The translations under genes were made by a program, and so were the position numbers. A stretch of DNA of 46,227 bases from Bacteroidota bacterium (GTDB taxonomy: Bacteria; Bacteroidota; Ignavibacteria; Kryptoniales; JAKASW01). Below the pieces are notes generated by a model. That model was not told the origin of the DNA. It did not search any database and saw nothing but the letters and a program-made list of their open reading frames with translations. Every line of letters starts with the position of its first letter. The stretch's first letter is position 1. Positions 1 to 46,227 of the stretch are shown here, in pieces. Where the stretch lies: the NCBI GenBank assembly GCA_021825585.1, contig JAKAGT010000032.1:1-46227 (forward strand). Direction: 5' to 3'.

Positions 1-78
1 TGGAGGAATCATCTCTTCGGATCTTAGCGAGACAAAAAATGCCCCAACTCTAAACTAACAAAATATCATGATTACGGC

Positions 79-819
79 TCAACAAACTTTGTACACAAAA
101 ATGTTTGTTCCCCGACAGACTCCTAGTGCAAATCCTCCACCTCCAGCATAGATGACGTTGCAGCGAGAAGTGTTTTCTCCATTAGTCAGAATTTCATAAA
201 TGACGTGCTCTGTCAGCATCTCGAGCATAAACGAACGAGCACGGAGCGTCTTCAAGGCACCCTTTGAGGAAATCGTATAAACAAAATTCTGGATTCCTGA
301 GAAATCTGCCGAGACCAGTAGGAAAGGCTTGTGAACGTCACGCTTGTTTGGTTCTGATAAGCAGGACTGAATGGCCGCCGCAGATTTTACAAAATCATAG
401 AATGAGATATGTCGATATTCGTCTTCATCGGAGACAGGAAGAAAAGAACCGTATCGTTCGAGAAAAACCAGACATCGATTTTCGTCGCTCAGAATGTCTG
501 TAATGTTTTCCGGAATGTGCCCAAGGTCGAGTTTCCCATCGCCTTCGGGATAAGTAATTCTCTCAGGGCCAAGCTCTTCGGACGGTAAGAACGCATCCGG
601 TAAGCTGAACCGAGCCCCGTTAGGATGGAGTGTAACGTCTGCAAAAATGGACCGCAGTCTCTTGGTGGGTAGTCTAAGCGTTCCATGATCGACCAGAACA
701 TCCCATGGTATGCCTGCTATTCCAAAGGAAGCTTTGAATTCTTCTGGGACGCGTATGTCAGCAAACTTTGAGGTGAGGCATTCTGCGGCCCACGCAATGA
801 TGCCTCCGCTTTTGTCCAT
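79..819 (-). pseudogene. Truncated Cas10/Csm1 (type III CRISPR) remnant
   Basis: The 246-residue product matches the middle of Csm1-type Cas10. An 'LRSIFADV' segment is followed by 'VSADFSGIQNFVYTISSKGA', 'LRARSFMLEMLTEHVI' and 'NVIYAGGGGFAL', which mark the first Palm domain. The N-terminal HD nuclease domain is missing: an in-frame TAA lies 12 nt upstream of the ATG. The protein stops right after the GGGGF strand with an unrelated tail (CRGTNIFVYKVC), so Palm2 with the GGDD cyclase motif and the C-terminal domain are gone. No other cas gene and no repeat-spacer array is seen nearby. I infer a decayed fragment. It is weakly possible that the window edge and a rearrangement hide the rest. Confidence 0.75.
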
Positions 820-1204
820 ACGGTTACCTTAGCTTTCTTTTTACTGAAAGGCTGAACTGGGTCAGCCAGTTATCAGTTGATATCTATCTGTTCCCGGTAA
901 TAGATGAAGCTGGAATTCCTGTACGAACTTATATGGCCTAGTAGTCCGCCCAAAATTGGATCATGCGCTTAGATATAGCACCATTCCCTACTAGACTTGT
1001 TTTCAAATTTAGGCGACCTCAGATAATATTGCAAATATGAGTCCAAGGGCGGGCCGCAACACGATTGGACAACATTTCTATCCGTTAATATAACGTCGGA
1101 GAAGTTGGCCCCGGCCACGACAATGGGGAACAATGTGTCCCCCGACATCTCGAGGTCCTTGATCTACTGGAGGGTTTCGGTGTCGTATTCACAAGCTGCT
1201 CTCA
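820..1204. other. Intergenic stretch, no gene seen
   Basis: About 385 bp between the cas10 remnant and the first small gene. No reading frame with a plausible start and ribosome site is visible, and no tRNA-like fold or strong terminator stands out. It probably contains decayed remains of the cas10 5' region. The end nearest 1204 leads into a palindromic motif (TCACATCGTGTGATGTGCGG, about 1204-1223) that recurs near 4600. Confidence 0.4.
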
Positions 1205-1471
1205 TCACATCGTGTGATGTGCGGCTCCCCGGACATCCGTGCTGGACTGCGGAAGGTAAGAGACGTACACATCGGCAGTGATGTCATTCGCGACGAAGCG
1301 GCCGGAAGTTGCATGCACCACACCGTTAAGGTAATCAAACGCATCGTCTTTGATCAGCTGCTCTTCCGCGTCGAGAAGCGTTCTCTGATGCTTGATTTCG
1401 ATTAGCCGCTCAAATGCTCTTTGAAGCCTGGTCTCAGTGTCCACTTCCTGGGTGATTGTGTCGACTTCCAT
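1205..1471 (-). CDS. Small hypothetical protein, 88 aa
   Basis: Not recognised. The start is supported by GGAG about 9 nt upstream of the ATG. Residues 10-50 are charged and probably helical (RLQRAFERLIEIKHQRTLLDAEEQ). The last ten residues (DVRGAAHHTM) are encoded by a palindromic motif that also occurs at about 4600, so the natural C-terminus may have been replaced by repeat DNA. It follows the 167-aa gene on the same strand after a 150-bp gap filled by a double hairpin. Confidence 0.5.
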   Translation of the reverse strand: MEVDTITQEVDTETRLQRAFERLIEIKHQRTLLDAEEQLIKDDAFDYLNGVVHATSGRFVANDITADVYVSYLPQSSTDVRGAAHHTM

Positions 1472-1530
1472 GATGATTTCTCCTTATGATTTCGGGATAT
1501 GTCAACGGGATCCGACGTACCCCAAGTTTC

Positions 1531-1620
1531 TTCAATTGATCCCGCCAATTATCACATGGCGGGATGCTCATTCCAATTCCGACTTAGCTTCACTTCATTC
1601 GCTAAGTTCGGTTGGAATGG
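1531..1620. repeat. Double-hairpin palindromic element
   Basis: Two adjacent inverted repeats fill the gap downstream of the 167-aa gene. The first pairs TCCCGCC with GGCGGGA around 1532-1556. The second is a long imperfect stem pairing CATTCCAATTCCGACTTAGC with GCTAAGTTCGGTTGGAATG around 1568-1620. The two-stem layout resembles elements elsewhere in the window. It may act as a transcription terminator for the gene ending at 1623, but there is no clear T-tract. Confidence 0.55.
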
Positions 1621-1622
1621 CA

Positions 1623-2126
1623 CTACGCTGTCCGGTGGATGAAGAGAGTCAGGGCCAGCTTGATGATGTCCTGCGTAGAGAACCTTGCGGAGTCAACCTG
1701 CTCTGTGATCTGGACAGCGTCCTTGAGGCACCTCAGAAGCTCTTCCCGATCGCTCTCGGCGCGTCCGGAGTCTGCGGCCAGAATTTCCTTCCGCGGAGGG
1801 TCCTTCGGAGAAGGTGGAGCGCTTGACGGGTCTGGTCCGTCCGCCTTGCCCTCGTTCTTCGGAGTTTCCTTAACTTCAGGAGCCTTCGGCGCAGCGGCGG
1901 CAGACTTGGCGGAACCGTTTGCCGGAGTGACTTTGGAAACTTCGTTGATGAAGTTTTTCGAAGACTTGAACTCGATCAGATCGCCTTCATGGAGAGTCGG
2001 AATGGTGGACATGAACTTGCTGAAATTAAACCACTCACCGTTGACCTTGATGCCCTTCTCATTCACTCTCTCGATTGTTCCACTAACCGGAACCTTCGAT
2101 GTCTTCTTTTCGATTTGCTGTAGCAT
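1623..2126 (-). CDS. Hypothetical protein with OB-like N-terminus and acidic/proline linker
   Basis: The 167-aa product is not recognised. Residues 10-55 (VSGTIERVNEKGIKVNGEWF ... GDLIEFKSS) alternate in a way that suggests a small beta-barrel such as an OB fold. Residues about 66-115 are an Ala/Pro/Lys/Asp-rich disordered linker, and residues 120-167 are a predicted helical tail. That layout (compact domain plus disordered linker) is seen in some mobile-element nucleic-acid-binding proteins, which is only a suggestion. The start has a strong GGGAGG 5-6 nt upstream. It lies 118 bp downstream of the HTH gene on the same strand. Confidence 0.6.
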   Translation of the reverse strand: MLQQIEKKTSKVPVSGTIERVNEKGIKVNGEWFNFSKFMSTIPTLHEGDLIEFKSSKNFINEVSKVTPANGSAKSAAAAPKAPEVKETPKNEGKADGPDPSSAPPSPKDPPRKEILAADSGRAESDREELLRCLKDAVQITEQVDSARFSTQDIIKLALTLFIHRTA

Positions 2127-2244
2127 GACAGCCTCCCTTGTTTTTGTTGATACCTATCGTGAACAGGTCAGGTGCCTGTTCCTATCCTACTATGCAGAGA
2201 ATCAAAGAAGATGTTTTCCGGTCCGACCTCGCCGGATCTTGTTC

Positions 2245-2736
2245 CTATAAATACGAACTGACCTTCTCTTGCAGGGACACGCGCACTTTCTCGAATGTCT
2301 TCGAAGACATCCTGAGGTCCTTGCAAATCTCCCTCACAGAGTAACCGGCCGTTAGTTCTGATAGCACCTGCCGCTCGCGGTCGTTCAGAGAAGAGACGAA
2401 TTCCTGAGATATGTAATCGTCGAAAGGATCATGTGAATCCGATGCGATTACGTTCTCGAGTGTGAAATGATCCATAATGGGATCGGACATATAGCATCTG
2501 ACTTTGTTGAACGCATCAAGCCGGCTTTTCCCCACTTCATCAAGAGCGAGAAAGCTCCTTTCATGGATGCCTTTCGCAGTAAGTCGCATATAGTTGATCA
2601 GCAACGCGAGAGTGCATTTCGAACCCAAGCGGAGACTTTCCTGGTATGCCAGCAGGAGCAGCTCGTCGGAATCGTCCTCGGTATGTACGAAGATTCGTGC
2701 ATAGCTCATTAGTGCTGTGAAATCCCGTTTTGTCAT
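2245..2736 (-). CDS. HTH protein (LuxR/sigma-region-4-like C-terminus), 163 aa
   Basis: The last 55 residues (SSLNDRERQVLSELTAGYSV then REICKDLRMSSKTFEKVRVS) fit a LuxR/GerE or sigma-70 region 4 helix-turn-helix, so DNA binding is likely. The N-terminal 100 residues are helical and unrecognised. I start at MTKRDF (2736) because its ATG lies one base after the stop of the preceding 78-aa gene and GGGGAG sits just upstream; the open frame 8 codons further has no ribosome site. The two genes look translationally coupled. The HTH could regulate this small cluster. Target and ligand cannot be inferred. Confidence 0.6.
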   Translation of the reverse strand: MTKRDFTALMSYARIFVHTEDDSDELLLLAYQESLRLGSKCTLALLINYMRLTAKGIHERSFLALDEVGKSRLDAFNKVRCYMSDPIMDHFTLENVIASDSHDPFDDYISQEFVSSLNDRERQVLSELTAGYSVREICKDLRMSSKTFEKVRVSLQEKVSSYL

Positions 2737-2737
2737 C

Positions 2738-2974
2738 TTACTTCTCCCCTTCCAAATCATAAAGCTTCATGGCGACTTCTCTTTCTTTCGTGACGAAATA
2801 ACCCTCGCGATCCCAAGCACCGCCTGGGAAGTCTTTGCACCAGCGGTAGATGTAAACGAAGAACTTGTGGACGAGAAGGTTCTCCGTTACTCTGATTTGA
2901 ATTCGAGAGTGCTGTCGCTTCAGGTCGGCGGCGAACTCTCTGAACTTAACTTCCGAATCGAATCTGATATCCAT
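2738..2974 (-). CDS. Small hypothetical protein, 78 aa
   Basis: Not recognised. It has a strong GGAGG 6 nt upstream of the ATG, and its stop is one base before the HTH gene start, so it is probably the first gene of a four-gene cluster (2974 down to 1205). It is basic and aromatic (LLVHKFFVYIYRWC), with no signal peptide or clear motif. Its 5' side abuts the inverted-repeat element at 3005-3349. Confidence 0.5.
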   Translation of the reverse strand: MDIRFDSEVKFREFAADLKRQHSRIQIRVTENLLVHKFFVYIYRWCKDFPGGAWDREGYFVTKEREVAMKLYDLEGEK

Positions 2975-3004
2975 CTGTGGCCTCCTTTGCGTCGCAAAAA
3001 AAGA

Positions 3005-3349
3005 TGAATGCCCGAACGTAATTGTAATTCTAAGCGCCGGAGCGCAGCTGCGAAGGCGACGGTACTATCCTCGAAGAAGAGTGATATCAGATTAAGAGAA
3101 TCTTTACTGCAGGCGTGCGACTCCGTATAGCCTTGACAGTCCCGCAGACGTGCGGGCTGTCAAGGCTCGTCCCGAAGGGATCCCGACCCCGCCGACGGCG
3201 GGGTCTTGGGACACGCTGCTGTCCCGAACCTTAATACGCATCGTGTGTGTTCGGGATCCCGCACATCCATGTGCGGGAAGTACTTTCACTTACCACACGT
3301 GCCTTCGCAGCAAGCGGAGGCGCTTATCTTGTTTACGTTCGGGCATTCA
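3005..3349. repeat. About 345-bp element bounded by imperfect inverted repeats
   Basis: The left end begins TGAATGCCCGAACGTAA and continues to CTGCGAAGGC near 3057. The reverse complement of 3301-3349 reads the same with a few changes (shared TGAATGCCCGAACGTAA, AAGCGCC and CTGCGAAGGC blocks). Between them are several smaller palindromes (CCCGCAGACGTGCGGG, CCCCGCCGACGGCGGGG, TCCCGCACATCCATGTGCGG plus GA). There is no coding frame of note. The form resembles a MITE or a nested palindrome. No target-site duplication is evident. Confidence 0.6.
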
Positions 3350-4826
3350 ATAGGAGGTGGAACGCGGAAGCGTTCTGTTAAGGATGGATTTCTGTTGTGG
3401 TGTTGGTGTAGGGAGAAAGAGGAATAGTGGAGTCATGGAATGTTGGAATTGGGGGGTGATGATTTTCTGGATTGGTGGGCTGGTCGGGCGCGACGATTGT
3501 TGCCGTAGACGAGTTTACTGAGCCGGAGGCTCTTGAGCCTTAGGCTCAGAGTCTATGGCAGTTGGAGCGTAAGTGCGTGTGCCGAGTCCCGCCAGAAGCG
3601 GGACGAGGCTCTCGCACAGCGACATACAATCGACGTGACCGATCAATTGAGGTCAAGGAAGCAATTAGGGGTGGTGTGGCGCGAAGCGCGCCATTCGTTG
3701 GGCTTGGGTTCGCGGGCGGCACGCCTGCCTCCGCCGAAGCGGCTCCGCGCAGGCAGGCGCGAGGGCACGATTATCCCGCGAAGCGGGATTTCGGCAAGGC
3801 CTCAATTTGCTCATCTATTCTTTCCGTTTCTGATCTATTCTTCGCCGACAGGCGAAGTAGTCGGATCGGAATGAATAGTCTGTCAGCGGTCCCGATACGA
3901 GTAGAATCGTATCGGGATGCGAGTCATTCGCCGTAAGCGGATGTCTCGTCCCGGTGAACGGGATCTCCGCTACGCTCCGACAAGGTGACTGCAAATATCG
4001 TGACCGAGCTAGTCCCGCCAAGGGCGGGATCTTCGACGTGACAGAAATCCTTCCTGGCGTCAGGACAAGCATAGAACGGGACAGCCCTTCCTATTGGAAG
4101 GTAACCGTTGGGAGACGCCCGCAGCGCGCCCCGCTGGCGCGGGGTTCTCATTCTATATGGGGTGGAAGGAAAAGGCACGACGATTGATTTTGAGTTCCGT
4201 TCACGACACGTAGGTGGCGTGATGCCTGTCCGACTCGGCTTCGCCGTGTCGAGATCCTTCGCATAAGACAGCGCAGCTGCCTTTCTGGTCCGAAGGATCC
4301 CGGTCAAACGAATGTTCGAGCGAGACAAGGAGCGAGTGATAAAGACGTTGCGGAGTCTCGATCTATTCGAGATGAAGCTATCTCTTTCTCTGAATCGGCG
4401 TGCCTGGACCCCGAATAAGAGCATTTCGGGGCAGGCCAGTTGCGGGCATCTCTTCCGGGGTTTGTTTCTTGCGAACGCAGATGCTGACAGCATGCCGAGA
4501 AATACCCCTACTTTCAATTCTCCGATAATCATCTGAGGGAAATGAAATGGTTTCGGCGAGACGTGTCCTTTACTTGATGGACGGGGTGAGCCGCTCCGAT
4601 CACATCCTGTGATGTGCGGCTTCCCGAACGTCCTGTTCGGGAAATCGACGCCGAAGTGTTCGGCGGAGAGAGGGAGATTTCCCGTTTCGCAGTTCACTGC
4701 GAACGGGAACCCGAACATATAAATAATTGTGATCGGGAATATCTCTGTTGCTGGCACGCTACCAACTGAGCCTGTTGAGGCAGGCGGGTGAGCCTCAGAA
4801 ACCTTTACCAGGTGCTGCAGCAAAGG
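3350..4826. repeat. Palindrome-dense non-coding stretch
   Basis: About 1.5 kb with no credible gene. It is packed with short GC-rich inverted repeats, often with a GAA or AAG loop: GTCCCGCCAGAAGCGGGAC (3589), GGCGCGAAGCGCGCC (3678), TCCCGCGAAGCGGGA (3775), CCCGATACG...CGTATCGGG (3891-3916), GTCCCGCCAAGGGCGGGA (4012), CCCGAACGTCCTGTTCGGG (4623), and CCCGTTTCGCA...TGCGAACGGG (4680-4707). Longer open frames here run straight through these hairpins and lack ribosome sites. It looks like a graveyard of small mobile palindromes. Confidence 0.6.
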
Positions 4827-4886
4827 GAGCGACGACTGCCCTCGAGCACCTTTCAGAGCATTGGCCTTTAGGGACAGTCGTCGTTC
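4827..4886 (-). terminator. Possible terminator hairpin after enolase
   Basis: AACGACGACTGTCCC (4885 to 4871, minus strand) pairs with GGGCAGTCGTCGCT (4841 to 4828) around a loop of about 29 nt. It is the first structure after the enolase stop, at the end of the long fluoride operon. There is no convincing T-tract, so intrinsic termination is uncertain. Confidence 0.35.
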
Positions 4887-4897
4887 TCAGGATGAAA

Positions 4898-6178
4898 TTA
4901 TGAATTCTTGAACGCTTTCTTCCCCGCAAAGCGAGCAGCCTTCCCGAGTTGTCTTTCGATCCTCATCAGCTGGTTGAACTTCTCAATTCTCTCACCGCGG
5001 CAGCCACTTCCGGTTTTAAGATGACCGGCGTTCACGGCAACTGTCAAATCCGAGATGATCGCATCGACGGTCTCTCCGCTTCGATGAGAGACGAAGCAGT
5101 TGTAGTCTTTTTTGTAGGCAAGCTCGATTGTCTCGAGGGTCTCAGTGACGGTTCCGATCTGGTTCAGCTTTATTAGAATTGAATTTGCGACTTTCTTTTC
5201 GATTGCCTGCGCTAGGATCTTCTTGTTCGTACAAAAGATATCGTCACCAACAAGTTCTACCTTCGAACCAAGCACATCGGTAAGGTTCTTCCACCCTTCC
5301 CAGTCGTTCTCAGCCAGGCCGTCTTCGAGAAGAACGATTGGATACTGCTTAACCCAGCTCTCCCATTGTTTGATCAAATCGTCGCTTGATATCGTCTTCT
5401 TCGTGCTCTTAAAGAGAAGATATTTGCCGTTGTCCCACATTTCGCTCGCTGCCGGATCGAGGCAGATGCTGATGTCCGCGCCCGGTTTATAGCCAGCCTT
5501 TGTAATGCCCTCCAGGATTGCCTCAACAGCTTCTTCGTTCGACTTCAGGTCTGGAGCGAAACCGCCTTCGTCGCCGACGCCGGTGCTCAGTCCCTTGCCG
5601 TGCAACACGGAATTCAAAGCGTGAAATGTTTCCTCTCCCATCCTGATGGCCTCCGCAAACGATGGGGCGTTGTGCGGCGCGATCATGAACTCCTGGAAAT
5701 CGACGGTGTTGTCGGCATGCTTGCCGCCATTGATAACGTTCATGCACGGGACCGGGAGGAGATTGGCATTGAGCCCGCCCATGAACTGATACAAAGGCAC
5801 TCCTGCGCTCGCTGCGGACGCCCTGACGTATGCCATTGAAACACCAAGGATGGCATTCGCGCCCAACACCGATTTGTTCTCTGTCCCATCGAGCCCGATC
5901 AAGAAATAGTCCAGCTCTTTCTGTGAGGAGAAATTTCTTTTAGTAATCTCAGGAGCTATCTTCTTCAAAACATTCTCGACGGCCTTTGTGACACCTTTGC
6001 CGCCATAACGTTTCTTGTCGCCGTCCCGGAGTTCGGTAGCTTCCCTTTCACCGGTGGAAGCGCCACTCGGCACCATGGCACGGGCCTGCGTTCCGTCTTC
6101 CAGAATCAAATCAACTTCAACGGTTGGATTACCTCTTGAATCCAGTATCTCGAGTGCATCGATAGATTTAACTTTCAT
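4898..6178 (-). CDS. eno: Enolase
   Basis: Cytosolic Mg-dependent conversion of 2-phosphoglycerate to phosphoenolpyruvate. The 426-aa length is normal. Clear motifs: '[13 protein letters not shown]', '[15 protein letters not shown]', '[10 protein letters not shown]', '[14 protein letters not shown]', '[11 protein letters not shown]' and '[10 protein letters not shown]'. The open frame extends 14 codons further, but the start at MKVKS has GGAG 7-8 nt upstream and fits the family N-terminus. The start overlaps the MutS-like stop by 11 nt, so it is translationally coupled and is the last gene of the long run behind the crcB riboswitch. Enolase is strongly inhibited by fluoride with phosphate, which suggests this copy restores glycolytic capacity under fluoride. 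Whether a second housekeeping eno exists elsewhere cannot be seen. Confidence 0.97.
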
Positions 6179-7715
6179 ACGATTCTCCGTTTCTTCTTTT
6201 TGTGTCGTCAGAATTTGCAACTATCCGCTCGTATAAGTCCTGACCGAAACTCGTCTCCAGCGGTTCCGCCTCTTCCAGCTTGAAGGTCCGCGTGCCATCC
6301 TCGAGCCTTTGGGCACGCAGAAAGAGCGTGTTCTCCCTCGCCGCTTCATAGAAAGTTCCGGCAAAGGAGTACAGGTGGGTAACGAAAAAGACCTTGTTTC
6401 GGCCTTCCAGCAGTGCTGTGACTATCTGGCGGGCAATCTCAGAACCTTCCCTCTCGTTTGTTGCAGCAAAAGACTCGTTGAAAAGGAGGAGGGAGTCGGG
6501 TGTAACATGGTCTGCGATGCGGCTCATCCGGCTCAGCTCTTCGTCAAATTTTCCGCTTTCCATTGCAGTGTCCTCCTCTCGTTTGTAATGAGTAAAGACC
6601 GCACTGCATAGATTTGCGGTAAAGGAGTCTGCCGAGACAAACATCCCCGCCTGCATCATCAGCTGTGCAAGTCCTATGCTGCGAAGAAAGGTTGATTTCC
6701 CTCCCTGGTTCGCACCTGTAATTATCACGAGGTTCTTCCCGTCCGCACTAATACCATTACCGACGACTTTCGCCGATGTTGTCAATGCAAGGCAAGTATC
6801 ATACAATCCAGAAAAGGAATGCCGGCGCTCGCGTACAGGAGATGGGATTGGGAAGCAAACATGGTTTTCCTTCTCATTAAGCCGCTCATACAAATTGAGG
6901 CAACCAAGGTAGAAGCCGAGCTCAGTCCGAAGCATGTTGAAAAAGGTTTGTATATGATCCGCCGATTGGGCAAGTGCATTTGCCACCAGGTTAATCCCGC
7001 GATCTCTCAAGTTGCCAAGCGCTTCCGCCCCTCTTTCATCCCGCGGATCGAGATGAAAAGTGTATGGCTCTGATTTTCGTGAAACCGCCAGCCTAACGCG
7101 TTTTAACCAGCCCAATCTGAGATCCGGGGGTTTTCTAAGTATGTAGTTCGTCCCTTTGTTGCCGGCCCCCAGTTTTGCACTTACAAGCACATCGTGATCA
7201 GACCTCAGGTACCTAAGGTGCGATTCAATCTCTTCGAAGTACTCATCCGTGAGTTCCTGCCTCAGCATGGCGACCAGTCTCGAAAAGCCCGATGACCGGA
7301 ATTCATGTTCGTGTTCATCGGCTATATTCCTAAGCAGCTTCAGCTTTGAGACAAATATCTGCAGCGACTCGATGGCTCCATAGAGTACCGACCCGGGCGA
7401 TCGATGTGAGAAGAAAGCCCAGAACGACTTCCTCTTCTCTTCAATTGCATCGACCGCGACTTGATAAGCCTCTCTGAGAACAGAGGGATTACGGAGACAG
7501 TCTCTGAGGATTTCCTGACGATACAGTATCGTGTCCAAATCCGTCGAGCCGGACAGAACCACTTTCCTTGCAATATCCAGAACGAACTTGTCCTGACCTG
7601 CCATCGCCTCGAACAGGGTGTTGAGTGACAAATCCTGCGTGAGGGCATCTTCGTTCCATGGTAACGCCTGGTCAGTTTCGAAGTCACGGTCCTTGTAAAG
7701 CAGCAGCGCTTTCAT
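6168..7715 (-). CDS. MutS-like ATPase lacking mismatch-binding domains (copy 2)
   Basis: The 515-aa protein has a C-terminal MutS-type ABC ATPase: Walker [10 protein letters not shown] (residues 334-342), Walker B-like LLLFNES (409-415) with Asn in place of the usual Asp, and VTH switch histidine (445-447). The N-terminal half is helical and resembles the MutS core/lever region. The mismatch-binding domain I with its Phe-x-Glu motif is not present, nor is a Smr endonuclease domain. It overlaps the preceding paralogue by ATGA and the following eno by 11 nt. MutS-like genes are known downstream of crcB-motif RNAs, which fits this operon. It could form a heterodimer with its neighbour. Substrate unknown. 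Confidence 0.85.
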
Positions 7716-9337
7716 GACAGTAGGCGTTTCCTGAGGTGCTCGTATGTCACACGATATTTCTCGGCAATCGACATAGCGAATGCGAGACCGTCAGCGGATT
7801 TTCTCAGTATCTTAAAAGTCCGGAGTGCGGGATTCTCCGATGCAACGGTACTGGCCAGGCTTACAGTCGAGTCGCTCATCGACGCAAGCTCGTCGATGAA
7901 TGTGACGCAGACGGCAAGGCAACCAAGGTCGATAATTCTCTGCAGCACGTTCCTGCTCAGGAACAACGCGTCCTGGAGGGTCGTGGAGGTAAAAATCTCA
8001 TTCATAATGATGATGCTTTGAGCCGTCGCCGCCTCCAGAATTTTGTGTATTCTGATGAGGTCATCTTCGAGCTTTCCACGAAGGCTGGACATTCTTTCTT
8101 GTTTCTCGAAATGTGTAAAGATCTGGTCGAAGAGAGACAAGCGTGCCTTTCTCCCGGGAACGGGCATCCCAAGGCTGGCAAGGTAGTGCAACTGTCCAAA
8201 CATTCTGGCAAAAGTGGTCTTCCCTCCCTGGTTCGGGCCCGTCACGACGAATATTCGCTCCTGCCCGGTGAGATAGAAGTCATTGCAGACAACCGGCGAG
8301 TCTTCGGAAACGAGCTTACGGGCAAGAGCCAGGTCAAAGCATTCGTAGTCATAAAGTTGAATCGCATCTTTCGGAATGTTGACCGATGGTTCGGAAAGCT
8401 GCGGATAGCAGAATTTCAGATCTGCTTGCTTCAACGGCGCAAGGTACTCGATGTAGGCAATATAAAACTGGATTTCACGATCAAAATTCACAATTGTCTC
8501 ATCGAGGAAGTCGGAGTGTTTTTCGCAGAAATTATTGAGGTCGTGGAAAACGTCCGGAAATAATTGAGAGCCAAATGCCAGAATTTGAGCCTCGATATGG
8601 TTCATCTCAAGGGGATCTGAGAATTTCACCCTGTAGTCGCTCGTCGCCCCCTTGTTGAACCTGGCAAAAGTCTTCTCCACTACGGTGCTGTAGTCGACCT
8701 CGGAATTGTATTTGCGAACCGTAAAACTCCCGCCCCGTATAATGATCGAGTACTTGAGCTGTGACAATTGACTCAGCACGATTTCTGTCTCAGAACAGAG
8801 GGACGTGAAGGGGTTCGAACTCACATACGTGGCGAGGAAATCACGGAACGCCAGGAAACCTCGTGATTTCACATCCGCGCGGGTCAAATCGCCCAGGAGA
8901 TTTCTTACTACATCGCAATAGACACCTACCGCGTCGAGAAACCATCTCTCCTTCTGGTACTTGTAAGAAAGCTTCGTGGATAATTCGACATATTCCCGCA
9001 CCGTATTCATTCCTTGTGCAAACGACCTTATGTCGTCAAGGAGCGTTAGGTCTTCCAGGTCCCGCATCACCTCGTGGCGGTACTGTATTGTCCCGATGTC
9101 TTTAAGCGGAGAATAGAAGAACGGTCTTAATTCGTACCTTTCTTTGCCGCGCGTAATTGTATCGATGACCTGGTCGAGATTCAAATCGCTGAAACACTCT
9201 GGCATCTCAGTGACCCCGTTCAGTGAATCAGCATCAGGACGCCCGGACAAGATGCCATAGAACGGGGTCCTAGCTTCAACCGTATTTTTGACTTGTGTGC
9301 TTCTCAATTCTTTCTTTTTGCCTCTGTCTGCCTTCAT
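7712..9337 (-). CDS. MutS-like ATPase lacking mismatch-binding domains (copy 1)
   Basis: The 541-aa protein has Walker A GPNQGGKTT (residues 367-375), a Walker B-like SIIIMNEIFTSTT (441-453) again with Asn-Glu, and a degenerate switch region (VTFIDEL rather than a THYHEL-type motif). Residues 60-340 are a helical core/lever-like region; no mismatch-recognition domain is seen. It starts 3 nt after the HAD phosphatase stop and overlaps the second MutS-like gene by ATGA. The differing switch regions of the pair suggest one strong and one weak ATPase site in a heterodimer, as in eukaryotic MutS homologues; this is inference. Confidence 0.85.
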   Translation of the reverse strand: MKADRGKKKELRSTQVKNTVEARTPFYGILSGRPDADSLNGVTEMPECFSDLNLDQVIDTITRGKERYELRPFFYSPLKDIGTIQYRHEVMRDLEDLTLLDDIRSFAQGMNTVREYVELSTKLSYKYQKERWFLDAVGVYCDVVRNLLGDLTRADVKSRGFLAFRDFLATYVSSNPFTSLCSETEIVLSQLSQLKYSIIIRGGSFTVRKYNSEVDYSTVVEKTFARFNKGATSDYRVKFSDPLEMNHIEAQILAFGSQLFPDVFHDLNNFCEKHSDFLDETIVNFDREIQFYIAYIEYLAPLKQADLKFCYPQLSEPSVNIPKDAIQLYDYECFDLALARKLVSEDSPVVCNDFYLTGQERIFVVTGPNQGGKTTFARMFGQLHYLASLGMPVPGRKARLSLFDQIFTHFEKQERMSSLRGKLEDDLIRIHKILEAATAQSIIIMNEIFTSTTLQDALFLSRNVLQRIIDLGCLAVCVTFIDELASMSDSTVSLASTVASENPALRTFKILRKSADGLAFAMSIAEKYRVTYEHLRKRLLS

Positions 9338-9340
9338 CCA

Positions 9341-10075
9341 TCACGGTATGTAATACATTGGATCTGGAAGTTTGAACTTGCCCTCAGCGTAACCTCCTTC
9401 GAGGTCGCTGTACTGATCTCCGATATTTGCCACGATGGTGTAGCCTTCGGATTCGATTTCCTTCCTGGCGGATGTTTTGAATGCGGATGTGGAGATGGCC
9501 CTTGAATTCTTGAAATAGATCCGAGCCCAATTGGGATAGCCGGCCTTTTTGAGGTTAATAACAGTCGGGTCGGCAGCAATATCACGGGATATCTGCGATC
9601 TTCCCGTGATGAAGAAGATTGCTATTTGATGGCTGGCTGCCCATCGTGCCAGGGTGAGGGTCGGCTTTATCGCAGTAGCGGCTTTTTCCCTAACCCATGT
9701 GTTCCAGAGCTTGGAGTTAAATCCAAAGCCGTAGCGATATTCAAACTCGATATTAGAGAGAGATGTCTCGTCTATGTCCAGAACGATGGCAGGTTTCCTG
9801 ACCGTGGTGTACCTCGATTCGATGAAGGACTTCGCCGAGTCTGCCACTTCCGCTAATCCTCTTTCGTACGCCCCGGATTTAATGTACGACCTTACGGAAT
9901 CCTGAAGGATTCCAAGGTTCATGGGCTCGGGCACCGAATAAATATCCGAATGCCGGGAGGATTGAGCCTGGACGGAAAGTGTGCCGGCTGCCAGCATGAG
10001 AACAAACGCTAAGAAGGCATAGACGTTCCGGTCTCCTGTCTCCATTCCCCTTCTTTCTTTTCCTGATAGTGTCAT
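9341..10075 (-). CDS. HAD-superfamily acid phosphatase (class B / e(P4)-like), exported
   Basis: The 244-aa protein has a signal peptide (about residues 16-38, ending SVQAQ), then the HAD motifs: VLDIDETSLSN (nucleophile and acid Asp), FFITGRS (motif II), and NIGDQYSDLEGG (motif IV). Class B and e(P4)-type enzymes hydrolyse phosphomonoesters in the periplasm using Mg. The start at 10075 overlaps the DUF190 stop (ATGA) and has GAGAGG upstream; an internal ATG 10 codons later is too close to its purine run. It is one of several Mg-dependent phosphatases in this fluoride operon. The natural substrate is not inferable. Confidence 0.85.
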   Translation of the reverse strand: MTLSGKERRGMETGDRNVYAFLAFVLMLAAGTLSVQAQSSRHSDIYSVPEPMNLGILQDSVRSYIKSGAYERGLAEVADSAKSFIESRYTTVRKPAIVLDIDETSLSNIEFEYRYGFGFNSKLWNTWVREKAATAIKPTLTLARWAASHQIAIFFITGRSQISRDIAADPTVINLKKAGYPNWARIYFKNSRAISTSAFKTSARKEIESEGYTIVANIGDQYSDLEGGYAEGKFKLPDPMYYIP

Positions 10076-10425
10076 GCGTTTTTTCCTCTCAAATATCTGA
10101 TGACTTCGGCGTTCTCGACTGTGATCATGCCGCCGCAGCCGGTGTCGTCAAGGATCTGTTCGACGATCGGAACGAATTTCCTTATGTTTGCCTCCGTATC
10201 GACAATCTCTATAATCATGGGGAGATCGTCGCTGAGTTTCACGGATTTCGAATTGCTGAAAGTACTGTCCGGTCCGAATCCCAGAGCGCCGCGAGAGACG
10301 GTCGCCCCAGCCATCTTGAATTCCTTGGCCTTGAGGACAATCGTTTTGTAAACCTGCTCATTGTCCTTTCGGTCCATTTCACCGAGGAAAATTCTTATAA
10401 GTTTCCCTTCTCCATACAGTCGCAT
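10072..10425 (-). CDS. DUF190 family protein (operon-distal copy)
   Basis: A 117-aa protein of the DUF190 (COG1993) family, which has a PII-like ferredoxin fold. Recognisable blocks are 'GKLIRIFLGEMDR', 'KEFKMAGATVSRGALGFG', 'SDDLPMIIEIVDTE' and 'GCGGMITVENAEV'. It is the same length as the crcB-adjacent copy at 21647-22000 and clearly paralogous. DUF190 genes commonly sit beside crcB; their biochemical role is unknown, with a regulatory or ligand-sensing function suspected from the fold. It begins 3 nt after the metallophosphoesterase stop and overlaps the HAD phosphatase. Confidence 0.9.
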   Translation of the reverse strand: MRLYGEGKLIRIFLGEMDRKDNEQVYKTIVLKAKEFKMAGATVSRGALGFGPDSTFSNSKSVKLSDDLPMIIEIVDTEANIRKFVPIVEQILDDTGCGGMITVENAEVIRYLRGKNA

Positions 10426-10428
10426 TGT

Positions 10429-11142
10429 TTATCCTTTCTGCTGCATCTGTGGTGGCATCCAGCCGATTATCTTTGAAAGACCCTCTTTCGTGAAATTTGA
10501 AACTGGGCTTTGCCACAGCATCTCGACGGTCCGTTTGTTGTCGTACGCCACCCGATGAAGAGTAACCTCGCCGTCTTCCAGGACCGCGTAGCACGCGTTA
10601 TGATCTTCCCTTGAAAGTCCGACGCTTCCCGGGTTCACAACGGTCACATTTCCTATTTTCTTTTTGAACTGAAAATGTGTGTGGCCAAGAAGTATCAGAT
10701 CATATCTTTCCAATCCTCGAATCTCATTTTCTCCGATTTCTTCTTCGCGAATATACTTGTACATGTTCCCGTCAGGCGCGCCATGCGTCATGTAAATATA
10801 TCTTCCATCGATGTGCGCGAACAGCGTAGTGGGAAGGGATTTTAGAAAATCTATGTCGTCCTTCGCAAGAAGCGACCTGTGCCACTCAAGTGTCTCTTCG
10901 GCGTATATCTTGAAGTCTGCACGGCAGCCGCAGTCCTTGTCGTTAGCCATTGCATTGTCATGGTTTCCCATTACACCCTGGTCCATGTTCTCGCGAAGAA
11001 ATTCCACGCACTCCTTCGGAAACGAGCCATAATCAACGGAATCTCCAAGAAACAAACAAAGGTCGTAGTGACCGACATCCCTCAGCACAGCTGTGAGAGC
11101 GGGAAGATTCGCATGTATGTCAGACAAAATCAGAGTTCTCAT
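10429..11142 (-). CDS. Calcineurin-like metallophosphoesterase
   Basis: The 237-aa cytosolic protein has the full set of metallophosphoesterase metal ligands: SDIHANL (Asp7/His9-type), FLGDSVDYG, MGNHDNA, MTHGAP and LLGHTHFQF. 'VVNPGSVG' near the C-terminus is typical of the YfcE/MJ0936-like branch. It probably hydrolyses a small phosphodiester or phosphomonoester with a dinuclear metal centre. It lies 21 nt downstream of ppa in the same run. Confidence 0.9.
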   Translation of the reverse strand: MRTLILSDIHANLPALTAVLRDVGHYDLCLFLGDSVDYGSFPKECVEFLRENMDQGVMGNHDNAMANDKDCGCRADFKIYAEETLEWHRSLLAKDDIDFLKSLPTTLFAHIDGRYIYMTHGAPDGNMYKYIREEEIGENEIRGLERYDLILLGHTHFQFKKKIGNVTVVNPGSVGLSREDHNACYAVLEDGEVTLHRVAYDNKRTVEMLWQSPVSNFTKEGLSKIIGWMPPQMQQKG

Positions 11143-11163
11143 ATCTCCGCCAGTTCGCTCATC

Positions 11164-11691
11164 TCAATGCTTCAACGACTTGTATGCTTCAACAGATTTC
11201 ATTATTGCTTCTGCAGCCTTATCCTTTCCCTCCCAACCGAAACTCTTCACAGACTTTCCTTCAAGTTCCTTGTAAGTCTCAAAGAAATGGACCGCCTCAC
11301 GGAGGAAATGGTTCTGGACATCGCCTATATCATTTACTGCGTTGTATCTTGGATCCTGAACAGGCACGGATAGTATCTTGCTGTCAGAACCTTTCTCGTC
11401 CGTCATGACAAGGATGCCCACCGGCCTAACCTGGAGGAACAGACCGGTTTGTAATGCTTCCTCTGTCAGGACCAGAACATCGAGAGGGTCCCCATCGTCC
11501 CAAAGGGTACCCGGTATGAAGCCGTATGCCGTGGGATAATGTACAGCGGAGTATAAAACTCGATCGACCTTAAAAATCTCTAGTTTGACATCATACTCGA
11601 TTTTCGCGTGAGTCCCTTTCGGAATCTCGATAATTGCATTGACCTCAGCCGGGGCGTTTTCGCCAACCGGCAAATCTATTAGACTAGACAT
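11164..11691 (-). CDS. ppa: Inorganic pyrophosphatase (family I)
   Basis: The 175-aa length is typical for family I. It has EIPKGTHAKIEYD, YPTAYGFIPGT, the DDGDPLDVLVL metal-binding signature, VPVQDPRYN and HFFETYKELEGK. It hydrolyses PPi to 2 Pi in the cytosol with Mg. Fluoride is a classic inhibitor of this family, so its place between the MetK-like and phosphatase genes behind a fluoride riboswitch fits a reserve-copy role. It lies 47 nt downstream of the MetK-like gene. Confidence 0.97.
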   Translation of the reverse strand: MSSLIDLPVGENAPAEVNAIIEIPKGTHAKIEYDVKLEIFKVDRVLYSAVHYPTAYGFIPGTLWDDGDPLDVLVLTEEALQTGLFLQVRPVGILVMTDEKGSDSKILSVPVQDPRYNAVNDIGDVQNHFLREAVHFFETYKELEGKSVKSFGWEGKDKAAEAIMKSVEAYKSLKH

Positions 11692-11738
11692 TTCTTCACT
11701 CTTTCATTTCTACTGCAATATTCTCATTTCATCTACAA

Positions 11739-12503
11739 CTACACAGCGTGTTCCCATGGGAAGTTCCTTCGGCCATAATGCCCGAACGAGGCAGTCTCCA
11801 TGTAACTCCACCCGTCGGGATGCTGCAACCCAAGCCGATCAGTAATTGCCCGCGGCCTGAAATCGAATTCGCGCCGTATTTTTTCCGTAAGCCTGGCCTC
11901 CTGTTGCGGTTCAAAAGGAGTCTGCACGGTAAGGACGCTCGGGCGGTCGATGCCGATGCTGTACGCGACCTTGACAAGAGCTTTGCTTGCGATTCCCGAA
12001 GCGACAATCGACTTTGCAACGAGACGGCACATATAGGCGGCCGAGCGGTCCACTTTGGTAGGGTCTTTGCCGGAGTAAGCGCCGCCTCCAATTTCAACGT
12101 TTGGTCCGTAATTATCTACTACGAGTTTCTGTACGGCATATCCGACCATGATGCCCTGATCTCCTGCTCCACCTGTGTCGACGCCATCGGCAATGTCTTG
12201 CGACCGCTTTGCGACTTTGACTGCCACGTCGATATCGTCGGCGTGACCGATTTCGTGATAGGTCCGGAGCACAATACTCTCGATATCGATGTTGGCTTTT
12301 GCGGTCATTTCGCCGGCAACGAAAACCTTTCCGTGCCCGCCGGTCACTTCGATAGCGACTCGTGCCTGGGGATCCTGCGCGATGGCGGCATCGAGAATGG
12401 CGTCAGCCATCTGATCGCATATCTTATCGGGATGCCCCCCGGTGACATGTTCTGCGGCCATTGACTTCGACATGCGCAGGAAAATCTTTTGTTCGTTAGA
12501 CAT
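11739..12503 (-). CDS. Compact MetK-like S-adenosylmethionine synthetase lacking the central domain
   Basis: The 254-aa product is clearly related to MetK (normally about 380-400 aa). The N-terminal domain is intact: AAEHVTGGHPDKICDQ (His24, Asp26) and DTGGAGDQGIMVGYA (Asp115). The text then jumps straight to QKLVVDNYG, GGGAYSGKDPTKVDRSAAY (Lys146, Lys150, Asp152) and GHYGRRNFPWE of the C-terminal domain. About 115 residues, essentially the whole central domain and the loop equivalent to E. coli Asp238-Arg244, are absent; the Arg position is Gln125. The frame is open, with GGAGAG upstream of the ATG, so it is probably expressed. It could be an active minimal enzyme, a different PPi/Pi enzyme, or a fixed deletion. 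Confidence 0.8.
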   Translation of the reverse strand: MSNEQKIFLRMSKSMAAEHVTGGHPDKICDQMADAILDAAIAQDPQARVAIEVTGGHGKVFVAGEMTAKANIDIESIVLRTYHEIGHADDIDVAVKVAKRSQDIADGVDTGGAGDQGIMVGYAVQKLVVDNYGPNVEIGGGAYSGKDPTKVDRSAAYMCRLVAKSIVASGIASKALVKVAYSIGIDRPSVLTVQTPFEPQQEARLTEKIRREFDFRPRAITDRLGLQHPDGWSYMETASFGHYGRRNFPWEHAV

Positions 12504-12575
12504 GAATCTCTCCTGAGTTTTTTATGAACGGGTCTACCCTGCAAAGGCAACCCAAGAGATTCGCGGCGACACTAC

Positions 12576-13781
12576 TCATGAGGCGGCCTTCCTGTTAAGG
12601 CTCATGAAGATCGGAACCGCAATGAGCTGGAGCGCAACTGAAAGGATGACAACCGCAGGTATCCAGACATCGTACAGAATCCCCAGTAAGACGCTTCCGA
12701 TAAACCAGAAGATACCGTAGCCTGCAGTGAAGATTCCATAGGCCGAGGGCCGACGCTGCTGCGGTACCATGGTGACAACGGCGGCAGGTATAATGGATTC
12801 GTGAACTCCCATTCCAAGCCCCCATAAGGCGGAACCGATGAGAGCAAACCAAAATCCGCCCAGAAATACCAAAGGAGCCGATGCAGCGGAGATGATAGTT
12901 AAAGGGATCAGTATCTTCAGGCCGACGCGATCGAACAAACGTCCGAAGACAAGTGAGCCGGCCCCGCTGACGGCCATTGCAATCGAGTAGAACACAGGAA
13001 TCCACGTAGTGGGGATACCATCGGTTTTCTGGAAATGAAATGCGATAAGCGAGAAGTCCGCAAATCCCGCAGCGACTAGAACGGCCCCGGCCAGGTAGAT
13101 CCAGAACATTCTCGGGAGCCCCTTAGACTCCACATTTGGCGGAGGTGCAGGTTCAAGATCCTCCGGCTTCGGATACAGAATGCGGGCAGTGAAGATAAGG
13201 CTCACACAAATCACGGCAGGCACAAGGAGTGTGGCGAAGGCGATTCTGTAACTCCCGTGTGCTGCGAGGACAGCCGCTAGCACGAGAGGGCCGAGGAGCG
13301 CGCCAAGCTGGTCGAGTGCTTCATGCGTTCCGAAGACCCATCCGTATCCCCCGAGCTGCTTGCCTGCGTGGGATAGCATAACATCGCGGGGCGGGTTGCG
13401 GGTAGCCTTCCCGAGCCGTTCCATAACTACGAGGAGGCCAAAGACCAGCCAGTTCGGAGCCAACGCCATTAGCGGCACTGAGCTCATTTGAATGACGTAG
13501 CCGAAGAGTGTCACCGGCCAGAATCTCCCGGTGCGTTCGCTGAACCTGCCAGAGACGAGGCGCCAGCCATATCCGAGAAGTTCGCCGAATCCCCCGATGA
13601 TACCGACAAGTGTGGCACTCGCGCCGAGAACCGCGAGATACGGCCCCGCGATACTTCGCGCTCCTTCGTACGTGCCATCCGCAAAGAGGCTGACGATGCC
13701 AATAAGGAGCACAAATCTCAGAGCGGACCGCTTCTTCTGCGGTTCTACGTAGACCGACACTTTTTCTTCGCCTGCTGACAT
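12576..13781 (-). CDS. Major facilitator superfamily transporter
   Basis: The 401-aa inner-membrane protein has about 12 hydrophobic segments and an MFS-like loop 2-3 signature (GYGWRLVSGRFSERTGR) plus the family element ERLGKATRNPPRDVMLSHA. An intervening charged loop (residues about 208-225, PKPEDLEPAPPPN) divides two 6-TM halves. The substrate is unknown. Its position between PAP2 and the MetK-like gene in the fluoride run suggests a metabolite or ion exporter role, but nothing in the sequence fixes it. Confidence 0.85.
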   Translation of the reverse strand: MSAGEEKVSVYVEPQKKRSALRFVLLIGIVSLFADGTYEGARSIAGPYLAVLGASATLVGIIGGFGELLGYGWRLVSGRFSERTGRFWPVTLFGYVIQMSSVPLMALAPNWLVFGLLVVMERLGKATRNPPRDVMLSHAGKQLGGYGWVFGTHEALDQLGALLGPLVLAAVLAAHGSYRIAFATLLVPAVICVSLIFTARILYPKPEDLEPAPPPNVESKGLPRMFWIYLAGAVLVAAGFADFSLIAFHFQKTDGIPTTWIPVFYSIAMAVSGAGSLVFGRLFDRVGLKILIPLTIISAASAPLVFLGGFWFALIGSALWGLGMGVHESIIPAAVVTMVPQQRRPSAYGIFTAGYGIFWFIGSVLLGILYDVWIPAVVILSVALQLIAVPIFMSLNRKAAS

Positions 13782-13802
13782 AAATCTTCCTGATAATGAA
13801 AT

Positions 13803-14522
13803 CTATTGCGCTGCCGACCGCAGCATAGCTTCCTCCTTGAAGGTTGCATTCACATAATTCCCAACCGACACAGATATTATCGCCGCAAGCACGACATCCG
13901 AAAACCAATGCTGATCGTGATAGATTCGCCCAAGACAGGTAAGCACTGCGAGCAAATACCAGAACGCTTTCCATATTTTGTTACTGGAAAAGCCAGCGAG
14001 GATCATCGAATATGCCACAGCTACACCGACATCGCCCGAGGGAAGCGACAGATGAGCATTGGGACCGAATGTGAATCCGACGAACGCGAAGCTGCCGTGT
14101 CCGGTGTACGGTCTCCATCTGCCGAAGATCGACTTAAGGACTGTGACGATGATACCGGATATCGCAAACGCCTCAAAAATCATCCACCCCGCTATCCGTA
14201 ATTTCTCGTGCTGGAGAACCAGGCCAAACACGTAGAGGATAACAAAGGTATCAAGTGTCAGATGAATCTTGCCATACCAATGTGCGAATCCAAAGACCTC
14301 GTCAAGCAAGGGAGTATGAATTTCCGCAAAGAACATCCGTATGTGCGGGTCGAGAAAGAAGAGCCCGGGAAAGACGATTACTCCCACGGCCACATATTCC
14401 CAGGTCGTCCTTTTCCATCCGAATGGAAGTCTGTAAAACGAAATGAGATCATTCCATAAATGCTGAAAGTCACCCGTTATCGTTCGCAATCGCCCTGAAG
14501 ATTTCATGTCATTCATAGTCAT
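13803..14522 (-). CDS. PAP2-family membrane phosphatase with altered PSGH motif
   Basis: The 239-aa protein has about six TM helices and PAP2 motifs: K130-x6-R-P (KSIFGRWRP), PSG (161-163), and R199-x5-H205-x3-D209 (RIYHDQHWFSD). The usual PSGH histidine is Asp164 (codon GAT). I start at 14522, one base after the stop of the preceding gene; the frame extends 22 codons inside that gene without a ribosome site. Family members dephosphorylate lipid phosphates or undecaprenyl pyrophosphate at the membrane. The substituted residue is the conserved motif-2 histidine proposed as the general acid, so activity may be altered. Confidence 0.85.
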   Translation of the reverse strand: MTMNDMKSSGRLRTITGDFQHLWNDLISFYRLPFGWKRTTWEYVAVGVIVFPGLFFLDPHIRMFFAEIHTPLLDEVFGFAHWYGKIHLTLDTFVILYVFGLVLQHEKLRIAGWMIFEAFAISGIIVTVLKSIFGRWRPYTGHGSFAFVGFTFGPNAHLSLPSGDVGVAVAYSMILAGFSSNKIWKAFWYLLAVLTCLGRIYHDQHWFSDVVLAAIISVSVGNYVNATFKEEAMLRSAAQ

Positions 14523-14523
14523 A

Positions 14524-16401
14524 TCAAAGCAGGAAGGCAAGCACAAACACAATGACGATATATAGGATGTACAATGAGATTTTTCCATTCATAATGGTCC
14601 GGCCGACAAGGTAGCTCAGCCTCCTTACAAACTTGTCCAGAATCTCGTAAAGGTACTCAGCGAGATCTTTGTTGGTGACTTCCGCCGTGTAGCCCATCCT
14701 CGTCTCCTTCGTGCGGTAAACCTTGCGGAGAATGTATTCCAAAATGAATGAGTATGCCGGTACTGTGAAGTACTCGTCTTCGGTGAGCGTCTGGCCTCCG
14801 TTCCAGGCCTGCACGCGCCTGGCTTTCTTTGCACTCCGGTGGTAAAGGAGGTAAGGTACGATAAACAGGAATCCGACCACCACAACAAACATTGTAGGCG
14901 AGACAACTCCGAATATCGGATTACTCGAAAGAATGAGTAACGGATCCGGTACGGCAAGCAACCCACCCAGGAAATTTGAGTAGCCGAGGATCTTGATCAA
15001 GAAAGGCGAAAATATTCCGCCCAAAAGAATCAACGCGGTAAGGAACACCTCCGAAGACCTTATCTTGAGCGACGGGAACCGGTGGGCCTTTTTACCGTGG
15101 TCGGGACCGAGGGCCGTGTACCCGATCAGTTTTATCATGGAAAACGCGGCGAGGCCAATCGCGAGCGCGATGAGAATTCCGGCGAAAGCCGTCAATAGCC
15201 GTTGAGCATTGCCCTGAAACTTATATGACTGAAAGAGAGCTTCGAGGATCATCCATTCTCCCACGAACCCGATGGTCGGAGGAAACGCGCTGAATGAAAG
15301 TCCCGAGGTCAGGATGCCGAATGCAGGAATTCCCCCAACGTTGCTCCATATTCCACGGACGTTGTCTATCGATTCTTCCTGAAGCGACTCTTTGGCGTGC
15401 CCAACCGACATGAAAAGTAGCGACTTTGCCGCGGTATGTGAGAATGCGACAAACAGAGCCGCGAGAAAGGCAAATCGCGAGAGTACCATCATAGGCTGTG
15501 ACCCCGACGCTCCTGCCATCGCGCTTAGGCCGATGGCAGTGAGTATTATACCGTTGTTCTCCACCGTAGAATAGGCCGGAAGCTTTTTAAGACTTCTCTC
15601 GGCAGCGGCTTGCATCGCACCCCAGAAAGCCGAAACCGCTCCGAAAGCCATGAGACCTATTCCCCACCAGTCCGAATACCCAGCGATTGATAAAGCTCGG
15701 ACAATGCCGTAGACTCCCATGAGAGTCAACGGGGCACTCAGGAGGGCGGCAGTGTTAGAGGGAGCCTTCGAATAGGAGCCCGTGATCCAAGTGTGAAATG
15801 GAAAAATATCCATTTTTATAATGAATCCCAGAGTTACCATCACAAGAAAAAACGGAGTCGCTGTCACACCCGCCTTTATCGAGAACGTGCCGCTGGATAG
15901 GAAGAGAGCCGCAAACCCGATGATGAGAGCCATGGCCGATGCTTCGCCAAATGCCAGGAATCGAAAAGCATCTTCGTAGGAATCCTTGCGTTCCAGGATT
16001 TGAAGAAACAAGCCAATTGTCATTACTTCCCAGCCGATCATAAAATTTACTGAATCCTGGGCAGCCATCACGAGAGTCATCCCGAAGAGTGACAGGTTGA
16101 ACCACGCAGCCATCTTCCTGCTAAAAAGTTTTCCGAAATCGATGGAGTAGAACGATAGTGCGATGAAAGAAATGGAGGCGACCACAAGGAAAATACCGGA
16201 AGTTGCGTCGAGGCCAACGCTGATGGAGAGTCCAGGTATGATGGAGCAGCCCGGCGACGAGAAGCTGTTTATCATGGCGGATATGCCCGCGACGAGGGAC
16301 GAAATGGAAGCCGCGAAGGCTGTCCAGTAGCTCAGGTACTTTCTTGATGATGCGGCAACCCCGATCAAGTACAAGGCAAGAGAAAGATAAAGAAATATCA
16401 T
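14524..16401 (-). CDS. Ehr-like complex antiporter-type subunit (HyfB/HycC-like)
   Basis: The 625-aa, roughly 16-TM protein belongs to the NuoL/M/N-MrpA proton-translocating family (PF00361 type). Conserved patches include NFMIGWEVMTIGLFL, the PFHTWITGSYSKAPSNTAAL segment, AYSTVENNGIIL, SHTAAKSLLFMSVGHA and SAFPPTIGFVGEW, with a C-terminal extension as in HyfB. It begins 1-2 nt after the small-subunit gene. It is one of two antiporter-like subunits in the complex and is expected to move H+ or Na+. Some canonical residues in the PLHxWLPxAHPxAP region are changed (Gly/Ser for Pro/His). Confidence 0.88.
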   Translation of the reverse strand: MIFLYLSLALYLIGVAASSRKYLSYWTAFAASISSLVAGISAMINSFSSPGCSIIPGLSISVGLDATSGIFLVVASISFIALSFYSIDFGKLFSRKMAAWFNLSLFGMTLVMAAQDSVNFMIGWEVMTIGLFLQILERKDSYEDAFRFLAFGEASAMALIIGFAALFLSSGTFSIKAGVTATPFFLVMVTLGFIIKMDIFPFHTWITGSYSKAPSNTAALLSAPLTLMGVYGIVRALSIAGYSDWWGIGLMAFGAVSAFWGAMQAAAERSLKKLPAYSTVENNGIILTAIGLSAMAGASGSQPMMVLSRFAFLAALFVAFSHTAAKSLLFMSVGHAKESLQEESIDNVRGIWSNVGGIPAFGILTSGLSFSAFPPTIGFVGEWMILEALFQSYKFQGNAQRLLTAFAGILIALAIGLAAFSMIKLIGYTALGPDHGKKAHRFPSLKIRSSEVFLTALILLGGIFSPFLIKILGYSNFLGGLLAVPDPLLILSSNPIFGVVSPTMFVVVVGFLFIVPYLLYHRSAKKARRVQAWNGGQTLTEDEYFTVPAYSFILEYILRKVYRTKETRMGYTAEVTNKDLAEYLYEILDKFVRRLSYLVGRTIMNGKISLYILYIVIVFVLAFLL

Positions 16402-16402
16402 C

Positions 16403-16894
16403 TTAGTTCACCTTCCCCATCAGATTTAGAAGGACGGCGATGATGTCTTTCGGCTCACGGTAGTTTGTGATACGGGCTGCAACATTTGTAAGCCCAAGAC
16501 TGGCGATATCAACTCCCACTTCCCTTCCGATAAACCCGTTCTCTCCTTCGGACTCTATTGACACAATTGAATAGGGACCGGGCATTTGATTTGCCGTCTC
16601 GAGTAAGACGGGGACCATCTTTTCAATTGGTCTGCCGAGAACCAGGAGAACATCGGCGTGCCGCGGTACGTCGGCGAAGAATATTCCGAATCTATGAATG
16701 TTGTACTGCGGTGCCTGGAGAGCCCTGATGTCGAAGTTCAGATCATTTGCATTGCCGACATCGATCGGATAGACGTGAAGGGATTTTCTGAAAATACGGG
16801 ATGCCGATGGGACGTCCAGGTCCTTCGAATAACCTGTCCGTTCGGTAAGTCTTCTTGTTAATCCCCAAATGGGCCACCACTTCGGCGACTTCAT
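16403..16894 (-). CDS. Ehr-like complex small subunit (NuoB/HycG-like) without FeS cysteines
   Basis: The 163-aa protein aligns along its length with HycG/NuoB: RIFRKSLHVYPIDVG, IRALQAPQYNIHRFGIFFAD, PRHADVLLVLGRP and EPKDIIAVLLNLM. It contains no cysteine at all. The CxxC segment (usually GSCNGCEIEI) reads GNANDLNFDI, and the two later cluster cysteines are also replaced, so the N2-type [4Fe-4S] cluster cannot be bound. This is a hallmark of energy-converting-hydrogenase-related (Ehr) complexes. It is separated from the large-subunit gene by a 196-bp gap holding an AT-rich repeat. Confidence 0.85.
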   Translation of the reverse strand: MKSPKWWPIWGLTRRLTERTGYSKDLDVPSASRIFRKSLHVYPIDVGNANDLNFDIRALQAPQYNIHRFGIFFADVPRHADVLLVLGRPIEKMVPVLLETANQMPGPYSIVSIESEGENGFIGREVGVDIASLGLTNVAARITNYREPKDIIAVLLNLMGKVN

Positions 16895-16937
16895 GATGTC
16901 ACTCGATTATGAAGCGGCCTGCAACTCATTATGGAAG

Positions 16938-17092
16938 AAATTCTAAACACTAAATCCGAAATCCTAAACAAACTCAAAACTGCAAAACTCAGGCCTACGA
17001 AAATCACTATCTATCTTCCTTTCACGGTTTGTTGAAATTGAATCTTGACCATTCGTATTTGTTTAGAGTTTAGAACTTAGGATTTCGAATTT
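16938..17092. repeat. AT-rich intergenic repeat, copy A
   Basis: Contains AAATCCGAAATCCTAAACAA near 16952 and ATTCGTATTTGTTTAGAGTT near 17051, which form an imperfect inverted repeat. The same two blocks in the same order occur at 21355-21512. The repeat ends at the TAA stop of the large-subunit gene, so it inserted in or right next to the junction between large- and small-subunit genes of one complex. Confidence 0.7.
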
Positions 17093-18344
17093 ACCTTGCT
17101 GCATCTGCGAAATATGCTCCGAAAGATTCGACTGCGAATGGAAAATCGGTGAAAATGTTTCCAACGAGGGATTCACCTATGGCTTTGAATCCAAATATTG
17201 AAGGTGTGGCTGCATAAACAGAGGATATCTTCCCGTTCTGCAGCTCGACATAATATGCCAGGAGGCCGCTCGGCGATTCACAATAGCCGATTCCTGAACC
17301 GGAGCCGTCAGGCACGGATTTATTATCGGTGGCCGGTGCACTTCCGGAATCTCTTAGTTCCTTTAACTCTCCGGACATATCCGATATGATCTCCACAGAC
17401 TCGAACACTTCTTCCGCCCTGACTTCCATTCGCGCCAGTGAATCTCCCATCTGAGATGTGGCGCACCTGAGACCTTCATAATCCTGGTCCTGGAGTCTGA
17501 AATCCTCCCTCACTCCTGTGGCTCTGAGCGTCGGACCTGTAACTCCAATTTTCTCAGCCTTCTCTGAATCGAGTTTTGCAGTATCGTGCAAACGATCCAT
17601 GAAGTTTTCGCTTTCAAGTGCGCGTTCGTAGAGATAATCAAATCGGTCGGACAGGCTCCCAAGTCGGCGGGAGAGATGAATCAGGGCTTCATCGTTGAAA
17701 GGTTTTGCTGTACCTGAGATTCCGTTGAATCCCCTGAGGAACCTCGACCCGAAGAAGTCATTGTTAAGACGGAGAAGGTCTTCGTAAATCGCCTGAAGGT
17801 GACTCGTCATGACTTTTTGCGCCGCGGCGGATGCCAGCTGCGAGATGGCATAAATGTGGTTATAAATTCTCTCCAACTCTAGCGCAATTATGCGAACCTT
17901 CCTGAGCTGCGAAGGAACTTCTATTGCAAGAGCCGACTCGATTGCCCTTGACATTGCGAGCGAATGAGAGAAAGCGAAATTACCACAGACGCTCTCAGCG
18001 ACGTTCAAGGCATCTTCGACGCCGAGGCCGATGGCTGAACTTTCGAGACCGCGGTGTTTGTAACTCCAGTCGATGTTTACACAAAGTATTCTTTCGCCGT
18101 ATGTGTAAAGATGATACGCGCCAGCCTCCATAACACCACCGGTTACGGGTCCATATCTAAAATCGAAGACGCCGTCACCAAAGACCTCCTGCCCTGTTAT
18201 CCCTTTGTCGCGATCGGCCACCGACTTCAGTTGCTTCGCAATCCATTCTTCCCCGCTTGCTTCCGACGTCGACCAAACCTTCTTACCGTCATGGAGCAGG
18301 AGTTTATCCTGATCACATCCCGCGATACCTACTGCCCGAATCAT
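17091..18344 (-). CDS. Ehr-like complex large subunit (HycE/NuoD-like) without NiFe ligands
   Basis: The 417-aa protein matches the HycE/HyfG/NuoD family: FRYGPVTGGVMEAGAYHLYT, YKHRGLE, LNVAESVCGNFAFSHSLAMS, LELERIYNHIYAISQLA and GVTGPTLRATGVREDFR. The first NiFe motif, usually RxCGxC, is SVCGNF, so the second Cys is lost. The C-terminal DPCxxC motif aligns with GAYFAD, so both Cys are lost. Three of four Ni ligands are missing, which excludes hydrogenase activity. A low-complexity insertion (GSAPATDNKSVPDGSGSG) sits near residue 335. It overlaps the preceding gene by ATGA. Its function is presumably structural or quinone-linked, as proposed for Ehr complexes. Confidence 0.87.
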   Translation of the reverse strand: MIRAVGIAGCDQDKLLLHDGKKVWSTSEASGEEWIAKQLKSVADRDKGITGQEVFGDGVFDFRYGPVTGGVMEAGAYHLYTYGERILCVNIDWSYKHRGLESSAIGLGVEDALNVAESVCGNFAFSHSLAMSRAIESALAIEVPSQLRKVRIIALELERIYNHIYAISQLASAAAQKVMTSHLQAIYEDLLRLNNDFFGSRFLRGFNGISGTAKPFNDEALIHLSRRLGSLSDRFDYLYERALESENFMDRLHDTAKLDSEKAEKIGVTGPTLRATGVREDFRLQDQDYEGLRCATSQMGDSLARMEVRAEEVFESVEIISDMSGELKELRDSGSAPATDNKSVPDGSGSGIGYCESPSGLLAYYVELQNGKISSVYAATPSIFGFKAIGESLVGNIFTDFPFAVESFGAYFADAAR

Positions 18345-19711
18345 CGTACAACCACTCCCTTCAGGAAGTAGTAGACAACCGGAGTAAGGAAGACCATACT
18401 GAATGCAATGATCAAGCTGACGATGGGGACCGTGGCGTTATCGTCCATCTTTCCGGACTGTTCAGCCGGTTCGGAGAACACCATCCTGATTACCCGGTAG
18501 TTCACCCCGATGAATGCCACTACGAGGAACGAGGCAATGAATAACGTGAACCAGACGCCATAGACTTGCAACATACGAGTCATTATTAACATCTCGCCGA
18601 AAAAAGTCCCGAAAGGCGGAGCTCCCGTCACGGCCAAACCGGCGAAGAACAATGAATAACCAGTAAGTGGCATTGTCCTGGAAACACCTTTCACATCCCT
18701 TATGGCATTCGTACGATAGCTGGCGAGGACGTTACCCGTCAAAAAGAAGGCGGCTGATTTCGCGAAGGCGTGAGTCAGTATGATTATCACGCTTCCGATG
18801 AACGCGTTCCCTCCAAGCGCGATGCCGATGAGAGCGACGCCCATGTTTTCGATTGAAGAGTACGCAAACATGCGCTTGTACTGTCTCTGCGAGAAAGTCA
18901 TGAGCGAGGCCACAATAACACTAAGTGAGCCCAGGACAACGGCGAAGTTCCTGACGCTTTGCATCGGGACGATCTGGACGAACCTCACGATAGTATATAG
19001 GGCGACCGGGAGAAGAATAGCGGAGAACATCGCGCTTATGGGTGCCGGAGCACGGCCGTGGGCGTCGGGAAGCCAGGTGTGCATCGGGAAGATTCCGCCC
19101 TTCGTCCCGTAACCTATGATCCCGAGAAGGGCGCCGACAGAGACAATTTTTGTTGCCTGCGGGGCCTGGAGAAGTGCGTTAAGTGACAAAGTGTGGAAGC
19201 CGCCGTAGATGAAGATTGTAGCAAGGAGGGAGATGGTAAGGCCCGTTGAGACAATAATAATGTATCTCCAGGTGGCTTCTACCGCGAGCTCGTTATTGTC
19301 TGTCGCGATCAGGAGCGCGCTGGTGACGGTGGTGGCCTCCACTCCGACCCACAGCAGCCCGACGTTGTCCACCATGACGGTGAAGAACATGGAGACGACG
19401 AACAAATTCAAAAGAAGGAAGTAAAGATTGGCCTGAAAGAGTTTGTTCTCAATGTGTTCAAGATATTGTATAGAAAAAATGACGGTGAGAACGTAGACCG
19501 CAGAAATCATTATCTGCATGAGCTTGGAGAATCCGTCCACATAGAGTCCAAACGAAGCTGCGTTCGGCAGGAAAGCAATAAGTATCGATGATGCCAGAGA
19601 GGCAAATGAAGCTATGATTGAGACATCTTCTTCAAACTTGGTTCTCGGCACGAGACAGAGTAGTCCGCCAATACCGCTGAGGACGACCGGCAAATAATAA
19701 ATCCAAATCAT
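18341..19711 (-). CDS. Ehr-like complex antiporter-type subunit (HyfF-like)
   Basis: The 456-aa, about 13-TM member of the NuoL/M/N family has GLLWVGVEATTVTSALLIA, GYGTKGGIFPMHTWLPDAHGRAP with the conserved Lys, YSSIENMGVALIG, THAFAKSAAFFLTGN and GAPPFGTFFGE. These retain the Glu, Lys and His residues of the proton path. It shares ATGA overlap with the large subunit and starts 3 nt after HyfE-like. With the HyfB-like subunit it gives the complex two probable ion channels. Confidence 0.9.
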   Translation of the reverse strand: MIWIYYLPVVLSGIGGLLCLVPRTKFEEDVSIIASFASLASSILIAFLPNAASFGLYVDGFSKLMQIMISAVYVLTVIFSIQYLEHIENKLFQANLYFLLLNLFVVSMFFTVMVDNVGLLWVGVEATTVTSALLIATDNNELAVEATWRYIIIVSTGLTISLLATIFIYGGFHTLSLNALLQAPQATKIVSVGALLGIIGYGTKGGIFPMHTWLPDAHGRAPAPISAMFSAILLPVALYTIVRFVQIVPMQSVRNFAVVLGSLSVIVASLMTFSQRQYKRMFAYSSIENMGVALIGIALGGNAFIGSVIIILTHAFAKSAAFFLTGNVLASYRTNAIRDVKGVSRTMPLTGYSLFFAGLAVTGAPPFGTFFGEMLIMTRMLQVYGVWFTLFIASFLVVAFIGVNYRVIRMVFSEPAEQSGKMDDNATVPIVSLIIAFSMVFLTPVVYYFLKGVVVR

Positions 19712-19714
19712 CGA

Positions 19715-20377
19715 TTAACCTCTTAATTCCGTGAAGTCCTCACGTGGAGTCAGATCGTCCACGTCGGCGTTCTGGGCAGGTTCCTCTTTGAGCCTGACAA
19801 TGACTCCGGAGATCATTATGGTACCTATTACATCGAGCACGACCCCGGCTTCCACCACGAATGGAAGTTCCGGAAAGAGAAAGCCAAAAAGGTAAAGGGC
19901 GTTTTCCATCACGAGATAGCCGATGAGCTGGGTGGTTGGCGTGCGTCTTGAAATTATGAGAAAGGCACCCTGAAGGAAGAGGGCGATCGGTATTGCACCC
20001 AGTGCCGAATGAACGTAGTCATACATCGTCCATGAATAGATCACGTATCCGAATACCGCGAACAAGAGTGAGAGGATAATAGTCGACGCGATACCGAGCA
20101 CCGGCTTGATTTCTCTCGCCCTCCAGCGGTCGCGTCGAAGCATTCTCGAGAGAAAGCTCGGGATGAACCATGCACGTATTAGCGCGGTGAACCCGCCGAG
20201 TGCAATCAGGTATGGCTCATGACCGACATAGCCGGCAGCAAGCAGGAAGGCGGCCAGAACGTAAGAGCCGACTGAGAAAGTTTTGATTACGCTGGATACA
20301 TAAGTCTGCCACTGCATGAAGGTGACGAGAGCAATTTGAACAAAACCGACAAGAACAAAGATGCTGTTAAGTGTCAT
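19715..20377 (-). CDS. Ehr-like complex membrane subunit (HyfE-like)
   Basis: The 220-aa protein has six or seven TM helices and HyfE features: ALGAIPIALFLQGAFLIISR, QLIGYLVMENALYLFG and PFVVEAGVVLDVIGTIMISG, including the NuoK-like Glu residues in the last helices. It overlaps the HyfC-like gene by ATGA. HyfE combines a NuoK-like core with extra helices in hydrogenase-4-type complexes. Confidence 0.88.
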   Translation of the reverse strand: MTLNSIFVLVGFVQIALVTFMQWQTYVSSVIKTFSVGSYVLAAFLLAAGYVGHEPYLIALGGFTALIRAWFIPSFLSRMLRRDRWRAREIKPVLGIASTIILSLLFAVFGYVIYSWTMYDYVHSALGAIPIALFLQGAFLIISRRTPTTQLIGYLVMENALYLFGFLFPELPFVVEAGVVLDVIGTIMISGVIVRLKEEPAQNADVDDLTPREDFTELRG

Positions 20378-21333
20378 CGAAATCCCCCGCCTGTCCGGGT
20401 TGTGAAGAATACCAGGGCCGCAAGGAATGCGAATACAAACGTGACGGACACAAAATCAAATATCTTGAACAGACGGTATTTGGAAACCGACTCGTTTAGG
20501 AGCGCAAACACGATGAGGAGCGCCAGTATTTTCACAAAATTTATTACCGGGTAAACGAGGAGTACGGTCATTGAAGGCGTCATCGGAACGAGGAATGGAA
20601 CGGCGAGGACGTTCATGAAAACATTCATAAGGAGGAAATGCTTCATGTACCCTCCCCATTTATAGAGGGCCAGTTCCGTGCCGGAATATTCCATCTCCAT
20701 TGACTGGGCTATCATCCCCAATTCGCCCATGGTATGAGACTCTATGGGCAACTTGCCTGTCTCAACGATTAAGACCATGAAGAACGCTATCGTAACGAAC
20801 CAGTGCACGAGTGAGCCGTACCAGGTGCCGGAAGTCTGAAGGACATTGTTTATGACATACGGGTTGTTCGTCTGGGATATGACCCCAAGCATTATGAAAA
20901 TGAGGAGCATTATAGGCTCCGAGAGGGCCCCGACGCTGGCGGCCCTCGATGTTCCCAAATGCGAATAGTTGTTTCTGCTGTCGATAGCAGCGAGCTTCTT
21001 CACTGTGGCCGCAGCTCCGAATACGAGGCCGCCGCCAATGAAGTCAACGACCGGTCCGAAAGTCAGCGGAAAGGCAGTTAAGATGGGGAGGACCAGGGTG
21101 AGGAGAAGATAGAACGCGAACGTTATGTAAGGCGCGACCATGAAGAAGGGCGAAGCAACAGTTGGCACCAGGCTCTCCTTGCGGAAGAGCTTCGCGAGAT
21201 CATAATACGGCTGGAAAACAGACGGACCCTTTTTCGACTCGAGAACTTCCTCGATCTTCACGAGTATCCCAGCGGCCAGCGGCGCCAGCAGTAGAACGTA
21301 CAGAAGTTGTAGTAAGCTTAATAGTAGAAGCAT
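20374..21333 (-). CDS. Ehr-like complex membrane-arm subunit (HyfC/NuoH-like)
   Basis: The 319-aa, about 8-TM protein is typical of HyfC/HycD: KKGPSVFQPYYDLAKLFRKE, VETGKLPIESHTMGELGMIA, and MEMEYSGTELALYKWGGYMK. NuoH-like subunits link the hydrophilic module to the membrane arm. It is the first gene of the Ehr-like block, in the order HyfC, HyfE, HyfF, large, small, HyfB. No HyfA/HyfH/NuoI ferredoxin-like gene is present in the block. It lies 313 bp downstream of DUF190. Confidence 0.9.
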   Translation of the reverse strand: MLLLLSLLQLLYVLLLAPLAAGILVKIEEVLESKKGPSVFQPYYDLAKLFRKESLVPTVASPFFMVAPYITFAFYLLLTLVLPILTAFPLTFGPVVDFIGGGLVFGAAATVKKLAAIDSRNNYSHLGTSRAASVGALSEPIMLLIFIMLGVISQTNNPYVINNVLQTSGTWYGSLVHWFVTIAFFMVLIVETGKLPIESHTMGELGMIAQSMEMEYSGTELALYKWGGYMKHFLLMNVFMNVLAVPFLVPMTPSMTVLLVYPVINFVKILALLIVFALLNESVSKYRLFKIFDFVSVTFVFAFLAALVFFTTRTGGGFR

Positions 21334-21646
21334 AAACAGAACTAACTCACTCAGTAAAATCCTAAATACGAAACTCTAAATCCTAAACAAATTCAAAACA
21401 CACAAACTCAAAATACCCAAAACTCTTTGTCTCCAATCCAAGAGAGCACAGATTCTTTTGAACATTCGTATTTGTTTAGAGTTTAGCATTTTGAATTTAG
21501 AGTTTCTAAATCCAAGGTAGGCGCCATCAGCGATAGCGTGTTTCCGAAAGGATTTTCGGAAAGGAGGGCGTCATCTCCTAAATGACACGATAATTTAGTG
21601 AAGCGGCCCTGAAGAATCAAATGCTATCGCAAGGCCGCGTCACGTG
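21334..21646. other. Gap in the fluoride run, repeat and hairpins only
   Basis: Between the crcB-linked DUF190 and the HyfC-like gene. It holds AT-rich repeat copy B (21355-21512), a clean stem TTTCCGAAA-GGAT-TTTCGGAAA (21540-21561) and a GC-rich palindromic patch around 21600-21640. No gene is visible. The hairpin lacks a T-tract, so read-through from crcB into the Ehr block is possible, but an internal promoter here cannot be excluded. Confidence 0.5.
21355..21512. repeat. AT-rich intergenic repeat, copy B
   Basis: Shares CTCTAAATCCTAAACAAA (about 21373) and ATTCGTATTTGTTTAGAGTT (about 21463) with copy A, in the same order and spacing, again forming an imperfect inverted repeat. Both copies lie at gene borders of the Ehr-like block. 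Confidence 0.7.
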
Positions 21647-22000
21647 TCAGGGCGTCTTTCCCGGGGTATAGTGGATCACGGTTGCCTTTTCCTCTGTGAC
21701 CATTCCTCCGCAACCGGCCTTCTCGAAGAGTTCGGTAACTATTGGGAGGAAAGAATCGATTTTCTCTTCAGTGTCCACTATCTCGATGACCAGTGGGAGA
21801 TCCTCGCTGAGTTCGAGAAGCTTTGCGGTATGGATCCTGCTTGTTGCCCCATAGCTCTCCACGCCGCGAAGGACTGTCGCGCCGGCAAGTCCGAATTCTT
21901 TCGCCCGTTCCACGAATACCTGATAGAGAGGTTTCCGGTTGAGGTGGTCCTCTTCGCCGATAAAGATCCGGAGAAGTTTACCCGTGCCTTCAAGTTTCAT
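21647..22000 (-). CDS. DUF190 family protein (crcB-linked copy)
   Basis: A 117-aa DUF190 (COG1993, PII-like fold) protein: GKLLRIFIGEEDH, KEFGLAGATVLRGVESYG, SEDLPLVIEIVDTEEK and GCGGMVTEEKATV. The start is set by the ribosome site GGAGG 5 nt before ATGAAACTTG at 22000; an open frame to 22045 runs into crcB and places that site inside the gene. The crcB-DUF190 pairing is common in bacteria, which supports a shared role in fluoride or ion homeostasis. It is second after riboswitch 1. Confidence 0.92.
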   Translation of the reverse strand: MKLEGTGKLLRIFIGEEDHLNRKPLYQVFVERAKEFGLAGATVLRGVESYGATSRIHTAKLLELSEDLPLVIEIVDTEEKIDSFLPIVTELFEKAGCGGMVTEEKATVIHYTPGKTP

Positions 22001-22011
22001 TTTATCCTCCA

Positions 22012-22386
22012 TTAGATTATTCTCCCTGCCAGCATTCCGACCCATGTAGCGGTGAGTCCGACGACGATCGAAACGCCAACGTTCAACAACCCAATCGCGA
22101 TGGCACCATCCTTGAGCAGCCCAACGGTCTCGAAGCTGAAAGTGGAAAACGTGGTGAATCCACCAAGCACTCCAACCGCAAAGAAGATTCGGAAAGAGGG
22201 GCTGATGAGAAACCTGTCCTCTGCCATCGTAAGAAACAGACCTATGACGAAACAGCCTATTACGTTCACTGCGAGAGTACCGTATGGGAAGTTCGTTCCA
22301 AGGACTTTATAAACCCAGCCGGAGAGCAGATATCGAAAAAAAGCTCCGATGCCGCCACCGATAATAACGAGTATATTTCTAAACAT
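22012..22386 (-). CDS. crcB: CrcB/Fluc fluoride channel
   Basis: The 124-aa protein has four TM helices. Family signatures are GGGIGAFFRYLLSGWVY, FPYGTLAVNVIGCFVIGLF and GVLGGFTTFSTFSFETVGLL (the GxTTFSTF phenylalanine-box motif). Fluc channels are dual-topology dimers that let fluoride leave the cell. It sits directly behind riboswitch 1 and its terminator, confirming the fluoride reading. The ribosome site is weak (GAAAGAAG). Confidence 0.97.
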   Translation of the reverse strand: MFRNILVIIGGGIGAFFRYLLSGWVYKVLGTNFPYGTLAVNVIGCFVIGLFLTMAEDRFLISPSFRIFFAVGVLGGFTTFSTFSFETVGLLKDGAIAIGLLNVGVSIVVGLTATWVGMLAGRII

Positions 22387-22420
22387 TTGACTTCTTTCAT
22401 GTTTTTATTTGGGCATATAC

Positions 22421-22475
22421 AAAAATTCCTGTCGCGCACAGTTGGTCCATAATTAAAAAGACCGTGCGGACAGGA
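22421..22475 (-). terminator. Riboswitch 1 expression-platform terminator
   Basis: On the minus strand TCCTGTCCGCACGGT (22475-22461) pairs with ACTGTGCGCGACAGGA (22442-22427), followed by ATTTTTG. The 5' arm starts inside the aptamer's ACTCCT 3' strand, so terminator and ligand-bound aptamer exclude each other: fluoride binding should allow read-through into crcB. Confidence 0.85.
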
Positions 22476-22526
22476 GTCATCATTTGCGTCACGTACGCAA
22501 AGCTTATTCGGCGAACTCCATCGCCT
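22470..22526 (-). promoter_or_regulatory. Fluoride (crcB-motif) riboswitch 1
   Basis: Minus-strand RNA starts with GGCGATGGAGTTCGCC (22525-22510), then a GC stem-loop (TTTGCGTACGTGACGCAAA), and closes with TGATGACTCCTG. This matches the fluoride riboswitch consensus. It lies about 85 nt upstream of crcB with an intrinsic terminator between. No strong promoter is obvious upstream. Confidence 0.93.
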
Positions 22527-22626
22527 ATGTCAATTTGTGCCGTCGCCGTTTACAACGATCTGGCACACCAACAATTTAATTAACGCCGCCATGTAAGCAA
22601 ACTAAAAAAGAATTCAACGGGCCTCT

Positions 22627-23019
22627 CTATTTATCCAAAATTCTCTCTACAATCAAAGAAGCAACCGCAGAGTTGAACTTCCCTCTTTTCTTCAAACCGG
22701 AAGCCACACTCGCGTCGTCTTCACCGAGGATCGACGCGATTGCACGTATAAAAGCACGCGCCATGATGGGATCAAGATCTGCGCGGTTCGCAAAAGCATT
22801 GGCGATTGCCGCCGCACCGGCTTTCGATTTTCGCATCGCGAGGATTTCCGCGGCACGAATCGCAGTTTGGGGCTCGAAGTGCATAAGAGCCTTGATCAGT
22901 TTCTCTTCATAACTCAAATCACTGAAGACTGTAAGGTCACTGCCACATGAAGGACAGACGGCGTCTTCCTGAAGGACTTCGCGCCAACATTCTGTGCAGA
23001 ACAGCTTTACTTCAGACAT
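22627..23019 (-). CDS. Zinc-ribbon plus helical-repeat protein
   Basis: The 130-aa protein begins with a zinc ribbon (C8-x2-C11 ... C22-x2-C25: FCTECWREVLQEDAVCPSCG). It is followed by helical residues 35-130 of HEAT-like character (AIRAAEILAMRKSKAGAAAI, ANRADLDPIMARAFIRAIAS). Function unknown. It is the last gene of the run behind riboswitch 2 and ends about 100 bp before riboswitch 1. A palindromic element separates it from the gene upstream. Confidence 0.7.
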   Translation of the reverse strand: MSEVKLFCTECWREVLQEDAVCPSCGSDLTVFSDLSYEEKLIKALMHFEPQTAIRAAEILAMRKSKAGAAAIANAFANRADLDPIMARAFIRAIASILGEDDASVASGLKKRGKFNSAVASLIVERILDK

Positions 23020-23032
23020 CTCGATTGAGTCG

Positions 23033-23096
23033 TGAACTCACTATGGAGTGGATCGCCACTCCCGATCCCGCTGGCGAGTGATCGGGATCGCGATGA
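23033..23096. repeat. Intergenic palindromic element
   Basis: Contains CGATCCCG...TGATCGGGATCG followed by CGATGACGG, plus a second stem GGATCGCCACTCC...GGCGAGTG. The CGGGAT-plus-second-stem layout resembles other double-hairpin elements in this window. It lies within the riboswitch 2 gene run and has no T-tract. Confidence 0.45.
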
Positions 23097-23137
23097 CGGA
23101 TTCTGTAGAGAGGGGTTGAACCATAGGTGGACTCCCA

Positions 23138-23554
23138 TTAATGCGAATCCTTCAACTCGTGCAGGGCCTTTTGTACGTAACTCTTTGCCACCTCTACGTC
23201 GTCCAGCATTTTGTCGGCAATGGCGAGCTGCTCGTATGGATCGTACGATACCTCGTTCCAATCAAAATAACCTTCGAGGAATTTCGAGCCGAAATCGTGA
23301 TTGGCGATCTTCACATTCTCGAAAGGATACAGTATCTCCATCTTTTCGCTCTTCAATACACGTTCAAAATTGTCGACGAACTCCAGCAAATCGCGGGCGG
23401 CTCTCTCGGGATCCTCAACAAAGACGAGAAGAAGAGTTATGAGTGTGTCCAGCCGCTTCGTGTCAGCGCGCGAAGTGCAAACCTTGCGTAGAGTGTCGAC
23501 CGCAAATGTGAGCTCATCACGAGCGCGTTTCATAGAGTCTGCGTTCCCCGTCAT
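23138..23554 (-). CDS. Hypothetical helical protein, 138 aa
   Basis: Not recognised. It is almost entirely predicted helical and acidic (KRARDELTFAVDTLRKVCTS; DPERAARDLLEFVDNFERVL), with no signal peptide or TM segment. Its start overlaps the DUF6062-like gene stop (ATGA), so it is coupled within the riboswitch 2 run. A partner for the Cys-rich proteins is plausible but unsupported. Confidence 0.65.
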   Translation of the reverse strand: MTGNADSMKRARDELTFAVDTLRKVCTSRADTKRLDTLITLLLVFVEDPERAARDLLEFVDNFERVLKSEKMEILYPFENVKIANHDFGSKFLEGYFDWNEVSYDPYEQLAIADKMLDDVEVAKSYVQKALHELKDSH

Positions 23555-24300
23555 AACCTCATCTGTCCCGAAAAGAAGTTCACGACATCAAGATAGCTGT
23601 CGAGCTCGTCGCGTGTGTAGTCGTGATCGCTCTGATAATCGTGCTTCTTTATGAAATTCGAAAGATCAACCTTCATTCTGTTCATCTTCTCAAGCGTAAC
23701 GTCGAGGACACGTGCGCTTGTCTTCCCCGCCCAAATCGGATCGGCAGCTTCTTGCACGACCATTTGAGTATGCCTGAAGCAAATGACGGTCCTGGATCTC
23801 CTGTAAGCCTCGATGAACTCGCCATCATCGGAAAAATAGACCAGACCGTGCAGCGCTATATTTTCACTTTCCTTCAGGAAGGCACATACGAAGCATTCAC
23901 CTGCGTCGACGGCACCGGAGGGTGGTTTCCTCTTCCGTTTCGTCGTCACTTCTTTTGATTCTCTGACACGCTTAGCCTGTTTCTCAAGCAATTGGAGATG
24001 CTCATCCATTACAGTTTCAAACATCGTGGCAAGATGTAGTCCGTCGCTCTTCAATGTCAGCTCGGTTGCTAATGCGAGTTTCGCGTGCCGGGTACAGAAG
24101 CCATGCTGCTGGTGCAGTTTCTTCCTCACACCGGGATCGAGGACATATTCATAGAGCATCCCTTCCAAGTAGTGCTTTTCTGTCCTTTCAATTTCAGTGC
24201 AAACAGGGCAGCCCGTTCCGCGCAGTGCTTCTTCGAGGCGAATCCAGGTTATTCCCCGCTTCGCGCGTGTCATCTCATCTTCGATAAAAGGCTCCGACAT
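23551..24300 (-). CDS. DUF6062-like Cys/His-rich protein A
   Basis: The 249-aa cytosolic protein carries two metal-site-like modules: GCPVC (about residue 30) with HGFCTRH (about 66-72), and ECFVC (about 134) with VICFRH (about 172-177). The CPxC ... C-x2-H layout is that of DUF6062-type proteins and suggests zinc binding. A basic linker (KRVRESKEVTTKRKRKPPSG) joins the halves. It abuts the next gene upstream without a gap. Function unknown; placement behind a fluoride riboswitch is the main clue. Confidence 0.7.
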   Translation of the reverse strand: MSEPFIEDEMTRAKRGITWIRLEEALRGTGCPVCTEIERTEKHYLEGMLYEYVLDPGVRKKLHQQHGFCTRHAKLALATELTLKSDGLHLATMFETVMDEHLQLLEKQAKRVRESKEVTTKRKRKPPSGAVDAGECFVCAFLKESENIALHGLVYFSDDGEFIEAYRRSRTVICFRHTQMVVQEAADPIWAGKTSARVLDVTLEKMNRMKVDLSNFIKKHDYQSDHDYTRDELDSYLDVVNFFSGQMRL

Positions 24301-24906
24301 CTATTTCCTTCCTGCTAATTTCTCGACGGTCCTCCACAGTGAACTTCTTGCTTCACCAGGGGCCTGGTAATAGTTCTCCGATTCAAGGAGCTTGAGCTGG
24401 TCGGACAGCATTTCCAACGATTGTGCATATGCTTCCACTATTCTCTGTTTGTTCTCAGCAAAAGTGTCGGTGAGTATCTTTTTCAGATGATCAAGACAGA
24501 CAAAATCTCCGGCTGAATTTTCGAACGGTACATCCGCTATCTTCCGTACCTCTTCCCTATCGACTGACTCAAGGTACTCGCAGACTGGACATTTCCGCTC
24601 GTACTCGCGGAAGATACCGTTGATATCGTTCGTACCATCCTCACCGAGGCTTTTCCTTATCAAATATCTGAGCAATTTTGAGGAAATCCCCGAAGAGGTG
24701 ATCCGGTTGAACATCCTCAGGTGTTTGCCGCATATTGCATACAGTCCGTTTGTCTCGAGATAATTCTCGTCCCGCTTTCCCACTTCAAACTGCAACTGTG
24801 CCAGCGTATCGAACTGCACATTCCAGATATGCTCACAAATCGGGCAGCCCTCTGAAACCTGGGTCGCTTCATCAGCATTATTTCCACGGATCGTCGTACT
24901 CGTCAC
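24301..24906 (-). CDS. DUF6062-like Cys/His-rich protein B
   Basis: The 201-aa protein repeats the module of its neighbour: GCPICEHIW with AICGKHLRMF, and KCPVCEYLES with FVCLDHLKKI. The start is a GTG at 24906 that overlaps the C2H2-type gene by 29 nt. No ATG follows soon enough to keep the first CPxC, so GTG is preferred though its ribosome site is weak. It is likely a zinc-binding partner or paralogue of protein A. Confidence 0.65.
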   Translation of the reverse strand: MTSTTIRGNNADEATQVSEGCPICEHIWNVQFDTLAQLQFEVGKRDENYLETNGLYAICGKHLRMFNRITSSGISSKLLRYLIRKSLGEDGTNDINGIFREYERKCPVCEYLESVDREEVRKIADVPFENSAGDFVCLDHLKKILTDTFAENKQRIVEAYAQSLEMLSDQLKLLESENYYQAPGEARSSLWRTVEKLAGRK

Positions 24907-25174
24907 GTTTTATGTAATCCTTTTTAAGGCTGTCAATAATGTCCTCGATGTAGATCGCCTTTATCAAAAGGTTCTCGTTAAGTTTTGGAGCTTCGCCCGA
25001 CGGTGTGGCAACGCGATGAGCATCTATCTTCGCGTCGAGGTGTCTGTCAAGTTCCTCCTTTTCCAGAAACAACTTGTTGCACGCTCTGCACCTGTATTGG
25101 ACGCCGGAGAGTCGTTCGACCGCGAACGGGACGCCCTTCCTCTTTCTGAACTTAACTTTCAACGCCGGGACCAT
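24878..25174 (-). CDS. Small protein with C2H2-type zinc finger
   Basis: The 98-aa protein has a single finger YRCRACNKLFLEKEELDRHL with a second His near IDAHR (residues 27-53). A basic N-terminus (KVKFRKRKG) and a charged helical tail flank it. It is the first gene behind riboswitch 2, about 20 nt after its terminator. It may bind nucleic acid or act as a structural zinc protein; no target is inferable. Confidence 0.7.
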   Translation of the reverse strand: MVPALKVKFRKRKGVPFAVERLSGVQYRCRACNKLFLEKEELDRHLDAKIDAHRVATPSGEAPKLNENLLIKAIYIEDIIDSLKKDYIKRDEYDDPWK

Positions 25175-25194
25175 GGTGTGGCTCCTTCGGTTAA

Positions 25195-25232
25195 TTACAA
25201 AAAGAAACTGCTTCCGACATCGTCAGGAGCAG
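25195..25232 (-). terminator. Riboswitch 2 expression-platform terminator
   Basis: CTGCTCCTGAC pairs with GTCGGAAGCAG around a GAT loop (minus strand 25232-25208; ten pairs, one mismatch), followed by TTTCTTTTTG. The 5' arm overlaps the aptamer 3' strand (ACTCCTGC), as for the other two switches. Confidence 0.85.
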
Positions 25233-25280
25233 GAGTCATCATCATGCTTAGCATGATATCTCGGGCGAACTCCATCGCCT
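25228..25280 (-). promoter_or_regulatory. Fluoride (crcB-motif) riboswitch 2
   Basis: Minus-strand GGCGATGGAGTTCGCC (25279-25264), a stem-loop ATCATGCTAAGCATGAT, then GATGACTCCTG. The core is identical to riboswitch 1. It lies only about 36 nt after the dynamin-like gene stop, so transcripts from riboswitch 3 would meet a second fluoride gate here. Confidence 0.93.
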
Positions 25281-25315
25281 TCAGGCTAAACTTTATGATG
25301 AGGCAGAACCGGGGT

Positions 25316-27127
25316 TCATTTTTCCAACGCTGAGAACTCGGCCTCAAGTCTCGACATAATGTGTAGAGCCGCTTCATACTCTTTCACCTTGCCTGAGGTT
25401 TCGGATACATTTTTCTCTCTCATGCTCATCGCGTCTCCGATTATCTCCTCGATGCGGGCAAGATGACCGTTTACGGAATCGGAGAACGCCTTGCCAAGTT
25501 TCAACATGCTCTTGTCTATTCTCTGGACGATATCATACCTAGCCCTTCCGCACTGCCTGTCGAACTCAATCCTGAGAGTCTCTTTTTGCTTCCTGACTAT
25601 CAGATGCCGTGCGATTCCTCTCGGCAGCCGTTTGACCACGGCATCGGAAAGTTGTTCGAGCGACGGCTTGATATCTTCGAGGATGAAGTAATAGAATTCG
25701 GATTCGTCGTTGAAGAGAGGATACTCTTCCAGCCTCTGGAATTCCACATCGAATAGCTCCGCGGCGTGCTGGTAGACGTCGTCGATGAGCTCGTTCATCC
25801 GGCCGTACAAATCCTTGACCTCACTATTGAACTTCTCCCTGACTTTTGCCTCTTCGTCTGCCCGCCATTTATCGACCACCTCGGTTACAAGGCTTACGAT
25901 CGCTTTGTTCAGCTGGTCAATAAGGTCAGGGGCGTTTGAGCTTCGGTACTGAGCAGCAATTTCATCGAACCGTGCTTCGAGTTTTGGCAGCGTCTTGTCC
26001 TCGAACAACACCCTGTCCTCTTCTACCATCGTCACGATGTTGTAGGCGGTGTAGATGACCCGGGAGATATCTTCTTGACGCCTGTGGATCTCAGCGCGGA
26101 ATTTCCTGAATTCATCGACCTTGTTCCGGAGGCTTTCCGACGATTCAGAGTACGCTTTGAGCCGGAGTTTTGCCAGTGTCGAGGCTTCCGCTGCGATCCT
26201 CCTGGCCCTGCGAGCCGCCGAGCTAACCATGACGGTGGACTTTTCTTCGTTGAGAAACTGCATAAGAGAACTTTCGAGAGCGTGTATATGGCTCTCAGCT
26301 TCCAGTTTCTTCTCACCTTGGAGTCTCGCTTTCAAGGCGGTTTTTGAGCTTACGAGGAACAGTCTGATATTGTCTTTAGGGACGGCCATTTCCCTGGAAA
26401 GTGAGTCCCTGATAAAGTCCGCAGCTTCCTGTTTCTCGGTCTCATTTAGCATATCTACTTTGTTCAACACGAAGAAGATTTTGGTGACATGCTCGCGGAC
26501 ATTACGGAGAAACTCGACCTCGCCGATACTCAGGGGCTGATCGGCGGTCATGAGGAATATGGTAGCGTCGGATTCAGGCAGGAAGTGGTTGGCAGCATCC
26601 GTATTGTGTGCATAGACGGAGCCGACACCGGGAGTGTCGACAAGCTGCACTCCGCCTTCGAGGAAGCTGCACGGTAGTGCGATGTGTACAGATTCGACTT
26701 TCTTGAGGTTGTTGGGATTGCGTTTCTCGGTTACGAAATCAGGGAGCTGTTCCCGTGTGATCACTTCACTAACGTCGCCGGCGAAGGCGACTGTGATCTT
26801 TTCCTCTGATCCGTAGCGAAGGATTGTGATAATTGAGGTTAGGGGAACAACTGCCGTCGGGAGTATGTCGTCGCCGACAAGTGCATTGACCAGAGTGGAT
26901 TTGCCACGCTTGAATTGTCCGACGACAACCAGGTTGAATTTGTTGTCTCTGAGTTTACTGGCGACGTTAACGGAGTGCGGAATAAGGTCCGGGAAAGAAG
27001 GTGACAGACTTTGAGTGAGACTTTCGAGCAGCCGGATCAGCCGCATCCTTTTATCGACTTTGCCTGGAGAATTAGTGGGGGCCAGTCCGATCTCGCTTGT
27101 AGATTGAAGGTCCGTAGGTGACATCAT
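25316..27127 (-). CDS. Dynamin-like GTPase
   Basis: The 603-aa protein has a large-GTPase domain: P-loop GQFKRGKS (residues 70-77), G2-like VPLTS (95-99), DTPG (164-167) and NKVD (222-225). A long helical stalk (about 310-600) has basic/acidic coiled-coil character and no TM helix. Bacterial dynamin-like proteins remodel or protect membranes. The start is taken at 27127 because the open frame beyond it covers the terminator and aptamer of riboswitch 3. The AGGAG ribosome site lies in the 3' arm of that terminator, 11 nt before the ATG, so translation may also be gated. Confidence 0.9.
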   Translation of the reverse strand: MMSPTDLQSTSEIGLAPTNSPGKVDKRMRLIRLLESLTQSLSPSFPDLIPHSVNVASKLRDNKFNLVVVGQFKRGKSTLVNALVGDDILPTAVVPLTSIITILRYGSEEKITVAFAGDVSEVITREQLPDFVTEKRNPNNLKKVESVHIALPCSFLEGGVQLVDTPGVGSVYAHNTDAANHFLPESDATIFLMTADQPLSIGEVEFLRNVREHVTKIFFVLNKVDMLNETEKQEAADFIRDSLSREMAVPKDNIRLFLVSSKTALKARLQGEKKLEAESHIHALESSLMQFLNEEKSTVMVSSAARRARRIAAEASTLAKLRLKAYSESSESLRNKVDEFRKFRAEIHRRQEDISRVIYTAYNIVTMVEEDRVLFEDKTLPKLEARFDEIAAQYRSSNAPDLIDQLNKAIVSLVTEVVDKWRADEEAKVREKFNSEVKDLYGRMNELIDDVYQHAAELFDVEFQRLEEYPLFNDESEFYYFILEDIKPSLEQLSDAVVKRLPRGIARHLIVRKQKETLRIEFDRQCGRARYDIVQRIDKSMLKLGKAFSDSVNGHLARIEEIIGDAMSMREKNVSETSGKVKEYEAALHIMSRLEAEFSALEK

Positions 27128-27132
27128 AAAAC

Positions 27133-27164
27133 GAAAAACTCCTACTCTTGGTTGAGTAGGAGTT
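27133..27164 (-). terminator. Riboswitch 3 expression-platform terminator
   Basis: AACTCCTACTC (27164-27154) pairs perfectly with GAGTAGGAGTT (27147-27137) around a six-base loop, followed by TTTTTCGTTTT into the ATG. The 5' arm is the aptamer's own ACTCCTAC strand. The 3' arm contains the AGGAG ribosome site. Confidence 0.93.
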
Positions 27165-27222
27165 ATCAATCCCTTGCATTTTCGCACATTCGGGATGGTT
27201 TCGAGGCGAACTCCATCACCTG
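27156..27222 (-). promoter_or_regulatory. Fluoride (crcB-motif) riboswitch 3
   Basis: Minus-strand GGTGATGGAGTTCGCC (27220-27205) followed by TCGAAACC, the most consensus-like of the three. An internal stem and GATAACTCCTAC follow. It is directly downstream of a sigma70-type promoter and upstream of the dynamin-like gene. Confidence 0.95.
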
Positions 27223-27229
27223 CCTTCAT

Positions 27230-27258
27230 ATTTTAATCACAAAACTTACAGAGTGCAA
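27230..27258 (-). promoter_or_regulatory. Sigma70-type promoter for riboswitch 3
   Basis: TTGCAC (27258-27253), a 17-nt spacer, and TAAAAT (27235-27230) on the minus strand. A start about 7 nt later would place the transcript 5' end at the first bases of the aptamer, as expected for a riboswitch leader. It is the only convincing promoter found upstream of the three switches. Confidence 0.75.
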
Positions 27259-27324
27259 GTGCCGGGGCAGGATCTTACCTGGATTGATGCCCTCTTGGGC
27301 AAGGTAGAGTCGCTGGTCAGAGCC

Positions 27325-27763
27325 TCAACCACAAATGAGTTTGTCGGCGGTAATTGATTTGAAGAACTCCGCCGACCACAGGTCCAGAGCTGAATGATCA
27401 GTTATGTAAGGGAACACATCTTGTTTTGCCTGACCATAATCGATAACCCCGAATCTCTTGTCGAGCAACTCGTGGAGATCCTTCTCAGTGAGTGTCTCCC
27501 CCTTCTTCCAATGACCGGTCTGCACCATCCTGGACTGCAGGTGCTTAAGGTCGGCGGGGATTGAATAGGCAAGGTACCAAACGTAATCGTACAAGTCCCT
27601 TCCCTTCATTCGGCCGCTTCCCCATTTCCTGCATAATATCGCATGGAGCTTTCCCGCGAATAGTGAAGGCTGGGAAAAGAGTCTTATGGTGTATGGTATC
27701 GGCATCAGTTGATGCTTGAGTTCGTACGTCGCCCCCGCCGGAGGGTCAACGTCAACTTCCAGC
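27325..27763 (-). pseudogene. AbiEii-type nucleotidyltransferase toxin, C-terminal fragment
   Basis: The fragment starts at LEVDVDPPAG and runs through PSLFAGKLHAILCRKWGSGR and MKGRDLYDYVWYLAY to the stop, matching the C-terminal half of the AbiEii/AbiGii nucleotidyltransferase toxin family. The N-terminal catalytic part is missing exactly where the IS terminal repeat begins (27764), so the IS removed or displaced it. No AbiEi antitoxin is seen. The open frame continues into the IS but that part is not toxin sequence. Confidence 0.75.
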
Positions 27764-27787
27764 TTAACCCAAGTTCGACGGTAGTGG

Positions 27788-27811
27788 CGCAGAAAAAATA
27801 TTTTTTCTGCG
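27788..27811. repeat. Perfect 24-bp palindrome inside IS left end
   Basis: CGCAGAAAAAAT is followed directly by its reverse complement ATTTTTTCTGCG. A U-rich hairpin in either direction could insulate the transposase from outside transcription, as subterminal hairpins do in some IS elements. Confidence 0.7.
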
Positions 27812-28905
27812 GATTCAGTTTGGACTGGGGGATTGGGGTTCAAAAGTCAATGTAGTGCCGACCTTGTTTATTGCAACGTGGTACAGGGATGTGTTAACTT
27901 TGTACCATGTTCCTGCGACGGAAGTGCAGACACAAAGATGGCAAGGCACACTTTTATTGGTCACTGGTTGAGACTTACAGGACGAGTTCGGGTCCACGGC
28001 AGCGCACGGTTGCATACCTTGGAGACATGGATGAAGCAGGACGACTTGGTGTCAAGGATGCTGCCGAAGGTGACAGAGGACAGCAAGGGAATATCTTCTC
28101 TGATAGTGAGCCGGAATGGGTGGAAGTTGATGTCAAACGGGTTAGAACAGAACGATGTCGTCGGTTTGGAGACGCATGGATCGCACTGGAAGTAATGAGG
28201 AAGCTTGGGCTGCCTGAGCTGTTTGAGAGACTGATCCCCAAGACACATGAGAAGATCAGGTGGTCAACACTTGCAGAGGTTTTGATTGTGTCACGGTTTT
28301 GTGAACCAACGAGCGAACTATTCATAGCGGAACAGTTCTATCGACAAAGCGCACTGGTGGATTTGTTCGGGATCAGCGAGGGGGATATATATGACAACAG
28401 GCTCTATCGGGCGCTGGACAAACTGGTAGAGCAGAAGGATAAGATCCAGGAGCATTTGAAGAACCGCTTAGGGGTGTTGTTTGATCTGAAGTATGACATT
28501 CTTTTGTATGACGTGACTTCTACATACTTCGAGGGAGAAGCAGCGGCCAACCCAAAAGCTGCGAGAGGATATTCAAGGGACAGCCGACCTGACTGTAAAC
28601 AGGTTTGCATAGGACTTGTTGTGACAAAAGAAGGGTTTCCATTTGGTTATGAGATTTTCGAAGGGAACAAGCATGACTCTCCGAATGGATGCCTTCGGCA
28701 AAAGACGGTAGATACGATAGTAGAAAAGATGGAGTCGATGTACGGCAAATCGGATCGCATCTGGATTATGGATCGAGGAATGATAAGCCCGGACAATCTT
28801 GAGTTGTTGAGCAGCGAAGGGCGCAGATACATCATCGGGACCCCAAAGGCACAACTAAGGAGATTCGAGAAAGAGCTTCTATCCGGAGATTGGCAGAAGG
28901 TTCGT

Positions 28906-28951
28906 GTCCCGTCAGAATTATTTATGTGTCGGGATGCCGCAAGGCGGCAAC
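28906..28951 (+). repeat. Double-hairpin insertion A in transposase (46 bp)
   Basis: Begins GTCCCGTCAGAATTATT, has stem CCCG...CGGG, then TGCCGC-AAG-GCGGCA. Removing it restores KVR-GVEVKLC as in intact family members. It aligns with insertion B. Confidence 0.8.
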
Positions 28952-29443
28952 GGAGTTGAAGTGAAGCTCTGCCCATCACCTGAGGGAACCACCGAAGTGT
29001 TTATTCTCTGCCGTAGCACAGACCGGCAGAAGAAGGAAGAAGCTATCCACGACCGTTTTGTGACAAGAATAGAGGAAGGTCTTAAGAGATTTCAGAAGAG
29101 TTGCACCGATGGACGGGTCAAGAAGGCAAGCATTGTGGAACGCCGGATCGGCCGCCTGCTTGAGCGCAATCAGAGAGCGGCGTCTCTATTTGACATTGAG
29201 GTCAAGGAAGTCGATGGCGCGGTGAAGATAACATGGACAGTGAAAAACAATCTAAGCGATTGGGCTCGCATAAGCGAAGGGTGCTATCTCTTAAGAAGTA
29301 ATGTTTCCGATTGGGAACCGGAAGACCTTTGGACAGCTTATATCCAATTGACAAAGGCAGAAGAGGCATTTCGACTCAACAAGCATGACTTAGAGTTGCG
29401 GCCAGTGTGGCATCAACTTGAGCATCGCGTTAACGCACATATC

Positions 29444-29492
29444 TCCCGCTCAATTATTCTATAAGGGAATGCGGGATGGCGCAAGGCGCTCA
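29444..29492 (+). repeat. Double-hairpin insertion B in transposase (49 bp)
   Basis: Begins TCCCGCTCAATTATTCTAT, has stem CCCG...CGGG (CCCGC...GCGGG), then GCGC-AAG-GCGC. Removing it restores NAHI-LVCFMAYVLW. It shares TCCCG, ATTATT, CGGGATG and GCAAGGCG with insertion A in the same order. Confidence 0.8.
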
Positions 29493-29824
29493 CTGGTTTG
29501 CTTCATGGCATACGTCCTTTGGAAAACATTCGGTCGCATGTGCAGGAACGCCGGTTTAGGTGACGAACCAAGAAAACTCATCCAGATGCTCAAGGCAATG
29601 ACGCTCGTCGATGTCATCCTGCCGACCCGGAAGGGGGTCGACATCAGACTACAATGCGTGTCAAAACCTGACAAAGACCTCGCGTGGATGCTCCAGAAAC
29701 TACAGATCGTCCCACCCGAGCGACTCAAGAAAGATTACCAATTGTAGTGCCGACTTTTGCCCGCCTTCCCTCGTTTCCGCACGGAATCGCCGTTTTCAAT
29801 CGAGAAGTGTCGAACTTGGGTTAA

Positions 29825-30137
29825 CAGGCTGCATAACTTCAGTCCCAGCTCGAGCAAGTATCGGACCGAGAATCGCTTGGCGGCCACCCTCGGCGTACGA
29901 TATCTTCTTCCGATGTTCATACAGACCGACTTGCGGGTTGATGATACCGGCCATTTCAGGTTTCAGATCAGCAGAAGTGATTTGGACCTCACAGCAAGGC
30001 TGAGGCTCGATGCAATGTGGAACACCGACAGGGAATACGACGTCGGCATGCGTTACATCTTGACGAAGAGGTTTTCGCTCTCGGCCAATTACGATTCACA
30101 CTTCGGAGCCGGAGGAGGGATAGCATACACGTATTAG
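29825..30137 (+). pseudogene. CopB-like outer-membrane barrel, C-terminal remnant
   Basis: The last 100 residues of the frame (AATLGVRYLLPMFIQTDLRV, GHFRFQISRSDLDLTARLRL, YDVGMRYILTKRFSLSANYD, ending GGGIAYTY) look like the C-terminal strands of a CopB-type copper-resistance porin with a terminal aromatic. The N-terminal part is cut at the IS boundary. It is the only plus-strand remnant of the copper island and marks its truncated edge. Confidence 0.6.
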
Positions 30138-30193
30138 TGACACCTCGTCCTTACTACAGCAATATTCCGTCAAAAAAATCGCGGCGGACTTAC

Positions 30194-30218
30194 GCTTAAG
30201 TGACCCTATCACTTAAGC
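30194..30218. terminator. Hairpin at convergent gene ends
   Basis: GCTTAAGTGA pairs perfectly with TCACTTAAGC around CCCTA. It includes the stop codon of the sorting-domain protein. In the minus direction a T7 run follows about 15 nt later (30174-30180). It probably terminates the copper run. Confidence 0.55.
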
Positions 30219-31591
30219 TCCAGCATCTTCATCGTCCTGACAAATTCTTGCGTTGACAGGCGATAAAAATAAGCTCCACTCGCCAAATCGGACCCACTGA
30301 ATTGAACAGTGTGTATCCCTGCCGCCTGCGTTCCGTTGGCAAGCGTCGCGATCTCATTGCCGCGAATATCGTACACTTTCAGAGTAACGTGGCTGACCGC
30401 CGGAAGCTGGTAGCTGATAACCGTTGTCGGGTTGAAGGGATTCGGATAATTCTGGCTCAGCGAGAATGTCGATGGAGTTCCAGGATGGCTGACGACGGCC
30501 GTAGTCTTTTCAGGTGCGCCTACGAAAGCAACTGCTGAATATGCATCTGAAGTCGCAAAGGATAGAACGTTTCCGGAGATGGATACGTCAGAGAGAGAAA
30601 TCCAGCCGCTGCCGTTCCAGGCCATTATGCCCGTCGGATGGAAATGCCGGTACATCGAATCTGCTGTTACACTGTCCCAATGAAGGTGGCACACGATGTT
30701 CTTACCGAATTGCATCATGTTGGCACTTCCCATTCCGGAAAAGCTCATGAAATTAAAGTCCATTGTGTCTTTTCCAATTTGTATCCGATACCATCCTATG
30801 AAGGTTGAATCGTGCGATAGGCCGAGACTATCCATCGGCATCTCATCAACGCGACAATAAATCGAATCAGAAATATTCATCATCATCCCGGACATTATCC
30901 CCGGCGCAAACATCATGGTTGTCGCCGAATCATTCCAGCATTTAATGACCGTTGTGTCGGACGCGTTCTTCCGTACCCAGTTGCCATAACTGTATTGGCC
31001 GGAAGATGTTTTTGGAGCTTGGCCCACAAATGCAAATGCCGAGTAAGCTTCCGGTGTCGTGAACATCGCTCTGCTCCCGCTGAATGTAACGCCGGACATC
31101 GCGGTCCAGCTGGAGCCGTTCCAGCCCATCACTCCCGTAGGATGCCAATTCCGATAAACTGAATCGGTCATCATGCTATCCCAATACAGGTAACATGACA
31201 TGCTCTTGTAAAACTGCATCATGTTGCTGCCGCCCATCATCGAGTAGCTCATCATGTTGAAGTCAGTTGAGTCCTTCCCTATCTGAATCCGATACCAACC
31301 GATAAATGTTGAGTCGTGCGATATCGAGAGGCTGTCCATCGGCATCTTGTCGATGCGACAGTAAATGGAGTCGGGCATGTTCATCATCATCCCGGAAATC
31401 GAACCGGGAGGAAACATGATGGCCGATGCCGAGTCGTTCCAGCATCTCGCGAGGGTGGTATCCGTCGAATTTCGGTAAACCCAGTTGCTGTAGTTCATCT
31501 GCGCAAAACTCAACGCAGGGAACAACAAGACCGCTAGAACCAACAGTCCAAGATGGTTGCGTGATCTACCATTTGTATTTGAAAGTTTCAT
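30209..31591 (-). CDS. Secreted Met-rich tandem-repeat protein with type A C-terminal sorting domain
   Basis: The 460-aa protein has a signal peptide (about residues 10-31, ending LSFAQ). Two tandem repeats of about 165 residues follow, each with Y.NWV.(R/K)N.(T/S)DTT...CWNDSA, MFxPGxxSGMMMN and DSIYCR(I/V)D(K/E)MPMDSL; each repeat has Met clusters and three Cys. The C-terminus has SLSQNYPNPFNPTTVISY and SGAYFYRLSTQEFVRTMKML, a type A sorting signal for the type IX system. The start at 31591 follows AGGAG; the open frame extends 28 codons without one. Met/Cys content and location suggest extracellular copper or silver binding (inference). Last gene of the copper run. Confidence 0.85.
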   Translation of the reverse strand: MKLSNTNGRSRNHLGLLVLAVLLFPALSFAQMNYSNWVYRNSTDTTLARCWNDSASAIMFPPGSISGMMMNMPDSIYCRIDKMPMDSLSISHDSTFIGWYRIQIGKDSTDFNMMSYSMMGGSNMMQFYKSMSCYLYWDSMMTDSVYRNWHPTGVMGWNGSSWTAMSGVTFSGSRAMFTTPEAYSAFAFVGQAPKTSSGQYSYGNWVRKNASDTTVIKCWNDSATTMMFAPGIMSGMMMNISDSIYCRVDEMPMDSLGLSHDSTFIGWYRIQIGKDTMDFNFMSFSGMGSANMMQFGKNIVCHLHWDSVTADSMYRHFHPTGIMAWNGSGWISLSDVSISGNVLSFATSDAYSAVAFVGAPEKTTAVVSHPGTPSTFSLSQNYPNPFNPTTVISYQLPAVSHVTLKVYDIRGNEIATLANGTQAAGIHTVQFSGSDLASGAYFYRLSTQEFVRTMKMLELK

Positions 31592-31960
31592 TCGTCTCTT
31601 CTCCTGATTTCTATTTGAATTTGAATCGTGATCGGGAACTCTGTCTTTCGTAATCAATGAGACGCCAGTCATCACCCGGATGCCGCCACGTTCCGCGAAT
31701 CCTGCTGTAACCGTTCAAGCATCATGCCGACATCAAGAAAGACGAAACCAGCGAACTGGAACGAAAAGGAGGGAAAATGGGAATATGAGACTTACGTTTG
31801 AGGGGTAGGTTTTTGAGGTGTGATGTATTTAGGGACAGTGGAGCTGCCGGATGTGCGATTTGAAGAAAAGTCCGTGACCTCTGGAGAGAAGCCGAACGCC
31901 ATGCTGTCAGGCTGCGCCGCGTCAGGTCGGAGACACTGACGCGACACAACGAGCGTGAAA
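31592..31960. other. Intergenic stretch with hairpin, no gene
   Basis: About 370 bp between the monohaem barrel gene and the sorting-domain gene. A GC-rich stem (GTCAGGCTGCGCCGCGTCAG with CTGACGCGG-type partners, about 31905-31940) could end the upstream transcript. A short frame at 31722-31949 lacks a ribosome site and family resemblance. A promoter for the secreted protein may lie here but I cannot point to one. Confidence 0.4.
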
Positions 31961-33437
31961 TCAGAACAGGTATTCCAGTTTCACCGCTGTAACGTCAAAG
32001 TCGGACGCCGAGATAGACCTTGGGTTTGGTGCTCCCGCAACAACATATGCTCCGTACTGCGCAGCACCGATGTTGTATGTCGAGAAGAATGTCCTCTCGA
32101 GTTTCAGGTTGACATTTTCCCAGGGAAAGCAACCAAGACCGACGACCGCCCCGCTGACATTCATGTCCTTAAGCTGACTGGATGTCTGATAGAGGTATTT
32201 CAAGTAGGCGCCAATCAAACTGCTGTAATAATAATCCGCCTTCACTCCGAAGCCCTGTCTCGACACCGGAGCACCATCGCCCGGAAGTCCTGTAAATTCG
32301 TCCACACCGTAGAAGGCGCCATCGCGCTGAGACTGGAGTAGTCCAAAGAGCTCTACGAGATTGTTGTTGCCGATGTACTGAGCCTGGAAGTCTAATCCCA
32401 AATTGTAATAGTTGTCGATATAATCCGGAACTGCAAGCGCTGCGGCCGGCGCGGCGGTCATACTCAGCTTCCCGAAATAACCGAAACCTCCGATCTCCGT
32501 ATAGGTGTTCTTACCGATTGGAGGAAGATAGTAAGAGACTCTGACATAACTGTTTACACCGCCTACCCCATCGAACGCGCCTGAGCCTGATACGGCGCCT
32601 TGTACGTAGCCGTTGGCAGTCTGATTTGCCGTCGGTCTGTAGACTCCCACACTTGCGTACAGCCCGCCGCCGTCGAAATCGCCGAGCATTCCGAAAAGCT
32701 CACCGCCTTCCATGAAGGCCGTACCCGGATCGAAGAGAGTATTATGCGTGCTGAGTCCCATAAGGCTTGCCGTCAGCCCCCAGGTTCCGATCGAGTTTGA
32801 AGGATCGCCGGCGGCCAGGGCATCTTCCGCCCTTATACCGTAAACAAAGTTCTGGCCTGCGACAGTCTCATCCGGGGACACGAGAGCTACATCGAACATT
32901 CCGAGCCCAACAGTACCGCCTTCGTCATCGGGTCCGCCGAACTCAATGAAGCTTCCGAGTCGTGGAGTGATCTCGCCCTGCAATGTATATGCTTGACCCG
33001 GAGAGGTAATCGAGGAGATCTTTGTCTCCATAACCATCAGGACTGGAGACGAAACCCTGTCCAGCGGTTACAACCCCATGGGGAACGAGTCCATTCCCGC
33101 CTCCCTGCTGGTAGTTCCACCGTGAAGAGATTCTGGCAGAAATCATTGGTGTGGCTGGGAATTCCAGAATTGTCCTGCCCTGACTGACTGTATCGCTTGT
33201 GGACTCATGGTCACTTATTAGCTGAGTGTTATTGCCGACGTAACCATGAAGTTTGAAGTCCCTGCCGAACGGTGTGAGATGCGGGAAAACGGTATGGCAG
33301 GTTGCGCAGCTCAGTCCGGTCTGACGGGAATAGCTCGGGATTGCTTTTGCCGTTTGTGAAACAGCGAGGGCCAACGTAACAGCGATGGCTGTCGAAAGCG
33401 CCGTTTGCTGAACAAGGCGATTGACAAAGTTATACAT
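31961..33437 (-). pseudogene. Monohaem cytochrome-type outer-membrane protein, frameshifted
   Basis: The N-terminal frame (33437 down) has a signal peptide (to about residue 32) and a haem site SCATCH in SYSRQTGLSCATCHTVFPHL, then early barrel strands. The second frame (to 31961) continues with GEITPRLGSFIEFGG, many barrel strands, and ends VTAVKLEYLF. Together about 490 aa, typical of outer-membrane 'cytochrome c' proteins next to metal genes. The frames switch near 33020 at GACAAAGATC; one A fewer would read GDKISSITSPGQAYTLQGEI. Either a real +1 frameshift or a base error. Confidence 0.8.
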
Positions 33438-33550
33438 GATTTTTATCCTTCTATGATTTCTTATTTTGCGCCAAGATTAATAATCGATTCCCGGAGTTGA
33501 AGTCCGAGATTTCTACACGCGATCAGATGACCCGAATGTCGAAGAGGGTC

Positions 33551-33967
33551 TCAAATGCGGAGGTTGCTGTTCAGGATGGGTAAATCTAATGGAGGGGAGG
33601 CTGCGTTGTTGATAGCCGACAGTTGATCGCCAATTGCTGACTTATGCCCATAGAGAGTTGGCATAAAGCCAAGCACCATCACAAAATGGCTGAGCAACTT
33701 AGTCGAATCCGTGGAACTGCTTATTACACTCTTCTTAGAATAGACAGCTTTGACACAATTATTCTCGACCAACTGCAGCCCGTATTGCCGCAGAGTGATT
33801 CTTCGAGAACAACTGCAGGGGCCTTCGCACGAATAAGCTTCTGAGTTCATGGACAGCTCCGGAGCGCTTACCGGGCTCTGCATCATGGTACAAAAATGTG
33901 AAATGCAGCCATACTGAACCTGTCCGACAATGAATGCCAGCAGGACAGCTAGATTCAGATAGGCCAT
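33551..33967 (-). CDS. Small Cys-rich exported or anchored protein, 138 aa
   Basis: Not assigned to a family. The N-terminal hydrophobic segment (YLNLAVLLAFIVGQVQYG) is followed by CISHFCTMMQ and CEGPCSCS, suggesting a metal-binding periplasmic protein. The start at 33967 follows AGAGG with 3-4 nt spacing; the frame extends ten codons upstream without a site. A second hydrophobic stretch (LLSHFVMVLGFMPTLYG) is near residue 95. Confidence 0.6.
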   Translation of the reverse strand: MAYLNLAVLLAFIVGQVQYGCISHFCTMMQSPVSAPELSMNSEAYSCEGPCSCSRRITLRQYGLQLVENNCVKAVYSKKSVISSSTDSTKLLSHFVMVLGFMPTLYGHKSAIGDQLSAINNAASPPLDLPILNSNLRI

Positions 33968-34018
33968 TGTCCTCTCTCCGGTCTCTCGAACATTCAAAAT
34001 TTGGGAATGAAACGACAG

Positions 34019-34255
34019 TTATGTGTCACTTCGCAATTCAGAGTCTTCACCTGCTGCCTCCAGTTGTTTCGGCGGACACTTCACGTCGGCATAAGAGCAA
34101 AATACGCAGCAATCGCCGGGTTTCGGTCTCATTACAATACTGCACGCCTTGCATCTATAAAAATGCTGACAGGCGTTCGCAGGCATTTCCAAAGTTTCTT
34201 TGTAACCGCAATTGGGACATGTAAGTGTGGCAAATGTTATGATTTCTGATTTCAT
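34019..34255 (-). CDS. Small double zinc-ribbon-like protein (GDCCVFCSY family)
   Basis: The 78-aa protein has C13-x2-C16, C35-x2-C38 and a GDCCVFCSYADVKCPPKQ tail. This tail is recurrent in small proteins beside mercury and copper resistance genes. It is cytosolic. It probably binds metal or a metal-sulfur ligand; the precise role is unknown. GGAG lies 5 nt upstream of the ATG. Confidence 0.75.
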   Translation of the reverse strand: MKSEIITFATLTCPNCGYKETLEMPANACQHFYRCKACSIVMRPKPGDCCVFCSYADVKCPPKQLEAAGEDSELRSDT

Positions 34256-34328
34256 GGTTCTCCATTCTTGTCGGGCTTGTCAATTAACCTTGTGAAGGTG
34301 ATACGGTGGGCTTTTGCGGGGTTACTCC

Positions 34329-35240
34329 TCATAAGCTCCATCTGAACCCTCCTGTTATGCCAAATGAAGGCGCGGTTTCCGTGAGCCCCTTCGAGACGAG
34401 TAGGGTCCATATCATGTCGGAGCTTGTTTTGCAGTTCAGACCGAGTGATGCTTGATTCGGCGGTGGATAACCTGAAAGGATCGTCGTGTATCCCTGATAC
34501 ATGAGTGCAAGGGAGAAGTCACCTTCGCCGAAGAATCTTCCTATTCCGCCTCCGTAGGAGAATGGGTCCTTAAAATCAACTCCCGCCGGCTTGCCTATAA
34601 GCAGGTACCCGGCATTAGCCATTACGACGTAAGCACCGAATAATTGCCTGTAATTGAGCGAGCCTCCGAAGTCAAATCTTCCTGTCCCGAAGTTGTCTGC
34701 CGTACTTGCAGTGGGAACCTTCATCTGAGCGTCTATACCGAGCGTCGGGGAATTTCCCCCCAGTCCGAAACTTCCTGTCGAATGGCCCAAGTCCGGGCGA
34801 ATGATCTCATACTCTGCGGTCAGGAATAGGTCTCCTAACCCGACGATGTTTGACATACTTCCCATCGAGGAGCTGCCGGGACCTCCCATCATACCTCCCG
34901 TGCCTGAAGACATGTTCATATTCGATCCGCCGTGCGGCAGCAACATCCCGCCGGCCGCAGTAACGAGATTATTGTTCTGAGAAACAATCGGGAGGATTGC
35001 CGACGCGCTCCAGTCGTTCGCTTCGTACCTCAGCCCGGGGACTAGGTAGAACGTCGATGTATTGCTCCCGAAAATGTAATTGCCCTGAGAATACTGGAAG
35101 TATCCGGTCGCGAACCAGTTGCCCTGGGCAAATGAGTTCTGAGTTCCCAGAAGAAGGTACAGAAATGACGCGAACGTGGATACTTCCCCTTTTCGTAGCA
35201 TCCTTGGGATTGCTTTCTTCAAATACTTAATCATCCTCAT
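34329..35240 (-). CDS. Outer-membrane beta-barrel protein
   Basis: The 303-aa protein has a signal peptide (about residues 20-39, ending NSFAQ). Alternating strands such as YFQYSQGNYIFGS, LVPGLRYEAND and MIWTLLVSKGL follow, with C-terminal GITGGFRWSL. It contains a Met/Gly/Ser loop (NMNMSSGTGGMMGGPGSSSM, residues about 108-127) that could bind copper. It resembles transporter-like barrels found near metal efflux genes. AGGAGG lies 4 nt before the first ATG and 10 nt before the third codon's ATG, so either may be used. Confidence 0.75.
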   Translation of the reverse strand: MRMIKYLKKAIPRMLRKGEVSTFASFLYLLLGTQNSFAQGNWFATGYFQYSQGNYIFGSNTSTFYLVPGLRYEANDWSASAILPIVSQNNNLVTAAGGMLLPHGGSNMNMSSGTGGMMGGPGSSSMGSMSNIVGLGDLFLTAEYEIIRPDLGHSTGSFGLGGNSPTLGIDAQMKVPTASTADNFGTGRFDFGGSLNYRQLFGAYVVMANAGYLLIGKPAGVDFKDPFSYGGGIGRFFGEGDFSLALMYQGYTTILSGYPPPNQASLGLNCKTSSDMIWTLLVSKGLTETAPSFGITGGFRWSL

Positions 35241-35359
35241 TTCACCTCCTGTTTTGCCGGAGGGAAAGGCGGCATTGTATTTTCAGTCAACCTGTACAGT
35301 GTGCCTGCGCGCCAAAGTGCTTTGGCAGACGGGTGTGCCGCCTCCCCACATCTGGATTT

Positions 35360-35878
35360 TCATTTATTGCCGCTGGTTTTTCCGGCGGGCGGGGTCTTCG
35401 ACTTCAGATTCTGCATCATCTCGTGATAATCGTTGACCAGCGAGCCCATGTGCATTTGCATTTGCGTCATCTGGTCCTTCATCTTAGGATCCGCCATCAT
35501 CCCCTTGTCCGCCATAGTCTGGCTCATCTGGTGAATCAGGGATTCCATGTTCGCTCCCAGCTTCTGCATCTGCTGCATCATGGACATGTTCTGGTCCATG
35601 CTTCCCATCTGGCCCATTCCCTTGTCGTCGTTCATCTGCTGCATCATGCCTGAAAGTTCATGCGTCATGGTCTGCATATGCTGCATCATGTCTGACATGG
35701 AGGCCATGTTCCGCATGTTATTCATCTGCTGCATGTGCTGCATATTCCCCATGCCGCTGCCCATCGAGCTTTGAGCGTACGATGTAACTGCAGTCAGGAA
35801 CAAGGCGACTGCCACGAGTCTGAAGAGATGGATTGCAATGTGTTTTCTTGTCGAGGGGGACTTAACTTCGTACAACAT
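35360..35878 (-). CDS. Met-rich periplasmic protein
   Basis: The 172-aa protein has a signal peptide (about 15-37, TAVTSYAQ) and a mature part dominated by Met, Gln and His (MGNMQHMQQMNNMRN; SMMQQMQKLG; MTQMQMHMGS), predicted helical. Such proteins chelate Cu(I)/Ag(I) in the periplasm. The start follows AGGAG. The first residues MLYEVKS and their DNA resemble the repeat-derived leaders of four other genes in this island. It is coupled loosely to the cupredoxin gene 36 nt upstream. Confidence 0.8.
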   Translation of the reverse strand: MLYEVKSPSTRKHIAIHLFRLVAVALFLTAVTSYAQSSMGSGMGNMQHMQQMNNMRNMASMSDMMQHMQTMTHELSGMMQQMNDDKGMGQMGSMDQNMSMMQQMQKLGANMESLIHQMSQTMADKGMMADPKMKDQMTQMQMHMGSLVNDYHEMMQNLKSKTPPAGKTSGNK

Positions 35879-35913
35879 TTTGATTCTCCTTTTCTTTTGA
35901 AGGTGTTGATTTG

Positions 35914-36291
35914 TTACTCTACAATTATTTTCCCGTGCAGCATTCCCATTCCACACTGGAAACCGAATTCGCCTTCTCTGTCCGGGGTGAATTCGACAGG
36001 GATTGTCTTGAACGGCGCGAGCATCGCCTGCTTGTTGAAGTCTGGGAATAAGACCTGTTCCGAGCATACAGCGGTTTCTTCCCGGTAGAAGTTCAGGCGT
36101 ACCGGCCTTCCCTTCTCAACGGTTATCACGTCCGGCGAATATCCGCCTTTCACTTTGATTACGACTTCCTGGATTCCAGATTCCATGGTTTCAACTTTCG
36201 TTGATTTCCTTTCTGAGAACCAGAAGAACCATCCGATCCATCCGCTGAGGGATAATCCGGCTATCGTTACGAGTATTCGGTCAATAGTCAT
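35914..36291 (-). CDS. Membrane-anchored cupredoxin-fold protein 1
   Basis: The 125-aa protein has one N-terminal TM anchor (ILVTIAGLSLSGWIGWFFWF) and a cupredoxin domain (VKGGYSPDVITVEKGRPVRL; AVCSEQVLFPDF; GFQCGMGMLHGKIIVE). C, M, M and H in the final loop supply candidate copper ligands. It sits 19 nt downstream of copA and is expected to hold periplasmic copper for the pump or partner proteins. Confidence 0.85.
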   Translation of the reverse strand: MTIDRILVTIAGLSLSGWIGWFFWFSERKSTKVETMESGIQEVVIKVKGGYSPDVITVEKGRPVRLNFYREETAVCSEQVLFPDFNKQAMLAPFKTIPVEFTPDREGEFGFQCGMGMLHGKIIVE

Positions 36292-36310
36292 TGTATTTCC
36301 TTTCAGGGCC

Positions 36311-39073
36311 TTATGACGTTTTCATTTTATATGCGCGAAGCCGGTTTGCGTTCGTGACAACCGTTACCGAACTGAAAGCCATCGCCGCTCCGGCTATGAT
36401 CGGCGAGAGCAGAATTCCGAAGAACGGATACAAAGCTCCCATTGCGACCGGCAACCCGAGTGTATTGTAGAAAAACGCGCCGAAAAGATTTTGCCGGACA
36501 TTCTTCATGGTCGCTCTGGAAATATCTATTGCGGCAACTACACCACTGAGGTTACCTTTGATCAGTGTTATGTCTGAGGCTTCTATTGCAATGTCGGTTC
36601 CGGTGCCGATCGCAAGACCTATGTCTGCCTGGGCAAGCGCCGGTGCGTCGTTTATTCCGTCACCCACCATCGCGACTTTCTTCCCCTCCATCTGAATCTT
36701 CTGAACATTGTGCGCCTTGTCTTCAGGGAGGACGTCGGCAAACACTCTGGTGATCCCAACCTGTCGGGCAATCGCCTTTGCGGTGCGCTCATTGTCGCCT
36801 GTTAACATCACGACTTCCAATCCCATTTTTTGAAGCTGTGCCACGGCACTCTTAGAATCTTCCTTTACCGTGTCCGCCACAGCAACAATTCCGCCAAATC
36901 GATTGTCAATTGCGACATACATCGGAGTCTTTCCCTCTTCCGCAAGCTTGCGGCTCTTTTCCTCCGATGTTCCGATTTCAATTCCTGCATCTTTCATCAG
37001 CTTGGAATTGCCAAGGAGCACGTGTTTCCCGTTTACAGTTGCTTCGACGCCCTTCCCTGGGATTGCATTGAAGGACTGAGTGTCGCTTATTTGAACTTTT
37101 CGTTCGACGGCGCCATTTACAATCGCTTCAGCTAGGGGATGTTCGGAAGCCTTCTCAACAGAAGCCGACAAGCCGAGCAGTTCATTTTCATCGAAGCCGT
37201 TGACGGCAATCACATCGGTCAGAGCTGGCTTCCCCTTCGTAATCGTTCCGGTCTTGTCGAGGACAATAGCATTCAGCTTCTGGGCAGTCTCCAGCGCTGC
37301 ACCACTGCGAATCAATATTCCATTCTCAGCACCTTTTCCCACGCCGACCATCAGAGAAATCGGGGTCGCGATTCCAAGCGCGCACGGGCAAGCGATGACT
37401 AATGTTGTAACAAGGACAATGAGTGCAAAAACGAGGTTCGGCTGCGGACCGAAGTCGTACCATATTATGAATGCTAAAACGCCGAGGATCATGACGGCCG
37501 GAGCGAAGTAGCCAGATATCTGGTCAACAACTCGTTGAATTGGGGCTTTTGAGCTCTGTGCCTGTTGTACCATTCCGATGATCTGTGCGAGCGCGGTGTC
37601 TTTGCCGACCTTTGTAGCCTTAAACTTGAATGAGCCTGTCTTGTTTATTGTGCCGCCTATAACTTCGTCGTCCGACTGCTTCTCGACCGCAATCGGCTCG
37701 CCGGTAATCATGGATTCGTCAACGCTCGACGTGCCACCCACCACAACGCCATCGACCGGGACTTTCTCACCGGGACGGACTACCACGATATCATCGACAA
37801 TAACTTCTTCGAACGGTATGTCTTTTTCGGCACCGTCCCGGACAACTCTTGCGGTCTTTGCCTGCAGGCCGATGAGTTTCTTTATCGCCTCTGAGCTTTT
37901 CCCTTTCGCGCGCACCTCAAGCGCAAGGCCGAGAATGACAAGCGCGGTGACGACTGCAACAACATCATAGAATTGCCCGGCAAGCTGCTGTGACGGAAAG
38001 ACCGACGGGAAAAGGAATGCCACAGTCGAATAGAGCCATGCCGCCGCTTCTCCACTTGCAACAAGCGTGTTCATGTTCGCGGATCGGCTTCTGAATGCGG
38101 CGACTGCACCCGTGAAAAACTGCGCACCGGAGTAAAACATCACGATCAGGGTGACGAACGCCATAGAGAAGGTAATGATTTCGGCGCTGGCGGTTCCAAT
38201 TCGCATCAGATTGGAAATCCCGAAGAGATTCGGATAGCTGAAGAATACGACGGGAACGGAGACGGTTGCAGCAAAGATGAATTTTCGCATCAGCCGTTTG
38301 TACTCCTGTTCATGCGCAATCTCAGTCTCGTCTCTCGTTTCGCCTTCTTTACGCGGTTCCGCCTTTTCACCGGCCGCCCCGTCGCGGACGGTGTAACCGA
38401 GAGACTCAATCGACTTTGTTATTTCCGAGATGTTCACTTCGGCCGGTATGTACTGCACCATTGCGGTTTCGCTCGCAAGATCGACACTAGCGGAAATAAC
38501 TCCGGGCTTTCTGAGAAGGTCGTCTTCAATTTTCGTCACGCATGAGCCGCAGTACATTCCGCCGATCCTGAGCGTGAGCGAGCTTTGCCCTGCTTTGTAA
38601 CCTGCCTTCTTTATTGCGCCGACAATCTGCCGAGAGTTTGTCACAGTCGGCTGATATTCGACAAAGGCCTTCCCGGTCGCTATGTTGACGTTGACCTTTT
38701 TCACGCCATCCAACTGTTTAATTTGCTTCTCAATTGTAACCGCACAGTTGGCGCAATCCATGTTTACAATTGGAATTTGAATTTGTGCGGTTTCGCGACT
38801 TGATTTGTCCACACTCGAAGCGGCGTGATGAGAAGCTGTCACGTTCGAATTTGAACCTTTTTCCGCTCCTTCCGTTGTCGGCGCAAGATATTTTTCGGGG
38901 TTTTGCTCAAACTTTCCTTTGCAGGCCGCAGAGCAAAAATAGAACCTCGTGCCAACTCGGTCCGAAAGGAACTCGGTCGTTTCTTCGACCGGCATTCCAC
39001 ATACCGGGTCTTTTGGTCCCGCGGGGCGGGACTTTCCCGATTGAATCGGGATATCCGACGTTTCACTCGGCAT
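36311..39073 (-). CDS. copA: Copper-transporting P1B-type ATPase with N-terminal YHS domain
   Basis: The 920-aa inner-membrane pump exports Cu(I)/Ag(I). Order: repeat-derived leader (residues 1-19), YHS domain (DPVCGMPV ... [16 protein letters not shown], 22-60), HMA1 with CANC (107-110), HMA2 with CGSC (175-178), eight TM helices, TGEP (457-460), CPC (562-564), DKTGT (606-610), HPLAEA, and [10 protein letters not shown]. The leader is encoded by two palindromes and is shared with other genes here. GGGAG precedes the ATG by about 9 nt. Neighbours are a Met-rich protein upstream and a cupredoxin downstream. Confidence 0.96.
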
Positions 39074-39112
39074 TCTTATATCTCCCTTTCTTTAGAGAAA
39101 CCTGAGGACCTG

Positions 39113-39158
39113 GACGGGAGACCGCAGGTCAGACTCCTGACCGCGGTTCCCGGTCTCC
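39113..39158 (-). terminator. Hairpin between Met-rich gene and copA
   Basis: Minus strand GGAGACCG...CGGTCAG, loop GAGT, CTGACC...GCGGTCTCC. The stem is long and GC-rich but has no T-tract. It may reduce read-through or stabilise mRNA ends between the two genes. Confidence 0.35.
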
Positions 39159-39168
39159 GATTCCCAGT

Positions 39169-39612
39169 TCAATTCTTCTTATGGTGCGCTTCATGATCTG
39201 TCATGGTGGTGTCGGCTGATCTCTTCTGCATCTTGCGGTGGTCCATCATACCGCCGCCCATCATCATCTTCATCATCATGTCATGCATGTCTTTGTCCTT
39301 CATCATTCTCCTGCACATCGACATCATGGATGCTGAATCGCTTTTAGCATGCTTCATCATTTTGTCCATCATCATCAAGCGCATGCGTGGATCGGAGACG
39401 ATGCGGTCCATCATCATGTTCATCATGGACGGATCCTTCATCATCTCCATCATTTGCTCCTTTTGGTCGGTCGTCTTCACCTTTTTCTCCTGGGCCTGTG
39501 CCCCGGCAAAGAGAAAAATGACCGTCAGCAATGCCGCGACAAATGTGAATCGTTTTCCCGCGACGCGGGATTTTCCCGATTGAACCGGGATATTCGACGC
39601 TTCGTTCAACAT
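39169..39612 (-). CDS. Met/His-rich exported protein
   Basis: The 147-aa protein has a signal peptide (hydrophobic core FVAALLTVIFLFAGAQAQ) preceded by a 20-residue repeat-derived leader. The mature part is packed with Met (MMEMMKDPSMMNMMMDRI; MMKMMMGGGMMDHRK) and ends in a His cluster (DHEAHHKKN). It probably sequesters periplasmic Cu/Ag. GGAGG lies 5-6 nt upstream of the ATG. The long charged leader before the signal core is unusual. Confidence 0.8.
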   Translation of the reverse strand: MLNEASNIPVQSGKSRVAGKRFTFVAALLTVIFLFAGAQAQEKKVKTTDQKEQMMEMMKDPSMMNMMMDRIVSDPRMRLMMMDKMMKHAKSDSASMMSMCRRMMKDKDMHDMMMKMMMGGGMMDHRKMQKRSADTTMTDHEAHHKKN

Positions 39613-39658
39613 GATATCCTCCTTTGTTCGTGATTCATTCCGTTAAGCATCTTCGCTG

Positions 39659-39997
39659 TTATCTTCCAACTTCCGAGTTAATCCTGGCTGCAAGCAGGAT
39701 GATCCAGCCTCCTGCAAATCCTGCAACTGCTCCGTCAAGGAACGCAAATAATGCACCGAGAGCTGTCGGTAATTCAGCAATCCGCGAAATGAAAAGATGG
39801 GCAGTTGAAAAGGGAAACTCCGAATTGAACATTGGCCACATGCCGTGCATTCGTCCCAAAAGGAGGTAGGTTGCCGACCAAAACACACCAAAGGTGAGTG
39901 CCACTATCCAGGGAATTTGGTTCGTCTTCCTGCCAGCGCGCCGACTAACGGTTTGGGCAGCATTACGAAACGGAAATCTTTCCATCTTTGCTTCCAT
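39659..39997 (-). CDS. Small membrane protein, 112 aa
   Basis: Not assigned to a family. Two or three TM segments (IPWIVALTFGVFWSATYLLL; ALGALFAFLDGAVAGFAGGW). The ATG at 39997 overlaps the FAD-enzyme stop (TGATG) and has GGAGG 7 nt upstream; a GTG directly before it is less likely. DUF5676-type small membrane proteins occupy similar spots in copper clusters. Confidence 0.65.
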   Translation of the reverse strand: MEAKMERFPFRNAAQTVSRRAGRKTNQIPWIVALTFGVFWSATYLLLGRMHGMWPMFNSEFPFSTAHLFISRIAELPTALGALFAFLDGAVAGFAGGWIILLAARINSEVGR

Positions 39998-40662
39998 CAC
40001 GCCACCTCCCGGATAGTTGAATTTGAATCCATGCCGGCTTCATCTCTGGGGAAATAGGTGCCTGCATCAAAGAGGCAACCACACAGACAGGTCGCGAAGG
40101 TTGCCTTGCCTCCGTTTATAAGTAGATACGCGTAAGCTTTAGGTGCAATCCGATTATCTACAAATGTGATTGCGGCATCGTTATGCGAAGTTGAAAAAAC
40201 TATTCCTTTGGCAATCGCATCCGCCGATTTCGGCCCCGTAGCTACTACTGCCTTACCTTGCTTCACTTCCTCCACTTTATCGTTCCAGATAATCTTCACG
40301 CCTGCCGAAATCGCCTGCTGCTTGAGTCCCTGGTCGAGCGATGCTCCAGTTGCGCCTCTTTCCACCAAATAGAAAAGCGGCCTTGGGAATTTCACGAGAT
40401 GTCCGCTGCCCGACGGTGTGAACACTGTCAATTCGCTGTAAGGCTGGCAGAGGAAGTTCACGGAGATCCCGACGCTCCTCAAAAAATCAATCGTATCGTC
40501 GCCCGTCGACCAGTTCTCCAATCCCTGGAAGTCGCCGTTGAACCGGAGCCCAACATCGTTGTTCTGTTCGTGTACGACTACATCCACGTTGGCTTTTGCA
40601 AGATTAATCGCGGCTGTAAGGCCCGCCGGACCAGCACCTATAATATGGATCACATTGCTCAC
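39997..40662 (-). CDS. FAD-dependent oxidoreductase, C-terminally truncated
   Basis: The 221-aa protein has a Rossmann FAD site IIGAGPAGLTAAINLAKANV and E32-type acceptor (VVHEQN), then family segments GASLDQGLKQQA, ATGPKSADAIAKG and GGKATFATCL, as in geranylgeranyl-reductase-like enzymes (usually about 350 aa). After FATCL the text becomes CGCLFDAGTYFPRDEAG and stops, so about 120 C-terminal residues are missing. It starts at a GTG overlapping the methyltransferase stop. It may be a pseudogene kept in frame by coupling to the next gene. Confidence 0.7.
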   Translation of the reverse strand: MSNVIHIIGAGPAGLTAAINLAKANVDVVVHEQNNDVGLRFNGDFQGLENWSTGDDTIDFLRSVGISVNFLCQPYSELTVFTPSGSGHLVKFPRPLFYLVERGATGASLDQGLKQQAISAGVKIIWNDKVEEVKQGKAVVATGPKSADAIAKGIVFSTSHNDAAITFVDNRIAPKAYAYLLINGGKATFATCLCGCLFDAGTYFPRDEAGMDSNSTIREVA

Positions 40663-41312
40663 CCGGCAAATTCCAGTTTCTTCGGGAACCGGACTCCCGA
40701 CTTAGGAACGAAACGCGGTATAGCTCTCTCATATTCCCTGTATTCCTCGCCAAACTTGGCTTCCATGTCGCGCTCTTCACGCAGGGAAAGTTTGTAGTAG
40801 GCGTAGGTCAATATCGGGAACATGACAAGCGTGAGGATCGTGGGCCATTGTATCAGCATTCCGATCGTCACGAGGAAGAGTCCTGAATATTGCGGATGCC
40901 TCACACGTGCATACGGGCCTTCGGTAACCAAGCCTCCATCTCCATGGTAAATTCGCTTCCAACCCGCGCCCATTATCCACAGCCCGATCAGCATTACAAA
41001 GCCGCCCATCTGGCAGATGACAAGTTTCACCCACTCAGGAGCACCGAACAGCGTCCCGAGCAAATGACCGTTGACATGTCCGAAAGGGTTGGCAACGCCT
41101 AACTTGTTCCCGAAAAGGGAGAGCAGAATATATATCGTCAGGGGGAAACCGTACATCTCGGTGAAGAGGGCGACGATGAAGGCGGCGAATATTCCGAGTG
41201 TACGCCACTCATATTTTTTCTTGGGCTTAAGAAACCCGATGGCAAAAGCGGCAAATATAACCACGTTGATAAGCACCATGGTCCAGAGCCCATAGTCATA
41301 AGATTCGTGCAT
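40659..41312 (-). CDS. ICMT/PEMT-like membrane methyltransferase
   Basis: The 217-aa, 5-6 TM protein has the family's C-terminal signature GPYARVRHPQYSGLFLVTIG and LREERDMEAKFGEEYREYER. These isoprenylcysteine-carboxyl-methyltransferase-like proteins are frequent near metal-resistance genes, with unknown substrates. The start at 41312 follows AGGAG; the frame extends 58 codons upstream through low-complexity intergenic DNA without a site. It overlaps the FAD gene (GTGA). Confidence 0.85.
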   Translation of the reverse strand: MHESYDYGLWTMVLINVVIFAAFAIGFLKPKKKYEWRTLGIFAAFIVALFTEMYGFPLTIYILLSLFGNKLGVANPFGHVNGHLLGTLFGAPEWVKLVICQMGGFVMLIGLWIMGAGWKRIYHGDGGLVTEGPYARVRHPQYSGLFLVTIGMLIQWPTILTLVMFPILTYAYYKLSLREERDMEAKFGEEYREYERAIPRFVPKSGVRFPKKLEFAG

Positions 41313-41404
41313 AATGTTTCTCCTTTCTCGCAAGAGGAGATAGGAAAGAGGAGTAAGGAGGCAGGTATCCTTTCTCCTGTCTCCTGCTCCGTCTCTTCTC
41401 ACTC

Positions 41405-41635
41405 TCAGTGATGATGATGTTCGTGTTCTCCGCCTTCTTTGGGCTTGGCATACTTCGGCGGCTCTTTGTCGAAAGCAGCCTTGCACGAAGGTGAGCAGAA
41501 GTAATAAGTGGTACCCTGGTACTCACTCTTTGCAGTCGCTTTCTTCTCGTCGATCTGTCCCGAAGGGATCCTTACGGACATTCCGCATACTGGGTCGCGT
41601 GTTCCCGCGGTGTGGGTTTTCGCTTCGCTCAACAT
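41405..41635 (-). CDS. YHS-domain protein with His tail
   Basis: The 76-aa protein has one YHS metal-binding domain (DPVCGMSV ... YYFCSPSCKAAFDKEP) and a C-terminal EHEHHHH. The first residues MLSEAKTHTAG match the leaders of neighbouring YHS proteins. AGGAG lies 8 nt before the ATG; the longer open frame enters the preceding small gene. It is probably a cytosolic Cu/Ag carrier. A 92-bp purine/pyrimidine-skewed gap separates it from the methyltransferase gene. Confidence 0.85.
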   Translation of the reverse strand: MLSEAKTHTAGTRDPVCGMSVRIPSGQIDEKKATAKSEYQGTTYYFCSPSCKAAFDKEPPKYAKPKEGGEHEHHHH

Positions 41636-41660
41636 GTTATGTCTCCTTTCCCATAAAGTG

Positions 41661-41825
41661 TTAGTGATGATGGATGATTGGTTCGGCTGCACTTTGTCCT
41701 GATTTGTTGTCTTCACCGTGTTGACGTTGTGAGTGCCCTCCGCAGCCGCCCATTCCGCCGTGGCCGCGGTGCATGAAGAACATCAAGAGTGCAAATCCGA
41801 TCAGAAAAAGCAGAGTCGATGACAT
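41661..41825 (-). CDS. 54-aa single-TM His/Met/Gly-rich protein
   Basis: A small open frame: MSSTLLFLIGFALLMFFMHR, then GHGGMGGCGGHSQRQH and a tail ending PIIHHH. It starts after AGGTGG, 8 nt upstream. One TM helix plus a His/Met/Cys-rich soluble part resembles the DUF2933-type peptides common in copper clusters. It fills an otherwise unexplained gap between the YHS and PII-like genes with 15-25 bp margins. Confidence 0.75.
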   Translation of the reverse strand: MSSTLLFLIGFALLMFFMHRGHGGMGGCGGHSQRQHGEDNKSGQSAAEPIIHHH

Positions 41826-41840
41826 GGTTTTCACCACCTT

Positions 41841-42182
41841 TCATGCAAGTGCGTCGATGCCGTGCATTTTTGTGCGGATGCTGACGGCGTCTTCGACGTT
41901 TGTGACAAATATTTTCCCATCGCCCGGCTGACCGCTGTGAGCGTGGTCGAGGATTGAGCTGATTACAATTTCGGCAAGGTCATCGGAGCATATAAGCTCA
42001 ATCTTAACCGCCTTGCTGTACCTCTGGCAGTACTCCATGGATATGTTTAGCTCCTTCTTATCCGCCCAGCTCCCGAGCAAAGACACGTCGATAACCGTCA
42101 TTCCATTGATGCCTATCGCCTCGAGATGCGAAATCACCGTGTCCGCTCTCTCTGGCCTGATGTAAGCCTTTATTTCTTTCAT
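41841..42182 (-). CDS. PII-like signalling protein
   Basis: The 113-aa protein has the PII ferredoxin fold: MKEIKAYIRPERADTVISHL, GINGMTVIDVSLLG, KAVKIELICSDDLAEIVISS, GQPGDGKIFVTNVEDAVSIR. The T-loop is short and lacks the uridylylated Tyr context. PII relatives linked to copper or other metal transport are known; it may sense a metal or nucleotide and modulate the RND pump or CopA. GGAG lies 8 nt upstream. Confidence 0.85.
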   Translation of the reverse strand: MKEIKAYIRPERADTVISHLEAIGINGMTVIDVSLLGSWADKKELNISMEYCQRYSKAVKIELICSDDLAEIVISSILDHAHSGQPGDGKIFVTNVEDAVSIRTKMHGIDALA

Positions 42183-42258
42183 TGCCGTGACTCCTTTTGA
42201 AATTTCATTTTGTTTTACAACATACTCCGCATAGCGCTGAGCCCGTTGTTCTGTTGCA

Positions 42259-42630
42259 CTATTCCACGATTAACTTGCCTTTCAGCTTCCCCTTCCCGCA
42301 CTGGAAGGAGTATTCGCCCGACTTCTCCGGCATTATCTCTGTAAAGACAACCACATAGTGAAGCAGTCTTATCCTCTTGTTGAAATCGGGGAAGAGAATC
42401 TCTTCATCACAATAAGACAGGTCCTTCCGGAGGAAGTTCACCTGCAGGAGCCTTCCCGCTTTCGCGGTGATTACATCAGGGGAGTAGCCATGATCTACTA
42501 TGATATTAGCTTCCTGGATTCGGCTGCTTTCCAATTGTGCCTGCTCCTTTTTATCCATGGCCTGCCAGAACCAGTAGTAAAGAGCGATGGCAAGCGGTAT
42601 TCCGATTAGAGCGGCCACTGTGCTAGTCAT
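42259..42630 (-). CDS. Membrane-anchored cupredoxin-fold protein 2, ligand residues lost
   Basis: The 123-aa paralogue of the copA-linked cupredoxin has an N-terminal TM helix and shared blocks (VDHGYSPDVITAKAGRLLQV; SYCDEEILFPDFNKR; YSFQCGKGKLKGKLIVE). The final loop CGMGMLHG of the first copy is CGKGKLKG here: both Met and the His are Lys. The start at 42630 follows GGAGG; the first in-frame ATG is part of that site's context. It overlaps the upstream gene by 8 nt. Confidence 0.85.
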   Translation of the reverse strand: MTSTVAALIGIPLAIALYYWFWQAMDKKEQAQLESSRIQEANIIVDHGYSPDVITAKAGRLLQVNFLRKDLSYCDEEILFPDFNKRIRLLHYVVVFTEIMPEKSGEYSFQCGKGKLKGKLIVE

Positions 42631-43027
42631 TGTAACCTCCATTGTTCAGCTGAAAATTGTCAGAAGTTTCATATTGATTCAGCGGCTTGCATGCGCAATC
42701 GAGAGCACGGTCTCGTTCAGCTATCACGGCCTCATTCAATTGAAACGGCCCATGAAACTCGCTTAAGCCTAACGACCTGCGCGATTCCTCGAGAAGCCGG
42801 TTCCGTTCGACAATTATTCTTTCGAGTTGAATCTCGAATGTGATCATGCAAAGGCCGGTGTGGAAATAGTAGGTTTCGCCCTCAAACTCAAGTTGGAGTT
42901 CGGGATTGGCTTGCATTCCACAGATAGCACATCTTTTCTTGAAAGGAAACTGGAAAGCGGAGTCCGGAGACAGATCTTCAGTGTTCTGCTTTTCGTTCTT
43001 CGATTCTATTTCGTCCATGATATCCAT
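42623..43027 (-). CDS. YHS/TRASH-like protein with Cys tail
   Basis: The 134-aa protein has a YHS-related segment RCAICGMQANPELQLEFEGE followed by TYYFHTGLCMITFE, a helical middle (QLERIIVERNRLLEESRRSL) and CACKPLN. It is a likely cytosolic metal-binding protein. The start is uncertain: ATG at 43027 has only a weak purine run, and a TTG ten codons earlier is also possible. Confidence 0.65.
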   Translation of the reverse strand: MDIMDEIESKNEKQNTEDLSPDSAFQFPFKKRCAICGMQANPELQLEFEGETYYFHTGLCMITFEIQLERIIVERNRLLEESRRSLGLSEFHGPFQLNEAVIAERDRALDCACKPLNQYETSDNFQLNNGGYND

Positions 43028-43077
43028 TTTCTTTTCACTCTTTACTGTTGAGTTCAATTGTCACTCTTAACGTCAGT

Positions 43078-43350
43078 TCATGCCTGTGTATCGTGAGCAG
43101 ACCGGGAGAACAGGTTATAGAGGGGGATAAACACATAGCTCACATAGAACCCGTAAAGGAATGACTCGAAGAATCCTAGGGAGAATGTCCTCCAGCTTAA
43201 CCACGAAAAGCCCGGGAGAAACCCCTGCCAAAAAGGATACATATGCCATTCCTTCGGAAAAATCAAATCCCACAGAACGCATAGGACGAACGAAATAGCT
43301 AAGAAGCTTCCGAGCGCCCAAGCGACAGGACGAGGTCTAATCTTTTTCAT
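43078..43350 (-). CDS. DUF5676-like two-TM membrane protein
   Basis: The 90-aa protein is basic at the start (MKKIRPRPVAWALGSFLAIS). It has two TM segments and the family-like LIFPKEWHMYPFWQGFLPGF ... GFYVSYVFIPLYNLF. These proteins are common in copper-efflux clusters; role unknown. Confidence 0.8.
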   Translation of the reverse strand: MKKIRPRPVAWALGSFLAISFVLCVLWDLIFPKEWHMYPFWQGFLPGFSWLSWRTFSLGFFESFLYGFYVSYVFIPLYNLFSRSAHDTQA

Positions 43351-43531
43351 GTCTTAATTCTCCTTTCTTAAGAAAATGTCACTTGTCGTCATTCATTGTC
43401 CTCAACGAGAGCAGCCTGTCCCGGCGAGCCGGAGGCGGAACGGAAAGGCGAAGTATGTTTTTCATCGGACCGTTCCATCTGCGCCTGAAGCGCATCTCCG
43501 ACCGGCGAGCAGGGGACAGACAACAGCTTGC

Positions 43532-43762
43532 TCAGCAGCATCCGTGTCCACCACCGTGGTGTCCATGGCTTGATGTTGGGCCGGATTCTGCAGCCTTCCC
43601 AGCGTACTTGGCAGGGTCCGCCTGGAAACGAGCCTTACAGTCTTCCGATGCGACGAAGTAAGTCTGGCCATTATACTCAACTTTCCTGGCCGATCTTTCG
43701 TCGATTTCCATTCCACAAACTGGGCATTTTCCCGCTGAGCGGGATTTCACTTCGTTCAACAT
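43532..43762 (-). CDS. YHS-domain protein with His/Cys tail
   Basis: The 76-aa protein: leader MLNEVKSRSAG, YHS domain (KCPVCGMEI ... YFVASEDCKARFQADP) and tail SHGHHGGGHGCC. GAGG lies 8 nt before the ATG at 43762. The leader is encoded by the palindrome ATCCCGCTCAGCGGGA-type sequence. The SEDC form of the second Cys pair differs from the SxxC of its paralogue at 41405. Confidence 0.85.
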   Translation of the reverse strand: MLNEVKSRSAGKCPVCGMEIDERSARKVEYNGQTYFVASEDCKARFQADPAKYAGKAAESGPTSSHGHHGGGHGCC

Positions 43763-43900
43763 TTTATAAACCTCACTTTTTTGTTTGTTCACTCTCCATG
43801 ACGCTGCATGTCGAAGGCGGTTACAGTAAATGAAAAGGAGACGGCAGACAGAAAAAAGGAGAAAGGGAACGGGCTTCCTGCCTCCGGTGTCCGGCTTCCG

Positions 43901-44428
43901 TCATTTCTTGCATGAGCAATCCAGACAATGGTGTTGCGCGCACATTCGGCACGTTTCCTCGAGACGCTTGCGAAGTGCCAGTCTCGCACGATGGGACCTC
44001 ACCTTGAGATTGTTACGGGAAATTCCAAGACGAGCGGACACCACTTCAGCGTCCTCTCCGTCTATGTCAATTGCTTTCACTACATCGGCATACTCCGGTT
44101 TCAAAGTGGGAATAAGCTCGCTCATACATCCGCAGATTTCTTCTTGTTCTTCGGGTCCGACGGCAACATCGGCGTCGGCAGAGTAATTAATCCTGCGGTT
44201 CAGCTCAACTGCTTTGCGCCTGTATGCGTCGATTATTGCGTTCTGCAAAACCCGGTAGAACCATCGCACGAGCTCCTCGTCATCTTTAATCTGAGGTGCT
44301 GAGCGGATCGCTTTAAGAAAGGAATCCTGGAGGATATCCTCAGCAAGGTCCGGGTCGGTAATCCTCTTGCGGATGTAACCTAAAAATTTCGCGCGGCTGG
44401 TGACCAGTTGTTCTTCGACAGTTGTCAT
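43901..44428 (-). CDS. ECF sigma factor with Cys-rich C-terminus
   Basis: The 175-aa protein has sigma region 2 (GYIRKRITDPDLAEDILQDS; FYRVLQNAIIDAYRR) and region 4 (EDAEVVSARLGISRNNLKVR). It ends ETCRMCAQHHCLDCSC. Such C-terminal Cys-rich domains in CorE-like ECF factors bind metal and control the factor directly, without an anti-sigma. No anti-sigma gene is adjacent. It is the only regulator in the copper island and probably activates it. GGAG lies 9 nt upstream of the chosen ATG. Confidence 0.88.
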   Translation of the reverse strand: MTTVEEQLVTSRAKFLGYIRKRITDPDLAEDILQDSFLKAIRSAPQIKDDEELVRWFYRVLQNAIIDAYRRKAVELNRRINYSADADVAVGPEEQEEICGCMSELIPTLKPEYADVVKAIDIDGEDAEVVSARLGISRNNLKVRSHRARLALRKRLEETCRMCAQHHCLDCSCKK

Positions 44429-44444
44429 GGCGATTATCTCCTCA

Positions 44445-44750
44445 TTATTTCTTCCATTTCTCGACTTTGTCGCCTCTGACTGGATTTCCTCTGAGCACAA
44501 CAGCCACGGAAGAATTGTCGCCGAGGACCTTCTCCACCTTCACTTTGCCCGCGAGAACGGCTCGTTTCTCATTTACCGCATAAAGCTGGAGCACATCGCC
44601 GGCCTGAATCCCGTTTGCCGAGCCGACATCAATGAAGACTTTACTATCTGTTCGTCCCGTAATGTAGCCTCTCGTGACCAACGACTCCGAACATCCGACT
44701 ACCACTATGATCAAAAGTATCACAGCGATTCCCGATATGATCGTTCTCAT
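44445..44750 (-). CDS. Small lipoprotein, 101 aa
   Basis: A lipobox VVVGC (Cys20) follows a hydrophobic leader. The mature part is beta-rich (GYITGRTDSKVFIDVGSANG; GDVLQLYAVNEKRAVLAGKV), like FlgT-type small beta domains. It is probably an outer-membrane or periplasmic lipoprotein. It lies 16 nt upstream of the ECF gene and 25 nt after the exported protein. Confidence 0.7.
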   Translation of the reverse strand: MRTIISGIAVILLIIVVVGCSESLVTRGYITGRTDSKVFIDVGSANGIQAGDVLQLYAVNEKRAVLAGKVKVEKVLGDNSSVAVVLRGNPVRGDKVEKWKK

Positions 44751-44775
44751 GATATTTCTCCTTTCATACTGGACT

Positions 44776-45348
44776 TCACCGAATTGCTACTGCCAATCGT
44801 AGGCTTGCGCTTCGCTCTTTTGGATCAAACCCGACAGAGATTTTTTCAGCGGCACGCTGGACCGAATAACCAGCATCGAAGGCAGCAACTAACTTCACCA
44901 ATACATAGCTTCCAACAAGAACGTAAAAAGTATTGCGCTCGCCCGTAGACCAACTTCTGTAGTAGCCAGGATCTCCTGCGTACGGATAGTGGTAATCCAT
45001 ATGGTTCCAATTTTGGGACAACAGCACCATTGCAGGGATGAACAGCCCCAGTTCCGCAGTAGTGTAAATGATTCCTCTCTGCCAATTCCCAGCGTAGAAT
45101 CCACCGAAATCAAATGGCAAGGGCTGAATTGATAGAAGCGCGGCAGTGCCGGGATCCTTCCTGCCACTCGACCACATGCCAAAGTGATGCATACCATCCA
45201 TGTGTCTTCCTGTCATATCTCCCGTGGAATCAATATTTGCCGCCGTGGCAGTGCTGTCATTATGGTGCATCATCTCCTGTGCATGAACTGCACCGGATGA
45301 CATTACAAGTACAATCACGATCGTAAGCGTAAAAGGCATCTTTTTCAT
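44776..45348 (-). CDS. Exported His/Met-rich N-terminus membrane protein
   Basis: The 190-aa protein has a signal peptide (to about 23, AVHAQ). A Met/His-rich stretch follows (EMMHHNDSTATAANI; TGRHMDGMHHFGMW). A DUF5683-like C-terminal part comes next, with two hydrophobic segments (ELGLFIPAMVLLSQ; FYVLVGSYVLVKLVAAFDAG) and a basic strand end. AGGAGG lies 5 nt upstream. Role unknown; the metal-binding N-terminus fits the island. Confidence 0.7.
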   Translation of the reverse strand: MKKMPFTLTIVIVLVMSSGAVHAQEMMHHNDSTATAANIDSTGDMTGRHMDGMHHFGMWSSGRKDPGTAALLSIQPLPFDFGGFYAGNWQRGIIYTTAELGLFIPAMVLLSQNWNHMDYHYPYAGDPGYYRSWSTGERNTFYVLVGSYVLVKLVAAFDAGYSVQRAAEKISVGFDPKERSASLRLAVAIR

Positions 45349-45367
45349 GATACCTCCTTTTATTCAT

Positions 45368-45949
45368 TCAATGTTTATGATTTAAGTTCTTATGACCCTC
45401 AACCGACGGAGCCTTCAAGGAATCTCCATAAGCATGTTTTCCTTTTGCGATAGTTGAATCGCTCTGTTGGGTCTTGCTCTCGCCGCTTGATTGCGAATTA
45501 TCCATGTTCATTGAGCCGTTGTCTATCATTCCGCCGTTCACAAGCGCAGTACCGACTCCGTAGTTATAGACTAATTCTCCGCCATAAATAGCGCCGACAA
45601 TCATTATTCCTGCGGCTACGATCGTCACAATCAATCTCAGCACACGAAGTTTGTGCTTGAAAAAGATTATCCATAAAGCGATAAAAACGGTTATTCCTCC
45701 TGCCGTCAATTGGAGTGTTTCATGAGTCTCCATCAACTCATGGGCCTGATCAGGATGGGGTACTGTGTGCGCCGCAATCCAGCCTGTAGTCGCCGCGGCG
45801 ATAAAGGCAATTGCCGCCAATACCAAAAGTACTGCGGCAAAAGAATTGTATAACTCTTTCTTGAAGATGATATATCCAATTTCAAACAGAAGTCCCAGCA
45901 GCAAAAGGACTATCGGGAAATGGACGAACAATGGATGTATGTTTTGCAT
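45368..45949 (-). CDS. DUF2231-like membrane protein
   Basis: The 193-aa protein starts MQNIHPLFVHFPIVLLLLG, the DUF2231 signature, and has four TM helices with HETLQLTAGG. It ends in a Met/Ser/His-rich tail (GSMNMDNSQSSGE; GHKNLNHKH). The ribosome site GGAGG is formed by the last codons of the RND gene, whose stop is one base before the ATG. It may bind haem or metal in the inner membrane; unproven. Confidence 0.85.
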   Translation of the reverse strand: MQNIHPLFVHFPIVLLLLGLLFEIGYIIFKKELYNSFAAVLLVLAAIAFIAAATTGWIAAHTVPHPDQAHELMETHETLQLTAGGITVFIALWIIFFKHKLRVLRLIVTIVAAGIMIVGAIYGGELVYNYGVGTALVNGGMIDNGSMNMDNSQSSGESKTQQSDSTIAKGKHAYGDSLKAPSVEGHKNLNHKH

Positions 45950-45950
45950 T

Positions 45951-46227
45951 TTACTTTCCTCCTCCGACGGATGCATCTGAAATCTGCGATTGCTGTTTCA
46001 GCTCTCTGCCTCTCCACAGGTAATAAATCACCGGATACACCATGAGCTCGAGCAGCACGCTCGTGATGATGCCGCCGACCATCGGGGCAGCGATCCTCTT
46101 CATCACGTCCGCGCCAGTCCCTGTCGCCCACATGATCGGCAAGAGTCCGGCAAGGATCGCGGAAGCTGTCATCATCTTCGGGCGTACTCTTCTGACGGCG
46201 CCCTCGTGGATGGCTTCCTTCAGATGC
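45951..46227 (-). CDS. CusA/CzcA-type heavy-metal RND pump, C-terminal end (partial)
   Basis: The frame continues past the window edge. It reads [73 protein letters not shown], which is the conserved C-terminus of tripartite Cu/Ag or Co/Zn/Cd efflux pumps. Cu/Ag specificity is inferred from the downstream genes. The periplasmic adaptor and outer-membrane factor would lie outside the window. Confidence 0.95.

Follow-up and report, generated by a model that had tools for sequence, protein, structure and literature searches.

A fluoride riboswitch-linked clade of Ehr-type complexes lacking NiFe sites, with one branch predicted to lack any redox centre

Gene content and fluoride riboswitches of the locus

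The window, meaning the whole stretch of DNA analysed, is the entire contig C88 (JAKAGT010000032.1, 46,227 nt) of a Bacteroidota genome of 4.97 Mb. Six open frames in the order H-E-F-large-small-B occupy its minus strand from 21333 to 14524, and the frames together with Pfam, PDB and NCBIfam matches confirmed, as a set of six subunits, the hydrogenase-4-like complex proposed there in the initial annotation. The operon thereby holds the group-4/complex I-type subunit set of Ehr (energy-converting hydrogenase-related) complexes, the already known CxxC-less complexes of unassigned function. The features of the region are as follows.

27150-27229: fluoride riboswitch (Rfam, above threshold)
25223-25288: fluoride riboswitch (Rfam, above threshold)
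22464-22534, minus strand: fluoride riboswitch upstream of crcB (RF01734, 39.7 bits)
22012-22386, minus strand: CrcB/Fluc fluoride channel (Pfam PF02537, E 1e-29)
21647-22045, minus strand: DUF190 protein, immediately upstream of the complex (Pfam PF02641, E 3e-35)
21511-21587, minus strand: fourth, predicted fluoride riboswitch aptamer (RF01734, 32.5 bits), 177 nt upstream of the H gene, the first of the complex
20374-21333, minus strand: H subunit, HycD/NuoH-like membrane protein (Pfam NADHdh, E 2.5e-28; best PDB match HycD, 7z0s_D, E 1e-24), with ETGKLP and the EYSG loop kept
19715-20377, minus strand: HyfE-like membrane subunit, assigned from synteny and an NCBIfam hydrogenase 4 membrane subunit match under the cut-off (E 5e-10), with no Pfam match
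18341-19711, minus strand: HyfF-like antiporter-type subunit (Proton_antipo_M, E 1e-49), with Glu125, Lys204, Lys279 and the HAFAK motif kept
17091-18344, minus strand: large subunit, HycE/NuoD-like (Complex1_49kDa and NiFeSe_Hases matches; best PDB matches MbhL and HycE), NiFe site lost
16403-16894, minus strand: small subunit, HycG/NuoB-like (profile against HycG, 7z0s_G, E 1e-26), without cysteine or ferredoxin domain
14524-16401, minus strand: HyfB-like antiporter-type subunit (Proton_antipo_M, E 3e-30; best PDB match HycC, E 1e-31, MrpA second), with Glu125, Lys196 and the GEW Glu kept
13803-14588, minus strand: PAP2-type phosphatase overlapping the end of the complex (Pfam PAP2, E 3e-17)
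12576-13781, minus strand: MFS transporter, next gene in the run (Pfam MFS_1, E 1e-25)

The genes of the complex are separated by a few bases, save for a 196-nt gap between the large and small subunit genes that is filled by an AT-rich interspersed repeat. The closest solved structures of the subunits are mostly those of Escherichia coli formate hydrogenlyase (FHL) and Pyrococcus MBH. Downstream, the PAP2 and MFS genes are followed by genes for a short SAM synthetase, a pyrophosphatase and a phosphoesterase.

Contig C82 of the same assembly carries a further copy of the complex, with 66-92% amino acid identity to that of the window; it may be a paralogue or reflect bin contamination (4.02%). 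Two genomes of the window's genus (L070 and L071) were the only two relatives from a GTDB scan, and G484 is a close relative from another family of the class. The PAP2 gene has the same position in C82 and L070, the order up to the MFS gene is conserved in C82, L070 and L071, and the DUF190 gene lies just upstream of the complex in these three and in Burkholderia.

The first three riboswitches bear out the placement of the complex inside a fluoride run, and the fourth, absent from the initial annotation, supports the fluoride control suggested there, as it is predicted directly upstream of the complex. This element, just under the RF01734 gathering score of 34, surfaced in a genome-wide search. 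Homologues occur in the same place in C82 (32.0 bits), L070 (34.1 bits) and L071 (33.4 bits), and the riboswitch of ~77 nt is almost identical across these loci and the window; the flanks diverge. Between DUF190 and H, the element reaches 51-56 bits in Burkholderia cenocepacia, B. multivorans and Caballeronia. A false riboswitch call was rejected given this conservation of position and sequence in relatives, which makes it most likely that the complex is served by a fluoride switch of its own, an aptamer in the 5' leader that scores below the gathering level here and above it in the L070 copy. Terminator and promoter scans gave results near chance level.

Metal and cofactor sites

The small subunit, of 163 aa, contains no cysteine, and the position of the GSCNGCE motif reads GNANDLN. 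When aligned with HycG, the proximal-cluster ligands Cys 48, 51, 115 and 145 are replaced by Ala, Leu, Glu and a gap. In the large subunit, SVCGNF and GAYFAD stand in place of the two CxxC motifs, such that the NiFe ligands C241, C244, C531 and C534 of HycE correspond to C120, F123, Y411 and D414, with one of the four cysteines left. These motif readings of the initial annotation were borne out by the alignments with HycG and HycE, and the lost NiFe and proximal FeS ligands support its statement that the complex can neither evolve H2 nor carry an N2-type cluster. Alternative ligands nearby, which would have spoken against that statement, were looked for by alignment and rejected: the small subunit offers no cysteine, and the leftover cysteines of the large subunit form no CxxC pairs.

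The canopy residues R478 and D529 of HycE are replaced by Ser and Gly, the GPxH His is absent, and the large subunit stops at the mature hydrogenase end, with no C-terminal maturation tail. Retained are Glu73 of the beta1-beta2 loop (HycE Glu193) and the proton line H163/R274/E312 (HycE H284/R395/E437). Residue roles follow PMC9474812, which puts the catalytic proton donor at Asp192/Glu193; the GPxH His was rejected as a candidate for this role, and the Glu is retained here. Our view of the NiFe pocket comes from the alignment alone, because AF2 reached a mean pLDDT of just 38 for the large subunit and that model was left unused. For the small subunit, the core of the AF2 model (mean pLDDT 70) matches HycG (7z0s_G; TMq 0.67, E 5e-9), a resemblance which suggests that the predicted fold survives loss of the cluster.

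Scans for a ferredoxin-like or FeS-protein frame with CxxCxxC near the operon found none in the window, C82, L071 and G484, and only a 47-aa antisense frame in the L070 neighbourhood. Neither formate dehydrogenase nor ferredoxin-like partners are encoded near the operon. An intact ferredoxin-like subunit or electron path, named in the initial annotation as an observation that would overturn its reading, is thus absent in the window; it is present, however, in the Burkholderia and Caballeronia relatives described below.

Purifying selection on the six genes

Between the window and L070, dN/dS values were 0.049 (H), 0.042 (E), 0.056 (F), 0.067 (B), 0.135 (large) and 0.19 (small). All six genes are therefore under purifying selection (0.04-0.19), with the membrane subunits the most constrained (0.04-0.07) and the soluble subunits less so, though still constrained. 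Since dN/dS is this low, the complex is maintained and not decaying. The pattern of ligand loss repeats in C82, L070, L071 and G484, and a pseudogene or assembly artefact was rejected in view of the purifying selection and the same pattern at five loci. Loss of the metal sites, together with evolutionary rates of the small and large subunits two to four times those of the membrane subunits, would fit a hydrogenase relic in decay that merely travels with a fluoride island, but intact frames at five loci, the dN/dS values and a gene order and riboswitch conserved across phyla make such a relic hardly credible.

A fluoride-linked clade

More distantly related complexes, which match that of the window in gene order and fluoride neighbours, lie on plasmids of B. 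cenocepacia, B. multivorans, Caballeronia and Mycobacterium branderi. In Alicyclobacillus, a plasmid encodes a large subunit without the rest of the set; this gene has a fluoride riboswitch of its own, and its product groups with the clade in the large-subunit tree; no HyfF-like subunit was detected on this plasmid. The clade, for which other phyla were sampled from plasmids only, spans Bacteroidota, Pseudomonadota and Actinomycetota, and the clade alignment retrieved no relative from IMG/VR. Support for the clade was 100/99 with large subunits (Alicyclobacillus included), 100/100 with the membrane subunits B+F+H alone and 100/100 with concatenated B+F+H+large, and the grouping was stable after dropping each subgroup in turn. 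The position of M. branderi as sister to the window group received support of only 82/80.

A fluoride riboswitch lies beside the operon in all ten clade members, which were gathered by protein similarity and not by riboswitch; in the window, C82, L071 and G484 it scores slightly under the gathering score, and in M. branderi it precedes a NUDIX gene, which in turn precedes H. By comparison, none of 13 other Ehr loci had a fluoride riboswitch within ~10 kb (Rhodococcus, Allomeiothermus, two Cupriavidus, Methylocalor, Paraburkholderia, B. stagnalis, Rhizobium, contig C33 of the same genome, G097, G014, G428 and G384). These counts are not phylogenetically independent, and we therefore state the result as one clade that is consistently linked to fluoride riboswitches.

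Probable loss of redox parts within the clade

The NiFe site is gone in 10 of 10 fluoride-linked members. In all ten, the GPxH His is replaced by Arg or Thr and the canopy Asp529 by Gly, whereas the 13 other Ehr all keep the His and have Asp or Asn at the canopy position; canopy Arg478 is lost in the window subgroup. The small subunits differ more. Burkholderia and Caballeronia members retain four of four proximal ligands and two ferredoxin clusters, M. branderi has none of the proximal ligands and one ferredoxin cluster (C52, C70, C73 and C76, by motif), and the five loci of the window group have neither proximal ligands nor a ferredoxin domain. Among the comparators, 12 of 13 small subunits have all four proximal ligands, including that of C33 from the same genome; Allomeiothermus has none, a loss separate from that in the clade.

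The initial annotation had described the missing ligands as the Ehr pattern. This holds for the NiFe site but not for the FeS ligands, as 12 of 13 Ehr outside the clade keep the four proximal cysteines, and total loss of redox centres appears to be a special trait of one subgroup in the fluoride-linked clade. Given that Burkholderia and Caballeronia members keep a ferredoxin-like electron path, the redox-free state probably arose inside the clade, and the simplest reading of the alignments is that redox parts were removed stepwise while the link to fluoride stayed. The result is a natural series in which a single complex I relative, serving one physiological role, ranges from full wiring to a cofactor-free state. 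With it, the working of a membrane arm without redox drive and the role of the hydrogenase module beyond electron transfer become testable.

The Burkholderia and Caballeronia relatives bear on whether the window complex could be a redox-driven ion pump, receiving electrons via a cofactor bound without cysteines and a partner whose gene lies elsewhere. Their complete FeS chain implies that the ancestral job of the clade may be redox-driven, and the large subunit's conserved Glu73 and internal proton line imply that some chemistry may persist in the soluble arm, both of which count against a purely gradient-driven antiporter. However, with a cysteine-free small subunit in the window, the canopy Arg and Asp and the GPxH His gone and no ferredoxin-like gene nearby, we regard such a pump as improbable.

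Ion paths and proposed function

The initial annotation also stated that ion-path residues of the membrane subunits are kept, and the Glu/Lys pairs of both antiporter-type subunits are indeed intact (TM5 Glu and TM7 Lys; E125/K196 in HyfB and E125/K204 in HyfF). With small exceptions, such as a Tyr for His in the TM7 motif of Burkholderia HyfB, all fluoride-linked members with these subunits keep the TM5 Glu, the TM7 Lys, the downstream Lys/His and the TM12 Glu. Likewise, and again with small exceptions, the fluoride-linked members that have an H subunit keep its E-x-x-x-x-P and EYSG elements.

Entry of HF acidifies cells, and export by Fluc uses membrane potential; among the classes associated with fluoride riboswitches, Na+/H+ antiporters rank second, after exporters (PMC11139923). 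Judging from the sequences, the complex probably moves ions for survival of fluoride rather than making H2, and our best guess is that this movement would offset the entry of acid as HF. In the mechanism that we propose, the membrane arm (H, E, F and B) would act as an Mrp-like antiporter, with HyfB and HyfF exchanging cations and protons together with E and H, and the large and small subunits would be retained as a structural or gating cap. Under fluoride, HF makes the cytoplasm more acid while CrcB depends on membrane potential, and both pH and potential would be restored by the antiporter. Elsewhere, this role is filled by the Na+/H+ antiporters that frequently accompany the fluoride riboswitch. 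The lack of electron carriers suggests that an ion gradient is the likely driving force, as in Mrp antiporters. Our preferred reading, to which we give about an even chance (0.5), is therefore a fluoride-induced member of the Ehr group without electron chemistry, working as a redox-free, Mrp-like cation/proton antiporter that restores pH and membrane potential. Against it stand the requirement of Mrp antiporters for MrpB, E, F and G and the lone large subunit of the Alicyclobacillus plasmid.

That lone subunit, under its own riboswitch, together with a pocket that is remodelled yet constrained, would rather favour the large and small subunits as a sensor or gate, in which the empty pocket binds a pH, Mg2+, fluoride or metabolite signal and switches the membrane arm, making control and not transport the key function. 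We found no ligand-binding signature, conservation is highest in the membrane arm, and the Alicyclobacillus evidence comes from a plasmid; we consider this alternative unlikely, if deserving of attention. Direct fluoride control and the proximity of crcB could also mean that fluoride or HF leaves the cell through the complex itself. A dedicated fluoride channel adjoins, however, and the antiporter residues are of the H+/Na+ path type. We know of no precedent for fluoride or HF export in the complex I/hydrogenase superfamily, and this explanation seems very improbable.

Comparison with known systems

The window group resembles Ehr in its HyfB, HyfF, HyfE, HycD, HycE and HycG-like parts and in the missing NiFe CxxC motifs. 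Unlike Ehr, it lacks the proximal cysteines (an FeS-binding small subunit being usual for Ehr, though not formally defining), the GPxH His, the canopy Asp/Asn and the ferredoxin domain, and it has its own gene order, H-E-F-L-S-B, and fluoride control.

A link between fluoride riboswitches and "formate hydrogenlyase" was reported in 2010 (Weinberg 2010; PMC2864571), and a 2024 review describes these systems as real, formate-oxidising FHL (PMC11139923). With the same kind of genes and the same riboswitch, matched by description, the published systems very likely belong to the window's family. Because the NiFe site is missing in 10 of 10 members examined, the alignments indicate that the real-FHL reading fails for these clade members; this corrects the published view of a shift to formate fermentation, as the members examined are predicted to be unable to make hydrogen. 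More tentatively, at somewhat less than even odds, a branch of the complex I/hydrogenase superfamily may have been recruited to fluoride defence and have lost its wiring stepwise, first the NiFe site and canopy and then the proximal and ferredoxin clusters, to become a cofactor-free, gradient-driven antiporter with a "dead" hydrogenase module, and this would be the "formate hydrogenlyase" of fluoride regulons. The riboswitch-FHL link and Ehr were already known. No paper joining Ehr and fluoride was found in PubMed Central, nor was such a NiFe-less clade with one redox-free branch found in the literature searched.

In respect of respiratory complex I, the N2 cluster and a complete Q-site are absent, the small-subunit ligands and the GPxH His being lost. 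The Mrp-type Na+/H+ antiporter (PMC9568556) offers an analogy in its two antiporter-type subunits with Glu/Lys pairs and in the function proposed here. No MrpB, E, F or G-like subunits were recognised in the operon, which, unlike Mrp, encodes HycD, HycE and HycG-like subunits. Five subunits are homologous to those of E. coli FHL/hydrogenase-4 (7z0s, L088 and L087), the sixth, HyfE-like, is assigned by a weak match, and the modelled small subunit shares the HycG fold as noted above. In contrast to the E. coli complexes, with their four-Cys NiFe site and proximal FeS cluster, that of the window has no NiFe, FeS, formate dehydrogenase, HycB, HycF or maturation tail, and its HyfB retains a TM7 Lys no longer present in E. 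coli HycC.

Ehr complexes without a fluoride link

Allomeiothermus locus L076, 11077-11946: Ehr without a fluoride link
Contig C33 of the window's own genome (G000:C33:94384-95805, L109): ordinary Ehr

In the Allomeiothermus Ehr, the proximal-cluster cysteines are gone, an independent loss, and one ferredoxin-type cluster retains its four cysteines. The C33 Ehr has a ferredoxin-like N-terminus, the proximal cluster and the GPIH motif, and no riboswitch was found at this locus, which is an internal control within the window's genome.

Other fluoride-linked loci

A second, complete fluoride island, with the gene order of the window and four riboswitches, is located on contig C82 of the window's assembly (L009, L010). 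Its proteins share 66-92% identity with those of the window, and it is either a paralogue or comes from a related strain whose DNA was binned into the assembly.

Alicyclobacillus plasmid (L072), 9393-11092: lone large subunit, its own fluoride riboswitch directly ahead

Two MutS-domain genes and a DUF190 gene lie near this subunit; a search of the plasmid detected no HyfF-like subunit.

Additional features of the window

16938-17092: AT-rich interspersed repeat, gap between the large and small subunit genes
21357-21505: AT-rich interspersed repeat, leader from the riboswitch to the first gene of the complex
11739-12503: SAM synthetase frame, 254 aa
22627-27229: dynamin-like GTPase, accompanied by five small genes; two further fluoride riboswitches ahead

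A single AT-rich repeat, with units of 54 and 48 nt, is common to the gap and the leader. The N- and C-terminal domains of SAM synthetase were matched in its frame (11739-12503), with no match to the central domain; the protein comprises 364 aa in L070, a locus from the same genus, and a deletion or a shortened enzyme is possible in the window. The five small genes in the GTPase region include one DUF6062 gene and several with CxxC motifs, and a dynamin gene is also present in Burkholderia fluoride islands.

Follow-up and report, generated by a model that had tools for sequence, protein, structure and literature searches.

Four fluoride riboswitches and the five-gene block

The window analysed here is the whole 46,227-nt stretch of a Bacteroidota bacterium (Kryptoniales; JAKASW01) covering positions 1–46,227 of contig JAKAGT010000032.1 (assembly GCA_021825585.1). 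Its minus strand carries four fluoride riboswitches (RF01734), each heading one transcription unit (Table 1). The gathering score of the covariance model is 34 bits, which switch 2 exceeds and the variant switch 4 slightly misses; this variant recurs in a second copy of the arrangement on contig C82 of the same bin (32.0 bits) and in the MAG SKS5.bin54 (34.1 bits), and switch 2 likewise has an orthologue at the equivalent place in both (38.3 and 36.9 bits, respectively). Homologues of the PAP2 phosphatase gene are found within the fluoride operons of five other genomes (G074, G591, G556, G565 and G630).

Table 1. Features of the fluoride-riboswitch locus in the window
Feature	Coordinates	Strand	Evidence
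Fluoride riboswitch 1, dynamin-like gene	27150..27229	-	RF01734 41.5 bits
Dynamin-like GTPase, 603 aa	25316..27127	-	Dynamin_N 105.1 bits (cut-off 27)
Fluoride riboswitch 2, five-gene block	25223..25288	-	RF01734 36.9 bits, E 9.7e-7
Putative terminator, overlaps aptamer 3' strand of switch 2	25199..25232	-	CTGCTCCTGACGATGTCGGAAGCAG + TTTCTTTTT
Gene 1, C2H2-like finger protein, 98 aa	24878..25174	-	ORF; weak zf-C2H2 match
Gene 2, DUF6062-like, 201 aa, GTG start, two CxxC...CxxH modules	24301..24906	-	Homologues match PF19538
Gene 3, DUF6062 protein, 249 aa	23551..24300	-	PF19538 91.2 bits (cut-off 27)
Gene 4, helical protein, 138 aa, no known family	23138..23554	-	No significant Pfam match
Gene 5, zinc ribbon + HEAT-like protein, 130 aa	22627..23019	-	Homologues match HEAT_2
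Fluoride riboswitch 3, crcB-DUF190	22464..22534	-	RF01734 39.7 bits
crcB fluoride channel	22012..22386	-	PF02537 103 bits; TIGR00494 108.5 bits (cut-off 80.45)
DUF190 protein	21647..22045	-	PF02641 121 bits
Variant fluoride riboswitch 4, formate-hydrogenlyase-like operon	21511..21587	-	RF01734 32.5 bits
Formate-hydrogenlyase/complex-I-like membrane operon	14524..21333	-	NADHdh, Proton_antipo_M, Complex1_49kDa and NiFeSe_Hases matches
PAP2 phosphatase, 3' of formate-hydrogenlyase-like operon	13803..14522 (start approximate)	-	PF01569 63 bits

Downstream of switch 2, five genes run co-directionally on the same strand (25174–22627), as an earlier note on this DNA had described. Its further description of these genes as linked by overlaps applies to genes 1–4, which overlap by 29 nt (genes 1 and 2), abut (genes 2 and 3) or overlap by 4 nt (genes 3 and 4), but not to gene 5, which follows a gap of 118 nt.

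Switch 2 has the aptamer core GAUG...GCC, the pseudoknot GGAGU/ACUCC and, at its 3' side, UGAUGACUCCU, as seen in an alignment of 21 switches. The hairpin segment that overlaps the aptamer 3' strand is of moderate stability (about -12.5 kcal/mol) and is followed by a T-rich run; it is weaker than the terminators of relatives, including the stronger overlapping hairpin of the C82 copy (-19.6 kcal/mol), and a terminator scan of the window returned no hit for it. The dynamin switch has an 11-bp terminator stem (27164–27137) that also overlaps the aptamer 3' strand, and in most switch copies examined the terminator would compete with this strand. In the crcB-motif class, such a layout has been associated with expression that rises when ligand is bound (PMC2864571). 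When fluoride is scarce, the terminator would take the 3' pseudoknot strand of the aptamer and RNA polymerase would stop; with fluoride bound, the pseudoknot would keep that strand and the five genes would be transcribed, which would make switch 2 a transcription-ON riboswitch. Fluoride very likely regulates the five-gene block.

Families of the encoded proteins

Three of the block proteins, the DUF6062 protein, its gene 2 sister and the zinc-ribbon protein, keep candidate metal ligands among the few positions that are invariant in alignments of divergent homologues. Gene 3 is a true member of PF19538, with two sites (C31, C34, C69, H72 and C136, C139, C174, H177) invariant across 15 aligned homologues. 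The window protein of gene 2, by contrast, has no significant Pfam match and stays below the PF19538 cut-off; we regard it as a divergent DUF6062 relative because its homologues reach 48.4 bits (L090) and 43.9 bits (L093) against this family. The invariant positions of gene 2 are C21, C24, C59, H62 and C106, C109, C137, H140. DUF6062 is a Pfam family without assigned function, to which this locus adds a link to fluoride and a divergent sister in the same operons.

The finger protein of gene 1 has a weak zf-C2H2 match below the Pfam cut-off. All nine members of its family retain C29, C32 and H45, but the usual fourth ligand (H53 in the window) is not conserved; because three of four ligands are kept, short of two Cys and two His, the earlier label "C2H2" serves as a description rather than a statement of membership. 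Gene 5 bears out its zinc-ribbon/HEAT-like designation, with C8, C11, C22 and C25 invariant and relatives that match HEAT_2. For gene 4, the predicted structure is all-helical (pLDDT 70), in line with its initial description, and a structure search with this model found no fold match at E <= 0.001. The DUF6062 model, built from a two-sequence alignment, was too poor for use (pLDDT 51). In a sequence search of the PDB, neither DUF6062 nor the helical protein had a relative, and the finger and HEAT matches were generic.

The dynamin-like GTPase encoded upstream of the block resembles the bacterial dynamin-like proteins BDLP and IniA, its closest solved structure being Nostoc BDLP (2j68, E 9e-41). 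It shares the GTPase domain with Nostoc BDLP, the C. jejuni DLP pair and mycobacterial IniA, and the similarity reaches beyond this domain; it differs from them in lying behind a fluoride riboswitch and in having no obvious transmembrane stretch by hydropathy. BDLP and IniA are reported to remodel membranes or bring about their fission (PMC2862293, PMC6715688), and the bacterial family has roles in membrane remodelling and stress (PMC6715688, PMC8844932). The earlier suggestion that this GTPase may work with the five proteins has support at the genomic level, in that related dynamin-like genes lie behind fluoride switches in genomes G039, G254, G074, G556 and G180.

Linkage of the block families to fluoride riboswitches

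We surveyed DUF6062 across 341 genomes of the class, searched the DUF6062 genomes for RF01734 and read the loci, scoring a DUF6062 locus as linked when a same-strand switch lay no more than about 5 kb upstream of it. Matches to DUF6062 occurred in 14 of the 341 genomes (one of the 14, G526, has a weak, interrupted match and was left out), and 16 of 18 testable loci were linked to a fluoride switch, against 0.04 expected under a simple chance model; counted once per genus, 7 of 8 were linked. One of the 16 (G556, C3:160020) depends on a sub-threshold switch (27 bits), and the two loci with no detectable switch are G000:C77 and G479. Homologues of the gene 4 helical protein, present in 7 of 341 genomes, sit at a fluoride locus in all eight testable places. 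For the finger gene, 12 of 14 testable loci show such linkage, including those in G180, G530 and G586 (the last with an interrupted copy), three genomes in which DUF6062 gave no match. According to the earlier note, its proposal would be refuted if related genomes did not keep the block together with fluoride switches; the survey did not bear this out, and the block families were instead found behind these switches across several taxonomic families within the class. A phylum-wide search with a gene 2 profile matched the source genome alone because the profile, built from two close sequences, was narrow, and we used Pfam and wider profiles in its place.

Fluoride switches were detected in 55 of 279 class genomes; since most of these lack DUF6062, the module appears to be dispensable, an accessory rather than a core element. 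On C82 the whole arrangement occurs again, with four switches in identical order and 66–92% protein identity, and it may represent a duplication or a co-binned relative (bin contamination is 4%). A third fragment, DUF6062-helical-ZnHEAT, lies on a 4.2-kb contig (C58) and is nearly identical to genome G254, which has the full block and four switches. The MAG SKS5.bin54 (L014 and G253, one genome counted once) carries the block at 79–91% identity, also with four switches, and G039 has a shorter version, switch-dynamin-DUF6062-crcB-DUF190-MFS-enolase.

Farther away, the same families are rearranged. G074, from another family, has homologues of the dynamin-like gene and of four block genes (finger, 1e-20; ZnHEAT, 5e-21; helical, 9e-10; dynamin, 5e-86, all in a small target set), which are spread over three loci headed by four switches: PAP2-finger-DUF6062-enolase-dynamin; phosphoesterase-DUF6062-ZnHEAT; and crcB-DUF190, followed by the helical gene with its own switch. 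A minimal operon, switch-DUF6062-crcB-DUF190, is found in G421 and G472, and with an MFS gene in G454; further permutations occur in G556, G565, G568, G591 and G180. The linkage extends to another phylum, where a Thermomicrobium roseum megaplasmid encodes a DUF6062 protein (TRD_RS12225) and a HEAT-repeat protein (TRD_RS12230) about 40 nt downstream of a fluoride switch. This switch scores 29 bits (below the Rfam cut-off; E 5.7e-4), and we regard it as real from its sequence: GAGGC/GCCUC replaces GGAGU/ACUCC with the pseudoknot pairing kept, and a terminator of -23 kcal/mol overlaps the 3' strand. In a search of plasmids, DUF6062 was found in T. roseum alone and the finger in none.

It is therefore very improbable, and largely refuted by the survey, that the five genes are bystanders, either chance neighbours or a passenger block such as phage defence built around the dynamin-like gene. 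The resemblance of the dynamin-like protein to the PADLOC LeoA/LeoBC models would fit a passenger block, as would an AbiEii-like gene and a transposase gene immediately upstream and the rarity of the block in the phylum. None of the five block proteins, however, matches a PADLOC defence model, and we rejected a LeoABC-type reading for want of defence partners among them; chance neighbourhood we rejected on the class-wide count, and the genes have been re-linked to fluoride switches in varied combinations and orders, both in several families and in another phylum. The same families reshuffled, nearly always behind one riboswitch class, would be hard to explain other than by a shared fluoride-response function. 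The five genes probably make up a true accessory operon within a fluoride-response regulon, and of the fluoride-gated set of metal-module proteins proposed in the earlier note, the regulatory half is strongly supported by gene neighbourhoods.

Possible roles in fluoride tolerance

Known fluoride resistance consists mostly of export and overproduction of inhibited enzymes. The five block proteins match no transporter family, and crcB forms a separate unit, from which we infer that they are not exporters. Since relatives of all five recur behind fluoride switches in other bacteria, they very probably belong to a hitherto undescribed side of the fluoride response of these bacteria, and the genes likely function in fluoride tolerance; their biochemical mechanism is weakly supported.

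Full-text searches found DUF6062 in no paper, and "fluoride riboswitch" and "dynamin" jointly in none. A review of the field (PMC11139923) mentions neither dynamin, DUF families nor zinc, and neither it nor the main text of the founding paper (PMC2864571) includes DUF6062, finger, zinc-ribbon/HEAT, helical or dynamin-like genes. In agreement with the initial statement that the five proteins have no known fluoride role, none of their families is tied to fluoride in the papers found, although subscription papers or supplementary tables might list them. The described RF01734 regulons share with the window the aptamer class and the overlapping terminators, and both they and the window loci with their relatives include crcB, formate hydrogenlyase, enolase, pyrophosphatase, MutS-like and antiporter-like genes; the window differs in having four switches within about 6 kb as separate transcription units. 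The FRM operon of Enterobacter cloacae, as described, is likewise multi-gene and tied to fluoride resistance (PMC5533749), and enolase is induced in the FRM strain according to a citation in PMC11139923.

The company kept by the block families, which comprises crcB, enolase, pyrophosphatases, MutS-like and antiporter-like genes, overlaps the classes known to be controlled by fluoride switches (PMC11139923, PMC2864571). The finger gene directly adjoins enolase in G530, G180, G630 and G556, is one gene away in G591, G074 and G568, and persists as a relic beside enolase in G250. These neighbours, together with the pyrophosphatases, also fluoride-sensitive, at the same loci, would suit a role in which the finger protein and its relatives are not general adaptors but dedicated helpers of enolase and other fluoride-inhibited Mg/phosphate enzymes, binding the enzyme and excluding or releasing the fluoride-metal-phosphate complex. 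The window block contains no enolase gene, however, and neither do the DUF6062-crcB-DUF190 operons, and we consider such a dedicated role rather unlikely.

Somewhat less likely still is a role in metal or redox homeostasis, in which the CxxC...CxxH proteins would buffer or sense zinc or the thiol state when fluoride perturbs them, so that the response would be indirect. Each DUF6062 protein has eight invariant candidate Cys/His ligands and the zinc ribbon has four Cys, which is consistent with this, but the CxxC spacing is equally compatible with structural zinc, and the genes that recur in the operons encode CrcB and enzymes targeted by fluoride, with no metal transporter or zinc regulator seen to recur.

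We tentatively favour instead a fluoride-induced, intracellular layer of tolerance that would act apart from export. DUF6062 and its sister would be helical proteins, each of them stapled by two predicted zinc sites of the CxxC...CxxH type, the zinc-ribbon/HEAT protein has the appearance of a binding adaptor, and the finger protein, often an enolase neighbour in relatives, and the helical protein may be small partners. As adaptors or chaperones, the five proteins could protect or reassemble fluoride-sensitive machinery, with the dynamin-like GTPase maintaining the membrane alongside them; the adaptor or chaperone role, drawn from domain type only, is the more doubtful part. Taken as a whole, it is plausible, though short of probable, that DUF6062, the zinc-ribbon/HEAT protein, the enolase-associated finger and the helical partner form with the dynamin-like GTPase an unrecognised modular fluoride-tolerance system, found in at least two phyla, that keeps fluoride-poisoned enzymes or membranes working, distinct from export.

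The locus places DUF6062, along with several small families that lack names, in a first likely physiological context, and it connects a bacterial dynamin to fluoride in a way that can be tested. It also predicts genes whose deletion could reveal intracellular, non-export fluoride tolerance, which would be relevant to organofluorine degradation, a process that liberates fluoride within the cell.

Variant switch and flanks of the fluoride locus

The formate-hydrogenlyase-like operon is headed by a variant fluoride switch that scores 32-34 bits, with two of three copies falling below the standard cut-off; its pseudoknot strands are altered. Just upstream of the window's fluoride locus lies a fragment of an AbiEii-like nucleotidyltransferase, together with a DDE transposase.

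Coordinates of features in the window and in the compared stretches (L-numbers)
Feature	Stretch	Position
Variant fluoride switch	window	21511-21587
Variant fluoride switch	L009	11520-11596
AbiEii-like fragment	window	27325-27843
DDE transposase	window	27907-28959
crcB-DUF190 fusion, G254	L024	12254-12670
Partial finger-gene match, G250	L128	about 7181-7351
DUF6062 then DUF190, window's genome	L027	8878-10224
~135-aa protein	L126	7847-8242
~135-aa protein	L129	5839-6246
~135-aa protein	L092	11692-12111
~135-aa protein	L090	16844-17284
~135-aa protein	L125	3274-3690

Altered loci and the window's bin

In the related genome G254, a truncated crcB is joined in frame to DUF190 behind crcB's own fluoride switch, apparently through an internal deletion. 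The partial finger-gene match in G250 adjoins enolase and is probably a relic; that genome's sole fluoride switch lies elsewhere. At the DUF6062-DUF190 pair in the window's genome, no fluoride switch was detectable. A 4.2-kb contig of the same bin (G000:C58, L026) carries DUF6062-helical-ZnHEAT nearly identical to that of G254, which suggests that the bin is a mixture of related genomes.

A recurrent small protein

We also observed that a ~135-aa protein with the pattern NH.RSLSVTA...VE.GL.EIE, matching no convincing Pfam family, recurs in or beside fluoride loci or adjoining the finger gene, and it is possibly an additional unknown fluoride-response family.
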